DNA of 51,411 nucleotides from assembly GCA_018303885.1 (NCBI GenBank), contig JAGVXG010000002.1, forward strand, positions 1 to 51,411. Reading direction: 5' to 3'. A program made the position numbers and the translations under genes. The stretch is from Candidatus Pacearchaeota archaeon (GTDB lineage: Archaea; Nanobdellota; Nanobdellia; Pacearchaeales; GW2011-AR1). How positions within the stretch are numbered: position 1 is the stretch's first letter; each line of letters starts with the position of its first letter. Positions 1 to 51,411 of this stretch are shown here, in pieces. Under the pieces are notes generated by a model that saw nothing but the letters and a program-made list of their open reading frames with translations, made no database searches and was not told the DNA's origin.

Positions 1-1
1 T

Positions 2-496
2 GCTGATTGGTTTGGATCACATGCTGTATTGGATGCAAGCGATTCTGACCAAAAAACAGCTAAAGTAACCTATCCAAAGAGCCAGGTATATGCGCAACTA
101 TATATTGGTACTAGTGGTTCAGTAGTTACTCCAGGCACAACGCCAGGCGGTACAACACAGCTTGGAGAAGTTCTTGTAAGAGACTCAGAAGTAGGCTCAG
201 TAGGTTCAAAGAACCTAATAGTTGTCGGTGGTAGCTGTATTAATTCAGTTGCTGCTGGCTTAGTCGGTGGAGCTAGTTGTGGGTCTGCATGGACTACTGC
301 AACTGGTGTAGGCTCAGGACAGTTCTTGATACAATCTTTCGCTAGAGATAGCAAGGTTGCATTACTTGTTGCTGGTTATGAGGCAGCAGATACTGTAAAC
401 GCTGCAACATACTTGAGAACAAAGCCTGTTGACACTATAGCTGGTAAGAAGTATATTGGTACTTCATCTACAAGCGCAGAGCTTCAGGTAGCTTAG
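2..496 (+). CDS. S-layer protein, C-terminal part (5' truncated by window edge)
   Basis: The reading frame is open from base 2, so the gene starts outside the window and only about 164 C-terminal residues are visible. The sequence is rich in Gly, Ser, Thr and Val. It contains the stretches NLIVVGG and VALLVAGYEAADT, which I recognise from the C-terminal domain of S-layer proteins of Pacearchaeota/Woesearchaeota type. The protein would form the extracellular lattice. There is no C-terminal membrane anchor: it ends in STSAELQVA. Two hairpins with T-runs follow the stop. Family assignment comes from memory of related proteins, not from a search. Confidence 0.7.
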   Translation, partial: ADWFGSHAVLDASDSDQKTAKVTYPKSQVYAQLYIGTSGSVVTPGTTPGGTTQLGEVLVRDSEVGSVGSKNLIVVGGSCINSVAAGLVGGASCGSAWTTATGVGSGQFLIQSFARDSKVALLVAGYEAADTVNAATYLRTKPVDTIAGKKYIGTSSTSAELQVA

Positions 497-585
497 TTAG
501 GCAAAAAACTTTTTAATTTATTTTTTCTTTTTCTTCTTTTTTAAGAGATAGTTGGAACTATATACGGGAAGAAAAAGTTTACTTT

Positions 586-640
586 AACTAAAACTTGTTT
601 TTAGTTAGTTGAAATTTATGTTTCAACTTTCTTCTTTTTT
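586..640 (+). terminator. Double hairpin and T-run after the S-layer gene
   Basis: Two perfect hairpins lie in tandem: an 8-bp stem (586-593 with 599-606) and a 7-bp stem (608-614 with 621-627). They are followed by a T-rich run near 628-640, and another T-rich run lies before them near 515-541. This fits strong termination or 3' end protection of an abundant transcript. The rest of 497-708 shows no gene. Confidence 0.45.
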
Positions 641-708
641 TAAGGATTAGCGGGAGCTCTTCGTGACGGAGATAAAGTAATAACCGGTCTTAACAGTTAT
701 GCTAAAAT

Positions 709-1650
709 TCATTTGGCCTTTCTAAGCCGGTCCATGATTGCGCAGCCAAATTCTTTATCTTCAACTTCTTCTACAACGATTATTTCATAACATTTTTTAT
801 CGGCGTCTCTAAAATCTTTAAATAGATTCTTAGCCATCTCAATTTCACTGCCATATTTTAATTGTTTTATCTTTTTATCTGAATATTTTTTATAAACTTC
901 TTTAATCTCATTTTCTTTTTTAACAATAATCACTTTTGCATTAGGAGAATAATGCTTGTATTTCATGCCGGGAGATTTAGGTTTTTTTATAAACTCTTTT
1001 TTATTTTTCTGAACTTTGCCAATAATTTTCTCTATTTGTTTATGAGTTATTTTCCCAGGCCTTAAAATTATGGGGGGATTTTGAGTTAAATCAATTATAG
1101 TAGATTCCAACCCAATATTTACTTTTCCGCCATCAATAATCTTATCAATTTTGCCATTTAAATCATCTATAACGTGTTCTGCGGTTGTGGGGCTTGGTTT
1201 TCCAGAAAGGTTTGCTGAAGGAGCAGCTATAGGGCATTTTGATTGTTCAATTAGTTTTAATGCAATTTTATTTTTAGGCATTCTTATTGCAACACTATCC
1301 AAACCACAAGTAACAATATCTGGAACTAATTTTGATTTTTTTATTATTATCGTAAGAGGACCTGGCCAAAACTTTTTCATAAGTTTTTTAGCATTATAAG
1401 GAATTTCGCTTACAAGAGAATTTATCTGTTTCATTTCTGAAACATGAACAATTAAAGGATTATCTTGGGGGCGCCCTTTTGCAATAAATATCTTTTTTAC
1501 TGCATTCTTATTAAAGACGTTAGCTCCAAGCCCATAAACAGTTTCAGTAGGAAATGCAACTAATCCCCCATTTATTATGATATTCGCTGCTTCTCTAATT
1601 TTATAAACTTCAGGGTTCCTTGAATTTATTTTGATAATTTCAGTTTTCAT
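709..1650 (-). CDS. sua5: Threonylcarbamoyl-AMP synthase (Sua5/YrdC family)
   Basis: Makes L-threonylcarbamoyladenylate from threonine, bicarbonate and ATP, the first step of t6A37 formation on ANN-decoding tRNAs. The YrdC domain occupies about residues 15-205, with the PTETVYGLG motif near the N terminus and later CPIAAPSANLSGKPSPT. The shorter C-terminal Sua5 domain (about 225-313) begins at the linker SPGMKYKHYSP. The total of 313 aa is typical of the two-domain Sua5 form rather than one-domain TsaC. A Shine-Dalgarno-like GGTGAG lies 7 nt before the ATG, which supports this start. It is transcribed toward the end of the S-layer gene. Confidence 0.9.
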   Translation of the reverse strand: MKTEIIKINSRNPEVYKIREAANIIINGGLVAFPTETVYGLGANVFNKNAVKKIFIAKGRPQDNPLIVHVSEMKQINSLVSEIPYNAKKLMKKFWPGPLTIIIKKSKLVPDIVTCGLDSVAIRMPKNKIALKLIEQSKCPIAAPSANLSGKPSPTTAEHVIDDLNGKIDKIIDGGKVNIGLESTIIDLTQNPPIILRPGKITHKQIEKIIGKVQKNKKEFIKKPKSPGMKYKHYSPNAKVIIVKKENEIKEVYKKYSDKKIKQLKYGSEIEMAKNLFKDFRDADKKCYEIIVVEEVEDKEFGCAIMDRLRKAK

Positions 1651-1793
1651 ATTTTTCTCACCAAGAGCTTATTTTTTTGGGTTGCCGCCATTATTTAAAT
1701 TTAACTAAAACTACTGGCGGGACGCGTATTTTTTTAGATGTCTTTGGGCTATGTTAGGAAATGTTTAAGAAATAAAAAGTCTACAATAATGAC

Positions 1794-2357
1794 ATGGCAG
1801 AAAAAATAATTGATTATAAAAAACCTTACTATAAGGGATTTTTTGGGCAGCACCCAACAGAAAAACTAATTATTGAAAATGTAAGACAAGGCCCAGTTCT
1901 TGATGTTGGATGCGGTTTAGGTCGTCTTCTATTTGTTCTTAAAGATAAGTTTGAAGTTGAGGGTTTTGATCCTTCAAAGTATGCAATAAGAATAGCAAAG
2001 AAAAAAGGCATAAATGTAAAAGTCTCAACAATAAAAACTTTCAATCCTAGGAGAAAATATAAAACCATTTTAATGACTGGTGTTATCGCCCATATTTATA
2101 ACTTAAAAAAAGACTTCAAGAAAGTAATAAGTTGGCTTGATGATGATGGAGAAATAATATTAACAATTCCAAATGCTTCGTCTCCATTTATCAAAAGACA
2201 CGAGACGCACATATACTTCCCCAAGTTCTTTGAGTTTAGAAAATTTATAAAAGAAAATAATCTGAAAATAAAGAAATGTGTAGGTGCGGGAAGACTTAAA
2301 TATCTGCCATATTTGGCGCAGCATACTTTCTACATACTAAAAAAGAAAAAAGATTAA
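1794..2357 (+). CDS. Class I SAM-dependent methyltransferase
   Basis: 187 aa. Rossmann methyltransferase motif I is seen as VLDVGCGLGRLLF (about residues 35-47), followed by the acidic motif II region VEGFDPS, which would bind the S-adenosylmethionine ribose. A later strand (DDDGEIILTIPN) fits motif IV/post-motif region. The substrate cannot be deduced. The C terminus resembles that of small SAM methyltransferases acting on lipids or sugars. A TATA-like GTTTAAGAA lies about 27 nt before the ATG, so the gene probably starts leaderless. Confidence 0.75.
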   Translation: MAEKIIDYKKPYYKGFFGQHPTEKLIIENVRQGPVLDVGCGLGRLLFVLKDKFEVEGFDPSKYAIRIAKKKGINVKVSTIKTFNPRRKYKTILMTGVIAHIYNLKKDFKKVISWLDDDGEIILTIPNASSPFIKRHETHIYFPKFFEFRKFIKENNLKIKKCVGAGRLKYLPYLAQHTFYILKKKKD

Positions 2358-2435
2358 CCCTAACTGTAACACTTTCTATAGGGCTCTAGTGTAGCTTTAA
2401 CAAAAGCAAAATATCCTCACGATCCTCATGTTAAA

Positions 2436-2445
2436 CTTTATAAAT
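2436..2445 (+). promoter_or_regulatory. TATA box of the following membrane-protein gene
   Basis: CTTTATAAAT is centred 25 nt before the ATG at 2466. This spacing places the transcription start at or near the start codon (leaderless mRNA). Confidence 0.5.
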
Positions 2446-2465
2446 CTCCATTCATCCTTTTTTGT

Positions 2466-3038
2466 ATGAGAAGACTTGTTTCAAAGGAAGAACAAGAGAG
2501 AATTAGGAAAAAAAATCAGGTAACTGTAGGAGTAATTCTTGTTTTTTTGATGGTTGCCAGCACTCTTGGCTTTGCAATACAAAGCAATCTTGGGAGTTCT
2601 GGAGCTGGAAATGAAAATCCTTCTAAATTAACTTACAATGGTTTTGAGTTTACAAATACAAATGGCTTTTGGGTTTTTCAGAATTTTGTTTTTAGATACA
2701 ACCCAGAGGAAGTCCCAGATATAGGTTCTGGCTTAAGGAATATAGAGGGATACAGGGGAAAACCTGTTTATATACAATCTGAAGATGAAGTTGCCGGAGC
2801 CGAAGTATATGTAAATCTTGCCCAAGTCGCAGAAAGAGTGCAGGAAGCTTGTATTGAGGGCGGTGTGTGTGTTGAAGGCTTGCCGATAAAAACCTGCAGC
2901 GATAACTTTATAATAATAAGAGAAAAAGAAGCTTCAAGCATAAGCCAAGTTGACGGTTGTGTTTACATAGAAAGCCAAAAAGAAGAGTTGGTAAAGTTGG
3001 CTGACCAATTTTTGTTCAAGATTTTGGGAATTAAATAG
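2466..3038 (+). CDS. Single-pass membrane-anchored protein of unknown function (paralog A)
   Basis: 190 aa. A basic cytoplasmic N terminus of about 18 residues is followed by one transmembrane segment (about residues 20-40) and an extracytoplasmic domain. That domain begins LTYNGFEFTNTNGFWVF and ends in a segment with cysteines (EACIEGGVC, KTCSDNF, VDGCVYIES) that could form disulfides. The next gene has the same layout and related segments, so the two are probably tandem paralogs. I do not recognise a named family. Topology points to a surface-facing role. Confidence 0.65.
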   Translation: MRRLVSKEEQERIRKKNQVTVGVILVFLMVASTLGFAIQSNLGSSGAGNENPSKLTYNGFEFTNTNGFWVFQNFVFRYNPEEVPDIGSGLRNIEGYRGKPVYIQSEDEVAGAEVYVNLAQVAERVQEACIEGGVCVEGLPIKTCSDNFIIIREKEASSISQVDGCVYIESQKEELVKLADQFLFKILGIK

Positions 3039-3256
3039 TTAAGGCAAAAAAATAAATAGTAAAATTAATAAATGAAAGATAAATTTAAATGGAGAAAAAA
3101 GTTAATATAAGAGATGATAAGTTTTTGAGGGTAAAGCTAATAAAATATGATAAATCCTAAATTATGATGGGTAAGACACCAAATATTAGTTAATGCTTTT
3201 TCATCATTAGTAACAAAAAATTCTGCGAAGCAGACATTTTAAAAAAACAATAAAAA

Positions 3257-3901
3257 ATGCCAAAAAGGAAAAAAACAGATAGGAAAAGGAAAGGAGAAGT
3301 TAAAAAAGAAATTCCAAAAAAAGAACAGGCGATTGATCAGAATAAAATCTTAAGGAATTTTTTTATTGGAATGGCGATTCTAATTTTGTTAATTATTCTT
3401 GTAGTTTATGCATTTCAATCAACAAAAAAATTTGAATATGAAGGAGTTGATTTTAAGATTGTTAAATCTGGAAATTTGGTTTTTTATAATACAAAAATAC
3501 CGGTAGTAGTTGACGGGAAAAATGCAGAGTATAATTTTTATCTGAGGAATGATCCAAGAAAGCTAGATGAAGGGGTGTCTTTTAATGGAAATTTGAGTCT
3601 AGCACAAAATCTTGTTCTTAACAGCACAGAAGACTTTAATTGCGACGGTTTTGGCATTATAGCTACTGCAAATCTCGTAAATCTTTACAAGGTTTCGGGA
3701 ATAAATGTGATAAAAGACCAAAATGCTACCTGTGATTCTGAAGGAAGATACGCATTTATTAATCTTCAAAAGGGAAGCGAAACACGAATTGATAAAGTCG
3801 GACCTGCGTGCTATAATGTAAATATAAGCAACTGCGAAATTCTCGAAGCCACAGAAAGGCTCATGCTAGAATCTTTTATCGAGATTAACAAATTAATGTG
3901 A
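3257..3901 (+). CDS. Single-pass membrane-anchored protein of unknown function (paralog B)
   Basis: 214 aa. A strongly basic N terminus (about 28 residues, many Lys/Arg) precedes one transmembrane segment (about 38-55). The outer domain begins FEYEGVDFKIVKSGNLVFYN, matching the start of the upstream neighbour's outer domain. Its end (YAFINLQKGSETRIDKVGPACYN) parallels the neighbour's FIIIREKEASSISQVDGCVY. Paired cysteines recur. Function is not recognised; the shared layout suggests duplication and perhaps a hetero-oligomer. Confidence 0.65.
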   Translation: MPKRKKTDRKRKGEVKKEIPKKEQAIDQNKILRNFFIGMAILILLIILVVYAFQSTKKFEYEGVDFKIVKSGNLVFYNTKIPVVVDGKNAEYNFYLRNDPRKLDEGVSFNGNLSLAQNLVLNSTEDFNCDGFGIIATANLVNLYKVSGINVIKDQNATCDSEGRYAFINLQKGSETRIDKVGPACYNVNISNCEILEATERLMLESFIEINKLM

Positions 3902-4057
3902 TGATTAAAGTAAAGAAGTAAGGAGTTATTAAAAGTTAAATAAAATACATGGTTTTTTAAGATAAAACTGCCTCAATAGTTAACTTTAATCTTGTGTTAT
4001 TAGCATATTTTTCTTTCTTTATTTAATCTATTTTAAAGTCAATTGGTTGAATGCATC

Positions 4058-4681
4058 TTATTTTTTATTTTTAAATTTGTTCCAGAGCATATAGTAAGCC
4101 ACAAAAATCAGAGTTGAGGCTATAAGTGTAATTGCAATTATCATCTTAATAATAGGATCTATATCACTTCCAAAAAACATTCCTGTAAAAATCAATATAG
4201 ACGCCCATATTCCTGCTCCAAGGCAGGTGAATAAAGAAAACTTCCATAAGTTCATTCTAGCAAAACCTGCAGGAAGCGAGATTATATGCCTTACAAAAGG
4301 AATTAATCTGCCAATAAAAGTAGTAATTTCCCCGTGTTTTTTAAAATAAGAATCGGTTTTTCTAAGCTTTTCTTTATTCAAGAAAAGAAATTTTCCATAT
4401 TTGTCTATAAAAAAATCCACGGATTTCCTGCCAATAAAAAAAGCCAGCGCATAATTAAATAAAGCTCCTAGCAAACTTCCTAAAATAGCTAAAAAAAGAA
4501 CTAAGAAAAAATTCATTTCGCCTTTTGCAATTAGAACTCCTGCGGGTATAAGAATTATCTCACTCGGCAGCGGAAAAATAGAGCTTTCAATAGCCATTCC
4601 TATAAAAATCCCAAGATAACCCATTTCTTTTATTATTAAAAGAATGGCTTCTATGACAGAATAAAAAAGTTCAATTAACAT
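4058..4681 (-). CDS. DedA/VTT-domain family membrane protein
   Basis: 207 aa, mostly hydrophobic, with several membrane segments. The family signature is seen as GRLIPFVRHIISLPAG, including the conserved Arg, Pro and Gly, and an upstream acidic membrane motif (LPSEIILIPAG). In bacteria, DedA proteins include flippases that recycle undecaprenyl phosphate and phosphatidylethanolamine; in archaea a role with polyprenyl phosphate is likely but inferred. A PAP2 phosphatase and an archaeosortase lie close by, so the three may share lipid-linked surface chemistry. Confidence 0.85.
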   Translation of the reverse strand: MLIELFYSVIEAILLIIKEMGYLGIFIGMAIESSIFPLPSEIILIPAGVLIAKGEMNFFLVLFLAILGSLLGALFNYALAFFIGRKSVDFFIDKYGKFLFLNKEKLRKTDSYFKKHGEITTFIGRLIPFVRHIISLPAGFARMNLWKFSLFTCLGAGIWASILIFTGMFFGSDIDPIIKMIIAITLIASTLIFVAYYMLWNKFKNKK

Positions 4682-4849
4682 TTTATTTTATATTATTTTA
4701 GGCCAACTCCACTTCGTTTCGTTCGTATTAATATTTACTGTTAACATAAAGACCTACTTACAATGATATACACGAAATCAAAAATTTAGCTTAATAACAG
4801 TAAACCAAGCTTGATTTTACTTCTATTAACAAACTATTCTTTTTTATTT

Positions 4850-5389
4850 TTACCTATGTTTTATTTTAGACTGCTTATATAAAAATTTTATATCTGAGTA
4901 AATTGGTATTTCCTTTATTCTGAAAACTTTTACCTGGATGAACCAGATTCCTATGACAAAAAGCGTGCTTAATGCGTACCAGAATACTATATGTGTTATG
5001 TCAAAAAATGAAGAGCCTGAAATCGCAAGAAGGCTGAGAAAAAATATTCTTATTATATTTATGATTAAAAAAAGGAAAAAGGCGAAGAGAATCATATAAA
5101 CCCTTGTTTTTGTCTTTATGCCACTAGTAGTTAAGTTAAGAATAAGCAGAAAATAATAGGCAGAACCCGCAACACAGGCTTCAATAATTTCAATAGGAAT
5201 TTCTTGTACAAGAATTATTGTTTCTGAAATAAGGGAAACAGGAAAAAAAAGGTTCAGCAAAAAATGTACGGGATAAACTGTTAAAGGAGTGAATATAAAA
5301 TAAAAAATCCAGAGGCTCGGAAACGCGACAAGAATAAGAATTAGGTATCTTAAAAAAATTCCTAGAATGTCCAAACCCTGTTTTCCCAT
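4850..5389 (-). CDS. Archaeosortase-type membrane cysteine transpeptidase
   Basis: 179 aa, almost wholly hydrophobic with about five membrane segments. The three catalytic residues of the exosortase/archaeosortase family are visible: Cys72 in EACVAGSAYY, Arg114 in NIIRIFF and His133 in DITHIVFWY. The enzyme would cut C-terminal sorting signals (short motif, membrane helix, basic tail) and attach the protein to a lipid. It is short for the family, as in the DPANN forms I recall. The 607-aa protein at 6442-8265 has a fitting C-terminal helix and RVARKK tail. It shares a divergent promoter region with the PAP2 gene. Confidence 0.75.
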   Translation of the reverse strand: MGKQGLDILGIFLRYLILILVAFPSLWIFYFIFTPLTVYPVHFLLNLFFPVSLISETIILVQEIPIEIIEACVAGSAYYFLLILNLTTSGIKTKTRVYMILFAFFLFLIINIIRIFFLSLLAISGSSFFDITHIVFWYALSTLFVIGIWFIQVKVFRIKEIPIYSDIKFLYKQSKIKHR

Positions 5390-5407
5390 TAGAAAGAGAC
5401 AGGGGAA

Positions 5408-5420
5408 ATATATTTAAATA
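5408..5420. promoter_or_regulatory. Shared bidirectional TATA region (archaeosortase / PAP2)
   Basis: TATATTTAAATAA is nearly palindromic. Its centre lies about 24 nt from the archaeosortase start (5389, minus) and about 26 nt from the PAP2 start (5440, plus), the spacing seen at other leaderless starts here. One element could fire both ways. Confidence 0.45.
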
Positions 5421-5439
5421 ATTTCGTTTATTTGCTGAT

Positions 5440-6027
5440 ATGAAGTTTTCTTATAAAAGGAAGTTTATTTTGCTATATGCATTTGTAATTTTTATTCTGT
5501 TTCTGGCTTTTTATTTTGATAATCAGATAACGTCGCTTGTGTTTTTAATAAGAAATGGTATTCTGACTGATTTTTTTATGGGAATAACATTTGTCAGCTC
5601 TATCTTGATAATTTTCCTTTTCCTGACAATATTGTTTATAAAAGAGAATAAAAGAAGATGGATTTTGCCTTTATGGGCGACTTTAGTATTTGATATTATT
5701 ATTGGCTTTTTATTGAAAATTACTATACAAAGACACAGGCCTTTTGAGCTTGGCCTCGTTTCTTTAATTAATGGCTTGGAAAAAAGTAGCTATTATGTAT
5801 GGAATTTTTCATTTCCATCGTTTCAGACAATGATGGTTTTTTCTGCGATTCCTTTCCTATCAAAAGAATTTCCTAAATTCAAATATGCATGGATTGCGTT
5901 TGCATGTGTCGTTGCTTTGTCACGAGTTTACCTTGGAGTTCATTTCTTAAGCGATGTTATTGCCGGGGCTTTGATTGGGTATTTGATAGGATGGTTTGTT
6001 GTGAGAAAGGTTGAGGGGAAGTGGTAA
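5440..6027 (+). CDS. PAP2 family phosphatase, probably polyprenyl-lipid phosphatase
   Basis: 195 aa with about five or six membrane segments. Motif 1 is KITIQRHRP and motif 3 is SRVYLGVHFLSD, both intact. Motif 2, normally PSGH, reads PSFQ, so the usual catalytic acid His is replaced by Gln. The family removes phosphate from lipids such as polyprenyl diphosphate or phosphatidate on the outer membrane face. The neighbours DedA and archaeosortase suggest recycling of a lipid carrier. The motif 2 change may reduce or alter activity. Confidence 0.8.
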   Translation: MKFSYKRKFILLYAFVIFILFLAFYFDNQITSLVFLIRNGILTDFFMGITFVSSILIIFLFLTILFIKENKRRWILPLWATLVFDIIIGFLLKITIQRHRPFELGLVSLINGLEKSSYYVWNFSFPSFQTMMVFSAIPFLSKEFPKFKYAWIAFACVVALSRVYLGVHFLSDVIAGALIGYLIGWFVVRKVEGKW

Positions 6028-6036
6028 GAAACGATG

Positions 6037-6408
6037 CTATCTTCTTAAAGGATTAACAATTTTGTAATCTTTACCAGATTCTGTAATAAATACGGTGTCT
6101 CCTACATTATATATTAAATCAAGAACTCTGGCTTCATCATTAAAGTTAAAAGTAGCTCCAAAATTAAGATCGACAGGCTGAAACCCTCTTTTTAAAGATT
6201 CTAATGTAAAATATTCGTTCATTTCAGGAAGTAGTTTAATAATTGTTGTATATCTATCATCACCATTAAAACTACTTTTTGGATAAAAAGACTCTGCTTG
6301 AATTCTACCTTTATTAAAAATTTCGGGGCTCTCTATTTTGCTGCCACACCCACCCACACCCAAAAGTCCAGTCAAAGCGAGAGCAGTTGTTAATGTTCTT
6401 CTTTTCAT
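6037..6408 (-). CDS. Small predicted lipoprotein of unknown function
   Basis: 123 aa. The N terminus is a clear lipoprotein signal: MKRR, a hydrophobic stretch, then the lipobox LGVGGC with Cys21 as the predicted lipidated residue. The mature part of about 100 residues is mixed alpha/beta with no recognised motif. It lies downstream of the 607-aa S-layer-like gene on the same strand, 33 bp away, and may be cotranscribed. Location outside the membrane is inferred from the signal. Confidence 0.65.
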   Translation of the reverse strand: MKRRTLTTALALTGLLGVGGCGSKIESPEIFNKGRIQAESFYPKSSFNGDDRYTTIIKLLPEMNEYFTLESLKRGFQPVDLNFGATFNFNDEARVLDLIYNVGDTVFITESGKDYKIVNPLRR

Positions 6409-6441
6409 TTTAAATTATTCAAATCAAAGAATAAAGCGAAT

Positions 6442-8265
6442 TTATTTCTTCCTTGCAACTCTTACGGCAACGATTATGATTACTACAACAAGGATTATGT
6501 TTAACAATACAATTGCCCAAAGTGTCCAGTTTTGTCCTGATAAAAGATTTCCAAAAGCTCCTGCTCTTGACTTTGGTTCTATGTTGACTGACACTGGCTG
6601 TCTTACCACTTCGCTTCCTGAAGTTGCTTCTATGAAGAATGTGTAATTTCCTGAGGCATCTTCGTCAACTTTCATAGTGAAGACGACATCTCTTGATTGC
6701 CCGGCAGTTAAAACAACTGTGCTTTGATCTACTGATACAGAGTCTGCCCATTCTGTGAATCCTGCTGCACCTACTTTGTAAGTCTTTGTTTCAACATCAT
6801 TGTTGGTTAATGTTGCCTTGATAACCATGTCTTCGCCAGCAGCTCCTCCAGAAACCAAGCTTGCTGAAACTGTGACTGCTCCTGTGCCACCAATGCCACA
6901 GTTGCCTTCAACTTTGAAAGGAACAACAAATTCTGAATCGTCGTCATCAAAGTCGTTTTGGTATACATCTCCATCTTCATCCTTAACTTGGAAATTTAGA
7001 GCGTAAAATTTGCCTGCAGTATCTTGAACATTGAGGTTTCTTGGAACATTGAATGTGAATGACAATGGCTGACGATCAAATGCATTCATATCGCCTAATT
7101 CTAATGTCTCGGTTAATCCTAGAACGCTTTCCCTGCCAAAGACCTCAACAGATACTTCATCTTGGTCGCTGTCGCCGATATTCCAAGCATCTGCAGAAAC
7201 CTGCACTGTTTCTCCGCATTGAACAACTTCTGGAATTTCAACATTATTCAAGACTACAAAGTCGCTTTCAATAATTATAGATGCTGTTTCGAAATCAGAA
7301 ACACATGTGTCTGGTGATGTTTGATTGTCAACAGTGCCTGTAGCCACAACATAAAGCCTATAATGACTTCCATCATCTAAATCCTCAAGGTCAACATCAA
7401 GATCATTATCTAATGTGAAAGTAACTGTCAAGGTTTCTTTGTCACCATCTTTAATATTTAATTCGTCTTCTTCATCAATATCAATTACCCAGTCTCCTGT
7501 TTTAGTATTCCAAAGACCCCATTCAATAGAAACATCGTCAACATCATCATTTCCATTGTTTTCTACTTCAATTTCAACTTCAACTTCTTCAAGAGGGAAC
7601 CACTCATCATCTTTTCCGAAAGTATTATATTGCATTCCGTTGTTTTGGAAGTTTATCTTTCTAACGTCCAAATCTCCTGGATTTCCTGTTGTTGTGCATG
7701 TTGTGACTTCTGGAGGAATGTCTAAGTTTGAAGTTCCTTCAAGCAATATATTGTCTAGTCTGCAGAAATCTGCTTGTGCGTCGCTTGTGCATTCAAATCT
7801 TAATCTGAAGTTTGCATTATTACTTGCTGAGGTAGGAAGATTAAATGTTTTTAACACGAAGGCGGCGTCATCCGGCGTTGAGTTTAATGTTTCTTCTAGT
7901 GTAGTGAAAGTAACTCCGTCAAGTGACCATGATGCCTTGAATTCCTCTTCAGCATCAAAACCAACTAACTGCCTATCGTATTTAACAGTAATACTTGTAA
8001 ATCCAGAGGTGCTAATTGTTCTTTGAAGAGTAGAAGTTCCGTTTGGTGGGATTGCTGTTCCGTTGCCTGGCTTAGCTTCTGCAAAGGTTCCGGTGTTATT
8101 CCATGGTGTTCCTGGCAAGGTTACAGAGCTGTTTGTTACTGTCCAACCATTTAGGTTTCCATCATTAAAATCATCAGAAAGTATTGTTACGGCGCTAACT
8201 GCACTCATTACTAAAACAAGTGCTAAAACTCCGACGAAAAACAAACCAAATTGTTTAGTTTTCAT
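6442..8265 (-). CDS. S-layer-like secreted protein with C-terminal membrane anchor
   Basis: 607 aa. Signal peptide at about 1-25 (ends SAVSAVT). Residues 30-180 form a jelly-roll-like domain (DDFNDGNLNGWTV). From about 195 follow acidic beta-rich repeats with many Asp/Glu, then a domain resembling CARDB/NEW3 folds (about 455-565). The C terminus has one membrane helix and the basic tail RVARKK, an arrangement that suits archaeosortase processing. The archaeosortase gene is 1.6 kb away. High acidity and likely N-glycosylation sequons (NGT, NNT) fit a surface layer. Putative S-layer protein is the most likely identity. Confidence 0.7.
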   Translation of the reverse strand: MKTKQFGLFFVGVLALVLVMSAVSAVTILSDDFNDGNLNGWTVTNSSVTLPGTPWNNTGTFAEAKPGNGTAIPPNGTSTLQRTISTSGFTSITVKYDRQLVGFDAEEEFKASWSLDGVTFTTLEETLNSTPDDAAFVLKTFNLPTSASNNANFRLRFECTSDAQADFCRLDNILLEGTSNLDIPPEVTTCTTTGNPGDLDVRKINFQNNGMQYNTFGKDDEWFPLEEVEVEIEVENNGNDDVDDVSIEWGLWNTKTGDWVIDIDEEDELNIKDGDKETLTVTFTLDNDLDVDLEDLDDGSHYRLYVVATGTVDNQTSPDTCVSDFETASIIIESDFVVLNNVEIPEVVQCGETVQVSADAWNIGDSDQDEVSVEVFGRESVLGLTETLELGDMNAFDRQPLSFTFNVPRNLNVQDTAGKFYALNFQVKDEDGDVYQNDFDDDDSEFVVPFKVEGNCGIGGTGAVTVSASLVSGGAAGEDMVIKATLTNNDVETKTYKVGAAGFTEWADSVSVDQSTVVLTAGQSRDVVFTMKVDEDASGNYTFFIEATSGSEVVRQPVSVNIEPKSRAGAFGNLLSGQNWTLWAIVLLNIILVVVIIIVAVRVARKK

Positions 8266-8489
8266 TTTTATTGTGTCATTCAGCAGTTACTATGGTTTAT
8301 AAAGATTTATATTATTGAGCATATGAGTTTTTTCCATGGAAAACGCATGGTTTACGACGATAGTCTGTGTGAAATTGGCTAGGGGGTAAATTCGATTGGT
8401 TTTTTAACGCGTGTAATTTAATCGCTTCCTAGAAAAAGCCAAAAAAGGAAAGTTTATATAATTTTGTAGCCTCTAAAAGTTTAAAGAAT

Positions 8490-8873
8490 ATGGTGATAAA
8501 ATCTCGCGAAAACTCTGTGGGCGCTTGGGTATTTCTTATAGGAATTGTCTTGGCAATTATCGCAGGAATTTTCACAAGAGGCTCTACAGATCCTATTATA
8601 TTAATAGCAATTGTTGCAATGGGCTTAATTGTGGGATATTTTGTTGCTGAGAAAGAAGTTCAGACATTTCTTTTTGCTTCAGTTGCCGCTGCCCTCGCAA
8701 GTTTTGCGGGAATTCAAGGTTTAGCTACAAATGTTGGATTAACAGGAATTACTGTTAGTGGCATTGCAATCGGAAAAATGATGATTTCTGTTCTGGCCAC
8801 TTTGTTATTCTTATTTGTGCCTGCAACAATCTTCGTGGCCATAAAAACTGTTTTCTCTATTGCTAAGGTTTAG
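8490..8873 (+). CDS. Small multi-pass membrane protein, function unknown
   Basis: 127 aa with four predicted membrane helices (about 12-28, 34-52, 57-80 and 98-122) and little else. I recall similar proteins as conserved hypotheticals in DPANN archaea but know no function. TTTATATAA at about 8453-8461 gives a TATA box roughly 33 nt before the ATG. The next gene begins close to or overlapping its 3' end. Confidence 0.6.
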   Translation: MVIKSRENSVGAWVFLIGIVLAIIAGIFTRGSTDPIILIAIVAMGLIVGYFVAEKEVQTFLFASVAAALASFAGIQGLATNVGLTGITVSGIAIGKMMISVLATLLFLFVPATIFVAIKTVFSIAKV

Positions 8874-8907
8874 AAAGTTTTATTTAGATGGGCTATTTCT
8901 TGATTGG

Positions 8908-9213
8908 ATGTTTAGCAAATTAATTGATTGGGATGTTTACGAAATCTCAACTAATTCTGAATCAATGAGGGGAATGAAGATAAGGGGAAAAATAAGAAAA
9001 TGGGGAATTGAACAGAAAAGAAATCTTCTTGTTGAAAATACTGAAGATGATGAAAATGTTGTTCGTTTTGCTGTTCCTTCTGGAGAAGAAGTTGAATCAG
9101 TAATAAATTACATAAAAGAGATAGTTACTAGTTCAGAAGTTAAACCTGTTTTAAAGAAAACGCCTAATCCAGTACTTTCAAAGATAAAAGTTAATCATTA
9201 CGAACGTTATTAA
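8908..9213 (+). CDS. Possible acylphosphatase-like small protein
   Basis: About 101 aa from the ATG at 8908; a TTG at 8860 in the same frame would overlap the preceding gene. The pattern WGIEQKRNLLVEN, then VVRFAV, an amphipathic helix GEEVESVINYIKEI, and the ending KVNHYERY follow the strand-helix order of the acylphosphatase fold. The catalytic loop (usually GxVQGVGFR) is not clearly present, so it may be inactive or a different ferredoxin-like protein. Confidence 0.4.
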   Translation: MFSKLIDWDVYEISTNSESMRGMKIRGKIRKWGIEQKRNLLVENTEDDENVVRFAVPSGEEVESVINYIKEIVTSSEVKPVLKKTPNPVLSKIKVNHYERY

Positions 9214-9247
9214 AAATCTATTTTTTAGTTAAAAATCTTATTAGAAA

Positions 9248-9646
9248 TCAATACATATCGTCAAACTTGTTTCTTGGCTCTTCTTTTGCTTTTGCAGGTT
9301 CTTTATGGATTCTTGCAAAAGAAGGTGTTGCGATAACCATGTTTTCCCCAAAACCAGCAATATTTCCTTCAAGGGCGTCTATTGTTTTCTTAATCTTAGA
9401 AATTGCTCTTTTCAATTCAATAGGGTCTTTCTGTCTGAGCACTTTTATGTCTATTATTGCAATAGTGTAGCCCTCTCTTAGGTCATTAAGTATGCTGGTG
9501 GTTTCTTCATAGTCCTTTAAAACAAATAATTTTACGGTGACTTTCTGCTCTTTTTCTTCTTTTCCAAGGTCAATCTCCAGATATTCGCTGTCGAAGTCTC
9601 CTCCAGAAGAACCAGAAAAAACTCTTTTTATTCTATCTAAAACCAT
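9248..9646 (-). CDS. sepF: Cell division protein SepF
   Basis: 132 aa. SepF anchors FtsZ to the membrane in many archaea. The N terminus (MVLDRIKRVFSG) is a short amphipathic helix suitable for membrane binding. The core domain follows with VKLFVLKDYEETTSILNDL and GYTIAIIDI, then a helix and the strand ENMVIATPSFARI. Length and layout match archaeal SepF. FtsZ is encoded in the same window at 17477-18559, so the division pair is present. A prefoldin beta gene lies upstream on the same strand. Confidence 0.85.
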   Translation of the reverse strand: MVLDRIKRVFSGSSGGDFDSEYLEIDLGKEEKEQKVTVKLFVLKDYEETTSILNDLREGYTIAIIDIKVLRQKDPIELKRAISKIKKTIDALEGNIAGFGENMVIATPSFARIHKEPAKAKEEPRNKFDDMY

Positions 9647-9713
9647 AGTAAGTTTAAATTGTAGATATTTATAAAGATTTCGTCATTTCTTTGTATATGT
9701 TATTCGGTCTTTT

Positions 9714-10025
9714 CTAACCTAAGATTTCTTTTTTTAAGGAGTCAATTTTTTCCAAAAATACCGCTTCCTGCTTTTCAAAGGACTTTATTCTTAAATCAAG
9801 AAGCCTTTCTTTGTTAGATAGCTCTTCTTTAACTTTTGATTTGTCTGATTTTATCATTAACTGCCCTATAATTTTAAAAACGCCGTCTCCTGCTTTTTCT
9901 ATTTCACGCTTTGCCGCGGTTGTTTCTGAAATCTCCATCTGAAATGCCTGTTTCTGAAGAAGCAAGTTCTGGAGACTTTGTTCTAGTATCTGAATTTCCT
10001 GAATTTTTCTTTCTTTGTTTTCCAT
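9714..10025 (-). CDS. pfdB: Prefoldin subunit beta
   Basis: 103 aa of almost pure coiled coil: two long helices separated by a short beta region (GDGVFKIIGQLMIKSDKSKV). This is the layout of archaeal prefoldin beta, four copies of which join two alpha subunits to form the jellyfish-shaped holdase that passes unfolded proteins to the thermosome. The alpha subunit is encoded at 49986-50375. No Shine-Dalgarno is obvious. Confidence 0.85.
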   Translation of the reverse strand: MENKERKIQEIQILEQSLQNLLLQKQAFQMEISETTAAKREIEKAGDGVFKIIGQLMIKSDKSKVKEELSNKERLLDLRIKSFEKQEAVFLEKIDSLKKEILG

Positions 10026-10177
10026 TTTTTAGTTTTTTGATAGTTTTATTGGTTTACTTAGATTTTAATATAAAAACCATAACTATAAGTCTATATTAAA
10101 CTTACTATAGTCAAAATAATTAATCCTGCTATTTTATCAAACAATTCGTCTTAGCACAAATTAATTAAATTCTTAAT

Positions 10178-10315
10178 CTAAACAGCTTTTATCTTTTTTA
10201 CGTGGGTTCTTGGCTTGTAAAAAATCTTTCCGCCGCAATGAGGGCAAACAAATCTCTTTTCAAGATTAGTGTTCAAGATTTTCTTTTCGCACTTGAAGCA
10301 TTTATATGTTGGCAT
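10178..10315 (-). CDS. rpoP: DNA-directed RNA polymerase subunit P (Rpo12)
   Basis: 45 aa starting MPTYKCFKCEKK. A zinc ribbon is formed by Cys6, Cys9, Cys24 and Cys27 (CFKC and CPHC), followed by GGKIFYKPRTHVKKIKAV. This is the archaeal counterpart of eukaryotic RPABC4/Rpb12, which helps assemble the polymerase platform. In archaea the gene often follows eL43, as here, where eL43 lies upstream on the same strand. Confidence 0.9.
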   Translation of the reverse strand: MPTYKCFKCEKKILNTNLEKRFVCPHCGGKIFYKPRTHVKKIKAV

Positions 10316-10443
10316 TTTAGTTTAAAATTGCTCGCTCGCAAGTTCGCTCAAATTTATTTTATTATTAAAGTAAAAACTACCTATGAGGCTATTATATTTA
10401 AGGCTTTTTCCACTTAAAAATTTTTTACCTGATTTATTTTTTG

Positions 10444-10668
10444 TCATTGTAAATGGTAGGTATCTGAAGCGAATTTTTTATTGCAATTTTCTCTTGCGCA
10501 TTGCCATATCCCTTTTGAAAGTCTTTTTGCTCCAGGCTTCTTGCAAAAAGGGCATTTTTGCTTTATTCTTTGTTTTGATTCAACAGCAACCAAGGAATCG
10601 CGTACACGTTTTCCATATCTAGCTCCAAAACGGCCTGCTGATCTTGATTTTTTTGTTTTTGATGTCAT
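10444..10668 (-). CDS. rpl37ae: Large-subunit ribosomal protein eL43 (L37Ae)
   Basis: 74 aa. Typical archaeal eL43: basic N terminus with RSAGRFGARYGKRVRDSLVAVE, then a zinc-binding core CPFC...WQCARENC. It sits next to Rpo12, a common archaeal arrangement. The zinc motif is complete, and the length is slightly shorter than the usual 80-90 aa. Confidence 0.93.
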   Translation of the reverse strand: MTSKTKKSRSAGRFGARYGKRVRDSLVAVESKQRIKQKCPFCKKPGAKRLSKGIWQCARENCNKKFASDTYHLQ

Positions 10669-10685
10669 TTTTTATAAGATAATAA

Positions 10686-11333
10686 TTAAAAAATGGTTTT
10701 TAAAATGTTCTGTTTATATGATTTTATCGCCATATTAAGTTTGGCTTGTTTTTTGGGGTGGTTAAATCCTATTAGTTTCTTATATTTGATTAAACTAGCC
10801 TTTCCAGAAATTTTTAATCTATAAGAAGTATATCCCTTATACTCAATTTGGTATATTCTGTTAGGAATCTTAAAGTCTCCTAAAGTTCCAGATATTTGTT
10901 TTAGCCCATTTATATTTATTGAATCTATAGCAACATAACGATGATAATTATAATTACCGACAGTACCGTCGCAATCCGCAAATGCTCTTATCCAGATAGA
11001 TTTTTGTTTCTGTGTAAGATTTTTTGGCATTTCCCAGTTTTTAGTATTAACACTTCCTAAAGATAATAGAGCTTTACAAATTATTTGCCCCCTAACTTCT
11101 AGTTCATTTCTTTTTGGTCGATAAGTTATATACTTCTTTTTAGGAGAATAAATCTTTTGGACAGTTTTGATGAAATCGTTAATTAGGACTTCTTCTTGAT
11201 TATAAAATCTAATCCTAAGCCTTTTTCTAATTCTTAATCTTTTTCCGTGGATATCTTTAGATTTCCAAGTATACATCATTCCATCTGAAGAAATATATCC
11301 GTGAACTTTAATTAACGCTTCTTTTTTATTCAT
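10686..11333 (-). CDS. Free-standing LAGLIDADG homing-endonuclease-like protein
   Basis: 215 aa. Two LAGLIDADG-type helices can be seen: VHGYISSDGMM near residue 11 and WIRAFADCDGTV near residue 120. The second keeps the Asp-Cys-Asp-Gly core that holds the catalytic metal. In the first, the usual acidic residue is reached only through SSDG. Such proteins cut long DNA sites to spread introns or inteins. It starts 8 nt downstream of tRNA-Pro on the same strand, yet that tRNA has no intron. It may be a free-standing mobile gene, or the remains of an intron-encoded one. Confidence 0.75.
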   Translation of the reverse strand: MNKKEALIKVHGYISSDGMMYTWKSKDIHGKRLRIRKRLRIRFYNQEEVLINDFIKTVQKIYSPKKKYITYRPKRNELEVRGQIICKALLSLGSVNTKNWEMPKNLTQKQKSIWIRAFADCDGTVGNYNYHRYVAIDSININGLKQISGTLGDFKIPNRIYQIEYKGYTSYRLKISGKASLIKYKKLIGFNHPKKQAKLNMAIKSYKQNILKTIF

Positions 11334-11341
11334 CTAAGAAA

Positions 11342-11414
11342 TGGGGTCAGCCAGATTTGAACTGGCGACGACAGGTCCCAAACCTGTAAGGATACCAAGC
11401 TTCCCCATGACCCC
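11342..11414 (-). tRNA. tRNA-Pro (anticodon TGG)
   Basis: 73 nt. All arms can be drawn: acceptor GGGGTCA/TGACCCC with discriminator A, anticodon stem ACAGG/CCTGT around loop TTTGGGA (anticodon TGG), and T arm GCCAG/CTGGC around TTCAAAT. There is no intron and no encoded CCA. A LAGLIDADG gene begins immediately downstream. Confidence 0.93.
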
Positions 11415-11492
11415 AATAATTAATGGAGCGAGGAACGATTTATAAATTATTTCTTTTTCTTTTTTCTCTAAATTGGCCAAGCATGGACGATT

Positions 11493-12218
11493 TTATTTCT
11501 TTTCTTTTTTCTCTTTAGCAGGCTTTTCTTTCGCGGCTTCTGCTGCTGGTTTTGCCTCTGTTGCCGAAGGTTTAACTTCCCCTGGTTTTGCTGGGGTTGC
11601 TCCTGGTGATACTGCTGCTGCTTTTTCAGCTTCAGCTGCCTTGGCTGCTTCTTCTTCCTGCTTCAAGACCTTCTCTTGATCAGCTTTTACCTTAGCAAAG
11701 AATGCATCAATTTTCTTTTTCTTTTCTTCTGGAGTTTTTGATATTTCGTTGAGTATTTCATTGTCATATTTTCCTTCGTCAATTTCTTTTTCCACTTCTT
11801 TAGCTGGTTTATTTTCTACAAGAACACCTAGACTAACACAGCTTCCGACAATGGTTTTAACAGCTGATCTAAAATCCTTGCTTAACAAATTTGGAAGTTT
11901 TGTTTTTGCAACATTGATTATCTGTTCGATTGATGCATTAGCAACCTTTATTTTTTTATGGTCTCCAGAACCCTTTTCAAGGCCAAGCTCTTTTTTTAAA
12001 AGCTCTGAAGCCGGCGGGGAAAAAACCTTGACATCGAAATGTTTTGTAGAAGGATTTATTTCAAGCTCTACAGGAACTTTCAAGCCTTCAAAGTTTTTTG
12101 TTGCGTCGTTAATCTTTTGAATTACTTGCCCCATGTTCATTCCTAATGGGCCGAGCTTCTGGCTTAAAACAGGCCCTGGCTGCATGTTTCCACCTTCGAC
12201 AAGAAGTTTTATTTGCAT
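11493..12218 (-). CDS. rpl11: Large-subunit ribosomal protein uL11 with long C-terminal tail
   Basis: 241 aa. Residues 1-160 are a regular uL11: MQIKLLVEGGNMQPGPVLSQ, then the rRNA-binding domain ending GTIVGSC-like (KTIVGSCVSLGVLVE). uL11 forms the GTPase-associated stalk base. The remaining 80 residues are a low-complexity Ala/Lys/Glu/Pro tail that ordinary archaeal uL11 lacks. The gene lies downstream of Spt5, but a 105-aa unknown gene separates the two. uL1-uL10-P1, usually next in line, are 10 kb away on the other strand. Confidence 0.93.
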   Translation of the reverse strand: MQIKLLVEGGNMQPGPVLSQKLGPLGMNMGQVIQKINDATKNFEGLKVPVELEINPSTKHFDVKVFSPPASELLKKELGLEKGSGDHKKIKVANASIEQIINVAKTKLPNLLSKDFRSAVKTIVGSCVSLGVLVENKPAKEVEKEIDEGKYDNEILNEISKTPEEKKKKIDAFFAKVKADQEKVLKQEEEAAKAAEAEKAAAVSPGATPAKPGEVKPSATEAKPAAEAAKEKPAKEKKEKK

Positions 12219-12267
12219 TTTTTATTTTTTGTGGGATTTTATTTTTTTGATTTAATTATTTTTTATT

Positions 12268-12585
12268 TTATCCAGCAAAAGATTTAGCTTCGTCTTCTAA
12301 TGCTTTTTGTTCTACAGACTTTTGATGTGATATATCCAATAAAGATTCTAAGTGAGTTTGTTGCCCAAAAAGTTTTCTTTGTCTTCTTTTTATACGAGCT
12401 ATTTCTGAGAGATATGTTACCTGGCCTTTATCTGGGTCTTTATTTTCTTCCATTTTCTCAGCAAAAGCGACGTCTACATTAAAATAAATATAATGCCCCG
12501 TTTCTATCTCGCAAAGTATGGCTTGCATCTTTGTTTTTGCAATTTGATATCTCAAATTTAATCTCTGGTATAATTCTTTTATCAT
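12268..12585 (-). CDS. Unknown helical protein between Spt5 and uL11
   Basis: 105 aa with high helix propensity; about residues 65-100 look like coiled coil. A more structured middle part reads CEIETGHYIYFNVDVAFAEKM. No known motif was recognised. It lies 46 bp after Spt5 and 49 bp before uL11 on the same strand, a junction that is normally tight in archaea. It may be cotranscribed with them and act in translation or transcription, but that is only inferred from position. Confidence 0.55.
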   Translation of the reverse strand: MIKELYQRLNLRYQIAKTKMQAILCEIETGHYIYFNVDVAFAEKMEENKDPDKGQVTYLSEIARIKRRQRKLFGQQTHLESLLDISHQKSVEQKALEDEAKSFAG

Positions 12586-12631
12586 TTTTATTTTAAGCTA
12601 TAAGAGTAAAGTTGAATAAATATTGCCATTT

Positions 12632-13093
12632 TTATTCTTCGTCCTCTGCTTCGTGTTCGTCTCTCCTTATTACTCGAACATTGTCAATTTTAATTGTTAT
12701 CGGCAATGGAACAACGCTTCCGAGCAAGCTTACCACAACTTCTTCTTTCTGTTTATCAATTCTTAAAACTTTTGCTTTTTCGCCTTTTAGCGTTGAGCCA
12801 ATCATTTCAACTATGTCTCCTTCTTTTATGTCAATGTTTTCTACAGAAGGTTCAACCATATTTTTTATTTCTGCATATTCTATGGTTTTGCCGACGATTC
12901 CCTTAACATAAGGAAGGTTAAAAACAGATTCTTCTGCACTTTCTCTGTCTTCTGCTTCAAGAAGAATATAACCGCGCATGCCATGAGGTTTCAAAACAGC
13001 ATAAGTGTTAAGGCTTTTTTTCTGCGCTCTGTCAGCTATCATTTCAACTGCTTTTTCTTCTTTATTCGTCGTGACTTTGATAATAAAAATCAT
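12632..13093 (-). CDS. spt5: Transcription elongation factor Spt5 (NusG family)
   Basis: 153 aa. NGN domain at about 1-85 (MIFIIKVTTNKEEKAVEMI, GMRGYILLEAED, NLPYVKGIVG) and a KOW domain at about 95-150 (KEGDIVEMIGSTLKGEKAKVLR). Spt5 binds the polymerase clamp and raises processivity, normally with Spt4. It often follows SecE in archaea; here SecE is 3 kb away on the same strand, separated by a lipoprotein and an unknown gene. The acidic tail ends EHEAEDEE. Confidence 0.93.
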   Translation of the reverse strand: MIFIIKVTTNKEEKAVEMIADRAQKKSLNTYAVLKPHGMRGYILLEAEDRESAEESVFNLPYVKGIVGKTIEYAEIKNMVEPSVENIDIKEGDIVEMIGSTLKGEKAKVLRIDKQKEEVVVSLLGSVVPLPITIKIDNVRVIRRDEHEAEDEE

Positions 13094-13247
13094 TTTCTAA
13101 TTTTTTTGAGTTTTTGAGTTCCATCTACTCCTTAAATTTTAAGAAGCAGTAATTAATACTTAAAGATTTGGGTTTATAAATTTTCGGGTTTCAATTTTGA
13201 CCGGCTTTTTTGGTTTTTACTTTAGATTTTTCTGTTTTTGTGGGTTA

Positions 13248-15563
13248 TTACGGAGACCATACGGGATCGTTGTTTGACCCAGACACCCTTGTAGTAATTC
13301 GAGTTTTATTTGAACCATCTGCATTCATGACATAAATGTCAGAAGCCGTACGTCCTATGCTTCCGAAGGTGTATGCTATTTTTGTTCCGTCTGGCGACCA
13401 AGAAGGCCAATAATCATCTCCGGTTGTATTTGACAGATTTGTTGGATTTGAACCATCTGCATTCATGACAAGTATATCGTAAGAGCTGCCGGCTCTGTTT
13501 GAGATAAAAGAGACTTTTGTTCCATCTTTAGAACAAGAGGGTTCTGTATCAACAGCAGGATTGTTTGTTAATCTTTGCAATCCTGTCCCGTCTCGATTTA
13601 CTTTGTAAATTTCCAAACCGCCGTTACCTCCGGACAAAGTGGAGGAAAAAACTATCTGGTTTCCGCACCATTTTGGCTGTCCGTGGGAACCAAAAGAAAT
13701 ATTCACTTTTCTTTGATTTGTTCCATCTGCGTTCATCAAAAATAATTCGTCGTTGCCATTTCTGGTAGAGTAAAAAACTATTTCTTGTCCATTGGAAGAC
13801 CAGCCAGGGTAACGATCAATATTGTTAGAGTTTCCTGAAGAAAGTGTAAGCCTTTTTAAATCTGTACCATCTAACTTCATCGTGTATATTTCTGGGTTTC
13901 CATCTCTTTCTGATACAAAAACGATTTTACTTTTGTCTGGAGACCATGATGCTTCGTAATCATGCGCTAAGTGCCTGGTTAAGTTTTGCTGGCTAGAACC
14001 ATCAGGGCTCATCATGTACACCTCTGCATTTCCATCTCTTGTAGAAGTAAATAAAATTTTTTCGCCTGTTGTGGGTGGCGGAGGAGTGGTTCCGCATTTT
14101 TCTGCTAAAGGCTCTTCATAATCAAATACTTTCTCAGAGTGGGCTGCAATTTTTTTGCTGAATAATTCCATAATGATTCCAATGTAAGCTTCAAAACCTC
14201 CGTAAAGCTTCCATTCACAGTCTGCCTGATGACTAAGTCTTAATTTGCCGTTTGCACCTGCAACTGGGCCGGCAATATCATACAAAAGCATTTCTAGTTT
14301 TGGTCCGGCATAAACTTTAAGGTCCCCATTTATAGTTGGATTAAAAATAGAAAAGTCGAAGTTATTTGTGAAATTTTTTCCTATTGACCAAGAGCCTTGA
14401 TAGGCCAGCCAAGCTTCTAAATCTGCTTCTTGCATGACTCTTACCCCTAAAGGGTTTACTTGTGTTGGGTCTATGCCTATGTTAACTTCTATTTTTGGGG
14501 TAACCACGAGTGGAATAGGAATTAGTGTTGGCAAGTAACCTATGACAAAGGGACTAAACTTGAATTCGGTGATTTTTACCTCTTTTTTTGCAGCAATACC
14601 AAGAAGATTTGAACCTATAGTAATATCGGCTACTTCTTTTGTTTTGTTTTGGAATTTTAAGTATTTCAGGGTAAAATCATCTATGTCGATGTCAAAAGAA
14701 AAACCTGTGTTGAAACATATCTCTCCATTTGCAATAACCTGATCATCTTTTGTATTTTGTTTTCCGTCCCTGTCATATAACACAACATTATTTAAGTTTA
14801 CACAAAAGTTGAAGCCACTTAGGTTAGTAGTTGTGAAAGGCGAAACTCCTTGTAAACCATTAATAGATTGAATATTTTGAGGGGAAAGGCTTTTGCTAAA
14901 TGAAAAAGATGCTTTCTTGATTATTTGCTCTAGCGATGGATTAAATGTATAAAGCGTTTTTCCGTCTCCTGTAGCAGCCTCTACTTGTCTAAGAAGCCCA
15001 TGAGGAGTCTTGCTAGAAATTCCCGCACCTATAACATCACCAGGAAAGAAACTCGTTGGCTGTGAAAAAGCTAAAGTATTTGGCGTAACTTGCAGTAAGT
15101 TGTTAATATCATTTGTTGTTAAAACATATGTATTAAAAAGATTCTTTACAGTTAAATTGTAACTTTGTTCGGCGGAAAGTTTTCCGTCTGAAACTTTTAT
15201 CTTAACTGGAAAACTTGTGTTTCGAGAAACTTCGGGACAATTTCCGTAAACTATATTATGAGAAACAGATAACCAACTCAAACCCTCAACGCTGTAGCTT
15301 AACGGGTCTCCGTTAGGATCTGTTGCGTGAATTATGTCTTCATAAAAAGAGTTCTCATCACATTGTGTTTTTGGACTATAATTAATTACCGGAGGATGAT
15401 TTTGTGGTTGTGTTGGGGGTCTTGGTGGTGGGTTTGGCGGTGGCGGAGGTTGTGTCGGACCATCTGAACCACATCCAATTAATAATGAACCCAAAAAAGC
15501 AGAAGAAATTAATGTTCTTTTAAAATTTCCTTTAAAGCCATATAGGATATTTTCTAATCCCAT
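13248..15563 (-). CDS. Large lipoprotein with Ig-like domain and TolB-type beta-propeller
   Basis: 771 aa. An N-terminal lipoprotein signal ends at Cys31 (GSLLIGC). A Pro-rich linker (about 36-58) follows, then an Ig/cadherin-like domain (NHPPVINY, ATDPNGDPLSY; about 57-145) and a middle beta-rich region of about 350 residues without a recognised family. The C-terminal third (about 500-771) has six PD40/TolB-like repeats with the pattern (S)WSPDGTKIxF...DIYVMNADGSN. These propellers usually bind peptides or glycans. It is anchored outside the cell. The function is unknown. Confidence 0.8.
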   Translation of the reverse strand: MGLENILYGFKGNFKRTLISSAFLGSLLIGCGSDGPTQPPPPPNPPPRPPTQPQNHPPVINYSPKTQCDENSFYEDIIHATDPNGDPLSYSVEGLSWLSVSHNIVYGNCPEVSRNTSFPVKIKVSDGKLSAEQSYNLTVKNLFNTYVLTTNDINNLLQVTPNTLAFSQPTSFFPGDVIGAGISSKTPHGLLRQVEAATGDGKTLYTFNPSLEQIIKKASFSFSKSLSPQNIQSINGLQGVSPFTTTNLSGFNFCVNLNNVVLYDRDGKQNTKDDQVIANGEICFNTGFSFDIDIDDFTLKYLKFQNKTKEVADITIGSNLLGIAAKKEVKITEFKFSPFVIGYLPTLIPIPLVVTPKIEVNIGIDPTQVNPLGVRVMQEADLEAWLAYQGSWSIGKNFTNNFDFSIFNPTINGDLKVYAGPKLEMLLYDIAGPVAGANGKLRLSHQADCEWKLYGGFEAYIGIIMELFSKKIAAHSEKVFDYEEPLAEKCGTTPPPPTTGEKILFTSTRDGNAEVYMMSPDGSSQQNLTRHLAHDYEASWSPDKSKIVFVSERDGNPEIYTMKLDGTDLKRLTLSSGNSNNIDRYPGWSSNGQEIVFYSTRNGNDELFLMNADGTNQRKVNISFGSHGQPKWCGNQIVFSSTLSGGNGGLEIYKVNRDGTGLQRLTNNPAVDTEPSCSKDGTKVSFISNRAGSSYDILVMNADGSNPTNLSNTTGDDYWPSWSPDGTKIAYTFGSIGRTASDIYVMNADGSNKTRITTRVSGSNNDPVWSP

Positions 15564-15609
15564 TGTTTTTTTGAGGGTTATTTATTTATAAATATTTGTT
15601 TAATAATGA

Positions 15610-16122
15610 TCAAAATTCTTCAGTTGTATATCCTGCATTATTAGAAAATCTTCTTTTTTTAGATCCTGGTTTTGGCTCATATCCTATTTCCTCTAAAAAT
15701 GGGTTTCGAATCATTTCAGTTTCATCTCTTCCACTTCTATTAACAAAAATAGCATCCATAGCCCCCATCATTCCAGAAACAGCGTCATATCTTCCCTCTC
15801 GGTCTTTTGCAACAGCAATACCTCCAGGTAAATCACTCTGAAATCCAGAATATTTCCAATCAGATGATTCTAGATGGTACAAACATGTTAAAAAATCTGA
15901 GGCAGACAAATTTTTCATATTAACAACCATTTCAACAAAGTTTTTACTGGCATCATCCCCATGTTCTCTTTTTATTAAATCGTGAATTTTAGTAAGAAGA
16001 CTAGAGTCTAGATCAGTTAAGATAGCGCCTCTTCCACTATAAAACTCTGGGCGTCCCGACATTCCTACTTCATGAACTATATTCATGGCAGTTAATTTTT
16101 CTAAAGGCATTTCTTCAAGCAT
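15610..16122 (-). CDS. Conserved hypothetical protein next to SecE
   Basis: 170 aa, soluble, without signal or membrane segments. It starts MLEEMPLEKLTAMNIV and contains the Gly/Asp-rich segments GRGAILTDLDSS and LPGGIAVAKDREGRYDAVSGM. The C terminus is basic (GSKKRRFSNNAGY). I do not recognise the family. It lies just downstream of SecE on the same strand (22 bp) and may be cotranscribed with it. Confidence 0.55.
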   Translation of the reverse strand: MLEEMPLEKLTAMNIVHEVGMSGRPEFYSGRGAILTDLDSSLLTKIHDLIKREHGDDASKNFVEMVVNMKNLSASDFLTCLYHLESSDWKYSGFQSDLPGGIAVAKDREGRYDAVSGMMGAMDAIFVNRSGRDETEMIRNPFLEEIGYEPKPGSKKRRFSNNAGYTTEEF

Positions 16123-16144
16123 TAATCAGAGTTTATAAAACTTC

Positions 16145-16321
16145 TCAAACAAAAAAGCTAATTATTATAGAAATCAAAAAGCCGAGGGTTCCAAGAAGAA
16201 GGATTCCGATGGCAGAAATTTTTGCGACTGAAGAGAATTCTTTTTTTGACGGCTTTTTCAATACAAGCCAGACTCTTTTTGATTTTTCAACGAAAGCTTT
16301 AAGCCTATCGAGTTTACTCAT
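16145..16321 (-). CDS. secE: Protein translocase subunit SecE (Sec61 gamma)
   Basis: 58 aa. The short amphipathic N-terminal helix carries the SecE signature (FVEKSKRVWLVLKKPSKKEF), followed by one membrane helix (about 34-57). This is the size and form of archaeal SecE, which clamps SecY in the translocon. In most archaea it directly precedes Spt5; here it lies 3 kb upstream of it. SecY is at 44587-46026. Confidence 0.88.
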   Translation of the reverse strand: MSKLDRLKAFVEKSKRVWLVLKKPSKKEFSSVAKISAIGILLLGTLGFLISIIISFFV

Positions 16322-16519
16322 GATTTAAATAAAAATACAGAGTTTTTAAAATTATTCTTAATTGGTAAGCTATTAAATTAACATCAGGTATTGGTTTAAT
16401 AATAGCTGGTTTTTTAGTTATATAATTACTGAATTAATCTTAATAAGTAAAAATCTAGTGGTGTTTTCATAATAGCAATTCAATTGAACTAAGTTTCACT
16501 ATCAAAATATCAATTTTTG

Positions 16520-17401
16520 TTAGTTTTTTTGGGCTAACTGCGACGCAATGGTTTCTTTTAGCTTTGGATAGGGGTTTTCTGAAACTAAAACACCTTCAAT
16601 GCCGCATTCTGTTCCTGGTTTTTTATATGCTAAATGCAGATGTCCAGGAACTCTTGGAGACATCGCGTTTCCAGTTTTCCCAACTGTTCCGATAACATCG
16701 CCTTTGAGAACAACATCTCCTGCGCGGACATAAACATCTTTTAAATGCGCCATAAGAAAATAGATTGTATTATTAATCCCGAAGAGAATTGCTCCGTTTC
16801 CAGTTATTGCTCCGAGTCCGCCGCTAACATCATGCAAACCTTTTCTTCTAGTCCAAGAGCCAGTCCAATTACCTGAAGAAGCAACTATAACCCCATTAAC
16901 AGGTGCGTATATCTTAGAACCTGTTTTTGTGAAAATATCTGTTGCCCTATGTAATTCAACGCGTCCTCTTGCACGGGCTCTTAAACCATTATAATTATTT
17001 GTAACCCAGCTGACATTTACAGGACTAGTCCAAGATGTTGTTATGTCGGTATAACTCTCTAGGTTAAGTTTAGCAGCTTTTTCATTGAAATGCATTCTCC
17101 AAATGTTTTCAAGAGCTCTTCTTCTTTTGACGCCGTTTAATATTTCATCTGTGGATTTTGCAGGTACGAAAGCCTTGCCGTTGTAGGTTTTCTGATCGCA
17201 TGAGGTGTAAAGAGACATGACTTCTGGAATGGGCAATACTACTGTTTCTTTTTTATATGGAAAACTCAACGGAGAAAATGGTGCTGAATAAAAATTACTC
17301 TGTTTTATGCCGTCAATAAGATTTTTTCCTTTATCTGCGGAATAAAAAGCAGCTAGCAGGCCCAAGCCAATCGTGAAATTTCTTAGTTTCATGGTAAACA
17401 A
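16520..17401 (-). CDS. M23 (LytM-type) metallopeptidase, secreted or membrane-anchored
   Basis: 293 aa; an in-frame Met three codons later is an alternative start. A short hydrophobic N-terminal segment (about 8-21) is a likely signal or anchor. The M23 core is at about 140-265. Zinc ligands are visible: His151 and Asp155 (HRATD) and His256 in HLH (254-256), plus catalytic His219 in FLMAHL. M23 enzymes cut peptidoglycan cross-links, which archaea lack. The target may be a neighbouring bacterium's wall, a surface protein, or another peptide substrate. All catalytic residues are kept, so activity is likely. Confidence 0.85.
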   Translation of the reverse strand: MFTMKLRNFTIGLGLLAAFYSADKGKNLIDGIKQSNFYSAPFSPLSFPYKKETVVLPIPEVMSLYTSCDQKTYNGKAFVPAKSTDEILNGVKRRRALENIWRMHFNEKAAKLNLESYTDITTSWTSPVNVSWVTNNYNGLRARARGRVELHRATDIFTKTGSKIYAPVNGVIVASSGNWTGSWTRRKGLHDVSGGLGAITGNGAILFGINNTIYFLMAHLKDVYVRAGDVVLKGDVIGTVGKTGNAMSPRVPGHLHLAYKKPGTECGIEGVLVSENPYPKLKETIASQLAQKN

Positions 17402-17476
17402 AAACCAATTGTTAAGAAAAAGTTATCGCATTTAAAAATTTTGTGGAAGTTTAAAGGTTTACCGCTAGTTGAATTT

Positions 17477-18559
17477 TTATTCAAAAAACTCGATTCCAAG
17501 TTCTTCCTCGATTTCCCTGTGTTTCATACTTTCAAGAGTTTCGCCATGTCCGAGAATCTGCGCGCTTTTTACTCCTGTGACAATCAAAAGAACGCGAATT
17601 GATTTGTCCATGTCTTGAGAAATCTGCGCGCCCCATATTAATTTTGCATCTGGGCTCAGCCTGTTTCCAACTTCCTCAATTATTGTCTTGCATTCATCAA
17701 GACTCATATCGCTTCCACCAATAATATTTACCAAAGCGCCTGTTGCATTTGAGACATCGACATCTAGAAGAGGATTTTGTATTGCTTTTTCAACTGCTTC
17801 TAATGCCCTATTTGTGCTGTCTGATTCGCCCATTCCTATAAGAGAAACTCCTCCATTAGACATGACAGCTTTCACGTCTGCAAAGTCGAGGTTCACAAGT
17901 CCAGTAGTTGTTACAAGTTCTGTTATTCCTTTAACAGCATTTGTTAATATTTCGTCGGCAATTTTAAAAGCTGTATGCAAAGGAAGGTCTGGAGCAAGCT
18001 CAAGAAGTTTATCATTTGGAATTACTATTAAAGTGTCAACGATAGATTCCATTTTTTCTAGTCCGTTCATTGCGTTCTCAAGTCTTTTTTTTCCTTCTAT
18101 GGTAAATGGCAGTGTGACAACGCCAATTGTTAGTGCTCCTTGTTTTTTTGCCAGCCCCGCAATTATTGGTGCTGCGCCGGTTCCTGTTCCCCCGCCTAAA
18201 CCGCATGTAATGAAAATCATGTCGCTTCCAGAAAGTTTTTTCTTTATTTCAGACTCAGACTCCTTGGCTGCCTCTTCTCCTACTTTTGGATTGCTGCCTG
18301 CGCCTAAGCCCCGAGTTAGTTCTCTTCCAAGCAAAATTTTTTGGTCTGCATCGCTGTACAAAAGATCTTGGGCGTCTGTATTTGCCGCAATAAGTTCTCC
18401 GCCTTTTATGCCTATCTCTTTCATTCTGCTTAGAGAATTTCCTCCTCCTCCGCCAACGCCAACAACTTTTATTTTAGAGGTTTGCTTTTTAAGGATTTCT
18501 AGAAGTTCCTTGTCAATCTCTTTTACATCTGAAGAATAGTCATTGTAAACTTCTTCCAT
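17477..18559 (-). CDS. ftsZ: Cell division GTPase FtsZ
   Basis: 360 aa. GTP-binding features are clear: VVGVGGGGGNSLSRM near residue 32, the tubulin signature CGLGGGTGTGAAP, and the T7 synergy loop NLDFADVKAVM, which completes the active site of the next subunit. Only a short C-terminal tail follows the core (EEELGIEFFE). FtsZ forms the division ring; SepF, its archaeal membrane anchor, is encoded at 9248-9646. The FKBP gene lies 31 bp upstream on the same strand. Confidence 0.96.
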   Translation of the reverse strand: MEEVYNDYSSDVKEIDKELLEILKKQTSKIKVVGVGGGGGNSLSRMKEIGIKGGELIAANTDAQDLLYSDADQKILLGRELTRGLGAGSNPKVGEEAAKESESEIKKKLSGSDMIFITCGLGGGTGTGAAPIIAGLAKKQGALTIGVVTLPFTIEGKKRLENAMNGLEKMESIVDTLIVIPNDKLLELAPDLPLHTAFKIADEILTNAVKGITELVTTTGLVNLDFADVKAVMSNGGVSLIGMGESDSTNRALEAVEKAIQNPLLDVDVSNATGALVNIIGGSDMSLDECKTIIEEVGNRLSPDAKLIWGAQISQDMDKSIRVLLIVTGVKSAQILGHGETLESMKHREIEEELGIEFFE

Positions 18560-18590
18560 TTGTTAAACAATCAAATTATATTTATAAGTA

Positions 18591-19262
18591 TTATTGTGGT
18601 TGTTGTGACCGTTCTACCGACTCTTCTATTTCTTTAATTTCTAGCTCCAAGCCGAGCATTTCCTTGAATTTGTCCTTGAAAAGCCCAACAATCTCCACAA
18701 GAGGTTTTTCAACTTCAATTATCAATTTTTCTCCTTGAACTTCGTATTTGAAGTTTTTTCTAAAGAAAAACTCATTAAGAGCGTTTATTTTTTCATTTAA
18801 ATCATCTATTTTTCTAAGCACGTTTATTTTGTAATCTAAAGTTTTTCCTGAGAGGAAATGGTTGAAATCAACGATGACTCTGCCGCCTGAAACAGACAGA
18901 ATCTTGCCGATTCTTCCGTCGAAATTAAGTGCGGCTCCCTGAACAGGATTTACATTTTTTTCCCTGAATATCTTTAAAGGAATCATTTGAACAAGCTCCT
19001 GGTTTCGTTTTCCAAAGGCGTTTTCCGGGTTGAGTTCGATTTCGTAAACGTTTCCTGGCTGTTTGCCAATTAAAAAATCGTCGATTGATTTTAAGAACAT
19101 GCTTTCACCGAGGCAAAAAATAAATGGTTTTGCTTCAATTTGATGGTCGTGTCCATAGTGGAGTTTTTCCAAGTCTTCTTTTATTGTTGAATCAAAAACT
19201 TCTCCGTCTTTAACGCTACCGGTAAAATCTATTTCAACAAAATCTTTTTTTTGCAAAATCAT
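18591..19262 (-). CDS. FKBP-type peptidyl-prolyl isomerase (SlyD-like)
   Basis: 223 aa. The FKBP domain starts DFVEIDFTGSVKDGEVFDST and is interrupted by an insert-in-flap domain (about 75-125, with the typical AFGKRNQELVQMIPL), as in SlyD and archaeal long FKBPs. After ILSVSGGRVIVDFNHFLSGKTL comes an extra C-terminal alpha/beta domain (about 150-223) that is common in archaeal members. It catalyses proline isomerisation and acts as a chaperone. It sits upstream of FtsZ and divergent from eIF5A. Confidence 0.92.
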   Translation of the reverse strand: MILQKKDFVEIDFTGSVKDGEVFDSTIKEDLEKLHYGHDHQIEAKPFIFCLGESMFLKSIDDFLIGKQPGNVYEIELNPENAFGKRNQELVQMIPLKIFREKNVNPVQGAALNFDGRIGKILSVSGGRVIVDFNHFLSGKTLDYKINVLRKIDDLNEKINALNEFFFRKNFKYEVQGEKLIIEVEKPLVEIVGLFKDKFKEMLGLELEIKEIEESVERSQQPQ

Positions 19263-19283
19263 GGTAATATTTTAGTAAAAATG

Positions 19284-19292
19284 TTTATAAAT
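19284..19292 (+). promoter_or_regulatory. TATA box of eIF5A
   Basis: TTTATAAAT is centred 25 nt before the eIF5A ATG at 19313, so the transcript should start at the AUG. It lies in the 50-bp gap to the divergent FKBP gene. Confidence 0.55.
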
Positions 19293-19312
19293 CTATTTCT
19301 TTTCGATAGTTT

Positions 19313-19699
19313 ATGGTCCTAAAAATAATCAATGCAACCGAAGCAAAGCCTGGAGTGAACATAATTATCGATGGTGCGCCATATACTGTAAAAAAAATCG
19401 ACGTAAGCAAAACAGGGAAGCATGGGGCAAGCAAGTGCAGAATAGAGGCAGAAGCCATAATAGGCGGGTCAAAAAAAATCGTTGCGGTTCCTGGACATGA
19501 AAGATTTGAGGTTCCTATGGTAGACAAGAGAAAGGGGCAGGTTCTTACTATCGGAGATAAAGTAAATATAATGGACCTAGAGAGTTTTGAAACAATGGAA
19601 ATAGACTGTGATGAAGAAATAAGAAATGAATTAGAGGAAAATTCAAATGTAGAATATTGGGATATCGAAGGAATAAAAGTAGTTAAACGGAAATTGTAA
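19313..19699 (+). CDS. eif5a: Translation factor aIF5A
   Basis: 128 aa. It promotes peptide-bond formation at stalled sites and termination. The N-terminal SH3-like domain carries the hypusine loop SKTGKHGASK, with Lys36 the residue to be modified by deoxyhypusine synthase. The C-terminal OB domain runs from about residue 70. Length is typical of archaea. eL40 follows 133 bp later. Confidence 0.95.
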   Translation: MVLKIINATEAKPGVNIIIDGAPYTVKKIDVSKTGKHGASKCRIEAEAIIGGSKKIVAVPGHERFEVPMVDKRKGQVLTIGDKVNIMDLESFETMEIDCDEEIRNELEENSNVEYWDIEGIKVVKRKL

Positions 19700-19832
19700 A
19701 TTTAAGAAAATATAGTTAAAAAATGTTAAACAAAGAAACAATAAATAAACACAATAGCCTAATAAGCTTAGATATTAGCTTTTACATTAACAATTAAGTA
19801 AATTACACGAAGTAACAATATATTCAATAAAA

Positions 19833-19994
19833 ATGGCAAAAATACTCGAAGCGCAGAACAGACTTTTTAAAAATATTTTTGTTTGTAAGAATTGTCAGTC
19901 AAAAATTAGGGCAGATCCTCAAAAAATTTTAAAGGGGAAAGTAAAATGCAGGAAATGCCGCGGAAAGGCCTTCAGGCCTTTGAAGAGAAAATAA
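19833..19994 (+). CDS. rpl40e: Large-subunit ribosomal protein eL40
   Basis: 53 aa. A compact zinc-binding protein with Cys18/Cys21 (CKNC) and Cys39/Cys42 (CRKC), between which lies KIRADPQKILKGKVK. This matches archaeal eL40, whose eukaryotic form is fused to ubiquitin. It is located near the GTPase centre of the large subunit. Confidence 0.88.
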   Translation: MAKILEAQNRLFKNIFVCKNCQSKIRADPQKILKGKVKCRKCRGKAFRPLKRK

Positions 19995-20132
19995 TTGATT
20001 AAATAAGGTTTTATTAAAAGAATGGTAAGCAAATTGTATTTAATTAATAAAGCTATAGGGTACAAATAAGCTAAATAAAATAAATAACTTATTGCAAATT
20101 AAATTTAAAGATTAAAAACTAAAAGAGATAAT

Positions 20133-21566
20133 ATGGTTACAAAATTTTTTGTCTATGATATGGTTTTTCTTGTGGCATTTCTGATATTTTTTTCATTTTT
20201 TCTTTACAAAAGAAGACATAACTTAAAAAAAGAGGGTTTGTTATTTCTTTATAGAACAAGCTGGGGAATAAAAATCATTAATTCCTTAGGCAAGAAACAC
20301 AAAAAAACACTGGATGTTCTAAGTTATTTCTCAATCTTGTGCGGGTATTTCTTAATGGTCGGGGCAACTTACCTTATTTATACAATTGTGAAAGTTTATC
20401 TGTTTAATCCCAGTATTGTCAGGGCAATAAAGATTCCGCCGATACTTCCTCTATTTCCTTACTTGCCACAGGCTTTTAATCTTGACTTTTTGCCGCCATT
20501 TTATTTTACGTATTGGATAGTCATCATTGCCATAATCGCAATAACCCATGAAATGGCGCATGGAATTTTCATGAGTAGGTATAATATAAAAATAAAATCT
20601 ACCGGGTTTGCCTTCTTTCCATATTTTTTCCCGGTATTTCCTGCAGCATTTGTTGAACAAGATGAAAAAAGCATGAATAAGGCAAAGGGATTCAAGCAGC
20701 TGGTTGTTCTTTCTGCAGGAACTTTTGCAAACGTTTTGACGGCTGTTTTGTTTTTTGTGGTTTTGCTGATTTTCTTTTCCTTCGCTTTCTCGGCTTCGGG
20801 AGTTGTTTTTGACAGCTATGCTACTTCAGCAATTGCGATTTCTGGAATTTCGTCTGTTAACGGAATTAATATCAGCAATGCGACTTATGATAATATTGTT
20901 GAACTAACAACCGGAGAAAACCTAAGCGAAATAAAAGCCGATGGTAAATCATATCTTGCCAATAAAAAAATTTTAGAAGAACAAAAAGATAACACGGGAG
21001 TAATTTTTGTTTATAATTCTGCACCAGCGATAAAAGAAAATCTCAGCAGGATAATCTTAGAAATTAATGGTGTTAAAATAGATAGCTTGGAAAAACTCGT
21101 GGAAGAACTTGATAGTTATTCGCCCGGAGAGGAAATAATTGTAAAAACAAAGACAGATGTTGGTTTTGAGGAACGCGTGGTCATGTTGGAAGAGCATCCT
21201 GAGCGGCCAGGCACGTCTTGGCTTGGAATAGGATTTTCAAGTAAGTGGGGTTCTGGAATTTTAGGAAAAGTCATGGGAAAACTGTCTTCATTCAAACAGC
21301 CATGGATATATTACGAACCAAAATTCAATGGGATAAGTATTTTCATCTATAATTTGTTATGGTGGATTATTTTAATAAGCGTGAGCGTGGCTTTGGTTAA
21401 CATGCTTCCTGTAGGAATTTTCGACGGTGGCAGGTTTTTCTACTTGACTGTTTTTGCCTTGACAAAGAGTGAAAAAATAGCAAAGAAAGCGTTTGCATTT
21501 TCAACATATTTATTCTTGTTTATTCTTTTGCTGTTAATGGCTGCTTGGGTTTTTAGGATTTTTTAG
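20133..21566 (+). CDS. Site-2 protease family membrane metallopeptidase (M50) with PDZ domain
   Basis: 477 aa. It cleaves substrates inside the membrane. The zinc site is His139-Glu140-His143 (HEMAH) in a membrane helix, and the third ligand is Asp431 in NMLPVGIFDGG near the C terminus. A PDZ domain lies between (about 275-360, with IILEINGVKIDSLEKLVEEL). About six membrane segments are seen. In bacteria and archaea such enzymes release membrane-bound regulators. No obvious substrate is adjacent. Confidence 0.92.
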   Translation: MVTKFFVYDMVFLVAFLIFFSFFLYKRRHNLKKEGLLFLYRTSWGIKIINSLGKKHKKTLDVLSYFSILCGYFLMVGATYLIYTIVKVYLFNPSIVRAIKIPPILPLFPYLPQAFNLDFLPPFYFTYWIVIIAIIAITHEMAHGIFMSRYNIKIKSTGFAFFPYFFPVFPAAFVEQDEKSMNKAKGFKQLVVLSAGTFANVLTAVLFFVVLLIFFSFAFSASGVVFDSYATSAIAISGISSVNGINISNATYDNIVELTTGENLSEIKADGKSYLANKKILEEQKDNTGVIFVYNSAPAIKENLSRIILEINGVKIDSLEKLVEELDSYSPGEEIIVKTKTDVGFEERVVMLEEHPERPGTSWLGIGFSSKWGSGILGKVMGKLSSFKQPWIYYEPKFNGISIFIYNLLWWIILISVSVALVNMLPVGIFDGGRFFYLTVFALTKSEKIAKKAFAFSTYLFLFILLLLMAAWVFRIF

Positions 21567-21630
21567 ATAGAATTACAAATCAATAATTCCTTCTTCCGAC
21601 GCGTTTCATGAAATAAACCGTCGTTAGATG

Positions 21631-21981
21631 TTAAAGGTCTATTACGCCATCTTTTGTTAAAGCTGCAAAGCGTATTCCAACTGGCAAATTTAGAAGCGCA
21701 GAAATAAGAGCCATGTGTTCTTTTCCGTCGCCAGAAGCAATGCTTAAGCTAACTTCTGTTCCAGCAATTTTTCCTTTGAGCTTTTTTAAAAATTCTTCTT
21801 TCAAGTCAACGAGTTTTTTGTCCAAGTCAACTTTAATGAATTCAAATTTTTTATCTGCTGTAAATTTTTCTGCGAAGTCACTGCCCAAGAGAATTATTTT
21901 TTCCCAGTCGCCATGCTTTATCAAACCAGAAACCTGGCCCCATGTTCCTTTTCCTGTTGAAAGCAAAGCAATAAGTTCCAT
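21631..21981 (-). CDS. Small Rossmann-like protein, CARF-like in appearance
   Basis: 116 aa from the ATG at 21981, chosen because the TATA box at 22001-22009 is 24 nt upstream; a start five codons earlier is possible. It begins with a beta strand and glycine turn (ELIALLSTGKGTWGQVSGLI), and later has SIASGDGKEHMALISALL, a pattern like the ligand-binding strand-loop-helix of CARF domains. No effector domain is attached and no CRISPR array is seen here. It is divergent from the uL1 operon. Confidence 0.5.
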   Translation of the reverse strand: MELIALLSTGKGTWGQVSGLIKHGDWEKIILLGSDFAEKFTADKKFEFIKVDLDKKLVDLKEEFLKKLKGKIAGTEVSLSIASGDGKEHMALISALLNLPVGIRFAALTKDGVIDL

Positions 21982-22023
21982 CTTGAGAAATATCAAAACC
22001 TGTTTATAAGAATTGTTGTGGTT

Positions 22024-22034
22024 AAATTTATAAA
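22024..22034 (+). promoter_or_regulatory. TATA box of the uL1-uL10-P1 operon
   Basis: AAATTTATAAA is centred near 22029. The expected start about 25 nt downstream (near 22054) leaves a leader of about 68 nt, unlike the leaderless genes elsewhere in this window. Confidence 0.5.
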
Positions 22035-22064
22035 CTATCTTTACGCTGATTTTTTACCGCATAA

Positions 22065-22110
22065 CTACATCGCCAGAAGATAGATTCTATGCTTTAGGCG
22101 CATAATGTAG
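22065..22110 (+). promoter_or_regulatory. Long hairpin in the uL1 mRNA leader, candidate uL1 autoregulatory site
   Basis: CTACAT (22065-22070) pairs with ATGTAG (22105-22110). CGCC (22071-22074) pairs with GGCG (22097-22100). GAAG (22076-22079) pairs with CTTT (22092-22095, one G-U). ATAG (22080-22083) pairs with CTAT (22087-22090) around a 3-nt loop. Only an A-A mismatch, one bulged G and an asymmetric CATA bulge interrupt it. It fills most of the predicted leader. uL1 represses its own mRNA by rRNA mimicry in bacteria and methanogens, which makes this a fair candidate. Confidence 0.5.
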
Positions 22111-22122
22111 AAGGTAAAAAAA

Positions 22123-22752
22123 ATGGAACTAAAGAAAGACTTAGAAAAAGCTTTAATCGAGCTTAGAAAAAGTGAAGAAAGGAAATTCAATCAGACAGTA
22201 GATCTAATCATAAATCTACAAAAATTTGATCCTAAAAAGAACCAGATAAATCTTTTTGTAGCTGTTCCTTTTAAAATAAAGGACAAGAAAATATGCGCTT
22301 TTCTCGAAGCGAAAAAAGAAAATGTTGAAACGATAACGCCGGAACAGTTCAAGAAATACAATGATAAAAAAGAACTAAAAAAACTTGTAAAAAAATTTGA
22401 TTTCTTTATTGCACAGGCAAGCGTGATGCCAAAAGTAGCTACGGTTTTCGGGAAAATTCTGGGACCGGCAGGAAAAATGCCCTCTCCACAATTAGGTATT
22501 GTAACAGATGCCAATGAAAAAGAAATAGAAGAAGTAAAGAAAAAAGTGGAAAATAGTGTAAAGGTAAGAATAAGAGAACCCAGTATCAAACTTGCAATTG
22601 GAAAACAAAACATGAAGGATTCTGAGATTATAGAAAATATTATTGGTGTTTACAATGCTGTCCTGAAAGTTTTGCCTAAGGAAATTGAAAATGTCAAAAA
22701 TATAGAAGTGAAATTCACGATGACTAAACCGCAAAAAATAAAAATAAGATAA
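22123..22752 (+). CDS. rpl1: Large-subunit ribosomal protein uL1
   Basis: 209 aa. It builds the L1 stalk, which handles E-site tRNA, and can bind its own mRNA. It is recognised by the conserved segment FGKILGPAGKMPSPQLG (about residues 110-126), followed by the second half of domain I (KVRIREPSIKLAIGKQ). It heads the operon uL1-uL10-P1 and is preceded by a structured leader. Confidence 0.95.
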   Translation: MELKKDLEKALIELRKSEERKFNQTVDLIINLQKFDPKKNQINLFVAVPFKIKDKKICAFLEAKKENVETITPEQFKKYNDKKELKKLVKKFDFFIAQASVMPKVATVFGKILGPAGKMPSPQLGIVTDANEKEIEEVKKKVENSVKVRIREPSIKLAIGKQNMKDSEIIENIIGVYNAVLKVLPKEIENVKNIEVKFTMTKPQKIKIR

Positions 22753-22770
22753 ACAAAAAGGAAATTTTAT

Positions 22771-23769
22771 ATGAAAAGCAAAAAGGATAATAAACAAACT
22801 CACGTGTCAAAGAAAAAAATAGAAGGACTTTCAGAGCTCACTAAACTAGCAAAAGAAAGCAGAACAATTTTGGTTGCTTCTATAAAAAACATTCCTTTGT
22901 CTCAATATCAAGAAATCTCAAAAAAACTTAGAGGAAAAGCGATAGTAAAGGTTCCGAAGAAGAGCATTATTTTTAGGACATTGGATTCTTTAGGGAAAGA
23001 ATCTACAGAAGGATTTAGAGAGAAAATTGAAGAGAGCACTGCGATTTTATTTTCAGATATGGATGCATTCGAGCTTGCGGCAGAGCTGGTAAACAAAAGA
23101 AGTCCTGTAAAGGCAAAGTCTGGACAAGAAGCTCCTTCAGACATAGAGATTCCGGCTGGGCCAACTGAACTTGTTCCTGGGCCAGCGATATCTGAACTCG
23201 GGGCTTTGGGAATTCAAATTCAAATAGATAAGGGAAAAATTAACATAAAGGAACCAAAGGTAATTGTTAAGAAGGGAGAAAAAATTTCTGCAAACGCCGC
23301 AGATATCATGAATAAGCTCGGCATAAAACCTTTTTTAGTGGGTTTTGTTCCTCTAGCGGCTTTTGACACAAAAGAAAAAAAAGCATATTTAGAAATCCAA
23401 ATAGACATAGAAGGAACTGTAAGTGAAATGAAATCTTTATACATGAAAGCCCTTTCTTTTGCAGTTGAAATCAGCTATGCTTCAGAAGACACAATTAAAT
23501 TCCTGATTGGAAAAGCTGGAAGATATGGAAAGGTTTTGGAGAAGTTCGCTGGAACTGCTTCGAAAAGTAATACAGATGAATTAAAGGAAGAAACTGTTAC
23601 AAAAGAAAATAAAGTTAATGATAAAATCGAACAGGATTTAGAATTTAATGATTTAGGGGTAGGCAGTGAGGGTGGTGGTGAAATAGCAAATGTTCAAGAA
23701 TCTGAATTAAAAGATGAAGTCCAGGAAAATAAATCAAATAATAAAATTGACAGGGAGGAAAATAAATAA
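22771..23769 (+). CDS. rplP0: Large-subunit ribosomal protein uL10 (P0)
   Basis: 332 aa. The rRNA-binding part is at about 20-130. The archaeal insertion domain follows with PAGPTELVPGPAISELGALGIQ and KGEKISANAADIMNKLGI, then the helical spine that carries P1 dimers (about 205-275). The C-terminal 55 residues are acidic and Asn/Lys rich and lack the ALFG-type end usual in archaeal P0; that motif occurs only in P1 here. It is separated from P1 by a single base. Confidence 0.93.
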   Translation: MKSKKDNKQTHVSKKKIEGLSELTKLAKESRTILVASIKNIPLSQYQEISKKLRGKAIVKVPKKSIIFRTLDSLGKESTEGFREKIEESTAILFSDMDAFELAAELVNKRSPVKAKSGQEAPSDIEIPAGPTELVPGPAISELGALGIQIQIDKGKINIKEPKVIVKKGEKISANAADIMNKLGIKPFLVGFVPLAAFDTKEKKAYLEIQIDIEGTVSEMKSLYMKALSFAVEISYASEDTIKFLIGKAGRYGKVLEKFAGTASKSNTDELKEETVTKENKVNDKIEQDLEFNDLGVGSEGGGEIANVQESELKDEVQENKSNNKIDREENK

Positions 23770-23770
23770 A

Positions 23771-24067
23771 ATGGAAAATGTATATGCTGCGCTTTTGCTG
23801 CACAAACTAGGAAAAGATGTAAACGAGGAAAACATCAACAAAGTTTTGACAGCTGCCGGTGCACATACTGAAGAGGCTAAAGTGAAATCTTTAGTAGCAA
23901 GCCTAAAGGGTGTTGACATCGACAAAGAACTTGAAAGCGCAAGCCTTATGACAGCAGCTCCTGCAGCAGGCGCACACGCTGGCCACGCAGAAGAAAAAAA
24001 GGAAGAAAAGCCTAAAGAAGAAAAGCATGCGGCTGCAGCAGAAGGATTGTCGGCGTTGTTTGGGTAG
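23771..24067 (+). CDS. rpl12: Large-subunit ribosomal protein P1 (L12 stalk)
   Basis: 98 aa. A helical dimerisation domain (MENVYAALLLHKLGKDVNEE) is followed by an Ala/Gly hinge and an acidic Lys/Glu segment. It ends in EGLSALFG, the motif that contacts translation factors. An upstream in-frame ATG exists within the uL10 coding region, but the start at 23771 matches the family and lies one base after the uL10 stop. It is the last gene of the operon. Confidence 0.95.
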   Translation: MENVYAALLLHKLGKDVNEENINKVLTAAGAHTEEAKVKSLVASLKGVDIDKELESASLMTAAPAAGAHAGHAEEKKEEKPKEEKHAAAAEGLSALFG

Positions 24068-24201
24068 AAGTTAATTATTTTAATTGTTCTATCCAAACGT
24101 CTTACTTAGAAGGAGATTTCTAAAAAGATTGGTAAGTTTAGTATCATGGTAATTTAGTGCTTAAGTATAAAATTTTTATAGTTATAACCCGATAGTCTTA
24201 A

Positions 24202-24339
24202 ATGGAAAAGAAGCAACTTTTCGGAGTTTTAGCTTTAGTATCATTTATTGCTATCTTTTTTATGCCGCCTGATTCAAAAGCATGGATATATTTTCTGGTC
24301 CTCGGAGTGATTTTCGGAATAGGATGGTTTAAAAGTTAA
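24202..24339 (+). CDS. Very small membrane protein
   Basis: 45 aa (MEKKQLFGVLALVSFIA...GIGWFKS) with two hydrophobic stretches separated by PPDSKAW, so probably a two-helix hairpin in the membrane. A TATA-like TTTTTATAGTT lies about 25-30 nt upstream. The function is unknown. tRNA-Thr begins 20 nt after its stop. Confidence 0.5.
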   Translation: MEKKQLFGVLALVSFIAIFFMPPDSKAWIYFLVLGVIFGIGWFKS

Positions 24340-24359
24340 GAATATTTCGAAGAAAAGCT

Positions 24360-24431
24360 GCCTGTGTAGCTCAGTGGCAGAGCACGACTTTCGTAAAGTT
24401 GGGGTCGCAGGTTCAAATCCTGCCACAGGCT
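24360..24431 (+). tRNA. tRNA-Thr (anticodon CGT)
   Basis: 72 nt. Acceptor GCCTGTG/CACAGGC, D arm GCTC/GAGC, anticodon stem CGACT/AGTTG (one G-T pair) around TTCGTAA with anticodon CGT, T arm GCAGG/CCTGC. No intron. Discriminator T. Confidence 0.92.
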
Positions 24432-24481
24432 TTGAAATTAGTAACCTTTAAAACTTACTAAAGAATTCATAAATTAAGCCT

Positions 24482-24560
24482 CTACTTTGACTGGCATAGG
24501 CGAAGTAGCAGAAAGATTTTGTAAAAATCTTTGTTCAATTTATTGAACGCTTTGCAAAGC
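24482..24560 (+). other. Run of four hairpins just upstream of tRNA-Ser
   Basis: Four consecutive inverted repeats: CTACTT/AAGTAG (24482-24508), a 9-bp stem with a 3-nt loop (24512-24532), GTTCAA/TTGAAC (24533-24548) and the 12-bp palindrome GCTTTGCAAAGC (24549-24560). They end 3 nt before the mature tRNA-Ser. They could be terminators of the tRNA-Thr transcript, a structured tRNA precursor leader, or an unknown small RNA. Confidence 0.4.
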
Positions 24561-24563
24561 AAA

Positions 24564-24698
24564 GCCTCCGTCGCATAATGGTATTGCGTCGGTCTTGAGA
24601 TGTAAGGAACCAAGGTTCCTTGACAATCAACCTCCTTTTCTAGGAGTCAAGCAAACCGAGCCCTTACGGGCCTCCAGGTTCGATTCCTGGCGGGGGCG
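24564..24698 (+). tRNA. tRNA-Ser (anticodon TGA) with a 54-nt intron
   Basis: Class II tRNA. Acceptor GCCTCCG/CGGGGGC with discriminator G. D arm GCA/TGC. Anticodon stem TCGGT/ACCGA. Long variable arm GCCC/GGGC. T arm CCAGG/CCTGG around TTCGATT. Removing 24600-24653 leaves the 7-nt loop CTTGAGA, giving anticodon TGA; a one-base shift of the boundaries yields the same product. In the precursor, CTTGA pairs with TCAAG (24647-24651), forming the central helix of a bulge-helix-bulge splice site. Confidence 0.88.
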
Positions 24699-24755
24699 TT
24701 CCTCTGGCATCAAATTTCACAATAACTTTATATATAATAATTCATTTTTTTCCTT

Positions 24756-25043
24756 GTGGCGCATATCTTTGAAGTAATAGACAAATTTGGTAGAAAAATT
24801 CATCTTTCTAAAGAACGATGGGGGCAACATATAAAGCCAATTCATCCAGAAATACAAAATCCAGAGGAAATTGAAGAGGTGTTAAAAAACCCGGGCATCG
24901 TAAATCCAAGTGACAGGGATGAAAATGTGAGATGGTATTACAAGTATAATAAGCAACGGAAAAGATATTTCAAAGTATCAGTCAAATATTTAAATGGGAA
25001 AGGATATGTAATAACAGCACATTACGCGAGAAAAATCGAATAA
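24756..25043 (+). CDS. BECR/RelE-like nuclease, probable toxin
   Basis: 95 aa from a GTG start; the TATA box TTTATATATA (24727-24736) is about 25 nt upstream, fitting a leaderless start. Segments KIHLSKERWGQHI, HPEI, RWYYKYN and YVITAHYARKI resemble the barnase-EndoU-ColicinE5-RelE-like (BECR) small nuclease group often paired with DUF2283 proteins. The basic C-terminal strand with Tyr/His/Arg may be the active site. The partner gene follows after one base. Confidence 0.6.
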   Translation: MAHIFEVIDKFGRKIHLSKERWGQHIKPIHPEIQNPEEIEEVLKNPGIVNPSDRDENVRWYYKYNKQRKRYFKVSVKYLNGKGYVITAHYARKIE

Positions 25044-25044
25044 A

Positions 25045-25269
25045 ATGGAAGCCAATATGAAAATTTATTATGATACTGAATCAGATTATTTGGAAATTGT
25101 ATTTGGGGAATCAACCGAATGTGATTATGTTAAAATCGGACCGGATGCTTATAAGAGGGTGGACGTCAAAACCGGAAAAGTTAAAGGGTATGCTATCTTT
25201 AATGTGAAGAAAAGTGATTCTCCGTTAAAAGCAATTAATATCAGTCTTCCAAAGGGAATTATTGATTAG
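25045..25269 (+). CDS. DUF2283 family protein, probable antitoxin
   Basis: 74 aa. The start MKIYYDTESDYLEIVFGE and the end GYAIFNVKKSD are typical of DUF2283, which is commonly found beside small DUF4258/BECR-type nucleases. It overlaps none but follows the toxin-like gene by one base (TAA-A-ATG), so the pair is cotranslated. An in-frame Met four codons later is an alternative start. Confidence 0.7.
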   Translation: MEANMKIYYDTESDYLEIVFGESTECDYVKIGPDAYKRVDVKTGKVKGYAIFNVKKSDSPLKAINISLPKGIID

Positions 25270-25294
25270 ATTAATTCTTCAATTCCCTACCTTC

Positions 25295-25309
25295 TCCTGG
25301 CGGAGGCGT
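25295..25309 (+). repeat. Att-like partial copy of the tRNA-Ser 3' end
   Basis: TCCTGGCGGAGGCGT matches 24685-24699 at the 3' end of tRNA-Ser (TCCTGGCGGGGGCGT) in 14 of 15 positions. The two copies bracket the toxin/DUF2283 pair, as expected after tRNA-targeted integration. The sequence is GC-rich in an AT-rich region, but short. Confidence 0.4.
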
Positions 25310-25368
25310 GTCCCTACATTTTAAAAGAAAAGAGAAAAGTATATAAATATGTAGGGGTACATTATTCT

Positions 25369-26223
25369 ATGATTATAAGAAAAAAAACCAAAGGCAAGAA
25401 GATATACTACTATCTTGAGCATAGCATAAGGAAAGGAAATAAGATAATAAAAAAGGAAAAATATCTCGGAACTTTAATTCCTAAAGACATTGATAAAATA
25501 AAAGAAGAATTCAGCAAAGAGTTGAAGACGGAATTATACAAAAAGCTTGAAAAAATCAAAGAAAATTTTCAGAGTGAATGGAAAAGGGTGCCTGAAAGCG
25601 CAAGAGAAAAAGAACTTAAAGAAATATCCATTGCCTTTGCCTACAACTCTAATGCCATTGAAGGCTCAACAATAACTCTTGAAGAAGTAAGAGGGATAAT
25701 TCAAGAAAACATAGCTCCAAATAAGCCACTTAAAGATATCAAAGAAATAGAAAATCACAATAAAATTTTTTTAGGGATGTTAAAAAAGAAAGAAAGGATA
25801 ACCAATAGTTTAATCCTAAAATGGCATCGAGACATATTTGGCGAGACAAAGTCCGATATTGCTGGAAAATACAGAAATTATCTGGTCAGAGTTGGAAGCT
25901 ATATCGCTCCTGATTGGAAAGAGGTAATCCCAAGAATGAATAGATTAACTGAATTTGTTAATAAATCAAAATTAAATCCTGTTGAATTGGCGGCAAGAGC
26001 CCATTACAAATTTGAAGCAATCCATCCCTTTGGAGATGGAAATGGCAGAATCGGAAGACTATTGATGAACTATATACTATGGCATAAGAATTACCCTATG
26101 TTGATTATAGAACACAAGAAAAGGACGTCTTACTACAAAGCATTTCCAAAAGGCCAGGAAGCTTTTGTTGATTATTTTCTAAGAAGATATCTTTCTGTTC
26201 ATAAGAAAAGATATATTAAATAA
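25369..26223 (+). CDS. Fic family protein (AMP transferase type)
   Basis: 284 aa. The Fic motif HPFGDGNGRIGR starts at His219 and is complete. An inhibitory helix motif SNAIEG (94-99) lies N-terminal to the Fic domain, as in class II Fic proteins, whose Glu (here Glu98) blocks the ATP gamma-phosphate site. The N-terminal 75 residues are charged and probably coiled. Fic enzymes add AMP, or sometimes other groups, to target proteins. TATA at 25341-25349 is 24 nt before the ATG. Confidence 0.9.
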   Translation: MIIRKKTKGKKIYYYLEHSIRKGNKIIKKEKYLGTLIPKDIDKIKEEFSKELKTELYKKLEKIKENFQSEWKRVPESAREKELKEISIAFAYNSNAIEGSTITLEEVRGIIQENIAPNKPLKDIKEIENHNKIFLGMLKKKERITNSLILKWHRDIFGETKSDIAGKYRNYLVRVGSYIAPDWKEVIPRMNRLTEFVNKSKLNPVELAARAHYKFEAIHPFGDGNGRIGRLLMNYILWHKNYPMLIIEHKKRTSYYKAFPKGQEAFVDYFLRRYLSVHKKRYIK

Positions 26224-26267
26224 ATTCTTACCCCAACTGTATTACTTTTAATAGGGTTTTGACGTGT

Positions 26268-26537
26268 TCACATCCCAAACAATCTTTCCCACCAAGATTT
26301 TCTAGGTACAGGCATATTGCTTTCGTCAAGAATTTCGTGTCTTATTACTGGCTTCTCTTTTAAAACAGGTGCCTCTTTTGCGAGTTCTTTGTTAACCTGT
26401 TCAACAGCTTTTTCGACGGCTGTTCTTGAATAGCCTTGGCCAATTAAAGCCCACCTTAAAGAATCAAGAGTATATCCTTTTTTCAGGTTTTTCTTTATAT
26501 AATCTGTTAGTTTTCGTAATTGTTCTACTTCTCTCAT
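26268..26537 (-). CDS. Small conserved DPANN-type protein
   Basis: 89 aa. The N-terminal helical domain (LRKLTDYIKKNLKKGYTLDSLRWALIGQGYSRTAVEKAVE) recurs, as I recall, as a small helical unit in many DPANN proteins, sometimes followed by membrane segments, which are missing here. The C terminus ends WWERLFGM. TTTAAAC near 26559-26565 is about 25 nt upstream of the ATG. Function unknown. Confidence 0.6.
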   Translation of the reverse strand: MREVEQLRKLTDYIKKNLKKGYTLDSLRWALIGQGYSRTAVEKAVEQVNKELAKEAPVLKEKPVIRHEILDESNMPVPRKSWWERLFGM

Positions 26538-26685
26538 TTGATATATAATACACAGGAGTTTAAAAAATTAGTTGTTGTGTTTTATGTGATATTTGCGACT
26601 AATTTTTAAGAATTTAATAATAAATAAAGAAGAGATATTGTTAATAGTAAAAAGGTTTATAAAAGTCGATATGCCATTAGGAGCT

Positions 26686-27234
26686 ATGGATTTGAGATAT
26701 GTTGATTTAGAAAAACCAGAAATGTTAAAGGGGAGATTTGAAGAGAATTTTCCTTTAATTTATATTGGAGACCGAGTAATAGGAAGTTCGCGTTGGAGTG
26801 GGGATGGGGAAAATCCACAGAGGGGAAGAACTGGCAGAGTTGTAAAAATTCAGCATGGTATTCAATCCTTATTTAATAGAGATTATCTTATTGTTGAAAT
26901 GGAAAATGGGGGGCGTAATTTTGAGTCATGGTTGTATACTTTAGATTTAGCCGAAAGACGTCCAAGAAATATTGAGTTATTTAAATCTGGAAAACTTGTT
27001 TATATTGATGACAGAGTCAAAGTTATTAGTAGAAAACATCCAAGATTTGGAAAAATTGGAAATGTTAGGGCAATTTTTGGATATAGAGATAGGTCATTAG
27101 TTTATGAGGTAAGAGACGAATCTATTCCTGTTCTTGTGAATGAAGATGACAAAGATTCAAAATTTTTAGTAGATGCTTCTTCAGCAGAATTAATTGAAAT
27201 TTTTCCTCCAAATAAATTATTCAAAATAGAATAA
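26686..27234 (+). CDS. Unknown protein with two KOW/SH3-like repeats
   Basis: 182 aa from the ATG at 26686, which is 26 nt after TATA box TTTATAAAA (26656-26664); ATG 26671 and TTG 26593 are alternatives. Two similar segments, YIGDRVI...GRTGRVVKI and YIDDRVKVI...GKIGNVRAI, have the form of small beta-barrel KOW/SH3-like units, which often bind RNA or protein. No known family is recognised. The genes on both sides are on the opposite strand. Confidence 0.5.
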   Translation: MDLRYVDLEKPEMLKGRFEENFPLIYIGDRVIGSSRWSGDGENPQRGRTGRVVKIQHGIQSLFNRDYLIVEMENGGRNFESWLYTLDLAERRPRNIELFKSGKLVYIDDRVKVISRKHPRFGKIGNVRAIFGYRDRSLVYEVRDESIPVLVNEDDKDSKFLVDASSAELIEIFPPNKLFKIE

Positions 27235-27243
27235 TTATATTTT

Positions 27244-28728
27244 TTATTTTATCACAATAGGCTTTTCTTTTTCGTAAAATCTTTTTGCTTCATTAAGTCT
27301 TGACATTGATTCTGCATAAATAGTTATAATTTTTTGGCCCTTTTTGATTTTATCCCCCACATGAGAATACAGATAAATTCCTGCAGATTTGTCAACAGGA
27401 CAGCCAGAGACTCGAACCAAAGAGTTTATTTTATAATTATTTATCTCTGTGATTTCTCCTGATTTAATAGAATGTATGTCATGGCTGAATTTTGCCATTT
27501 TTAATCTATTGAGATTTCCGTTTTGTGCCTTGATTATTTCCTTGAATTTTTCAAATGCTTTTCCAGAGCGAAGGATTTCTTCAGCCATTTTTTCGCCGCA
27601 GCCATTTTTTGCTTTTCCAGTCATTTCAAATAAGCTCCCGGCAAGAAAAAGAGATTTTTTTTCTAAATCTAACGGCCCTTCTTGTTTTGGGTCGAGTATT
27701 TTTATTATATCGATCAGTTCAAGTGCCGGGCCAATTCCATTTCCAACTGGCTGGCTACCATCAGTAATAAAACATTTAACTTTTCTTTTAAAGTACCTAC
27801 CAAGGCGTTCAAATCTTCTTTTTATTCTAAGTGCTTTTTCACGGCTCGAAATTTTTGCATTTTTTCCATAAGGTATATCGATTAATATGTATTTGCTGTC
27901 CGCCGCAAGTTTTTTTGACATTATGGAGGCAATGAGCTGAGACTCTGGATCTATTTTAAGCGAACGTTCAACATCCATCATTCTTGCGTCCGCAGGAACC
28001 ATTCCTAAACCGCCACCCCAAACCATGCATGCTCCGGTTTTTTTTATTATTTTTTTTAGATCTTTTATTGAAAATTCAACGTCGGCAATAGTTTCTATCA
28101 CATCTGCAGTTCCTGCCGCAGTGGTTATTGCTCTGGAAGAATTTTTTGGCATTATTAAACCGCCGGCAGCACATATTGAGACAACAATCGGTGTCGTTCT
28201 GTTTCCGGGAACACCGCCAACCGAATGTTTATCAGCAATAAACTTCCCTTTTATTCTTAACTGGGAGCCTGATTTTCTTATGGCCTCAATAAGGTAAATT
28301 GTCTCTTTCATATTTGTCCCATATTTATAAACCGCTGTAATGAAAAGGGCTATTTCAGAATCAGACAGGGAATTATTTACGACATCTTTTATTATTGCAT
28401 CTATTTCATTTTTAGTGAGCTGGTGATTGTTCAATTTTTTCTTTATAAAATCAAGGCTTTTTGGAGGAACTGCCAAATTTACCTCTACTTTCTTGCTAAT
28501 TTTGAAGTTAAGGAATTTTTCCAGTTCAGAAGATATAGCAATCTCGTCTTCTTTTACAATGCCTTTGACAACGTCAACTATAGTAGATATTTCTTTAGGA
28601 TATTTAGAAATCGTTCTAAGGTTTATCCTATCTTCTGGATGAACGCTCATCTTATCTGCAGTTTTATGGTTAAGCATTGCTACGGGAATTCCTGCAGACC
28701 ATTTCAGAAATTTTACTTTTAACTGCAT
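27244..28728 (-). CDS. deoA: AMP phosphorylase
   Basis: 494 aa. It converts AMP and phosphate to adenine and ribose-1,5-bisphosphate. The N-terminal domain of about 85 residues is the archaeal addition that separates AMP phosphorylase from bacterial thymidine phosphorylase. The catalytic part has DKHSVGGVPGNRTTPIV and the phosphate-binding GSQPVGNGIGPALE. The next enzyme of the pathway, ribose-1,5-bisphosphate isomerase, is encoded at 50459-51289; form III RubisCO would complete it but is not in this window. Confidence 0.93.
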   Translation of the reverse strand: MQLKVKFLKWSAGIPVAMLNHKTADKMSVHPEDRINLRTISKYPKEISTIVDVVKGIVKEDEIAISSELEKFLNFKISKKVEVNLAVPPKSLDFIKKKLNNHQLTKNEIDAIIKDVVNNSLSDSEIALFITAVYKYGTNMKETIYLIEAIRKSGSQLRIKGKFIADKHSVGGVPGNRTTPIVVSICAAGGLIMPKNSSRAITTAAGTADVIETIADVEFSIKDLKKIIKKTGACMVWGGGLGMVPADARMMDVERSLKIDPESQLIASIMSKKLAADSKYILIDIPYGKNAKISSREKALRIKRRFERLGRYFKRKVKCFITDGSQPVGNGIGPALELIDIIKILDPKQEGPLDLEKKSLFLAGSLFEMTGKAKNGCGEKMAEEILRSGKAFEKFKEIIKAQNGNLNRLKMAKFSHDIHSIKSGEITEINNYKINSLVRVSGCPVDKSAGIYLYSHVGDKIKKGQKIITIYAESMSRLNEAKRFYEKEKPIVIK

Positions 28729-28770
28729 TTAACACCTATACTATAATCAGAGAAATTGATTTTTATATCT

Positions 28771-29808
28771 TTATTTTTTTTCTGGTTCTACTATTATTCC
28801 GGGAGTTGGCTTTCCCCGGTAAATTTCTAGTATTATTAGAAGGTAAGAAATTATCAAGGGTCCCAATATAAATCCAAGGACTCCGAAAAAGAAAATTCCT
28901 CCAATTGTGGATACCAACAATATTCCAGTATGTATTCTTGCTCTTCGTGAAACAATGATTGGTCTAAGGAAATTATCGATATTAGAAGACAGTAAACCGA
29001 AGATTACAACTCCCCAAGCAGGAACCGTGTTTCCTCCAACGAAAAGATAAATCGCTACGGGAAGCCATATTATTACTGTTCCTACAATTGGGAGAATACC
29101 TGCCAAAGACGCAAGAATAGACAATATCAAAGCGTTGGGAACCCTGAAAATAAAGAATCCTATGCCTATAACAATTCCTTGTATTAAACCAACAACTACA
29201 TGGCCATAAAGAACTGCTGAAGTTATAAGCTTGGAATGGTCAAAAAGTTTTTTTTCTACTTCTTTTGAAAATGGAAGGATGCTTTTCACATAGTCAATGG
29301 CTAATTCCTTGTCTCTAAGCGCAAAGAAAAATGTGAAGAAGACAACTGTAAGCTGCAAGGCTATCGTCGGGAAGTCTAAAATTATTTGGGCTATAGAATT
29401 AACCAAGGAGTTTGCGATTTTTGAAATGAATGAAGAAAGTATGGAACCGACTTCTGAGGAAAACTGCTCTGAGGCGAATAGCGACGGGAAAACTGATTGA
29501 AGCGGACTAACAAAATCAATCTGTTGTGCTGCCTGGAAAAGAGCAAATGACTGTTTGAGTATTATGGGAGTTAAAAACCATATTGGAAGAATTATAATGA
29601 CAAGCAAAAGCAGTACTATTATTCCTGCTGAGATATTTCCTGATTTTATGTATTTATTTATTAAGTCATATACTGGCGTGAAAATAAATGCCAGAATTAA
29701 GCCAACAATTATTGAAATAAAAACCGGCTTAAGAACTAAGAAAGCCAATAATACTAAAAGTATGAAGAGAATTACGGTTGCCGCTTTTTTGAAGATAGAA
29801 TCGTACAT
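28771..29808 (-). CDS. AI-2E family transporter
   Basis: 345 aa with about seven or eight membrane helices. Family marks include the glycine-rich GLILAFIFTPVYDLI near the N terminus, GLIQGIVIGIGFFIF, LASLAGILPIVGTVIIWLPVAIYL and GIFFFGVLGFILGPL near the C terminus. Members move AI-2, sodium/proton or other solutes; the archaeal substrates are unknown. It lies 42 bp upstream of AMP phosphorylase on the same strand. Confidence 0.88.
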   Translation of the reverse strand: MYDSIFKKAATVILFILLVLLAFLVLKPVFISIIVGLILAFIFTPVYDLINKYIKSGNISAGIIVLLLLVIIILPIWFLTPIILKQSFALFQAAQQIDFVSPLQSVFPSLFASEQFSSEVGSILSSFISKIANSLVNSIAQIILDFPTIALQLTVVFFTFFFALRDKELAIDYVKSILPFSKEVEKKLFDHSKLITSAVLYGHVVVGLIQGIVIGIGFFIFRVPNALILSILASLAGILPIVGTVIIWLPVAIYLFVGGNTVPAWGVVIFGLLSSNIDNFLRPIIVSRRARIHTGILLVSTIGGIFFFGVLGFILGPLIISYLLIILEIYRGKPTPGIIVEPEKK

Positions 29809-29907
29809 TTTATAGTAACTTAAGTGATAAGAAATTTATAAAGTTTTGTAAGATAAAATTTCCTGATTAAGAAAAAGATTTATAAGTAAAAACGCTCAAG
29901 TAGTTTA

Positions 29908-30618
29908 ATGAATTTTATAAAAAAGATTTTCTTGAGTTCAAATGAATCAAAAGACGAGTCTGTTCACAGGCAATTCATTCGTTTTGGAAAGGGAGAATAT
30001 GGGGGTCGAGCGTTGCTAAGCTTCTGGAAAACAAAGAATATAAAAATAAAAAGCAGTTTTGAATTTGCAAATGATTTTGTAAAGTTATGTTCTAATTTTG
30101 GAGGCTTAAATGTTTCTGGGACAGTCTTGAGTAAAAAAGACATTTCTAACGTAATGTCTATGAACAGAATAAAAGGCAATTCAGAGACAAAAAGAGGAGG
30201 GGTATACTATCAGAATAATATTGCTAGCCAGGAATTAAGCGGAGAGCAAATAAAAAAGCTGGAAGAGGCTTCCTACTTCACTTTGTTGAATATGGATGGT
30301 CCAGGCGTCAAACTAAGAATAAAGCCCAAGCTTCCGAAACCAGGAAAAAGCGAGAATAAAGTAGACGATAAATTCTGCCAATTAGAGCTTGATGAGAAAT
30401 ATCACAGAGCTGTCAAGGAAGATTTTTTCTGGGATCTGCCAGACTGTAAAAAGGCAATTGTTGAGCACAAATTTATTATCAGCGAAATCGTTATGCCAAA
30501 AACAAATGAAAAAGATTTCGCCAAGATTCGAGAAATGGCAAAGCGAAAGGGAAAAATAATACGTGTTGCGAACGTAGATGGGAAGGAGATTATAACAGAG
30601 CTTAGCTTTGAGGCGTGA
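29908..30618 (+). CDS. Conserved hypothetical protein
   Basis: 236 aa, soluble. Charged N terminus (SSNESKDESVHRQFIRFGKGEYGGRA), then FEFANDFVKLCSNFGGLNVSGTVLSKKD, and a C-terminal alpha/beta part ending GKIIRVANVDGKEIITELSF. I recall similar hypotheticals in DPANN genomes but no function. TATA TTTATAAG (29879-29886) lies 25 nt before the ATG, giving a leaderless start. Confidence 0.6.
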   Translation: MNFIKKIFLSSNESKDESVHRQFIRFGKGEYGGRALLSFWKTKNIKIKSSFEFANDFVKLCSNFGGLNVSGTVLSKKDISNVMSMNRIKGNSETKRGGVYYQNNIASQELSGEQIKKLEEASYFTLLNMDGPGVKLRIKPKLPKPGKSENKVDDKFCQLELDEKYHRAVKEDFFWDLPDCKKAIVEHKFIISEIVMPKTNEKDFAKIREMAKRKGKIIRVANVDGKEIITELSFEA

Positions 30619-30633
30619 AAAAATAAACTTGTT

Positions 30634-31095
30634 CTATCTCTTCAAAACTAAAGAAAGTTCCCCAATACACGCGCCATTATTTAAATCAAAATTCAAAGTT
30701 GCTAAGTGAATATTTCCTCTTTTCTTTGTTCTAATTAGTCTAACGATGCCCTCAAATGGTTCTCTTGGGTTGGTTTCTCTATCAAACTTCTTATGAGATT
30801 CAATAATAAACATGCCTTCTTTTCTTAACTCCAAATAATCATCAAATGTTAAATCTTTAAGACCTTCCCATCTTTTAGAAGTAATTTCATTTCCAAAGAA
30901 AACATAACTTAATTGATTAAGACATAATTGGGCTTCTACATCAGTTAAATGTTGTAAAGTTTGCATATATTCTGTTTCCCCTAATTGAAATCTTCCTCTC
31001 GCTATTGGAAAGTCTACATATGCTTCCTTCAAATACCTATAATTAGGTTTGTAAACAGCAACTACTCTATCTATTAATTCTTGTGGAATTTTCAT
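30634..31095 (-). CDS. Unknown protein, possibly hotdog-fold thioesterase (FcoT-like)
   Basis: 153 aa from the ATG at 31095, chosen because a TATA-like ATTTAAAA lies about 28 nt upstream; a longer frame to 31185 is open. A helical stretch with LTDVEAQLCLNQLSYVFFG is followed by several beta strands (GMFIIESHKKFD, EGIVRLIRTKK, HLATLNFDLNNGACIGEL). The order and the C-N-Q-x-x-Y pattern recall FcoT-type hotdog thioesterases. The match is weak and unverified. Confidence 0.45.
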   Translation of the reverse strand: MKIPQELIDRVVAVYKPNYRYLKEAYVDFPIARGRFQLGETEYMQTLQHLTDVEAQLCLNQLSYVFFGNEITSKRWEGLKDLTFDDYLELRKEGMFIIESHKKFDRETNPREPFEGIVRLIRTKKRGNIHLATLNFDLNNGACIGELSLVLKR

Positions 31096-31258
31096 ATAAA
31101 TAGAAATTTTATCATTACTTTTAAATATTCTTATCTTGATTGTAGAAACTAAAAACTTCAAAAAATCTCTAAAACCTTCCCGCAACGCTTAAAAACCCTC
31201 TTTTTCTTGATATCTTATTCCAGGGAAAATAAAATGTTATCCGCAACTGTATTAACAA

Positions 31259-32212
31259 ATGCCAACAAGGAAAGCACCAAGGAAAGGAAGCTTGCAGTTC
31301 TGGCCGAGAAAAAGAGCCAGGAAGTTTTTGCCTAGAGTTAACTGGGGTTCTATTAATTCTAGTTCTGAAAAAGGACTTAAAGGATTCATCTGTTACAAAG
31401 CAGGAATGGCTTCTGCATATGTTAAGGATAACACAGAACATTCAATGACGAAGGGAAAAAAGATTGTTCTTCCGGTGACAATTCTCGAATGTCCTTCTAT
31501 GAAGATTCTTTCTGTCAGGTTCTACAAAAATGGTCTTGTTTCCAAGGAAATTCTTGCTGAAAATCTTGACAAGGAATTAAAAAGAAAGATAAAAATGGCA
31601 AAGAAAAAGCATGGGAAAATTGAAGATATGAAACAAGAGGAATATGATGATGTCAAGATTATCTGCTATTCGCAGGTAAAAAAGACAGACATAAAAAAAA
31701 CTCCTGACTTAAGTGAAATCGGTATTTCTGGAAGTTTAGATGAAAAAATGAGTTTTGTTAAGGAGAATATCGGAAAAGAGGTTTCTGTTTCAAATGTTTT
31801 TAAAAATGGACAGCTAGTTGACTTTAGGGGTTTGACAAAGGGGCATGGATTTTCTGGGCCGGTGAAAAGGTTCGGAATTACATTAAAATCTCATAAATCA
31901 GAAAAAGGTGTGCGACGCCCAGGAAGCTTAGGGCCATGGCATCCTGCGAGAGTTACGTTTAGGGCGCCGATGGCAGGACAATTGGGAATGTTTACAAGAG
32001 TTTCTTACAACAATACAATAGTTGATATCGGAAAACCCGAAAACAAAAAGGCACTGACAAACATTCACAATTTTGGGAATATAAAAACAGAATACATTCT
32101 TGTTAGAGGTTCTGTTCAGGGCCCTGCAAAAAGACAGCTTTTAGCAACTTTCCCTTTAAGGGAAACTAAAAAACAATCAAAGAAAAAATTTGAGTTTATT
32201 GAGTTAAGATGA
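31259..32212 (+). CDS. rpl3: Large-subunit ribosomal protein uL3
   Basis: 317 aa. The start MPTRKAPRKGSLQFWPRKRA and the W-finger region GSLGPWHPARVTF...GQLGMFTR are characteristic. uL3 nucleates large-subunit assembly and reaches the peptidyl transferase centre. It is the first gene of the superoperon. Its stop overlaps the next start (ATGA). Confidence 0.96.
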   Translation: MPTRKAPRKGSLQFWPRKRARKFLPRVNWGSINSSSEKGLKGFICYKAGMASAYVKDNTEHSMTKGKKIVLPVTILECPSMKILSVRFYKNGLVSKEILAENLDKELKRKIKMAKKKHGKIEDMKQEEYDDVKIICYSQVKKTDIKKTPDLSEIGISGSLDEKMSFVKENIGKEVSVSNVFKNGQLVDFRGLTKGHGFSGPVKRFGITLKSHKSEKGVRRPGSLGPWHPARVTFRAPMAGQLGMFTRVSYNNTIVDIGKPENKKALTNIHNFGNIKTEYILVRGSVQGPAKRQLLATFPLRETKKQSKKKFEFIELR

Positions 32213-32505
32213 CAAAATTAGCAATACCTTATGAAACTGATGTTAGAACAGTTGGATTAACTAGGGGAAGTGTAATAAGAATGGGTAATGACTTAGAATT
32301 TGTTACTGGTGTTTTTTATGATGGGACGAGGCTCATCAGATTTTGGACTGCCAGAAGAAATGGCGAAGAAATAAGAGAATCTCATTACAGCGTAAACGCG
32401 GAAACGGGAATTCCACACTTAGATCTTGTTGGTGCACTTAGGAAAGACCAACAATCAAGGAGGTATTCGGAATTAAATGAAATGTTGCAAAAATTTGAAA
32501 AATGA
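32209..32505 (+). CDS. Unknown small protein wedged between uL3 and uL4
   Basis: 98 aa. A beta-rich first half (VGLTRGSVIRMGNDLEFVTGVFYDGTRLIRFWTARRN) and a helical basic end (RKDQQSRRYSELNEMLQKFEK). Both ends overlap neighbours by ATGA, so translation is coupled to uL3 and uL4. No family is recognised. In archaea uL3 and uL4 are normally adjacent, so this is an insertion. Coupling suggests expression at ribosomal-protein level. Confidence 0.65.
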   Translation: MTKLAIPYETDVRTVGLTRGSVIRMGNDLEFVTGVFYDGTRLIRFWTARRNGEEIRESHYSVNAETGIPHLDLVGALRKDQQSRRYSELNEMLQKFEK

Positions 32506-33311
32506 AAACTAATGTGTTAGACGCCGAGGGAAAAAAGACAAGAGAAATAGAACTTCCTGGTTTTTTCTCTGAAAGAATAAGGGAAGACATAGTTGCAAAG
32601 ATTCTTGAAGCGAGTAAAACAATGCAACCTTATGCCCCTTCTCTTGTTGCAGGAAAACAACATTCTGCGTCGGGAATAGTCAGGCACGCAAGAAGAAAAT
32701 GGAGAACTGCATATGGGAAAGGAATTTCCCGTGTTCCTCGTAAAATAATGTCTAATCGTGGTACTCAATTCAATTGGGTTGGTGCTGAAATAGCATCAAC
32801 GCGTGGGGGACGTCGCGCTCATCCCCCAAAAACTGTTTCAATGATTAATACTAAGAAAATAAACAAGAAAGAAATGAAAATTGCTCTTATTTCTGCAATA
32901 AATGCCACCGCCGACAAGAAAATAGTTTCAAGGAAATATCCAAAAATAGACGAAAAAAACATAAAAGATCTTCCTATTGTTATTGGCTTCAGTGTTGCTT
33001 CATTAAAAACGAAAGATTTTATAAGCAGCATTAAAAAAATTCTCGGAGAAGGGGTTTTCAGCGTGGTTTCTGTAAAGAAAAAAATCAGGAGTGGAAAAGG
33101 AAAGCTTAGAGGAAGAAAGTACAAGAATAGCGCAGGAATGCTTTTAGTTTTAGGTAAGGGGGAAAAGACGAAGATAAAAAATTTTGATGTTAAAAATACC
33201 CAAAATTTGAGTATTAGTGATCTTGCTGAAGGCGGTCTTGGCAGATTAACGATTTACACTGAAAATGCAATAAGGGAATTGCAGAATAAATTTGAAGGAG
33301 AAAGAAAATGA
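32502..33311 (+). CDS. rpl4: Large-subunit ribosomal protein uL4
   Basis: 269 aa. It is recognised by SGIVRHARRKWRTAYGKGISRVPRK and the following tunnel-loop region rich in Arg/Gly (STRGGRRAHPPK), part of the exit-tunnel constriction. The C-terminal portion (KIRSGKGKLRGRKYKNSAG) is archaeal type. Overlaps both neighbours by 4 nt. Confidence 0.95.
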   Translation: MKTNVLDAEGKKTREIELPGFFSERIREDIVAKILEASKTMQPYAPSLVAGKQHSASGIVRHARRKWRTAYGKGISRVPRKIMSNRGTQFNWVGAEIASTRGGRRAHPPKTVSMINTKKINKKEMKIALISAINATADKKIVSRKYPKIDEKNIKDLPIVIGFSVASLKTKDFISSIKKILGEGVFSVVSVKKKIRSGKGKLRGRKYKNSAGMLLVLGKGEKTKIKNFDVKNTQNLSISDLAEGGLGRLTIYTENAIRELQNKFEGERK

Positions 33312-33550
33312 ACTTAAAACCAATTGTAACAGAAAAAGCAGTCATGCTTATAGAGAAGGGAAATACACTCACTTTCCGAGCAGATAAAGAAACGACAAAA
33401 TCTGAGATAAAAAAAGAAATTGAACTTTTGTTTAAGGTTAAAGTTGAAAAAGTCAGGACTTTAATTAAAGGCAACAAAAAATATCTTTATGTTAAATTAA
33501 AGAAAGAGTTTCCGGCTCTCGATGTAGCGACGAAACTCGGAGTGATATAA
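33308..33550 (+). CDS. rpl23: Large-subunit ribosomal protein uL23
   Basis: 80 aa, typical archaeal length. MNLKPIVTEKAVMLIEKGNTLTF and KEIELLFKVKVEKVRTLI are family features. It sits at the tunnel exit and docks SRP and the translocon. One base separates it from uL2. Confidence 0.94.
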   Translation: MNLKPIVTEKAVMLIEKGNTLTFRADKETTKSEIKKEIELLFKVKVEKVRTLIKGNKKYLYVKLKKEFPALDVATKLGVI

Positions 33551-33551
33551 A

Positions 33552-34250
33552 ATGGCAAAGAGAATAGTATCACAAGCAAGAGGACATGGAAGCAGTGTTT
33601 ATAGGGTTAGGAGAAAGGCTTTCAGATTTAAAGTGAAATATCCTTCTAGGCTTTCCGGAGAAGGAACGGTTATAAAACTGGTAAATTCTCCTGCGCATAC
33701 TTCGCCGCTAGCAAAGATTAGTTACAAGGAGGGGATTTTTTACATACCTGCATTTAAACAAATGGTTGAAGGACAGAAGATAAACTTCGATGGAAAAGAT
33801 GTCAACGACGGAAATATCTTAGAATTGGGAAATATTCCAGTAAAAACATATGTCTATAATATAGAATCGAGGCCTGGTGACGGCGGCGTCTTTATAAGAA
33901 CTGCGGGAAGCTCTGGCGTCGTTAGTAAAATTGTAGGAAATGAGGTCTATGTTTTAATGCCTTCAAAAAAAGAAAAAGGCTTCAACAAAAAATCCAGAGC
34001 AACCATTGGAGTTATTGCGGGGGCGGGGAGACTTGAAAAACCTATAATAAAGGCAGGAAAAAATTATCACATTAAAAAAGCTCGCGGCAAACTTTGGCCG
34101 AGAACATCTGCAGTAAAGATGAATGTTATTGATCATCCTTTCGGCTCTGGACGTGGTAAAAATCCAAAGAGCAAAATCGCAAAGAGAAATGCTCCTCCAG
34201 GAAGAAGAGTTGGTCACTTAAGACCAAGACAAACAGGATACCACAAATAA
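33552..34250 (+). CDS. rpl2: Large-subunit ribosomal protein uL2
   Basis: 232 aa. Conserved VYNIESRPGDGG, FIRTAGSSGVV and, near the C terminus, the loop VIDHPFGSGRGK with the His that approaches the peptidyl transferase centre. uL2 is needed for subunit joining. Joined to uS19 by TAA-A-ATG. Confidence 0.96.
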   Translation: MAKRIVSQARGHGSSVYRVRRKAFRFKVKYPSRLSGEGTVIKLVNSPAHTSPLAKISYKEGIFYIPAFKQMVEGQKINFDGKDVNDGNILELGNIPVKTYVYNIESRPGDGGVFIRTAGSSGVVSKIVGNEVYVLMPSKKEKGFNKKSRATIGVIAGAGRLEKPIIKAGKNYHIKKARGKLWPRTSAVKMNVIDHPFGSGRGKNPKSKIAKRNAPPGRRVGHLRPRQTGYHK

Positions 34251-34251
34251 A

Positions 34252-34665
34252 ATGGAAAACGAAGAAACAGTAGAGATAAGAAAGAAAGATTTCACATACA
34301 GAGGAAAAAGTCTTGAAGAGCTGAAAAAATTAGATGTCAGAGAATTCGCGAAGTATTTGAAATCGAGAAAAAGAAGGAGTGTCTTGAGGCAATTCCATGT
34401 AATTGAAGACTTCATTAGCAAGGCAAGAATCAAAATAATCAAAGGAAAACCAGTAAGAACCCATCAAAGAGACCTTGTTATAGTTCCTGAAATGGTTGGT
34501 ATGAGAGTTGACATCCATAATGGAAAAAGTTTTGTCCCTGTAAACATAATCGGGGAGATGATGGGGCACACTTTCGGAGAATTTGCTCTGACGAGGTCAA
34601 GAGTCAAGCACAGCAAAGCAGGAATTGGAGCAACAAAAGGAAGTAAATTCAAATCGAAAAAATAA
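34252..34665 (+). CDS. rps19: Small-subunit ribosomal protein uS19
   Basis: 137 aa. The C-terminal core has HNGKSFVPVNIIGEMMGHTFGEFALTR, with an archaeal N-terminal extension (FTYRGKSLEELKKLDVREFAKYL). uS19 is in the head near the A site. Two bases separate it from uL22. Confidence 0.95.
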   Translation: MENEETVEIRKKDFTYRGKSLEELKKLDVREFAKYLKSRKRRSVLRQFHVIEDFISKARIKIIKGKPVRTHQRDLVIVPEMVGMRVDIHNGKSFVPVNIIGEMMGHTFGEFALTRSRVKHSKAGIGATKGSKFKSKK

Positions 34666-34667
34666 AA

Positions 34668-35288
34668 ATGGAAAAAAACGAACAAAAAACAACAATGGTA
34701 AAAAAACCAGAGAAGAAAACAGAGGTAGAAATGCAAAAGAATCAGATAAGTAAGGAAGAAGTTTCTCAAACAGATACTGCTTTACAACCTACAAGTGTAA
34801 CAGAATCTGAAAAAAAGGAAGAAAAACTAAAGGCTGAAAAGAAAACTCTTCAGGAAAAAAAGAAAAAAACAGAGGCAATTGTAATGGCTCAAAATATCCC
34901 TATTTCAACAAAACACTCTGCCGCAATCTGCAGATTCATCAAAAACAAAAAAATAGACAGCGCAATCAGCGATTTAGAAGCTGTTTTGAAATTTAAAAAA
35001 GTCGTTCCTATGCGAGGAGAAATACCTCACAGACATGGTAAAGGCATGATGTCTGGTCGGTTTCCTAAAAAAGCTTCTGAGAATTTCATAAAATTATTAA
35101 AAAGCCTTAAAGCAAATTCAAATTATAACGGACTTGAAAATCCAATTATAATCGGGGCGGTTGCAAATATTGGCGAAAGACCCTTTGGCAGATTTGGAGC
35201 AGTCAGAAAAAAAAGAACGCACATAAAACTTGTCGCTAAAGACATAACAGAAAAGAAACCTAAACCAATAACAAACGTTAATAAATAA
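34668..35288 (+). CDS. rpl22: Large-subunit ribosomal protein uL22 with long N-terminal extension
   Basis: 206 aa against about 150 usual. The uL22 domain starts near residue 66 (AQNIPISTKHSAAICRFI) and includes MRGEIPHRHGKGM, the tunnel-lining hairpin (GERPFGRFGAVRKKR) and a short C terminus. The first 65 residues are low-complexity Lys/Glu/Thr with no counterpart in standard uL22. One base separates it from uS3. Confidence 0.93.
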   Translation: MEKNEQKTTMVKKPEKKTEVEMQKNQISKEEVSQTDTALQPTSVTESEKKEEKLKAEKKTLQEKKKKTEAIVMAQNIPISTKHSAAICRFIKNKKIDSAISDLEAVLKFKKVVPMRGEIPHRHGKGMMSGRFPKKASENFIKLLKSLKANSNYNGLENPIIIGAVANIGERPFGRFGAVRKKRTHIKLVAKDITEKKPKPITNVNK

Positions 35289-35289
35289 A

Positions 35290-35991
35290 ATGGAAGAAAA
35301 AAATATAATTAAGTTCAAGAAGGAAGAATTTTCTATTCGTGAATATGTAAGAAACTCTCTTGGAAAAGGAAAAGTAAGCAGGGTCAAAATAGAATACACT
35401 CCTGTCGGAGAAAAAATTATTATTTCAACTAACAGGCCAGGGCTTATAATCGGAAGAGGTGGTGAAAAAATAGATGAACTTACAAGAGTTTTGAAAGGAA
35501 AATTTAATCTGGAAAATCCGCACATAGAAATAGATGAAATAAGAAACCCGGAATTTGATGCGCAAATAATGGCAGATGAAATAGCGTTAAGTATTGAGAG
35601 GTTCGGGCCATTAAAATTCAAAGTCATTGCATATAAGGCTCTGCAGAGGATAATGAATGCCGGCGCACTCGGCGCAGAAATAAGGTTAAGCGGTAAAATT
35701 CCTGGGGCAAGGGCCAAGAGTTGGAGATTTGCTCAAGGCTATCTGAAAAAAACAGGCGACAGTGCAAAGGTAGTTGACAGATCTCAAGCAACAGCGCAAA
35801 CAAGACCGGGAACAGTGGGAGTAAAAGTAAGTATTTTATCGCCAGACGCTGATTTAAAAGATAAAATAGATGTTAATGAAAAATTGCTTGAAAAAATAAG
35901 GAAAAACGTAGAAAGAATAAATAATCCTGAAGAAAAAGTAATTGCAAAGAAAAAACAAAAGAAGAAAACAAAACAATCAGAAGCAAATTAA
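35290..35991 (+). CDS. rps3: Small-subunit ribosomal protein uS3
   Basis: 233 aa. The KH domain shows NRPGLIIGRGGEKIDEL, and the C-terminal domain shows GALGAEIRLSGKIPGARAKS. uS3 lies at the mRNA entry channel. The end is a Lys-rich tail (KKKQKKKTKQSEAN). uL29 follows after 16 nt. Confidence 0.95.
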   Translation: MEEKNIIKFKKEEFSIREYVRNSLGKGKVSRVKIEYTPVGEKIIISTNRPGLIIGRGGEKIDELTRVLKGKFNLENPHIEIDEIRNPEFDAQIMADEIALSIERFGPLKFKVIAYKALQRIMNAGALGAEIRLSGKIPGARAKSWRFAQGYLKKTGDSAKVVDRSQATAQTRPGTVGVKVSILSPDADLKDKIDVNEKLLEKIRKNVERINNPEEKVIAKKKQKKKTKQSEAN

Positions 35992-36007
35992 AAAATAAAC
36001 AAATAAA

Positions 36008-36187
36008 ATGGCAAAAATAAAGGCAGAAGACTTGAAGAGAATGACTAATGAAGAGCGAAATAGGAAGCTTGATGATTTAAAGCTCGAATTAATAAAGTCT
36101 AAAGTCAGCACTTCAAAAACAGGAACTTCAAAACCACGAGAGATTAGAAAAGCTATTGCCAGAATACTCACACTCAACAAAAAATAA
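36008..36187 (+). CDS. rpl29: Large-subunit ribosomal protein uL29
   Basis: 59 aa (MAKIKAEDLKRMTNEERNRK...REIRKAIARILTLNKK). A two-helix protein with the typical KxxEIRKxIARILT ending. It lies at the exit tunnel rim next to uL23. One base (TAA-C-ATG) separates it from SUI1. Confidence 0.93.
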   Translation: MAKIKAEDLKRMTNEERNRKLDDLKLELIKSKVSTSKTGTSKPREIRKAIARILTLNKK

Positions 36188-36188
36188 C

Positions 36189-36488
36189 ATGGAGATATGT
36201 CCAAAATGTGGCCTGCCTAAGCAGGCATGTGTATGTGAACAGATTGTTAAAAGTTCGCAGAAGATAAGGATAACAACAGACAGGAAGAGATATGGAAAGA
36301 TAGTAACTGTTGTTACGGGGTTCGGAAGTGGAATCGATATAAGACAAGTCGCAAAAGACCTGAAAAACGGGCTTGCGTGCGGCGGAACTTATAAAGATGA
36401 CATGATAGAGCTCCAAGGAGACCATAGGAAAAAGGTAAAAGAGGTTTTGGTCAAACTTGGATTTGATGAGGAATCCCTAGAAGAATAA
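36189..36488 (+). CDS. sui1: Translation initiation factor aIF1 (SUI1)
   Basis: 99 aa. An N-terminal zinc-binding hook CPKCGLPKQACVC, then the SUI1 core (GKIVTVVTGFGSGIDIRQVAKDLKNGLACGGTYK, motif split here across the loop). It helps select the correct start codon. A start further upstream is open, but the ATG at 36189 fits the family and is one base after uL29. In many archaea the RNase P protein Rpp29 follows; here uS17 follows directly. Confidence 0.94.
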   Translation: MEICPKCGLPKQACVCEQIVKSSQKIRITTDRKRYGKIVTVVTGFGSGIDIRQVAKDLKNGLACGGTYKDDMIELQGDHRKKVKEVLVKLGFDEESLEE

Positions 36489-36512
36489 AGAATACACAAG
36501 AAGGAAAAGAAA

Positions 36513-36872
36513 ATGAAAAAAATACAAAAATCAGAGAAACAAAAATCAGAGATAGTCGAAGCTCCGGGAATTTGTCACGACAAAGACTGCCCGTTCCACG
36601 GGAATTTAAAAACTCGCGGCAGAGTGTTCGAAGGAGTTGTCATAAGAAAATTCGATAAAAGAATTGCGATAGAATTTGAAAGAATGATTTATGTAAGAAA
36701 ATATGAAAGATACGCTAAATCAAAAACGAAGATTCATGCAAGGCTCTCAACATGTCTTGAAAAAGAGATAAATGTGGGTGATACTGTAAAAATTCAAGAA
36801 TGCAGGCCTTTAAGCAAAATAATTCACTTTGTTGTTATCAAGAAAATTAAATCTGGAGAGATGAAAAAATGA
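36513..36872 (+). CDS. rps17: Small-subunit ribosomal protein uS17
   Basis: 119 aa. Archaeal type with N-terminal CHDKDCPFHGNLKTRGRVF and the OB-fold core, including ERMIYVRKYERYAKSKTKIHARL and GDTVKIQECRPLSK. A GAAGGA-like Shine-Dalgarno precedes the start. Its stop overlaps the next start (ATGA). Confidence 0.94.
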   Translation: MKKIQKSEKQKSEIVEAPGICHDKDCPFHGNLKTRGRVFEGVVIRKFDKRIAIEFERMIYVRKYERYAKSKTKIHARLSTCLEKEINVGDTVKIQECRPLSKIIHFVVIKKIKSGEMKK

Positions 36873-37102
36873 ATAATCTATCATGGTTGGTAATTGAAGA
36901 CACAAGACCTGAATTAGTTGATCGCTTAAGAGAAAAATATCTTGGAAAATATTTAATTGAAATAGCAAAAAAAGGTGATGGAAATATGGTCTATTATGTT
37001 GTTGGAGATTCAAGATACGAGGATGCTCTTTGGCAAAGAGATAATGAATTAAATTGTGAAGGAAGAGAAGTTATTGGTTCTTCCTCTAGAATTAAACTAT
37101 AA
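36869..37102 (+). CDS. Unknown small protein wedged between uS17 and uL14
   Basis: 77 aa, alpha/beta. WLVIEDTRPELVDRLREKYLGKYL then NMVYYVVGDSRYEDALWQRDNE. It overlaps the uS17 stop by ATGA. uS17 and uL14 are normally adjacent in archaea. No family is recognised. The 51-bp gap to uL14 holds one copy of a 25-bp repeat and a strong Shine-Dalgarno for uL14. Confidence 0.6.
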   Translation: MNNLSWLVIEDTRPELVDRLREKYLGKYLIEIAKKGDGNMVYYVVGDSRYEDALWQRDNELNCEGREVIGSSSRIKL

Positions 37103-37110
37103 AATGAAAT

Positions 37111-37135
37111 CAAATAGGAAATTTTCAATCCTTCG
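37111..37135 (+). repeat. 25-bp repeat, copy 1 (before uL14)
   Basis: CAAATAGGAAATTTTCAATC followed by CTTCG. It matches 39262-39286 in 24 of 25 positions. Both copies close a four-codon mini-frame (ATG...CAAATAG) and stand shortly before a ribosomal gene. Confidence 0.6.
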
Positions 37136-37153
37136 TCATAGGAGGTATGCCAA

Positions 37154-37555
37154 ATGAAAGCAGTATCAGCGAGAGTAACAGCAGGCTTAAATTTAGGAGC
37201 GAAGCTGAATGTTGCTGATAATAGCGGAGCAAAAATAGCAAGGCTCGTATCTGTAAAAGGCGGTAAAGGAAAAAAAGGCGGGCAGTTCAACGCAAAAGTG
37301 GCTGACATGGTAAAAGTAAGCATAAAAAAAGGAATTCCTGACATGCGTGGCAAAGTGTTTGATGCAATCATAATAAGGCAAAAAAAACCTTATCTAAGAA
37401 AAGATGGGGAACGTGTTTGTTTCGAAGATAACTCTGTAGCGATATTAAAGGACGAAAAAGGGAATCCTAAAGGAACTCAAATTAAAGGACCGTGCGCAAA
37501 GGAGGTAATGGAGCGATGGGCTTCTGTTGCAAGAATCGCTTCGATTGTTTATTAA
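37154..37555 (+). CDS. rpl14: Large-subunit ribosomal protein uL14
   Basis: 133 aa. Conserved LNVADNSGAKIARLVSVKG and VKKGIPDMRGKVF-like region. uL14 is at the subunit interface and binds aIF6. Good Shine-Dalgarno GGAGG lies 9 nt before the ATG, unusual for this operon where most genes rely on stop-start coupling. One base separates it from uL24. Confidence 0.95.
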   Translation: MKAVSARVTAGLNLGAKLNVADNSGAKIARLVSVKGGKGKKGGQFNAKVADMVKVSIKKGIPDMRGKVFDAIIIRQKKPYLRKDGERVCFEDNSVAILKDEKGNPKGTQIKGPCAKEVMERWASVARIASIVY

Positions 37556-37556
37556 A

Positions 37557-38018
37557 ATGAAAAAAAGATTTAGCAAAAGCTGGAAGTCAAGCAAACAGCC
37601 AAGAAAACAAAGAAAATACTTAGCAAATGCTCCGATACATATTAGAAAAAAAATGATAAGTACAAATATGTCCAAAGAATTAAGAAAAAAATACGGAAAA
37701 AGATCTATTCAATTAAGAAAAGGAGATACTATAAAAATTATGAGGGGGAAATTCAGGGGTAAACAGGGAAAGGTAACAGATATCAAACAAAAAATATTCG
37801 GCATTTCGGTAGAAGGCATTCAAAGGAAAAAACAAGATGGCTCAAAGGTTAATGTAAAACTCCAGCCTTCAAATTTGCAGATTATTGAGCTTAATACAGA
37901 AGATTCAAAAAGAAGCAAATTCCTAAAGCATTTTGATAAGGAAGAAAAGAAAGAAACAGAAAAATCAGAAGCTAAAATAATCAAAAAACAAATCGGAGGA
38001 ACAGAAAATGCACCTTAA
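37557..38018 (+). CDS. rpl24: Large-subunit ribosomal protein uL24
   Basis: 153 aa. Archaeal uL24 start (MKKRFSKSWKSSKQPRKQRK), KOW motif RKGDTIKIMRGKFRGKQGKV. The C-terminal 35 residues are a charged tail (DKEEKKETEKSEAK). An upstream ATG lies inside uL14 and was not chosen. It overlaps eS4 by 11 nt. Confidence 0.93.
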   Translation: MKKRFSKSWKSSKQPRKQRKYLANAPIHIRKKMISTNMSKELRKKYGKRSIQLRKGDTIKIMRGKFRGKQGKVTDIKQKIFGISVEGIQRKKQDGSKVNVKLQPSNLQIIELNTEDSKRSKFLKHFDKEEKKETEKSEAKIIKKQIGGTENAP

Positions 38019-38655
38019 AAGACAACAAGCGCCTAAAAATTGGCCCATATTTAGAAAGGGAACAAAGTACGTAGTCAGGCCTAAATTCGATACTCAAAAA
38101 GGAATTCCTCTCCTTATTGTTTTGAGGGACATGTTAAAGATAGCACAGAACAAAAAAGAAGCCAAGAGGATAATTCACTTAAGGGAAGTTTTAGTAAATA
38201 ACAGGTCAGTATCTGATGAAAAGAAAAATGTCATGTTATTTGACACTATAATGCTCCCAATTATGAAAAAAAACTATAAAATGGAATTATCGAACCATGG
38301 AAAATTTTATCTCATTGAAATAAAAGATAGCGAAGCCAATCATAAAATAGTGAAATTAGCCGATAAAAAAATATTGAAAGGAAAAAAGATTCAGTTAAAC
38401 TGCGAAGATGGAAGAAATTTCATTTCGGAAATAAAATGCAGTGTAAATGATTCTCTTATTATAAACTTTAAAGAGAAAAAAGTTGAGAAGTGTCTTCCTC
38501 TAAAAGAAGATGCTGGCGTGTTTGTTTTTTCCGGAAAACATTCAGGTAAATCTGGAACTGTAAAAAAAATTTATAAAGAAAAGGGCGTCGCAGAGGTTGA
38601 GATTGATGGGAAACCAATCAGCGTCTTAATTAAACAATTTTTAGTCATAAAATAA
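38008..38655 (+). CDS. rps4e: Small-subunit ribosomal protein eS4
   Basis: 215 aa, close to the archaeal norm. S4-like RNA-binding domain (GIPLLIVLRDMLKIAQNKKE) and a C-terminal KOW motif (GVFVFSGKHSGKSGTVKKI). The start MHLKRQQAPKNWPIFRKG is diagnostic. One base separates it from uL5. Confidence 0.95.
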   Translation: MHLKRQQAPKNWPIFRKGTKYVVRPKFDTQKGIPLLIVLRDMLKIAQNKKEAKRIIHLREVLVNNRSVSDEKKNVMLFDTIMLPIMKKNYKMELSNHGKFYLIEIKDSEANHKIVKLADKKILKGKKIQLNCEDGRNFISEIKCSVNDSLIINFKEKKVEKCLPLKEDAGVFVFSGKHSGKSGTVKKIYKEKGVAEVEIDGKPISVLIKQFLVIK

Positions 38656-38656
38656 A

Positions 38657-39202
38657 ATGAAAAAAATAGGAAATAAAGAAATGCAGAAATCTGCTTCGTC
38701 AAGCGTGGTAAACCCAATGAAAAAGCTGATAATGGAGAAAGTTGTTCTCAGCGTGAGCGGAACTGGAGAAAATCTTGAGAAAGGGTTTAAGCTTCTAAAG
38801 CTTCTGACAGGAAGAAATCCTGCAAAAATGATTTCAAGAAAAAGAATTCCTTCTTTGGGGGTTAGGCCTAATTTAGAAGTTGGCGCAGTAGTCACGATGA
38901 GGAAAAACCTAAATGAATTTTTAAGAAAAATGCTGACAACTGTAGATAATACTTTAAAGAAAAATCAGATAAGTGAAAATAGCTTTTCTTTTGGCGTTAA
39001 AGAATATATTGAAATTCCGGGTTTTGAGTACCAAAGAGATATTGGAATTCGTGGTTTAGATGTTACAGTTACTTTCAAAAGAGCCGGGAAAAGAACCAAA
39101 CTTAAGAAAATAAAAGCTGGAAGAGTCCCGAAAAGACAGAATGTCTCAAAAGAAGAAATAATTAAATTCATGGAGGAAAATTTCAAGACGAAATTTGTTT
39201 AA
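38657..39202 (+). CDS. rpl5: Large-subunit ribosomal protein uL5
   Basis: 181 aa. NPMKKLIMEKVVLSVSGTGE, then the tRNA-contacting loop region, EYIEIPGFEYQRDIGIRGL and VTFKRAGKRTKLKK. uL5 binds 5S rRNA. The 108 bp before uS14 contain a partial duplication and a 25-bp repeat rather than a gene. Confidence 0.95.
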   Translation: MKKIGNKEMQKSASSSVVNPMKKLIMEKVVLSVSGTGENLEKGFKLLKLLTGRNPAKMISRKRIPSLGVRPNLEVGAVVTMRKNLNEFLRKMLTTVDNTLKKNQISENSFSFGVKEYIEIPGFEYQRDIGIRGLDVTVTFKRAGKRTKLKKIKAGRVPKRQNVSKEEIIKFMEENFKTKFV

Positions 39203-39261
39203 AAATGAGACAAAAATCAAAGATTTTAGCTCATTCGTTTTCAGGAGAAACCAAATGACAG

Positions 39262-39286
39262 CAAATAGGAAATTTTCAATCATTCG
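39262..39286 (+). repeat. 25-bp repeat, copy 2 (before uS14)
   Basis: CAAATAGGAAATTTTCAATC followed by ATTCG; one mismatch to 37111-37135. It also follows an ATG that meets TAG after four codons. Confidence 0.6.
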
Positions 39287-39310
39287 AATTAAAAATTGGA
39301 GAAAATTCAA

Positions 39311-39541
39311 ATGACAGCAAGCGATTGGAGAAAAATTTTGAAACAGCTTAGAGGAAAACCGAAGAAAATGGAAAAGTTCCTTAAACACAATAAACCTAAA
39401 GAAAGAAAAACTGGCATAGCAAGAAAAAAATGCGAGCGTTGTGGCCGTTTTGGAGCTCATATAAAATCATACGGAATAAATTTATGCCGACAATGCTTCA
39501 GAGAGGTTGCTGTAGAAATCGGCTTCAAAAAATATAGTTAA
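39311..39541 (+). CDS. rps14: Small-subunit ribosomal protein uS14
   Basis: 76 aa from the ATG at 39311, supported by GGAG 9 nt upstream; a start at 39296 would add five residues. The C-terminal part holds the zinc site [15 protein letters not shown]...CRQC and the end [12 protein letters not shown]. The N-terminal 40 residues ([23 protein letters not shown]) extend the 50-60 aa archaeal norm. Confidence 0.93.
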
Positions 39542-39542
39542 A

Positions 39543-39854
39543 ATGATACCTCAATTAATAAACAGAATTGGATTTTTACAAACTCCAGAAATTAGAGAAA
39601 GAAGAAGGAAACTTAAATACTTCAGAAAAGAGTTTCCACATATAATAGAATACTACGGTAATGGAAAGAGAGTACTAAGTCATAATGCAAGAATTGATGT
39701 TTGGAATGTTATTCATATTTACAGAAGGATGTATAGAGAAGCAGAAGCGTCTGATAAAGAGGGAAAAACATACCGAGATGCTAATCCAAGGGTAAATGAA
39801 GAAATAGAAAAGAATATTACAAAGATTGAAGAAATGTTAAGGAGATTTGATTAA
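39543..39854 (+). CDS. Unknown small basic protein wedged between uS14 and uS8
   Basis: 103 aa, rich in Arg and Lys and probably all helical (TPEIRERRRKLKYFRKEFPHII, ARIDVWNVIHIYRRMYREAE, EKNITKIEEMLRRF). The charge suggests nucleic-acid or ribosome binding. One base separates it from each neighbour. uS14 and uS8 are normally adjacent. No family recognised. Confidence 0.62.
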   Translation: MIPQLINRIGFLQTPEIRERRRKLKYFRKEFPHIIEYYGNGKRVLSHNARIDVWNVIHIYRRMYREAEASDKEGKTYRDANPRVNEEIEKNITKIEEMLRRFD

Positions 39855-39855
39855 A

Positions 39856-40236
39856 ATGTCACAAGATATACTGGCTGATGCGCTGAATGCAATAAGAAAT
39901 GCAAAAAGGGCAAGGAAAGAAAACGTAAGAATAGGAAAAGTGTCAAAGTTGCTAATCGAAGTTCTAAAAATAATGAAGCAAAGAGGGGCAATAAAGAAGT
40001 ATAAAATTGACACTAAAGGAAAATCTGTTGAGGTTAGTCTTGGGGAATTTTTTGAATGTAAAGTTGTAAAGCCAAGGTTTAGCGTAAAAAAAGATCAGAT
40101 TGAAAAGTATAGAAGAAGGTATCTTCCAGCAAGAAATATTGGAACACTCATAATATCAACGAGTAAGGGGTTGATGATTCATGAAGAAGCTATTGAAAAA
40201 GGAATGGGGGGTGGCTTAATTGCTTACTTTTATTAA
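39856..40236 (+). CDS. rps8: Small-subunit ribosomal protein uS8
   Basis: 126 aa. MSQDILADALNAIRNAKRARK at the start and the C-terminal signature GTLIISTSKGLMIHEEAIEKGMGGGLIAYFY. uS8 binds helix 21 of 16S rRNA. The start at 39856 is one base after the previous stop. Its own stop abuts the next ATG with no gap. Confidence 0.95.
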   Translation: MSQDILADALNAIRNAKRARKENVRIGKVSKLLIEVLKIMKQRGAIKKYKIDTKGKSVEVSLGEFFECKVVKPRFSVKKDQIEKYRRRYLPARNIGTLIISTSKGLMIHEEAIEKGMGGGLIAYFY

Positions 40237-40470
40237 ATGAACGAAAAAACAATAAGAATTGGAAATAGGGCATCTGGTTTAGCTATGCTTGTTTTTGGAG
40301 GGGCTATTATGTCTGGAGGAGGCCCTTTTATTCCTGCCGGGGCTTTGTTTGCAACAGAGGGTTTGGGAGATTTGATAACTGGAGACCATCATTATGTAAG
40401 TTCAAAACTTATAAAATATTTTTCCAGAGGGAGAATAGAAATTAAATATAGATATGATAGATTCAAATGA
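40237..40470 (+). CDS. Unknown Gly-rich membrane-like protein wedged between uS8 and uL6
   Basis: 77 aa. A Gly/Ala-rich hydrophobic stretch (about 13-45, ASGLAMLVFGGAIMSGGGPF then IPAGALFATEGLGDLI) could form a membrane hairpin, followed by a basic end. It abuts uS8 and overlaps uL6 by ATGA. uS8 and uL6 are normally adjacent. A membrane protein inside a ribosomal operon is unexpected. No family recognised. Confidence 0.58.
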   Translation: MNEKTIRIGNRASGLAMLVFGGAIMSGGGPFIPAGALFATEGLGDLITGDHHYVSSKLIKYFSRGRIEIKYRYDRFK

Positions 40471-41009
40471 AAAAAGAAATTTTTAGAGAGATTGAAATTC
40501 CGGAAGGAGTTGAAGCTGAATTAGATGGCTCTCTATTAAAGGTTCGGGGCCCCCAGGGAGAAAATCAAAGAATGTTTGATACAAACAAAATTAGTCTTAC
40601 AAAAGAGGGCAATAAGGTGGTTGTTGGGAATAAAAAAGCAACTAAAAAAGAAAAGAAACTAATCAATTCTGCTGCTGCCCATATAAAAAATATGGTAACT
40701 GGGGTTGGGCATAAATTTGAGTATCAACTTAAAGTCTGCTTCAGTCATTTTCCAATTAGTGTAGAAATTAAAGGTAAAGAAGTTCTAATAAAAAATTTTC
40801 TTGGCGAAAGGGTTCCAAGAAAGACAGTAATACCTGAAGGAGTCGAGGTTGAAATCAATAAAGATATAATAAAAATTACTTCTGTTGACAAAGAACTTGC
40901 AGGACAGGTTGCTGCAGATTTTGAAACAGCAACAAGAATAAGAAGCAGGGACAGAAGAATTTTCCAGGATGGAATTTTCATAACTAACAAAGCAGGGAGA
41001 GAAATGTGA
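40467..41009 (+). CDS. rpl6: Large-subunit ribosomal protein uL6
   Basis: 180 aa with the two-domain archaeal form. Conserved ending GQVAADFETATRIRSRDRRIF then QDGIFITNK. uL6 lies near the sarcin-ricin loop. A gap of 45 nt with a GGAGG-like site precedes eL32. Confidence 0.95.
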   Translation: MKKEIFREIEIPEGVEAELDGSLLKVRGPQGENQRMFDTNKISLTKEGNKVVVGNKKATKKEKKLINSAAAHIKNMVTGVGHKFEYQLKVCFSHFPISVEIKGKEVLIKNFLGERVPRKTVIPEGVEVEINKDIIKITSVDKELAGQVAADFETATRIRSRDRRIFQDGIFITNKAGREM

Positions 41010-41054
41010 AATGAAAAGTAACGCCGCAGCTGCTCTATTCAGGAGGGAAATATA

Positions 41055-41429
41055 ATGACTGTATTTTTAAGAAGAATATATAACAGATATCACAAACTTG
41101 GAAAGAAGAAAGGAAAAAACAGAGTCTGGAGAAAACCAAAGGGAAGGGATAACAAAATGAGAGAAAAGAGACGTGGCTATGCTCCGGTTGTAAGTGTGGG
41201 ATACAAAAAAAAGGAATCTGAAAGAGAAAGAATTCCCGTGATAAGAAACGTTGCTGAATTGTCAAAGGTTGTAAAGGGGAAAAAGGTGGTTTTAGGAAAA
41301 TTAGGAAAAAAGAAAAAGCTGGACCTTGTGAAAAAAGCAGAGGAAATGGGTGTTCTTATTGTAAATATTAACTCTAAAAAATTTCTTAAAATAGAAAACA
41401 TAAAAAACAAAGGAGAAATTAAAAAATGA
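41055..41429 (+). CDS. rpl32e: Large-subunit ribosomal protein eL32
   Basis: 124 aa. WRKPKGRDNKMREKRRGYAP is the eL32 signature; the second half has VAELSKVVKGKKVVLGKLGKKKK. A Shine-Dalgarno AGGAGGG lies about 8 nt before the ATG. Overlaps eL19 by ATGA. Confidence 0.94.
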   Translation: MTVFLRRIYNRYHKLGKKKGKNRVWRKPKGRDNKMREKRRGYAPVVSVGYKKKESERERIPVIRNVAELSKVVKGKKVVLGKLGKKKKLDLVKKAEEMGVLIVNINSKKFLKIENIKNKGEIKK

Positions 41430-41860
41430 ACTTAAGCAAAAAGAAAGAACTAGCAAAGAGAGCATTTGGCATAGGAAAAGATAGAATAATTTTTGTAGAG
41501 TCAAGGCTAGATGAGATAAAAGATGCTATTACAAAACAAGATATGAGGGACTTAAGAGGAAGCGGCGCAATAATCATAAAAGAAGCCAGTGGAAGAAGAG
41601 GGGCAAAAAACAAAGGAAGAAGAGGCGCGGGAAAAATAAGAAAAAGCACTAAAATCAGAAAAAAAGACTACGTCGTTCTCACAAGAAAATTAAGAAAACA
41701 TATTGCAGAAATGAAAAGATCCGGAGAAATAACAAAAGATAAAATAGACGACATAAGGAAAAAAATAAGAAATAGGATTTTTAGAAGCAAGGCTCATCTT
41801 CGAGAACATTTAGGAGGAATGTCAAATGAAAACATTAAAAAGACGAAGAAAAGAAAATAA
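41426..41860 (+). CDS. rpl19e: Large-subunit ribosomal protein eL19
   Basis: 144 aa. MNLSKKKELAKRAFGIGKDRI, the Gly/Arg-rich loop (SGRRGAKNKGRRGAGKIRKS) and a long basic helix. It forms an intersubunit bridge. Its last 35 nt overlap the start of uL18, the longest overlap in the operon. Confidence 0.94.
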   Translation: MNLSKKKELAKRAFGIGKDRIIFVESRLDEIKDAITKQDMRDLRGSGAIIIKEASGRRGAKNKGRRGAGKIRKSTKIRKKDYVVLTRKLRKHIAEMKRSGEITKDKIDDIRKKIRNRIFRSKAHLREHLGGMSNENIKKTKKRK

Positions 41861-42323
41861 AACAGATTACGGTAAAAGAATAGGCCTTCTTAAAAGCGGC
41901 TTTCCTAGAGTTGTTTTCAGAAAAACAAATAGATATATTACAGCGCAGTATGTAACCAGCAAAGAGGCTCAAGATAAAGTTGAGCTTGGATTAACCTCTA
42001 AAGATTTACTAAAACATGGGTGGCCAAAAGAGTTTCAGGGAAGTCTTAAGTCTATTCCTGCTGCATATCTTACGGGATTTTTGTTTGGAAAAAAGATTAT
42101 TGAAAAAAAATTGAAAATGCCAGTCATAGATATAGGAATGACAAGAAACATTCACAAGAATAAAGTGTTTGGATTCTTAAAAGGGCTAAAAGACTCAGGA
42201 GTTGATATAAAATGTGAAGAGAAATACTACCCTGATGAGAATAGAATAAAAGGGAAACATCTTAAAAATGATTTTTCCAAAACATTTGAAGAAATTAAAT
42301 TAAAAATACAAAAATCAAAATGA
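41826..42323 (+). CDS. rpl18: Large-subunit ribosomal protein uL18
   Basis: 165 aa. The start MKTLKRRRKENKTDYGKRIG and LLKSGFPRVVFRKTNRYI match the archaeal family, which supports a start inside eL19. It binds 5S rRNA together with uL5. Overlaps uS5 by ATGA. Confidence 0.94.
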   Translation: MKTLKRRRKENKTDYGKRIGLLKSGFPRVVFRKTNRYITAQYVTSKEAQDKVELGLTSKDLLKHGWPKEFQGSLKSIPAAYLTGFLFGKKIIEKKLKMPVIDIGMTRNIHKNKVFGFLKGLKDSGVDIKCEEKYYPDENRIKGKHLKNDFSKTFEEIKLKIQKSK

Positions 42324-43174
42324 CAAAAAGTGAAAAAAAACAGGAATTTGAAGATGTAAAAAAGACTGTAGAAGCCCATGGAACCCTCTCTGAAGAGGTT
42401 GCTGAAGAGAAAGCTAAAAAATTCGAAGAAGTCACACAGGAATTGATTGAAAAAGATGAAGATATCAAAAAATTAGAAGCTGAATTAGAAGCAGGCATCA
42501 TTGAAAAAGAAGAAAGGGCAGATGCACAAAGAGCTGGAGAAAGAGGGCTGGCTTCATGGGAACCCAAGACAAAACTTGGACAGGAAGTGAAAAAAGGTAA
42601 AATCAAAAACATTGACGAGATCCTTGATAATAACAAGAAAATATTAGAGGAACAGATAGTTGACTTTTTGCTGGATATTAAAAAAGACTTGATTTTAATA
42701 GGGCAGGCAAAGGGAAAGTTTGGCGGCGGAAAAAGAAGAGCATGGCGCCAGACACAGAAGAAGACAAAAGAGGGGAATGTGCCTACTTTCTCTGCAATGG
42801 CTGTTGTAGGGGATGAAAACGGGCATATTGGCATTGGTATCGGCAAGGCGAAGGAAACGCTTCCTGCAAGAGATAAAGCAGAAAGAAAGGCAAAGCTGAA
42901 TATTATAAAAATCAAAAGAGGCTGTTCAAGCTTTGACTGTGATTGCTCAGAACTTCATACTGTTCCATTAAAAGTTATGGGAAAATCAGGAAGCGTAAGA
43001 GTGATTCTTATTCCTGCACCACAAGGAACAGGATTAGTTGCAGCAGGTGAACTAAAGAAAGTTCTTAAGCTTGCTGGCATAAAAGACATTTACACTAAAA
43101 CTTTTGGTAAGCAAAGAACTACATTCAACTTGGTTGAAGCTTGCTTTAATGCTCTAAAAAAAACTGGCTTATAA
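42320..43174 (+). CDS. rps5: Small-subunit ribosomal protein uS5 with acidic N-terminal extension
   Basis: 284 aa against about 200-215 usual. The standard archaeal part begins near residue 74 (SWEPKTKLGQEVKKGKI). It includes the dsRBD-like KFGGGKRRAWRQTQKKT and the C-terminal RVILIPAPQGTGLVAAGELKK. The first 73 residues are a Glu/Lys-rich coiled coil not found in ordinary uS5. uS5 sits near the mRNA entry. Confidence 0.94.
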   Translation: MTKSEKKQEFEDVKKTVEAHGTLSEEVAEEKAKKFEEVTQELIEKDEDIKKLEAELEAGIIEKEERADAQRAGERGLASWEPKTKLGQEVKKGKIKNIDEILDNNKKILEEQIVDFLLDIKKDLILIGQAKGKFGGGKRRAWRQTQKKTKEGNVPTFSAMAVVGDENGHIGIGIGKAKETLPARDKAERKAKLNIIKIKRGCSSFDCDCSELHTVPLKVMGKSGSVRVILIPAPQGTGLVAAGELKKVLKLAGIKDIYTKTFGKQRTTFNLVEACFNALKKTGL

Positions 43175-43178
43175 TAAA

Positions 43179-43595
43179 ATGATTTGTATAATAAGAATTC
43201 GGGGAGAAGTTAATATGGACAGAGATGTAGCAGAAACTCTATCAAGACTGAGAATGAGGAGAAAATATGCATGTGTTGTAATAAATCCTAATAAAGAACA
43301 AGAAGGGATGATAAAAAAAGTCAAGGACCTAGTGGCTTTTGGAGAAATAAGTAAAGAAACACTTGAAAAATTGATAGAAAAACGTGGCCAGCTAATTGAC
43401 AAGAAAAAGAAAACTGACGCCAAGAAAGTTGTTGACGAACTGGAAAAAGGAAAAAAGTATGAATCTCTTAATCTAAAGCCTTTTTTCAGATTACATCCGC
43501 CAAGAGGCGGAATAAAAAGCAAGGCTCATTTTCCAAAAGGAGTCTTGGGAAATCATAGAGGTAAAATAAATGAGTTAGTTTTGAGGATGCTATGA
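43179..43595 (+). CDS. rpl30: Large-subunit ribosomal protein uL30
   Basis: 138 aa, archaeal long form. MICIIRIRGEVNMDRDVAET, LRMRRKYACVVI and the C-terminal RLHPPRGGIKSKAHF. One base separates it from the unknown gene that follows. Confidence 0.93.
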   Translation: MICIIRIRGEVNMDRDVAETLSRLRMRRKYACVVINPNKEQEGMIKKVKDLVAFGEISKETLEKLIEKRGQLIDKKKKTDAKKVVDELEKGKKYESLNLKPFFRLHPPRGGIKSKAHFPKGVLGNHRGKINELVLRML

Positions 43596-43596
43596 A

Positions 43597-43977
43597 ATGA
43601 CAAAAACAATAATAGAACCAAAGGTAGGAGAAGAATATCTTTTGTACGATGGACAAAGTGAAAGAAAACAAACCTCTTTCGAAGGAATATATCTTGGGAT
43701 GAATCCTGTAAAGAACAGAAATCCTTTCGTGAGTGCTGAAGGGCCAGAGGGACACATTTTTGCAAGATTGAATGAAGAAGGGGAGGCTGAAGTTTATTGC
43801 ACATACAGCGACGAAAGAAAACTTACTTTAATGTGGTACAGTGACGGAGAAGACGGGCCAGAGTGGCCTGCAGGATTTTCAGTAAGCAGAGTAGACAGAG
43901 ATAAAATTTCTCAAAGAGAGCTAGAATATCTTGTTCAGAGGCTAAATAAAAAGAATGGTGAAAGGAGAGTAGCATAA
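43597..43977 (+). CDS. Unknown small protein wedged between uL30 and uL15
   Basis: 126 aa, acidic and aromatic, beta-rich (VGEEYLLYDGQSERKQTSFE, EAEVYCTYSDERKLTLMWYS, DGPEWPAGFSVSRV), with a helical end (KISQRELEYLVQRLNKK). Single-base junctions on both sides (TGA-A-ATG and TAA-A-ATG). uL30 and uL15 are normally adjacent. No family recognised. Confidence 0.62.
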   Translation: MTKTIIEPKVGEEYLLYDGQSERKQTSFEGIYLGMNPVKNRNPFVSAEGPEGHIFARLNEEGEAEVYCTYSDERKLTLMWYSDGEDGPEWPAGFSVSRVDRDKISQRELEYLVQRLNKKNGERRVA

Positions 43978-43978
43978 A

Positions 43979-44443
43979 ATGTCAATGAAAAAAACAAAGA
44001 AAAGAAGAAAGATGTCTCGTATGAGAGGCACGGGAACGCATGGCGGCGGAGCCAGAAAGAAAAGGAAAAAGTCAGGACATAGGGGCGGAGCAGGCATGTC
44101 TGGCTCTGGAAAAAGAGCAGATCATAAAAAAACTCTTGTAAACGCTCTTTATGGGCATGATTATTTTGGAAAACAAGGCATAACAAGCAAGGGCACAAAA
44201 AAAGACAAGAGAAAAAGAATAAATCTAGAAAATCTTGAATTAAGCCTTGAAAAATACGGCAAGAAATCCGGAGACAAATGGGAAATTAATCTAGAAGGTT
44301 ATAAAATTCTTTCAGGCTCTGAGAGCCACGCGCCAAAGAACAAGATGATTATAAAAGCCAGAGAAGCCTCACAATCGGCAATAGAAAAAGTAAGAAAAGC
44401 CGGAGGAGATATTATCCTTACAAAAAAAGCCGATAAAGAATAA
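43979..44443 (+). CDS. rpl15: Large-subunit ribosomal protein uL15
   Basis: 154 aa. The basic glycine-rich N terminus (RMRGTGTHGGGARKKRKKSG, GGAGMSGSGKRADHK) and the C-terminal globular part ending KVRKAGGDIILTKK are typical. Single-base junction to the next small frame. Confidence 0.94.
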   Translation: MSMKKTKKRRKMSRMRGTGTHGGGARKKRKKSGHRGGAGMSGSGKRADHKKTLVNALYGHDYFGKQGITSKGTKKDKRKRINLENLELSLEKYGKKSGDKWEINLEGYKILSGSESHAPKNKMIIKAREASQSAIEKVRKAGGDIILTKKADKE

Positions 44444-44444
44444 A

Positions 44445-44570
44445 ATGTTGATGAAAAAAATGATTTTTAATGATAAAGGCGGTAAAAGAATTTTAATAGA
44501 AGTAAAATCAAGTTTTGCAGATTTTCATATTAACAACTTTGGTTTTTATATTAACAGTAATTTAAGTTAG
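44445..44570 (+). CDS. Possible tiny protein between uL15 and SecY
   Basis: 41 aa (MLMKKMIFNDKGGKRILIEV...NSNLS). It begins one base after the uL15 stop, exactly like the other coupled genes, and ends 16 nt before SecY. Length is too short to judge coding by composition. Its Shine-Dalgarno-free TAA-A-ATG junction is the main support. Confidence 0.4.
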   Translation: MLMKKMIFNDKGGKRILIEVKSSFADFHINNFGFYINSNLS

Positions 44571-44586
44571 AGGTAATAAAAATAAA

Positions 44587-46026
44587 ATGGCAGACTTAAA
44601 AGATATATTCAGTTTTATTCCAGAAGTCAGAAAACCAGAAGAAAAAAAGCTAAGTTTTGGAGTAAAGCTAAAATGGACTTTGATAGTTTTAATTTCTTTT
44701 TTTGTTCTTGCAAATGTTCCTTTATTTGGGCTTTCAGCCAATGCTCTAGCAAGGTTTGAGTACTTGGCTATTATTCTCGGAACAGACTTTGGAAGCATTA
44801 TTTCTTTAGGAATAGGCCCAATTGTTATGGCTTCGATTATTCTGCAGTTGCTTACTGGCTCGGGAATCATTAATATAGACACAACAACAGACGAAGGTAA
44901 AAAATTTTTCCAGGGACTTCAAAAGGTTCTTGTCTTCTTTTTTATAATTTTTGAAGCGCTTGTTTATGTCTTAATGCAGGGGTTGCAAGCAGCTCCGGGA
45001 TTTACAGGGTTGTTGATATTTCAGTTGATTTTAGGGGGCTTGGCTATTTTTTACATGGACGAGCTTACGACAAAATGGGGTTTTGGTTCTGGAGTTAGTT
45101 TGTTTATCGCCGCAGGAGTTTCATGGAGATTAATGACAGGGGCATTTCAGTTCATAGACCAGCAGGGAAGAAATTGCCTTGTTGATTTTACAACAGTTCC
45201 TTGCGCAGGAAAAGTTTTTGTTTTAATTCAATCTATTATTAACAGATTCCCAGCAGAACTTTTGTCTGCCGTGGCTGCAATTGTTGCAACAGTGGTGATT
45301 TTCCTGATTGTTGTCTGGGCACAGTCTCTGAAAGTAGAAATCCCATTATCTTTTGGGAGGCTCCGTGGATATGGTGTTAAATGGCCTCTTTCATTTTTCT
45401 ATGCTTCTGTTATCCCTGTTATTTTGACTGCTGCATTAATTGCCAACATACAGCTTTTCGGTGGAATCGTCGAGAATGCGGCTGCTCCATGTTTGTCTGG
45501 AGGAGAATGTATTGGAAAAGCTAAAATTGCATCTTATTTCACTTTTTTGGGAAGATTTTCGCAGGGACAGCCTATTTCAGGACTTGCATTTTGGTTTGGA
45601 AATACTAACCTTTTAGAATTATTTATTCGTGGCGGATTACTACCAAAGTTTTTAATCCAGGGTTTAACGCATATTTTATTTTTTATGTTTTTCTCTACTC
45701 TTTTCGCGGTTTTCTGGGTTAAAACATCTGGAATGGACTCAGCAAGTCAAGCACATAAAATTTCTGCTTCAGGCCTACAAGTTTCTGGTTTCAGGCAGGA
45801 TGAAAGAATCTTAGAAAGCATATTAGACAGGTATATCATGCCTTTGACAGTAATGGGTGGATTGGCTATAGGCTTGCTTGCTTCTGTAACTGATCTTCTT
45901 GGCGCATTAGTTTCTGGAACAGCTATTCTTCTTGTGATAATGATAATGTTCCAACTCTACCAGAATATTGCACAACAACATGAGATGGACATGCATCCTG
46001 TAATGAGGAAGTTTGTCGGGGGTTAA
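44587..46026 (+). CDS. secY: Protein translocase subunit SecY
   Basis: 479 aa with ten membrane helices. The plug and channel region (LGTDFGSIISLGIGPIVMAS), the cytoplasmic loop with QSLKVEIPLSFGRLRGYG, and the ending SVTDLLGALVSGTAILL are typical of archaeal SecY. It closes the ribosomal operon. Its stop codon directly abuts the stop codon of the reverse transcriptase gene on the other strand. SecE is at 16145-16321. Confidence 0.96.
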   Translation: MADLKDIFSFIPEVRKPEEKKLSFGVKLKWTLIVLISFFVLANVPLFGLSANALARFEYLAIILGTDFGSIISLGIGPIVMASIILQLLTGSGIINIDTTTDEGKKFFQGLQKVLVFFFIIFEALVYVLMQGLQAAPGFTGLLIFQLILGGLAIFYMDELTTKWGFGSGVSLFIAAGVSWRLMTGAFQFIDQQGRNCLVDFTTVPCAGKVFVLIQSIINRFPAELLSAVAAIVATVVIFLIVVWAQSLKVEIPLSFGRLRGYGVKWPLSFFYASVIPVILTAALIANIQLFGGIVENAAAPCLSGGECIGKAKIASYFTFLGRFSQGQPISGLAFWFGNTNLLELFIRGGLLPKFLIQGLTHILFFMFFSTLFAVFWVKTSGMDSASQAHKISASGLQVSGFRQDERILESILDRYIMPLTVMGGLAIGLLASVTDLLGALVSGTAILLVIMIMFQLYQNIAQQHEMDMHPVMRKFVGG

Positions 46027-46608
46027 TTAAAGATTTTTAATTATTTCTAAGAATATTTTTTCTCTAGTATTCAAAACATCAGCCCATTTTGCATAAGCAT
46101 TCCATCCTTGAAAGATTTCAAAGAATTTCTCATAACTAATTTGGTCTTCATTAAAAAGTTCTATTTTTCTTATCATATTTTTTATATTTCTTTTTCTTAA
46201 TAATCTGTAATGGTAAAAGTTCCTAAAGCCAACAAAGTCTATTCCTTTTGAAAGAGAAATTATTTTAGATTTTTCTGGGTGAAGTTCTAATTTCAACTGG
46301 TTTCTTAGAAATGTCTCTATTTGGCGCTTCCAAATTTCTAATTGTTCTTTAGAACTATGCAAAATCACGAAATCATCAACATATCTTATGTAATATTTTG
46401 CTTTTAAGTCATGTTTAACAAATTTGTCAAACTTATCCAAATAAACATTGGCAAAAAACTGGCTTGTTAAATTGCCAATAGGCATTCCTATACATTGACC
46501 ACGTTTGGACGGGTTAGCTAAAATCTCTGATTTTTCTCTATTTTTAATGGGAAAGTCCGCGTCTCTCTCTCTCTCTCTCTCTCTCTCAGTACTCGTTTGA
46601 TCAACCAA
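46027..46608 (-). CDS. DGR reverse transcriptase, C-terminal part (frame-shifted)
   Basis: Encodes about the last 190 residues in a different frame from the N-terminal part. It holds the DGR-specific motif 4 (GMPIGNLTSQFFANVYLDKFD), catalytic motif 5 YYIRYVDDFVIL with the two Asp, motif 6/7 (LELHPEKSKII, GIDFVGFRNF) and the thumb. The frame can be read upstream through the GA tract to a TTG, but no real start is evident. It is meaningful as the continuation of 46518-47168 after a shift of one GA unit. Stop abuts that of SecY. Confidence 0.85.
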   Translation of the reverse strand: MVDQTSTERERERERDADFPIKNREKSEILANPSKRGQCIGMPIGNLTSQFFANVYLDKFDKFVKHDLKAKYYIRYVDDFVILHSSKEQLEIWKRQIETFLRNQLKLELHPEKSKIISLSKGIDFVGFRNFYHYRLLRKRNIKNMIRKIELFNEDQISYEKFFEIFQGWNAYAKWADVLNTREKIFLEIIKNL

Positions 46609-47168
46609 ATCACTTTTTCATCTCTTATTTTTCTTTTTATTATGCTTATAAGAATTTCATGGTCAACTTCTTCGAAATAATGTTTTATGTCTGCCTTAAA
46701 GCAGTAACCTTTTATCTGATTATTATTAAACCACCCTTTAGTTTTTCCGTTTCTTGAGACTTTTTCAATGAATTCAAAAAATCTTTTAATAGCAAAGAGA
46801 TTTCCTTTGCCTTTTCGGTTTGCGCAGGAATCGTCAATGAATATTTTATCAAAAATTGACTCGATTACATTGCAAATTGCATGATGAACAATTCTATCCC
46901 GAAAATCCGACTTTGAAATTTTTCTAGTTTTCGGGTCTCTAAGAATAAATGTTTCTAATGGCTTTGGCTTGTAAGTTTGATTTTTTAACTCATAATGTAA
47001 GGTTTTTAGATTAAAACCTAAATTTTTCTCAAATTCAATAACATAGTCTTTCTGGGTTTTTCCTTTTCTTGCTTTTTTCCATGCGAGAATAAGATTTTTC
47101 ATAGAATAAATTTGAGGATAGAGATTAACATAAGATTTCATTTTTAATTCTTGGAGTGTCAAGGCCAT
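46518..47168 (-). CDS. DGR reverse transcriptase, N-terminal part (frame-shifted)
   Basis: 216-aa frame. The probable native start is the ATG at 47141 (MKSYVNLYPQIYSMKNLILA), a usual beginning for DGR reverse transcriptases; ATG 47168 lies at the very end of the template repeat. Motif 1/2 (SKSDFRDRIVHHAI) and motif 3 (FKADIKHYFEEVD, with the first catalytic Asp) are present. After VLRERERERE the frame runs into 14 unrelated residues and stops. With 12 rather than 13 GA units the enzyme would be continuous, 370 aa from 47141. Confidence 0.85.
   Translation of the reverse strand: MALTLQELKMKSYVNLYPQIYSMKNLILAWKKARKGKTQKDYVIEFEKNLGFNLKTLHYELKNQTYKPKPLETFILRDPKTRKISKSDFRDRIVHHAICNVIESIFDKIFIDDSCANRKGKGNLFAIKRFFEFIEKVSRNGKTKGWFNNNQIKGYCFKADIKHYFEEVDHEILISIIKRKIRDEKVIWLIKRVLRERERERETRTFPLKIEKNQRF
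46562..46587 (-). repeat. (GA)13 microsatellite inside the reverse transcriptase gene
   Basis: Thirteen uninterrupted TC units on the plus strand (GA on the coding strand). It encodes Arg-Glu repeats in a loop between motifs 3 and 4. The two reverse transcriptase frames are joined only if the tract has 12, 15 or 9 units. Confidence 0.97.
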
Positions 47169-47262
47169 TCCAAAAGAGTACCTATTACCGTTGTCCTCAG
47201 AGTTATCGGCGTTAACGTTAAGCCTGTTGTCGAAATTGTTCGAATTCAGGTCAGCGACTCTT
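47166..47262 (-). repeat. DGR template repeat (TR)
   Basis: Aligned with 47513-47609 at a constant offset of 347. In the 93-nt core (47170-47262), 78 positions agree. The 15 differences all fall on the 29 adenines of the coding strand, none on the 64 other bases. Nine AAY codons occur in the target's frame, and all nine are changed in the variable repeat. The last codon of the repeat is the ATG at 47168. Confidence 0.95.
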
Positions 47263-47314
47263 TACTATCCAATTAATTAAAAGTAAATCACCACCTTTTC
47301 AAGTTTCACAAATA

Positions 47315-47326
47315 TTATATATAAAC
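47315..47326 (-). promoter_or_regulatory. TATA box for TR RNA and reverse transcriptase
   Basis: On the coding strand the element reads GTTTATATATAAT. A start about 25 nt downstream (near 47296) would place the template repeat about 35 nt into the transcript and the reverse transcriptase start about 155 nt in. Confidence 0.5.
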
Positions 47327-47401
47327 GCTACTATTTGTCAAGGTTGAATTTCATGACTTAACAAAGTTAAGTGCTATTAACTGGCGTGTGGCCTTGACAA
47401 A

Positions 47402-47421
47402 GAAAAGGGTTTTACCTTTTC
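47402..47421 (-). terminator. Hairpin after the DGR target gene
   Basis: A 7-bp stem GAAAAGG/CCTTTTC around a 6-nt loop, with a T-rich run after it in the coding direction. It would separate the target transcript from the TR/RT transcript. Confidence 0.4.
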
Positions 47422-47467
47422 TAATACCAAGACAAAAGTAAGAATTATAAAGTATTAAAAAAACTAT

Positions 47468-48205
47468 CTATTTTTTGGGCGCGGCGCCTGCGGCGCCTTC
47501 AGAAACCCCAAACACCCCAAAAGAGTACCTACTACCGTAGTCCCCAGAGAGACCGGCGCCAACGTCAAGCCTGCCGTCGAAATCGTCCGAACTCAGGGCA
47601 GCGACTCTTGTTTCTGGATTTTCAACTTTTGATAATACCCAGAAATAGGGATTTACTCTATAATGCTGAGATGATTTTGCAAGTTTTTCTGCATTTTCTT
47701 CAGAACCAACTAATGCAATAACCCCTGAATTTTTTGCTAGTTCCGAGGCTGTTTGTGATTCTCTTTTGAATCCATAAGGAGTGAATCTTAGACTTCCATC
47801 ATTGCTGAACGTAACACCGCGCTCTTCGTGTTTTCCTAATTTTCTTTCAAGTGTTTTTTGATTCATGACAACTCTTCCATTTGTCATTCCTGGATTGTCC
47901 TGAACAAACATTCCGTCTTTAGTATAAAGGATTCCTGTATCTCCTGTAAGCCAATGATTTCTTAAAGTTTCAACAACATTTTTTGCTGTTTCTTTATTTT
48001 GATGTTCCAAAGAGGCATAAACTAAGTTAGTAAGCTCTGGCATTGTTGGCATTCTGAAACCAGGACCATAGTTCGCGGTTCTTAGTCCTGCAAAATTCAT
48101 AGGTCCAACTCTTTGAGAATTAAACTTAAGATTCACATCATCTAAATTCATTGTAGTCACTGCTACAACTTCTCTAAATGAAGGCTTTTGTATTGTCTTT
48201 ACCAT
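47468..48205 (-). CDS. DGR target protein with C-type-lectin-like variable domain
   Basis: 245 aa from the ATG at 48205; the TATA box 25 nt upstream supports this over a longer frame to 48328. Segments NYGPGFRMPTMPELTNLVY and YFWVLSKVENPETRVA have the look of DUF1566/FGE-type C-lectin folds used by DGR targets. The variable repeat covers residues 200-230. Twelve residues differ from the template: 203, 205, 207, 208, 211, 214, 216, 218, 219, 221, 223 and 225. The invariant framework ends RYSFG. There is no signal peptide or membrane segment. The ligand is unknown. Confidence 0.85.
   Translation of the reverse strand: MVKTIQKPSFREVVAVTTMNLDDVNLKFNSQRVGPMNFAGLRTANYGPGFRMPTMPELTNLVYASLEHQNKETAKNVVETLRNHWLTGDTGILYTKDGMFVQDNPGMTNGRVVMNQKTLERKLGKHEERGVTFSNDGSLRFTPYGFKRESQTASELAKNSGVIALVGSEENAEKLAKSSQHYRVNPYFWVLSKVENPETRVAALSSDDFDGRLDVGAGLSGDYGSRYSFGVFGVSEGAAGAAPKK
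47483..47497 (-). other. GC hairpin downstream of the variable repeat
   Basis: GGCGCC-TGC-GGCGCC forms a 6-bp all-GC stem with a 3-nt loop, 16-20 nt beyond the variable repeat and inside the target's last codons (GAAGAAP). DGRs such as that of Bordetella phage need a hairpin or cruciform at this place for retrohoming. Confidence 0.7.
47513..47609 (-). repeat. DGR variable repeat (VR)
   Basis: Lies near the 3' end of the target gene. Relative to the template, the coding strand shows 11 A-to-G, 2 A-to-T and 2 A-to-C changes. Every change is at codon position 1 or 2, so each can alter an amino acid. The VR ends before the GC hairpin. Confidence 0.95.
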
Positions 48206-48225
48206 GATTTTTGGATGAAATTGAT

Positions 48226-48235
48226 ATTTATAAAT
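48226..48235 (-). promoter_or_regulatory. TATA box of the DGR target gene
   Basis: ATTTATAAAT is centred 25 nt before the ATG at 48205, the leaderless spacing seen for many genes in this window. Confidence 0.55.
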
Positions 48236-48346
48236 CTTTCTATTTTGTTGTCTTTTCTTAAAGGTAACAAATAATTGCTTAAAAATAGAGGTTTCAGGAA
48301 AAAGCGTAATCTTAATCTTTAAAAACAATCATTCTTTTTAACTAAA

Positions 48347-48892
48347 ATGGATAGCGAAGGAAAAAAGGGCGGTTTTGCGGGAATTTTTATTGTAATGATT
48401 GTTTCTTTGCTGATTGCATTTTTTTGGGATAAAGTCGCGCTCATAAAAAACTCTGTGCATTTTATCTTAAACCCAACTGCAGGAGCTCTTCTCAATTGGA
48501 ATATGAATTTTGGAATGATTGCTATTGTTCTGGCAATCTCAGTTATAATGACTTTGATTCAAAAATACGGCACAGACCAAAAAACAATGAGGGAGCTTAA
48601 AGAAGAGCAGAAAAATCTTCAGGAAGAGATGAAAAAATATAAAGAACATCCTGAGAAAATGACTGAATTATCGAAAAAACAAATGGAGCTTATACCAAAG
48701 ACGATGAAACTTGGAATGAGGCCAATAGTCTATACTGCCATACCACTAATCCTTTTTTTTAGATGGTTTATGGATTTTTTTAGCACTGTAGGCGACTTCA
48801 AATTCTTCGGAATATTAAGCTGGTTTTGGTTTTATCTTATAGGAACGATAATTTTCAGCTCTATTCTTAGAAAGGTTATGAATGTTGTTTGA
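48347..48892 (+). CDS. DUF106 membrane protein (Oxa1/EMC3/TMCO1 superfamily)
   Basis: 181 aa with an N-terminal membrane helix, a second helix (MIAIVLAISVIMTLIQKYGT), a cytoplasmic coiled coil (about 85-125: ELKEEQKNLQEEMKKYKE) and two C-terminal helices. This is the archaeal YidC-like insertase layout. It likely helps insert membrane proteins together with SecY. In archaea it commonly follows secY; here a DGR lies in between. Confidence 0.85.
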   Translation: MDSEGKKGGFAGIFIVMIVSLLIAFFWDKVALIKNSVHFILNPTAGALLNWNMNFGMIAIVLAISVIMTLIQKYGTDQKTMRELKEEQKNLQEEMKKYKEHPEKMTELSKKQMELIPKTMKLGMRPIVYTAIPLILFFRWFMDFFSTVGDFKFFGILSWFWFYLIGTIIFSSILRKVMNVV

Positions 48893-48982
48893 GCCTAATA
48901 ATAAGGCACTAGACTACAAAAACAGCAGGGTATTACAACTGTTTTAGAAACATTTAAATATAGTTATATCTATTGATATAAC

Positions 48983-49273
48983 ATGACTCAAATAGAAAAT
49001 AAGGAAATAAAGGGAATTTTAAGGTTTCCAAGATTAGACACGGTATTAATGGTCGAAGAATTTATAAAAAAAAATGATGGAGAATACAAGAAAAGAGCTT
49101 TATGGGAGAATTTACCAAAAGGTACAATGTATCAAACTTTTTGTGTGATTATTAATTATTTGTTGTATTCTAGAAAAATATCCATTGATGCAGAAGGCAA
49201 AATCGGCTGGATTTACTATCCTGATTCTGCTCATTACTATTTTAAGAGAAAAGACTTGTCCAGAAGAAAATGA
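48983..49273 (+). CDS. Winged-helix-like protein, probable antitoxin/regulator
   Basis: 96 aa. Helix-rich N-terminal part (TVLMVEEFIKKNDGEYKKRALWENLPKGTMYQTFCVIINYLLYSRK, here in pieces) followed by a beta hairpin wing (ISIDAEGKIGWIYYP) fits a wHTH. Its end overlaps the RelE-like gene by ATGA. TATA-like ATTTAAATATAG precedes the start. Role as antitoxin is inferred from the partner. Confidence 0.6.
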   Translation: MTQIENKEIKGILRFPRLDTVLMVEEFIKKNDGEYKKRALWENLPKGTMYQTFCVIINYLLYSRKISIDAEGKIGWIYYPDSAHYYFKRKDLSRRK

Positions 49274-49605
49274 TTTTACCATCAGAAACAAGATTTGCTG
49301 AAGAAAAAATTAAAGAAGCATTTTACAAATTGGAAAGAGGGGATTCTTCTGAAAAGGAATTGTTTAAGTTCATAAATCAGGCAATTGATAACATCGAGAA
49401 AAATGCTTTTTGTGGCATACAAATTTCCAAAAAGCAAATTCCTAAAGAATATGTTAAAAAATATGGTGTGACAAATCTTTGGAAATATGACTTACCAAAT
49501 GCTTGGAGATTGATTTACACTATCCGTGGAAGCATGGCTATTGTTATTAGCGTTTTATTAGAATGGATGACTCACAAAGAATACGAAAAAATATTTAATT
49601 ATTAA
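49270..49605 (+). CDS. RelE-like toxin
   Basis: 111 aa. The C-terminal half, NLWKYDLPNAWRLIYTIRG then AIVISVLLEWMTHKEYEKIFNY, has the RelE/ParE-type core seen in archaeal members, including the conserved Arg and the terminal Tyr. RelE enzymes cut mRNA on the ribosome. It is translationally coupled to the upstream wHTH gene, so a two-gene toxin-antitoxin module is likely. Confidence 0.68.
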   Translation: MILPSETRFAEEKIKEAFYKLERGDSSEKELFKFINQAIDNIEKNAFCGIQISKKQIPKEYVKKYGVTNLWKYDLPNAWRLIYTIRGSMAIVISVLLEWMTHKEYEKIFNY

Positions 49606-49616
49606 ATATCATAACT

Positions 49617-49940
49617 TTAATGCTGGTCACTTGTGTGATATGCATGCTCTGCCTGGGTTAATATTTTATTAAAAACATCATGAATTGTAGCTGCAAAATT
49701 CCAGTCAGAGGAGTTTGCCTTGAATATTTTTCCTGAAGAAACTGTTTCTGCATTTATGCTGTATTTTTTTCTTTTTCCTTCCTTATTGTATTCTTTTATA
49801 TGAATTCTTAATGATGTGAGATTTTTTATTTTTCTTTTAATTTTTGTATAGTATTCATCAAAAAGTTTGTCAGCTATTTTCTTTTCCTTTTCATCAAGGA
49901 GTTCGATGCCCTTTAACTGTATCTGCTCTGTTTTTTCCAT
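49617..49940 (-). CDS. HPF/RaiA-like protein, possible ribosome hibernation factor
   Basis: 107 aa. The strand-helix order resembles the N-terminal domain of hibernation-promoting factor: IQLKGIELLDEKEKKIADKL, LRIHIKEYNKEGKRKKYSIN, ETVSSGKIFKANSSDWNFAATIHDV. That domain binds the decoding centre. It lies 12 bp from the toxin gene on the opposite strand. Assignment is by pattern only. Confidence 0.5.
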   Translation of the reverse strand: MEKTEQIQLKGIELLDEKEKKIADKLFDEYYTKIKRKIKNLTSLRIHIKEYNKEGKRKKYSINAETVSSGKIFKANSSDWNFAATIHDVFNKILTQAEHAYHTSDQH

Positions 49941-49985
49941 GTTAAATCTCCTAAAGTTTATAAGCCACTTATCTATTAAATATTT

Positions 49986-50375
49986 ATGGTAGAAAATAAA
50001 AATCAGGAGCTTTTATTTAAGCTGAGTATGTTTGAAGAGCAAATCAAAAATCTCCAGCAGCAGCTTCAAGCAGTAGAGGAAAGCATAACAGACATGCATT
50101 CTTTGAATCTTGGACTTGACGAAATCAAAGAATCGGTCGGAAAAGAAGTTCTTGCTCCGCTAGGAAGAGGTATTTTCGTGGAAACGAAGCTTATTTCAGA
50201 TAGTTTAACTGTTGATGTCGGGGGGAGAAATTTTGTGAAAAAAAGCGTTCCAGAAACTAAGGAAATAATAGATAGACAAATAGGAAAACTTATTGAGATC
50301 TCCGAAGAAATTAATGAAAAAATAGAAGAAATCAACGAAGAGCTGACAAAAACTATTATGGAAGCGCAGGAATAG
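49986..50375 (+). CDS. pfdA: Prefoldin subunit alpha
   Basis: 129 aa. Coiled coils at both ends flank the beta-rich middle, with LAPLGRGIFVETKLISDSLTVDVGG. Two alpha subunits form the core of the chaperone with four beta subunits (gene at 9714-10025). The signature PLGxGxFV is intact. Confidence 0.88.
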   Translation: MVENKNQELLFKLSMFEEQIKNLQQQLQAVEESITDMHSLNLGLDEIKESVGKEVLAPLGRGIFVETKLISDSLTVDVGGRNFVKKSVPETKEIIDRQIGKLIEISEEINEKIEEINEELTKTIMEAQE

Positions 50376-50458
50376 TTCTTAAGATAGCAATGGAGAGTGT
50401 GTTATTCTAAATAATTATTTTAAATAGTTAAAAATAAATTAGAGTGAAATGTTGTATG

Positions 50459-51289
50459 TTATATTAACAACTTCGTATTTTTTACTTTTTTTAAGAAAGC
50501 ATCATATTTTAAAATCCCAAATTCAGAAACAACTGCTTTGATATACTTTTTCTGAACAAATTCAAATGCGGGGTTTTTTATTTTTATGTTTTTGGGGGCG
50601 CGATCCCAGATCTCGTTCAAACTCCGTTGTTCAATTGGAACTTTACGTTTTGTAAATTTCCAGGAGTCTGCGATGATATAAACAGGAACTTTATGATTGT
50701 AAGCTATTTCAGAAATCAAGCCGCTACCAACTTTATTTATTATGCCATTGTTGAGCAAGGCATCTGCCCCAAGAAAAACCTTGTTTGCATAAATCTTATC
50801 TCTTTTATTTTCCTTTTCTATAGCAATTGCCGCTGCAGAATCAATAAACATTGTAACTTTAATTCCTGCTTTTCTTAACGCTAATGCCGTGATTCTTCCC
50901 TGATATAACGGGCGTGTTTCAGTGGTATAGACCTCAAACTTTTTTCCGCGTTTCTTCGCATATATTAAAGCATTATTGACATTTGTAGAATGGCAATGAG
51001 TAAAAATGGCGTCGTTATTTTTCACCAGTTTTAAGACAGATAAGTTTATTTTTCTCTGGGTTTCATCAAAGTGTCTCAAAATCTGTTTTTCAGAATGGTC
51101 CTTTGCCAGCGATAAAACATGTTCCATCATCGGTTCGGTTGGCCTTGAAGCCAAAAGTCTTTCCTTTGATTTTGGAGATGGGATGAGGAAGTATGCTTTG
51201 AGGGCTGCTTTTGCTACGTTTCTGGCGCCCTGGACTCTTATTTTTTTTATGTCAGAAACGATTTTGTTAAATTTTCTCTTTGAATTCAT
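50459..51289 (-). CDS. Ribose-1,5-bisphosphate isomerase (eIF2B-like family)
   Basis: 276 aa from the ATG at 51289, which has a TATA box 25 nt upstream; a frame to 51361 is open. It converts ribose-1,5-bisphosphate to ribulose-1,5-bisphosphate. Family residues: Cys99 in THCHSTNV, ETRPLYQG, and Asp176 in FLGADALL with GIINKVGS, matching the catalytic Cys/Asp pair known from Thermococcus. Together with AMP phosphorylase (27244-28728) it forms the archaeal AMP salvage route. Paralogous eIF2B alpha is a less likely alternative. Confidence 0.85.
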   Translation of the reverse strand: MNSKRKFNKIVSDIKKIRVQGARNVAKAALKAYFLIPSPKSKERLLASRPTEPMMEHVLSLAKDHSEKQILRHFDETQRKINLSVLKLVKNNDAIFTHCHSTNVNNALIYAKKRGKKFEVYTTETRPLYQGRITALALRKAGIKVTMFIDSAAAIAIEKENKRDKIYANKVFLGADALLNNGIINKVGSGLISEIAYNHKVPVYIIADSWKFTKRKVPIEQRSLNEIWDRAPKNIKIKNPAFEFVQKKYIKAVVSEFGILKYDAFLKKVKNTKLLI

Positions 51290-51308
51290 AATAAAGATAA
51301 GAAAGATT

Positions 51309-51320
51309 GATATAAAAATT
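51309..51320 (-). promoter_or_regulatory. TATA box of the R15P isomerase gene
   Basis: On the coding strand AATTTTTATATC is centred about 25 nt before the ATG at 51289, which decides between two possible starts. Confidence 0.5.
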
Positions 51321-51411
51321 TGACTAATTAGGGGTTTTATATCTTTTGCTGTTTGAATCAAATTGGTTTAAGCTTTCAAGAAAGTTTAAAAATTCTCTTT
51401 TTTTATTCATA

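Follow-up and report, generated by a model that had tools for sequence, protein, structure and literature searches.

A conserved leader hairpin with a permuted uL1-type loop, a candidate uL1 feedback site before the uL1-uL10-P1 operon of a Nanobdellota archaeon

In its complexes with RNA, the ribosomal protein uL1 recognises an asymmetric loop. The known sites follow a common design, in which helix I leads to a GA strand, then to helix II, then to a longer strand ending in A and back to helix I. The classic form, GUGAAG-GA-GGC..GCC-GAGAAA-CUUCAC, stands near codon 10 in most uL1 coding regions of methanogens and of genomes labelled Thermococci, while the E. coli rplK leader shows GGG-GA-GCCUC uca GAGGC-GUUAUUA-CCC. 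Feedback by uL1 through mimics in mRNA is established: its autoregulation by mimicry of rRNA, in Bacteria and in Archaea, is reviewed together with the recognition of the loop in PMC10931766, which agrees with what an earlier note on the present DNA had said of methanogens and bacteria. Few cis-regulatory RNAs are known from archaea. Leaders for eL15, S15 and L4 have been found there by covariation (Eckert and Weinberg 2020, PMC7247131), and uL1 is absent from the table of new motifs of that paper. Our literature searches found no cis-regulatory RNA described for DPANN.

We studied the leader of the uL1 operon (in the order uL1, uL10, P1) in the 720-kb genome of a DPANN archaeon of the phylum Nanobdellota (Table 1); "the window" is the whole stretch of DNA that was analysed, 51,411 nucleotides. 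The earlier note had described an extended stem at 22065-22110 with an asymmetric CATA bulge and had proposed it as a candidate uL1 feedback site. The stem is indeed present: the leader folds with -17.9 kcal/mol (z = -3.65), and none of 200 shuffles folded as well. The bulge (22101-22104) exists in this sequence, but the relatives show it to be an internal loop in which AU faces CAUAAU, as many of them carry CAUAG, which cannot pair with AU. Moreover, a third, outer helix closes the structure. The apical UUCUA(U/G)G (22084-22091) is conserved in the family, and pairing offers no explanation for it; from its letters, UUCU could pair with AGGA or AGAA of the Shine-Dalgarno strand. A transcription terminator is ruled out, the hairpin being followed by A and not by U.

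Table 1. Features of the uL1 operon and of its leader (positions in the window; + is the forward strand)
Feature	Position	Strand	Basis or remark
TATA box TTTATAAA, uL1 operon promoter	22027..22034	+	sequence; TATA-to-core-helix spacing in relatives
Predicted transcription start (5' end of outer helix)	22055..22056	+	deduced from the TATA-to-ATG distance in leaderless genes
Outer helix, 5' arm UACC	22055..22058	+	pairs with 22113-22116; MFE, arm-swapping permutation test
uL1-type asymmetric loop, long strand GCAUAA	22059..22064	+	in relatives frequently GAUUGAA; final A invariant
Core helix A, 5' strand CUAC	22065..22068	+	pairs with 22107-22110; covariation, closing C-G invariant
Internal loop, short strand AU	22069..22070	+	conserved in alignment
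Helix B, 5' strand	22071..22079	+	held-out set: all 9 pairs vary on both sides
Region of the apical loop, UUCUA(U/G)G conserved	22080..22091	+	alignment
Helix B, 3' strand	22092..22100	+	covariation
Internal loop, long strand CAUAAU (includes CATA)	22101..22106	+	alignment
Core helix A, 3' strand GUAG	22107..22110	+	covariation
uL1-type loop, two-nucleotide strand AA	22111..22112	+	GA in most relatives
Shine-Dalgarno-like AAGGU, overlapping the motif	22111..22115	+	GGAGGU in many relatives; relatives' 16S ends CACCUCC-like
Outer helix, 3' arm GGUA	22113..22116	+	MFE, arm-swapping permutation test
uL1 gene	22123..22752	+	PF00687, E 3.5e-34
uL10 gene	22771..23769	+	PF00466, PF17777
P1-type acidic protein gene	23771..24067	+	PF00428

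uL1 was found in 107 of the 112 genomes searched, and the DNA upstream of it was read for all 107. Nearly all the uL1 leaders of the same family carry the motif, in a fixed order: outer helix, loop of the GAUUGAA type, C(U/C)A(C/U), AU, helix B and UUCUA apex, then helix B again, CAUAA(U), helix A, GAGGU and the start codon. When 52 leaders are aligned, 13 pairs emerge, and compensatory changes are seen at 10 of these; from the aligned leaders we built a covariance model. It gives a single strong match in the genome under study (70 bits, the next one scoring 12) and matches in 138 of the 180 genomes of the family; about a quarter of the family has none, many of these genomes being incomplete and some having a shortened hairpin. 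Seventy-seven matches come from genomes held out of model building, and uL1 lies directly downstream on the same strand in 76 of them. The remaining one, which scores 21 bits and is the second match of its genome, is likely a false positive. In the held-out alignment, which was fitted to the model in a way that favours structure, with an effect size far above the controls, 91.5% of cells are paired against 66% after shuffling, changes on both sides of a pair occur in 264 cells against 69.5, and the covariation score is 0.69 against 0.20 (at most 0.13 for slid versions).

As the intervening loop varies in length, the outer helix was tested by swapping its 3' arms between species. Its pairs read UACC/GGUA here and ACC/GGU, GUC/GAC, AUC/GAU, GCC/GGC or CCG/CGG in other species. 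The score is 209 in the first family set against 117 +/- 9.8 when swapped (maximum of 2000 shuffles: 153), and 293 in the held-out set against 164 +/- 12 (maximum 204); support outside the family is weak (76 against 57 +/- 7.7). The hairpin is a real, conserved RNA structure in which the core helix, the second helix and the outer helix all covary. The earlier note had made its reading depend on pairing conserved in relatives, and covariation there is strong, in the held-out ones too. The A which precedes helix A and the C-G pair which closes this helix are invariant, in 52 of 52 aligned leaders and in 76 of 76 held-out ones. Most loci outside the family keep helix A, in many cases in the form of a short stem (e.g. 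CUGC-UUAG-GCAG, then GAGG).

Several loci carry additional sequences around the hairpin. Palindromic insertions, short and rich in A and T (CAGAAATTTTTAATTTCTG is an example), are found near it in L008, L037, L049 and L054; they part the hairpin from the uL1 start, where a relic start codon is sometimes left, and in L049 an insertion interrupts the hairpin itself at its internal loop, both arms being kept. In L013 a duplicate of the N-terminus of uL1 (MEIQEQLKNALVELRKSR...), ended by a stop of its own, stands about 120 nt before uL1; it follows the hairpin and precedes the true start of uL1, and this start has a second GGAGG. In the operon itself, the conserved TMG of the C-terminal part of uL1 (22714-22737) is replaced by TMT or TMS in most of the family, and a tRNA-like sequence which seems to bear an intron follows the operon (24565-24699).

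As for the promoter, a TTTATA stands 28-29 nt before the ATG of many other genes in the window, that is, they look leaderless; the earlier note had said so of nearly all other genes. Calibrated on this spacing, the uL1 leader would be about 67 nt long. The TATA box precedes the core helix by 38 nt here, and mostly by 34-41 nt in the family, with a sharp peak at 37-38. As this distance is nearly constant in the relatives, the start of the uL1 transcript is probably that of the outer helix, near 22055, so that the motif would form the 5' end of the mRNA; a start downstream of the stem, the case which the earlier note had held against its own reading, does not fit this spacing. Some members of the class (L104, L107, L108 and L109) have no hairpin upstream of uL1, and in L108 and L109 a TATA-like box near the ATG suggests a leaderless gene which has lost its leader.

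The part of the leader which uL1 would recognise is probably a loop outside the CATA bulge, formed by the outer helix, GCAUAA opposite AA, and the C-G-closed core helix. The leader does carry a uL1-type loop, and recognition would probably take place there, outside the stem which the earlier note had named. Two short helices flank a strand of two nucleotides (AA here, usually GA) opposite a strand of 3-7 nt which ends in A beside the C-G closing pair, and this asymmetric loop of the GA type stands upstream of uL1 in its own predicted transcript. The path of the chain goes from helix II to the longer strand, to helix I with its hairpin, to the GA strand and back to helix II. Since the pieces of the loop are the same while the hairpin caps the other helix (the H76-like one in the leader, the H77-like one in the known uL1 sites), the leader is a circular permutation of a uL1 site. 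Its strands are not connected as in H76-H77 of 23S rRNA; such connectivity is typical of the known sites examined, and local recognition does not need it. The comparison with 23S rRNA which the earlier note had proposed shows that the leader shares the local motif of the uL1 site and connects its strands in the reverse order.

We counted this topology with a strict descriptor, to be taken as a rough yardstick because it misses many 23S stalks as well as the E. coli site (with a helix I of only 3 pairs): the permuted loop occurs in 41 of 61 family leaders against 2.5 expected from shuffling, in 20 of 46 leaders outside the family against 1.8 expected, and at 1 of 66 other gene starts of the window, while the classic topology occurs in 1 of 61 family leaders against 1.2 expected. 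That the leader or the early coding region holds a uL1 site of the classic, non-permuted kind was rejected, the counts in the family not exceeding chance. Long sequence identity with 23S rRNA was likewise rejected as the basis of the mimicry: it is modest, and the best match of the leader in 23S falls on the L1 stalk in some genomes, such as G012 (13/15), but not in most. Hence the mimicry would consist of a structure and a few invariant nucleotides. The span of the 23S gene of the genome under study (L001, contig C4) exceeds the region matched by the model by about 1.2 kb and holds an open frame of 100 amino acids, which suggests an intron or an insertion.

By analogy with the known sites, we consider it likely that the leader serves as an autogenous binding site for uL1 (an r-protein leader), circularly permuted, and a candidate for translational feedback. 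The hairpin could instead be the target of another regulator, either uL10-P1, encoded in the same operon, or a K-turn binder like L7Ae, as regulation by L7Ae through K-turns is known in archaea (PMC5539422). This is unlikely: the loop resembles uL1 sites, and uL1 is the next gene downstream in 76 of the 76 true held-out cases. A K-turn (a bulge of 3 nt with tandem G-A pairs) was also rejected for the loop itself, since G stands directly 5' of the invariant A in only 10 of 58 leaders and GA faces GA in only 5 of 58.

One may also think of an element acting without any protein, which would tune the access to the Shine-Dalgarno sequence (e.g. with temperature) or protect the 5' end of the mRNA. 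The hairpin does lie at the predicted 5' end, with the Shine-Dalgarno strand within the outer helix, but we hold this explanation to be quite improbable, as it leaves unexplained the GA strand and the two invariant features, the unpaired A and the C-G closing pair, and likewise the conserved AU x CAUAAU loop, the UUCU apex and the specificity for one gene. Finally, the position directly downstream of the TATA box would suit an inverted repeat acting in the DNA, as the operator of a transcription factor. Against this speak the frequent G-U pairs (28 of 77 at one pair, for instance), the abundance of double changes, the asymmetry of the loops and a conservation which is specific to one strand; we give such an operator hardly any credit.

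Feedback by uL1 is well supported by the anatomy of the leader, from which we infer the binding of uL1 and the block of ribosome loading. When more uL1 is made than 23S rRNA takes up, free uL1 would bind the leader and close the outer helix, and thereby lock or hide the Shine-Dalgarno strand, so that less uL1, uL10 and P1 would be translated. The Shine-Dalgarno sequence, which reads AAGGU here and GGAGGU in many leaders, is made up of the GA strand together with the outer helix's 3' arm. The assembly of our genome contains no 16S gene, so the anti-Shine-Dalgarno sequence was taken from relatives, whose 16S rRNA ends in CACCUCC or similar. No more than 20 nt separate helix A from the ATG in 38 of the 58 family leaders; in the other 20 the gap is 22-119 nt, and blocking of the Shine-Dalgarno sequence can therefore not be the whole mechanism everywhere. 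Leaders with a far ATG would need another route, for example a block of loading at the 5' end or destabilisation of the mRNA.

A search of Rfam 15 with the leader gave no family match at gathering score. In the non-subscription papers that were searched we found no description of such a uL1 leader, and an earlier report may exist elsewhere. What is new is the permuted wiring, the site at the 5' end fused with the Shine-Dalgarno sequence and its occurrence in a large DPANN group. We rather favour the view that the permuted 5'-end motif is the ancestral autoregulatory device of the uL1 operon in a large DPANN group, the Nanobdellota, independent of the classic in-gene site of methanogens; it would be the first r-protein leader described in that group. 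If uL1 does use such a permuted copy of its site, it would read a local loop and not the order of the chain, and one and the same feedback would, in a clean case, have evolved independently with different wiring.

The methanogen site belongs to the same gene as here and has the same loop, with GA opposite GAGAAA, helices closed by G-C pairs and an A before C. However, it lies in the coding region and bears its hairpin on the H77-like helix, whereas the present site is in the 5' leader, is permuted and overlaps the Shine-Dalgarno sequence. The E. coli rplK-rplA site is likewise a leader hairpin, with the loop GGG-GA-GCC / GGC-GUUAUUA-CCC, but it has the classic topology and precedes uL11, while ours is permuted and precedes uL1-uL10-P1. 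H76-H77 of 23S rRNA (the L1 stalk), in this genome and in its relatives, has the strands GUAG-GA(G) and AAUA-CUAC, as in the loop of the leader, where their order is reversed and there is little other sequence identity. The leaders of eL15, S15 and L4 are, like that of uL1, archaeal r-protein leaders found by covariation, with different ligands and structures.
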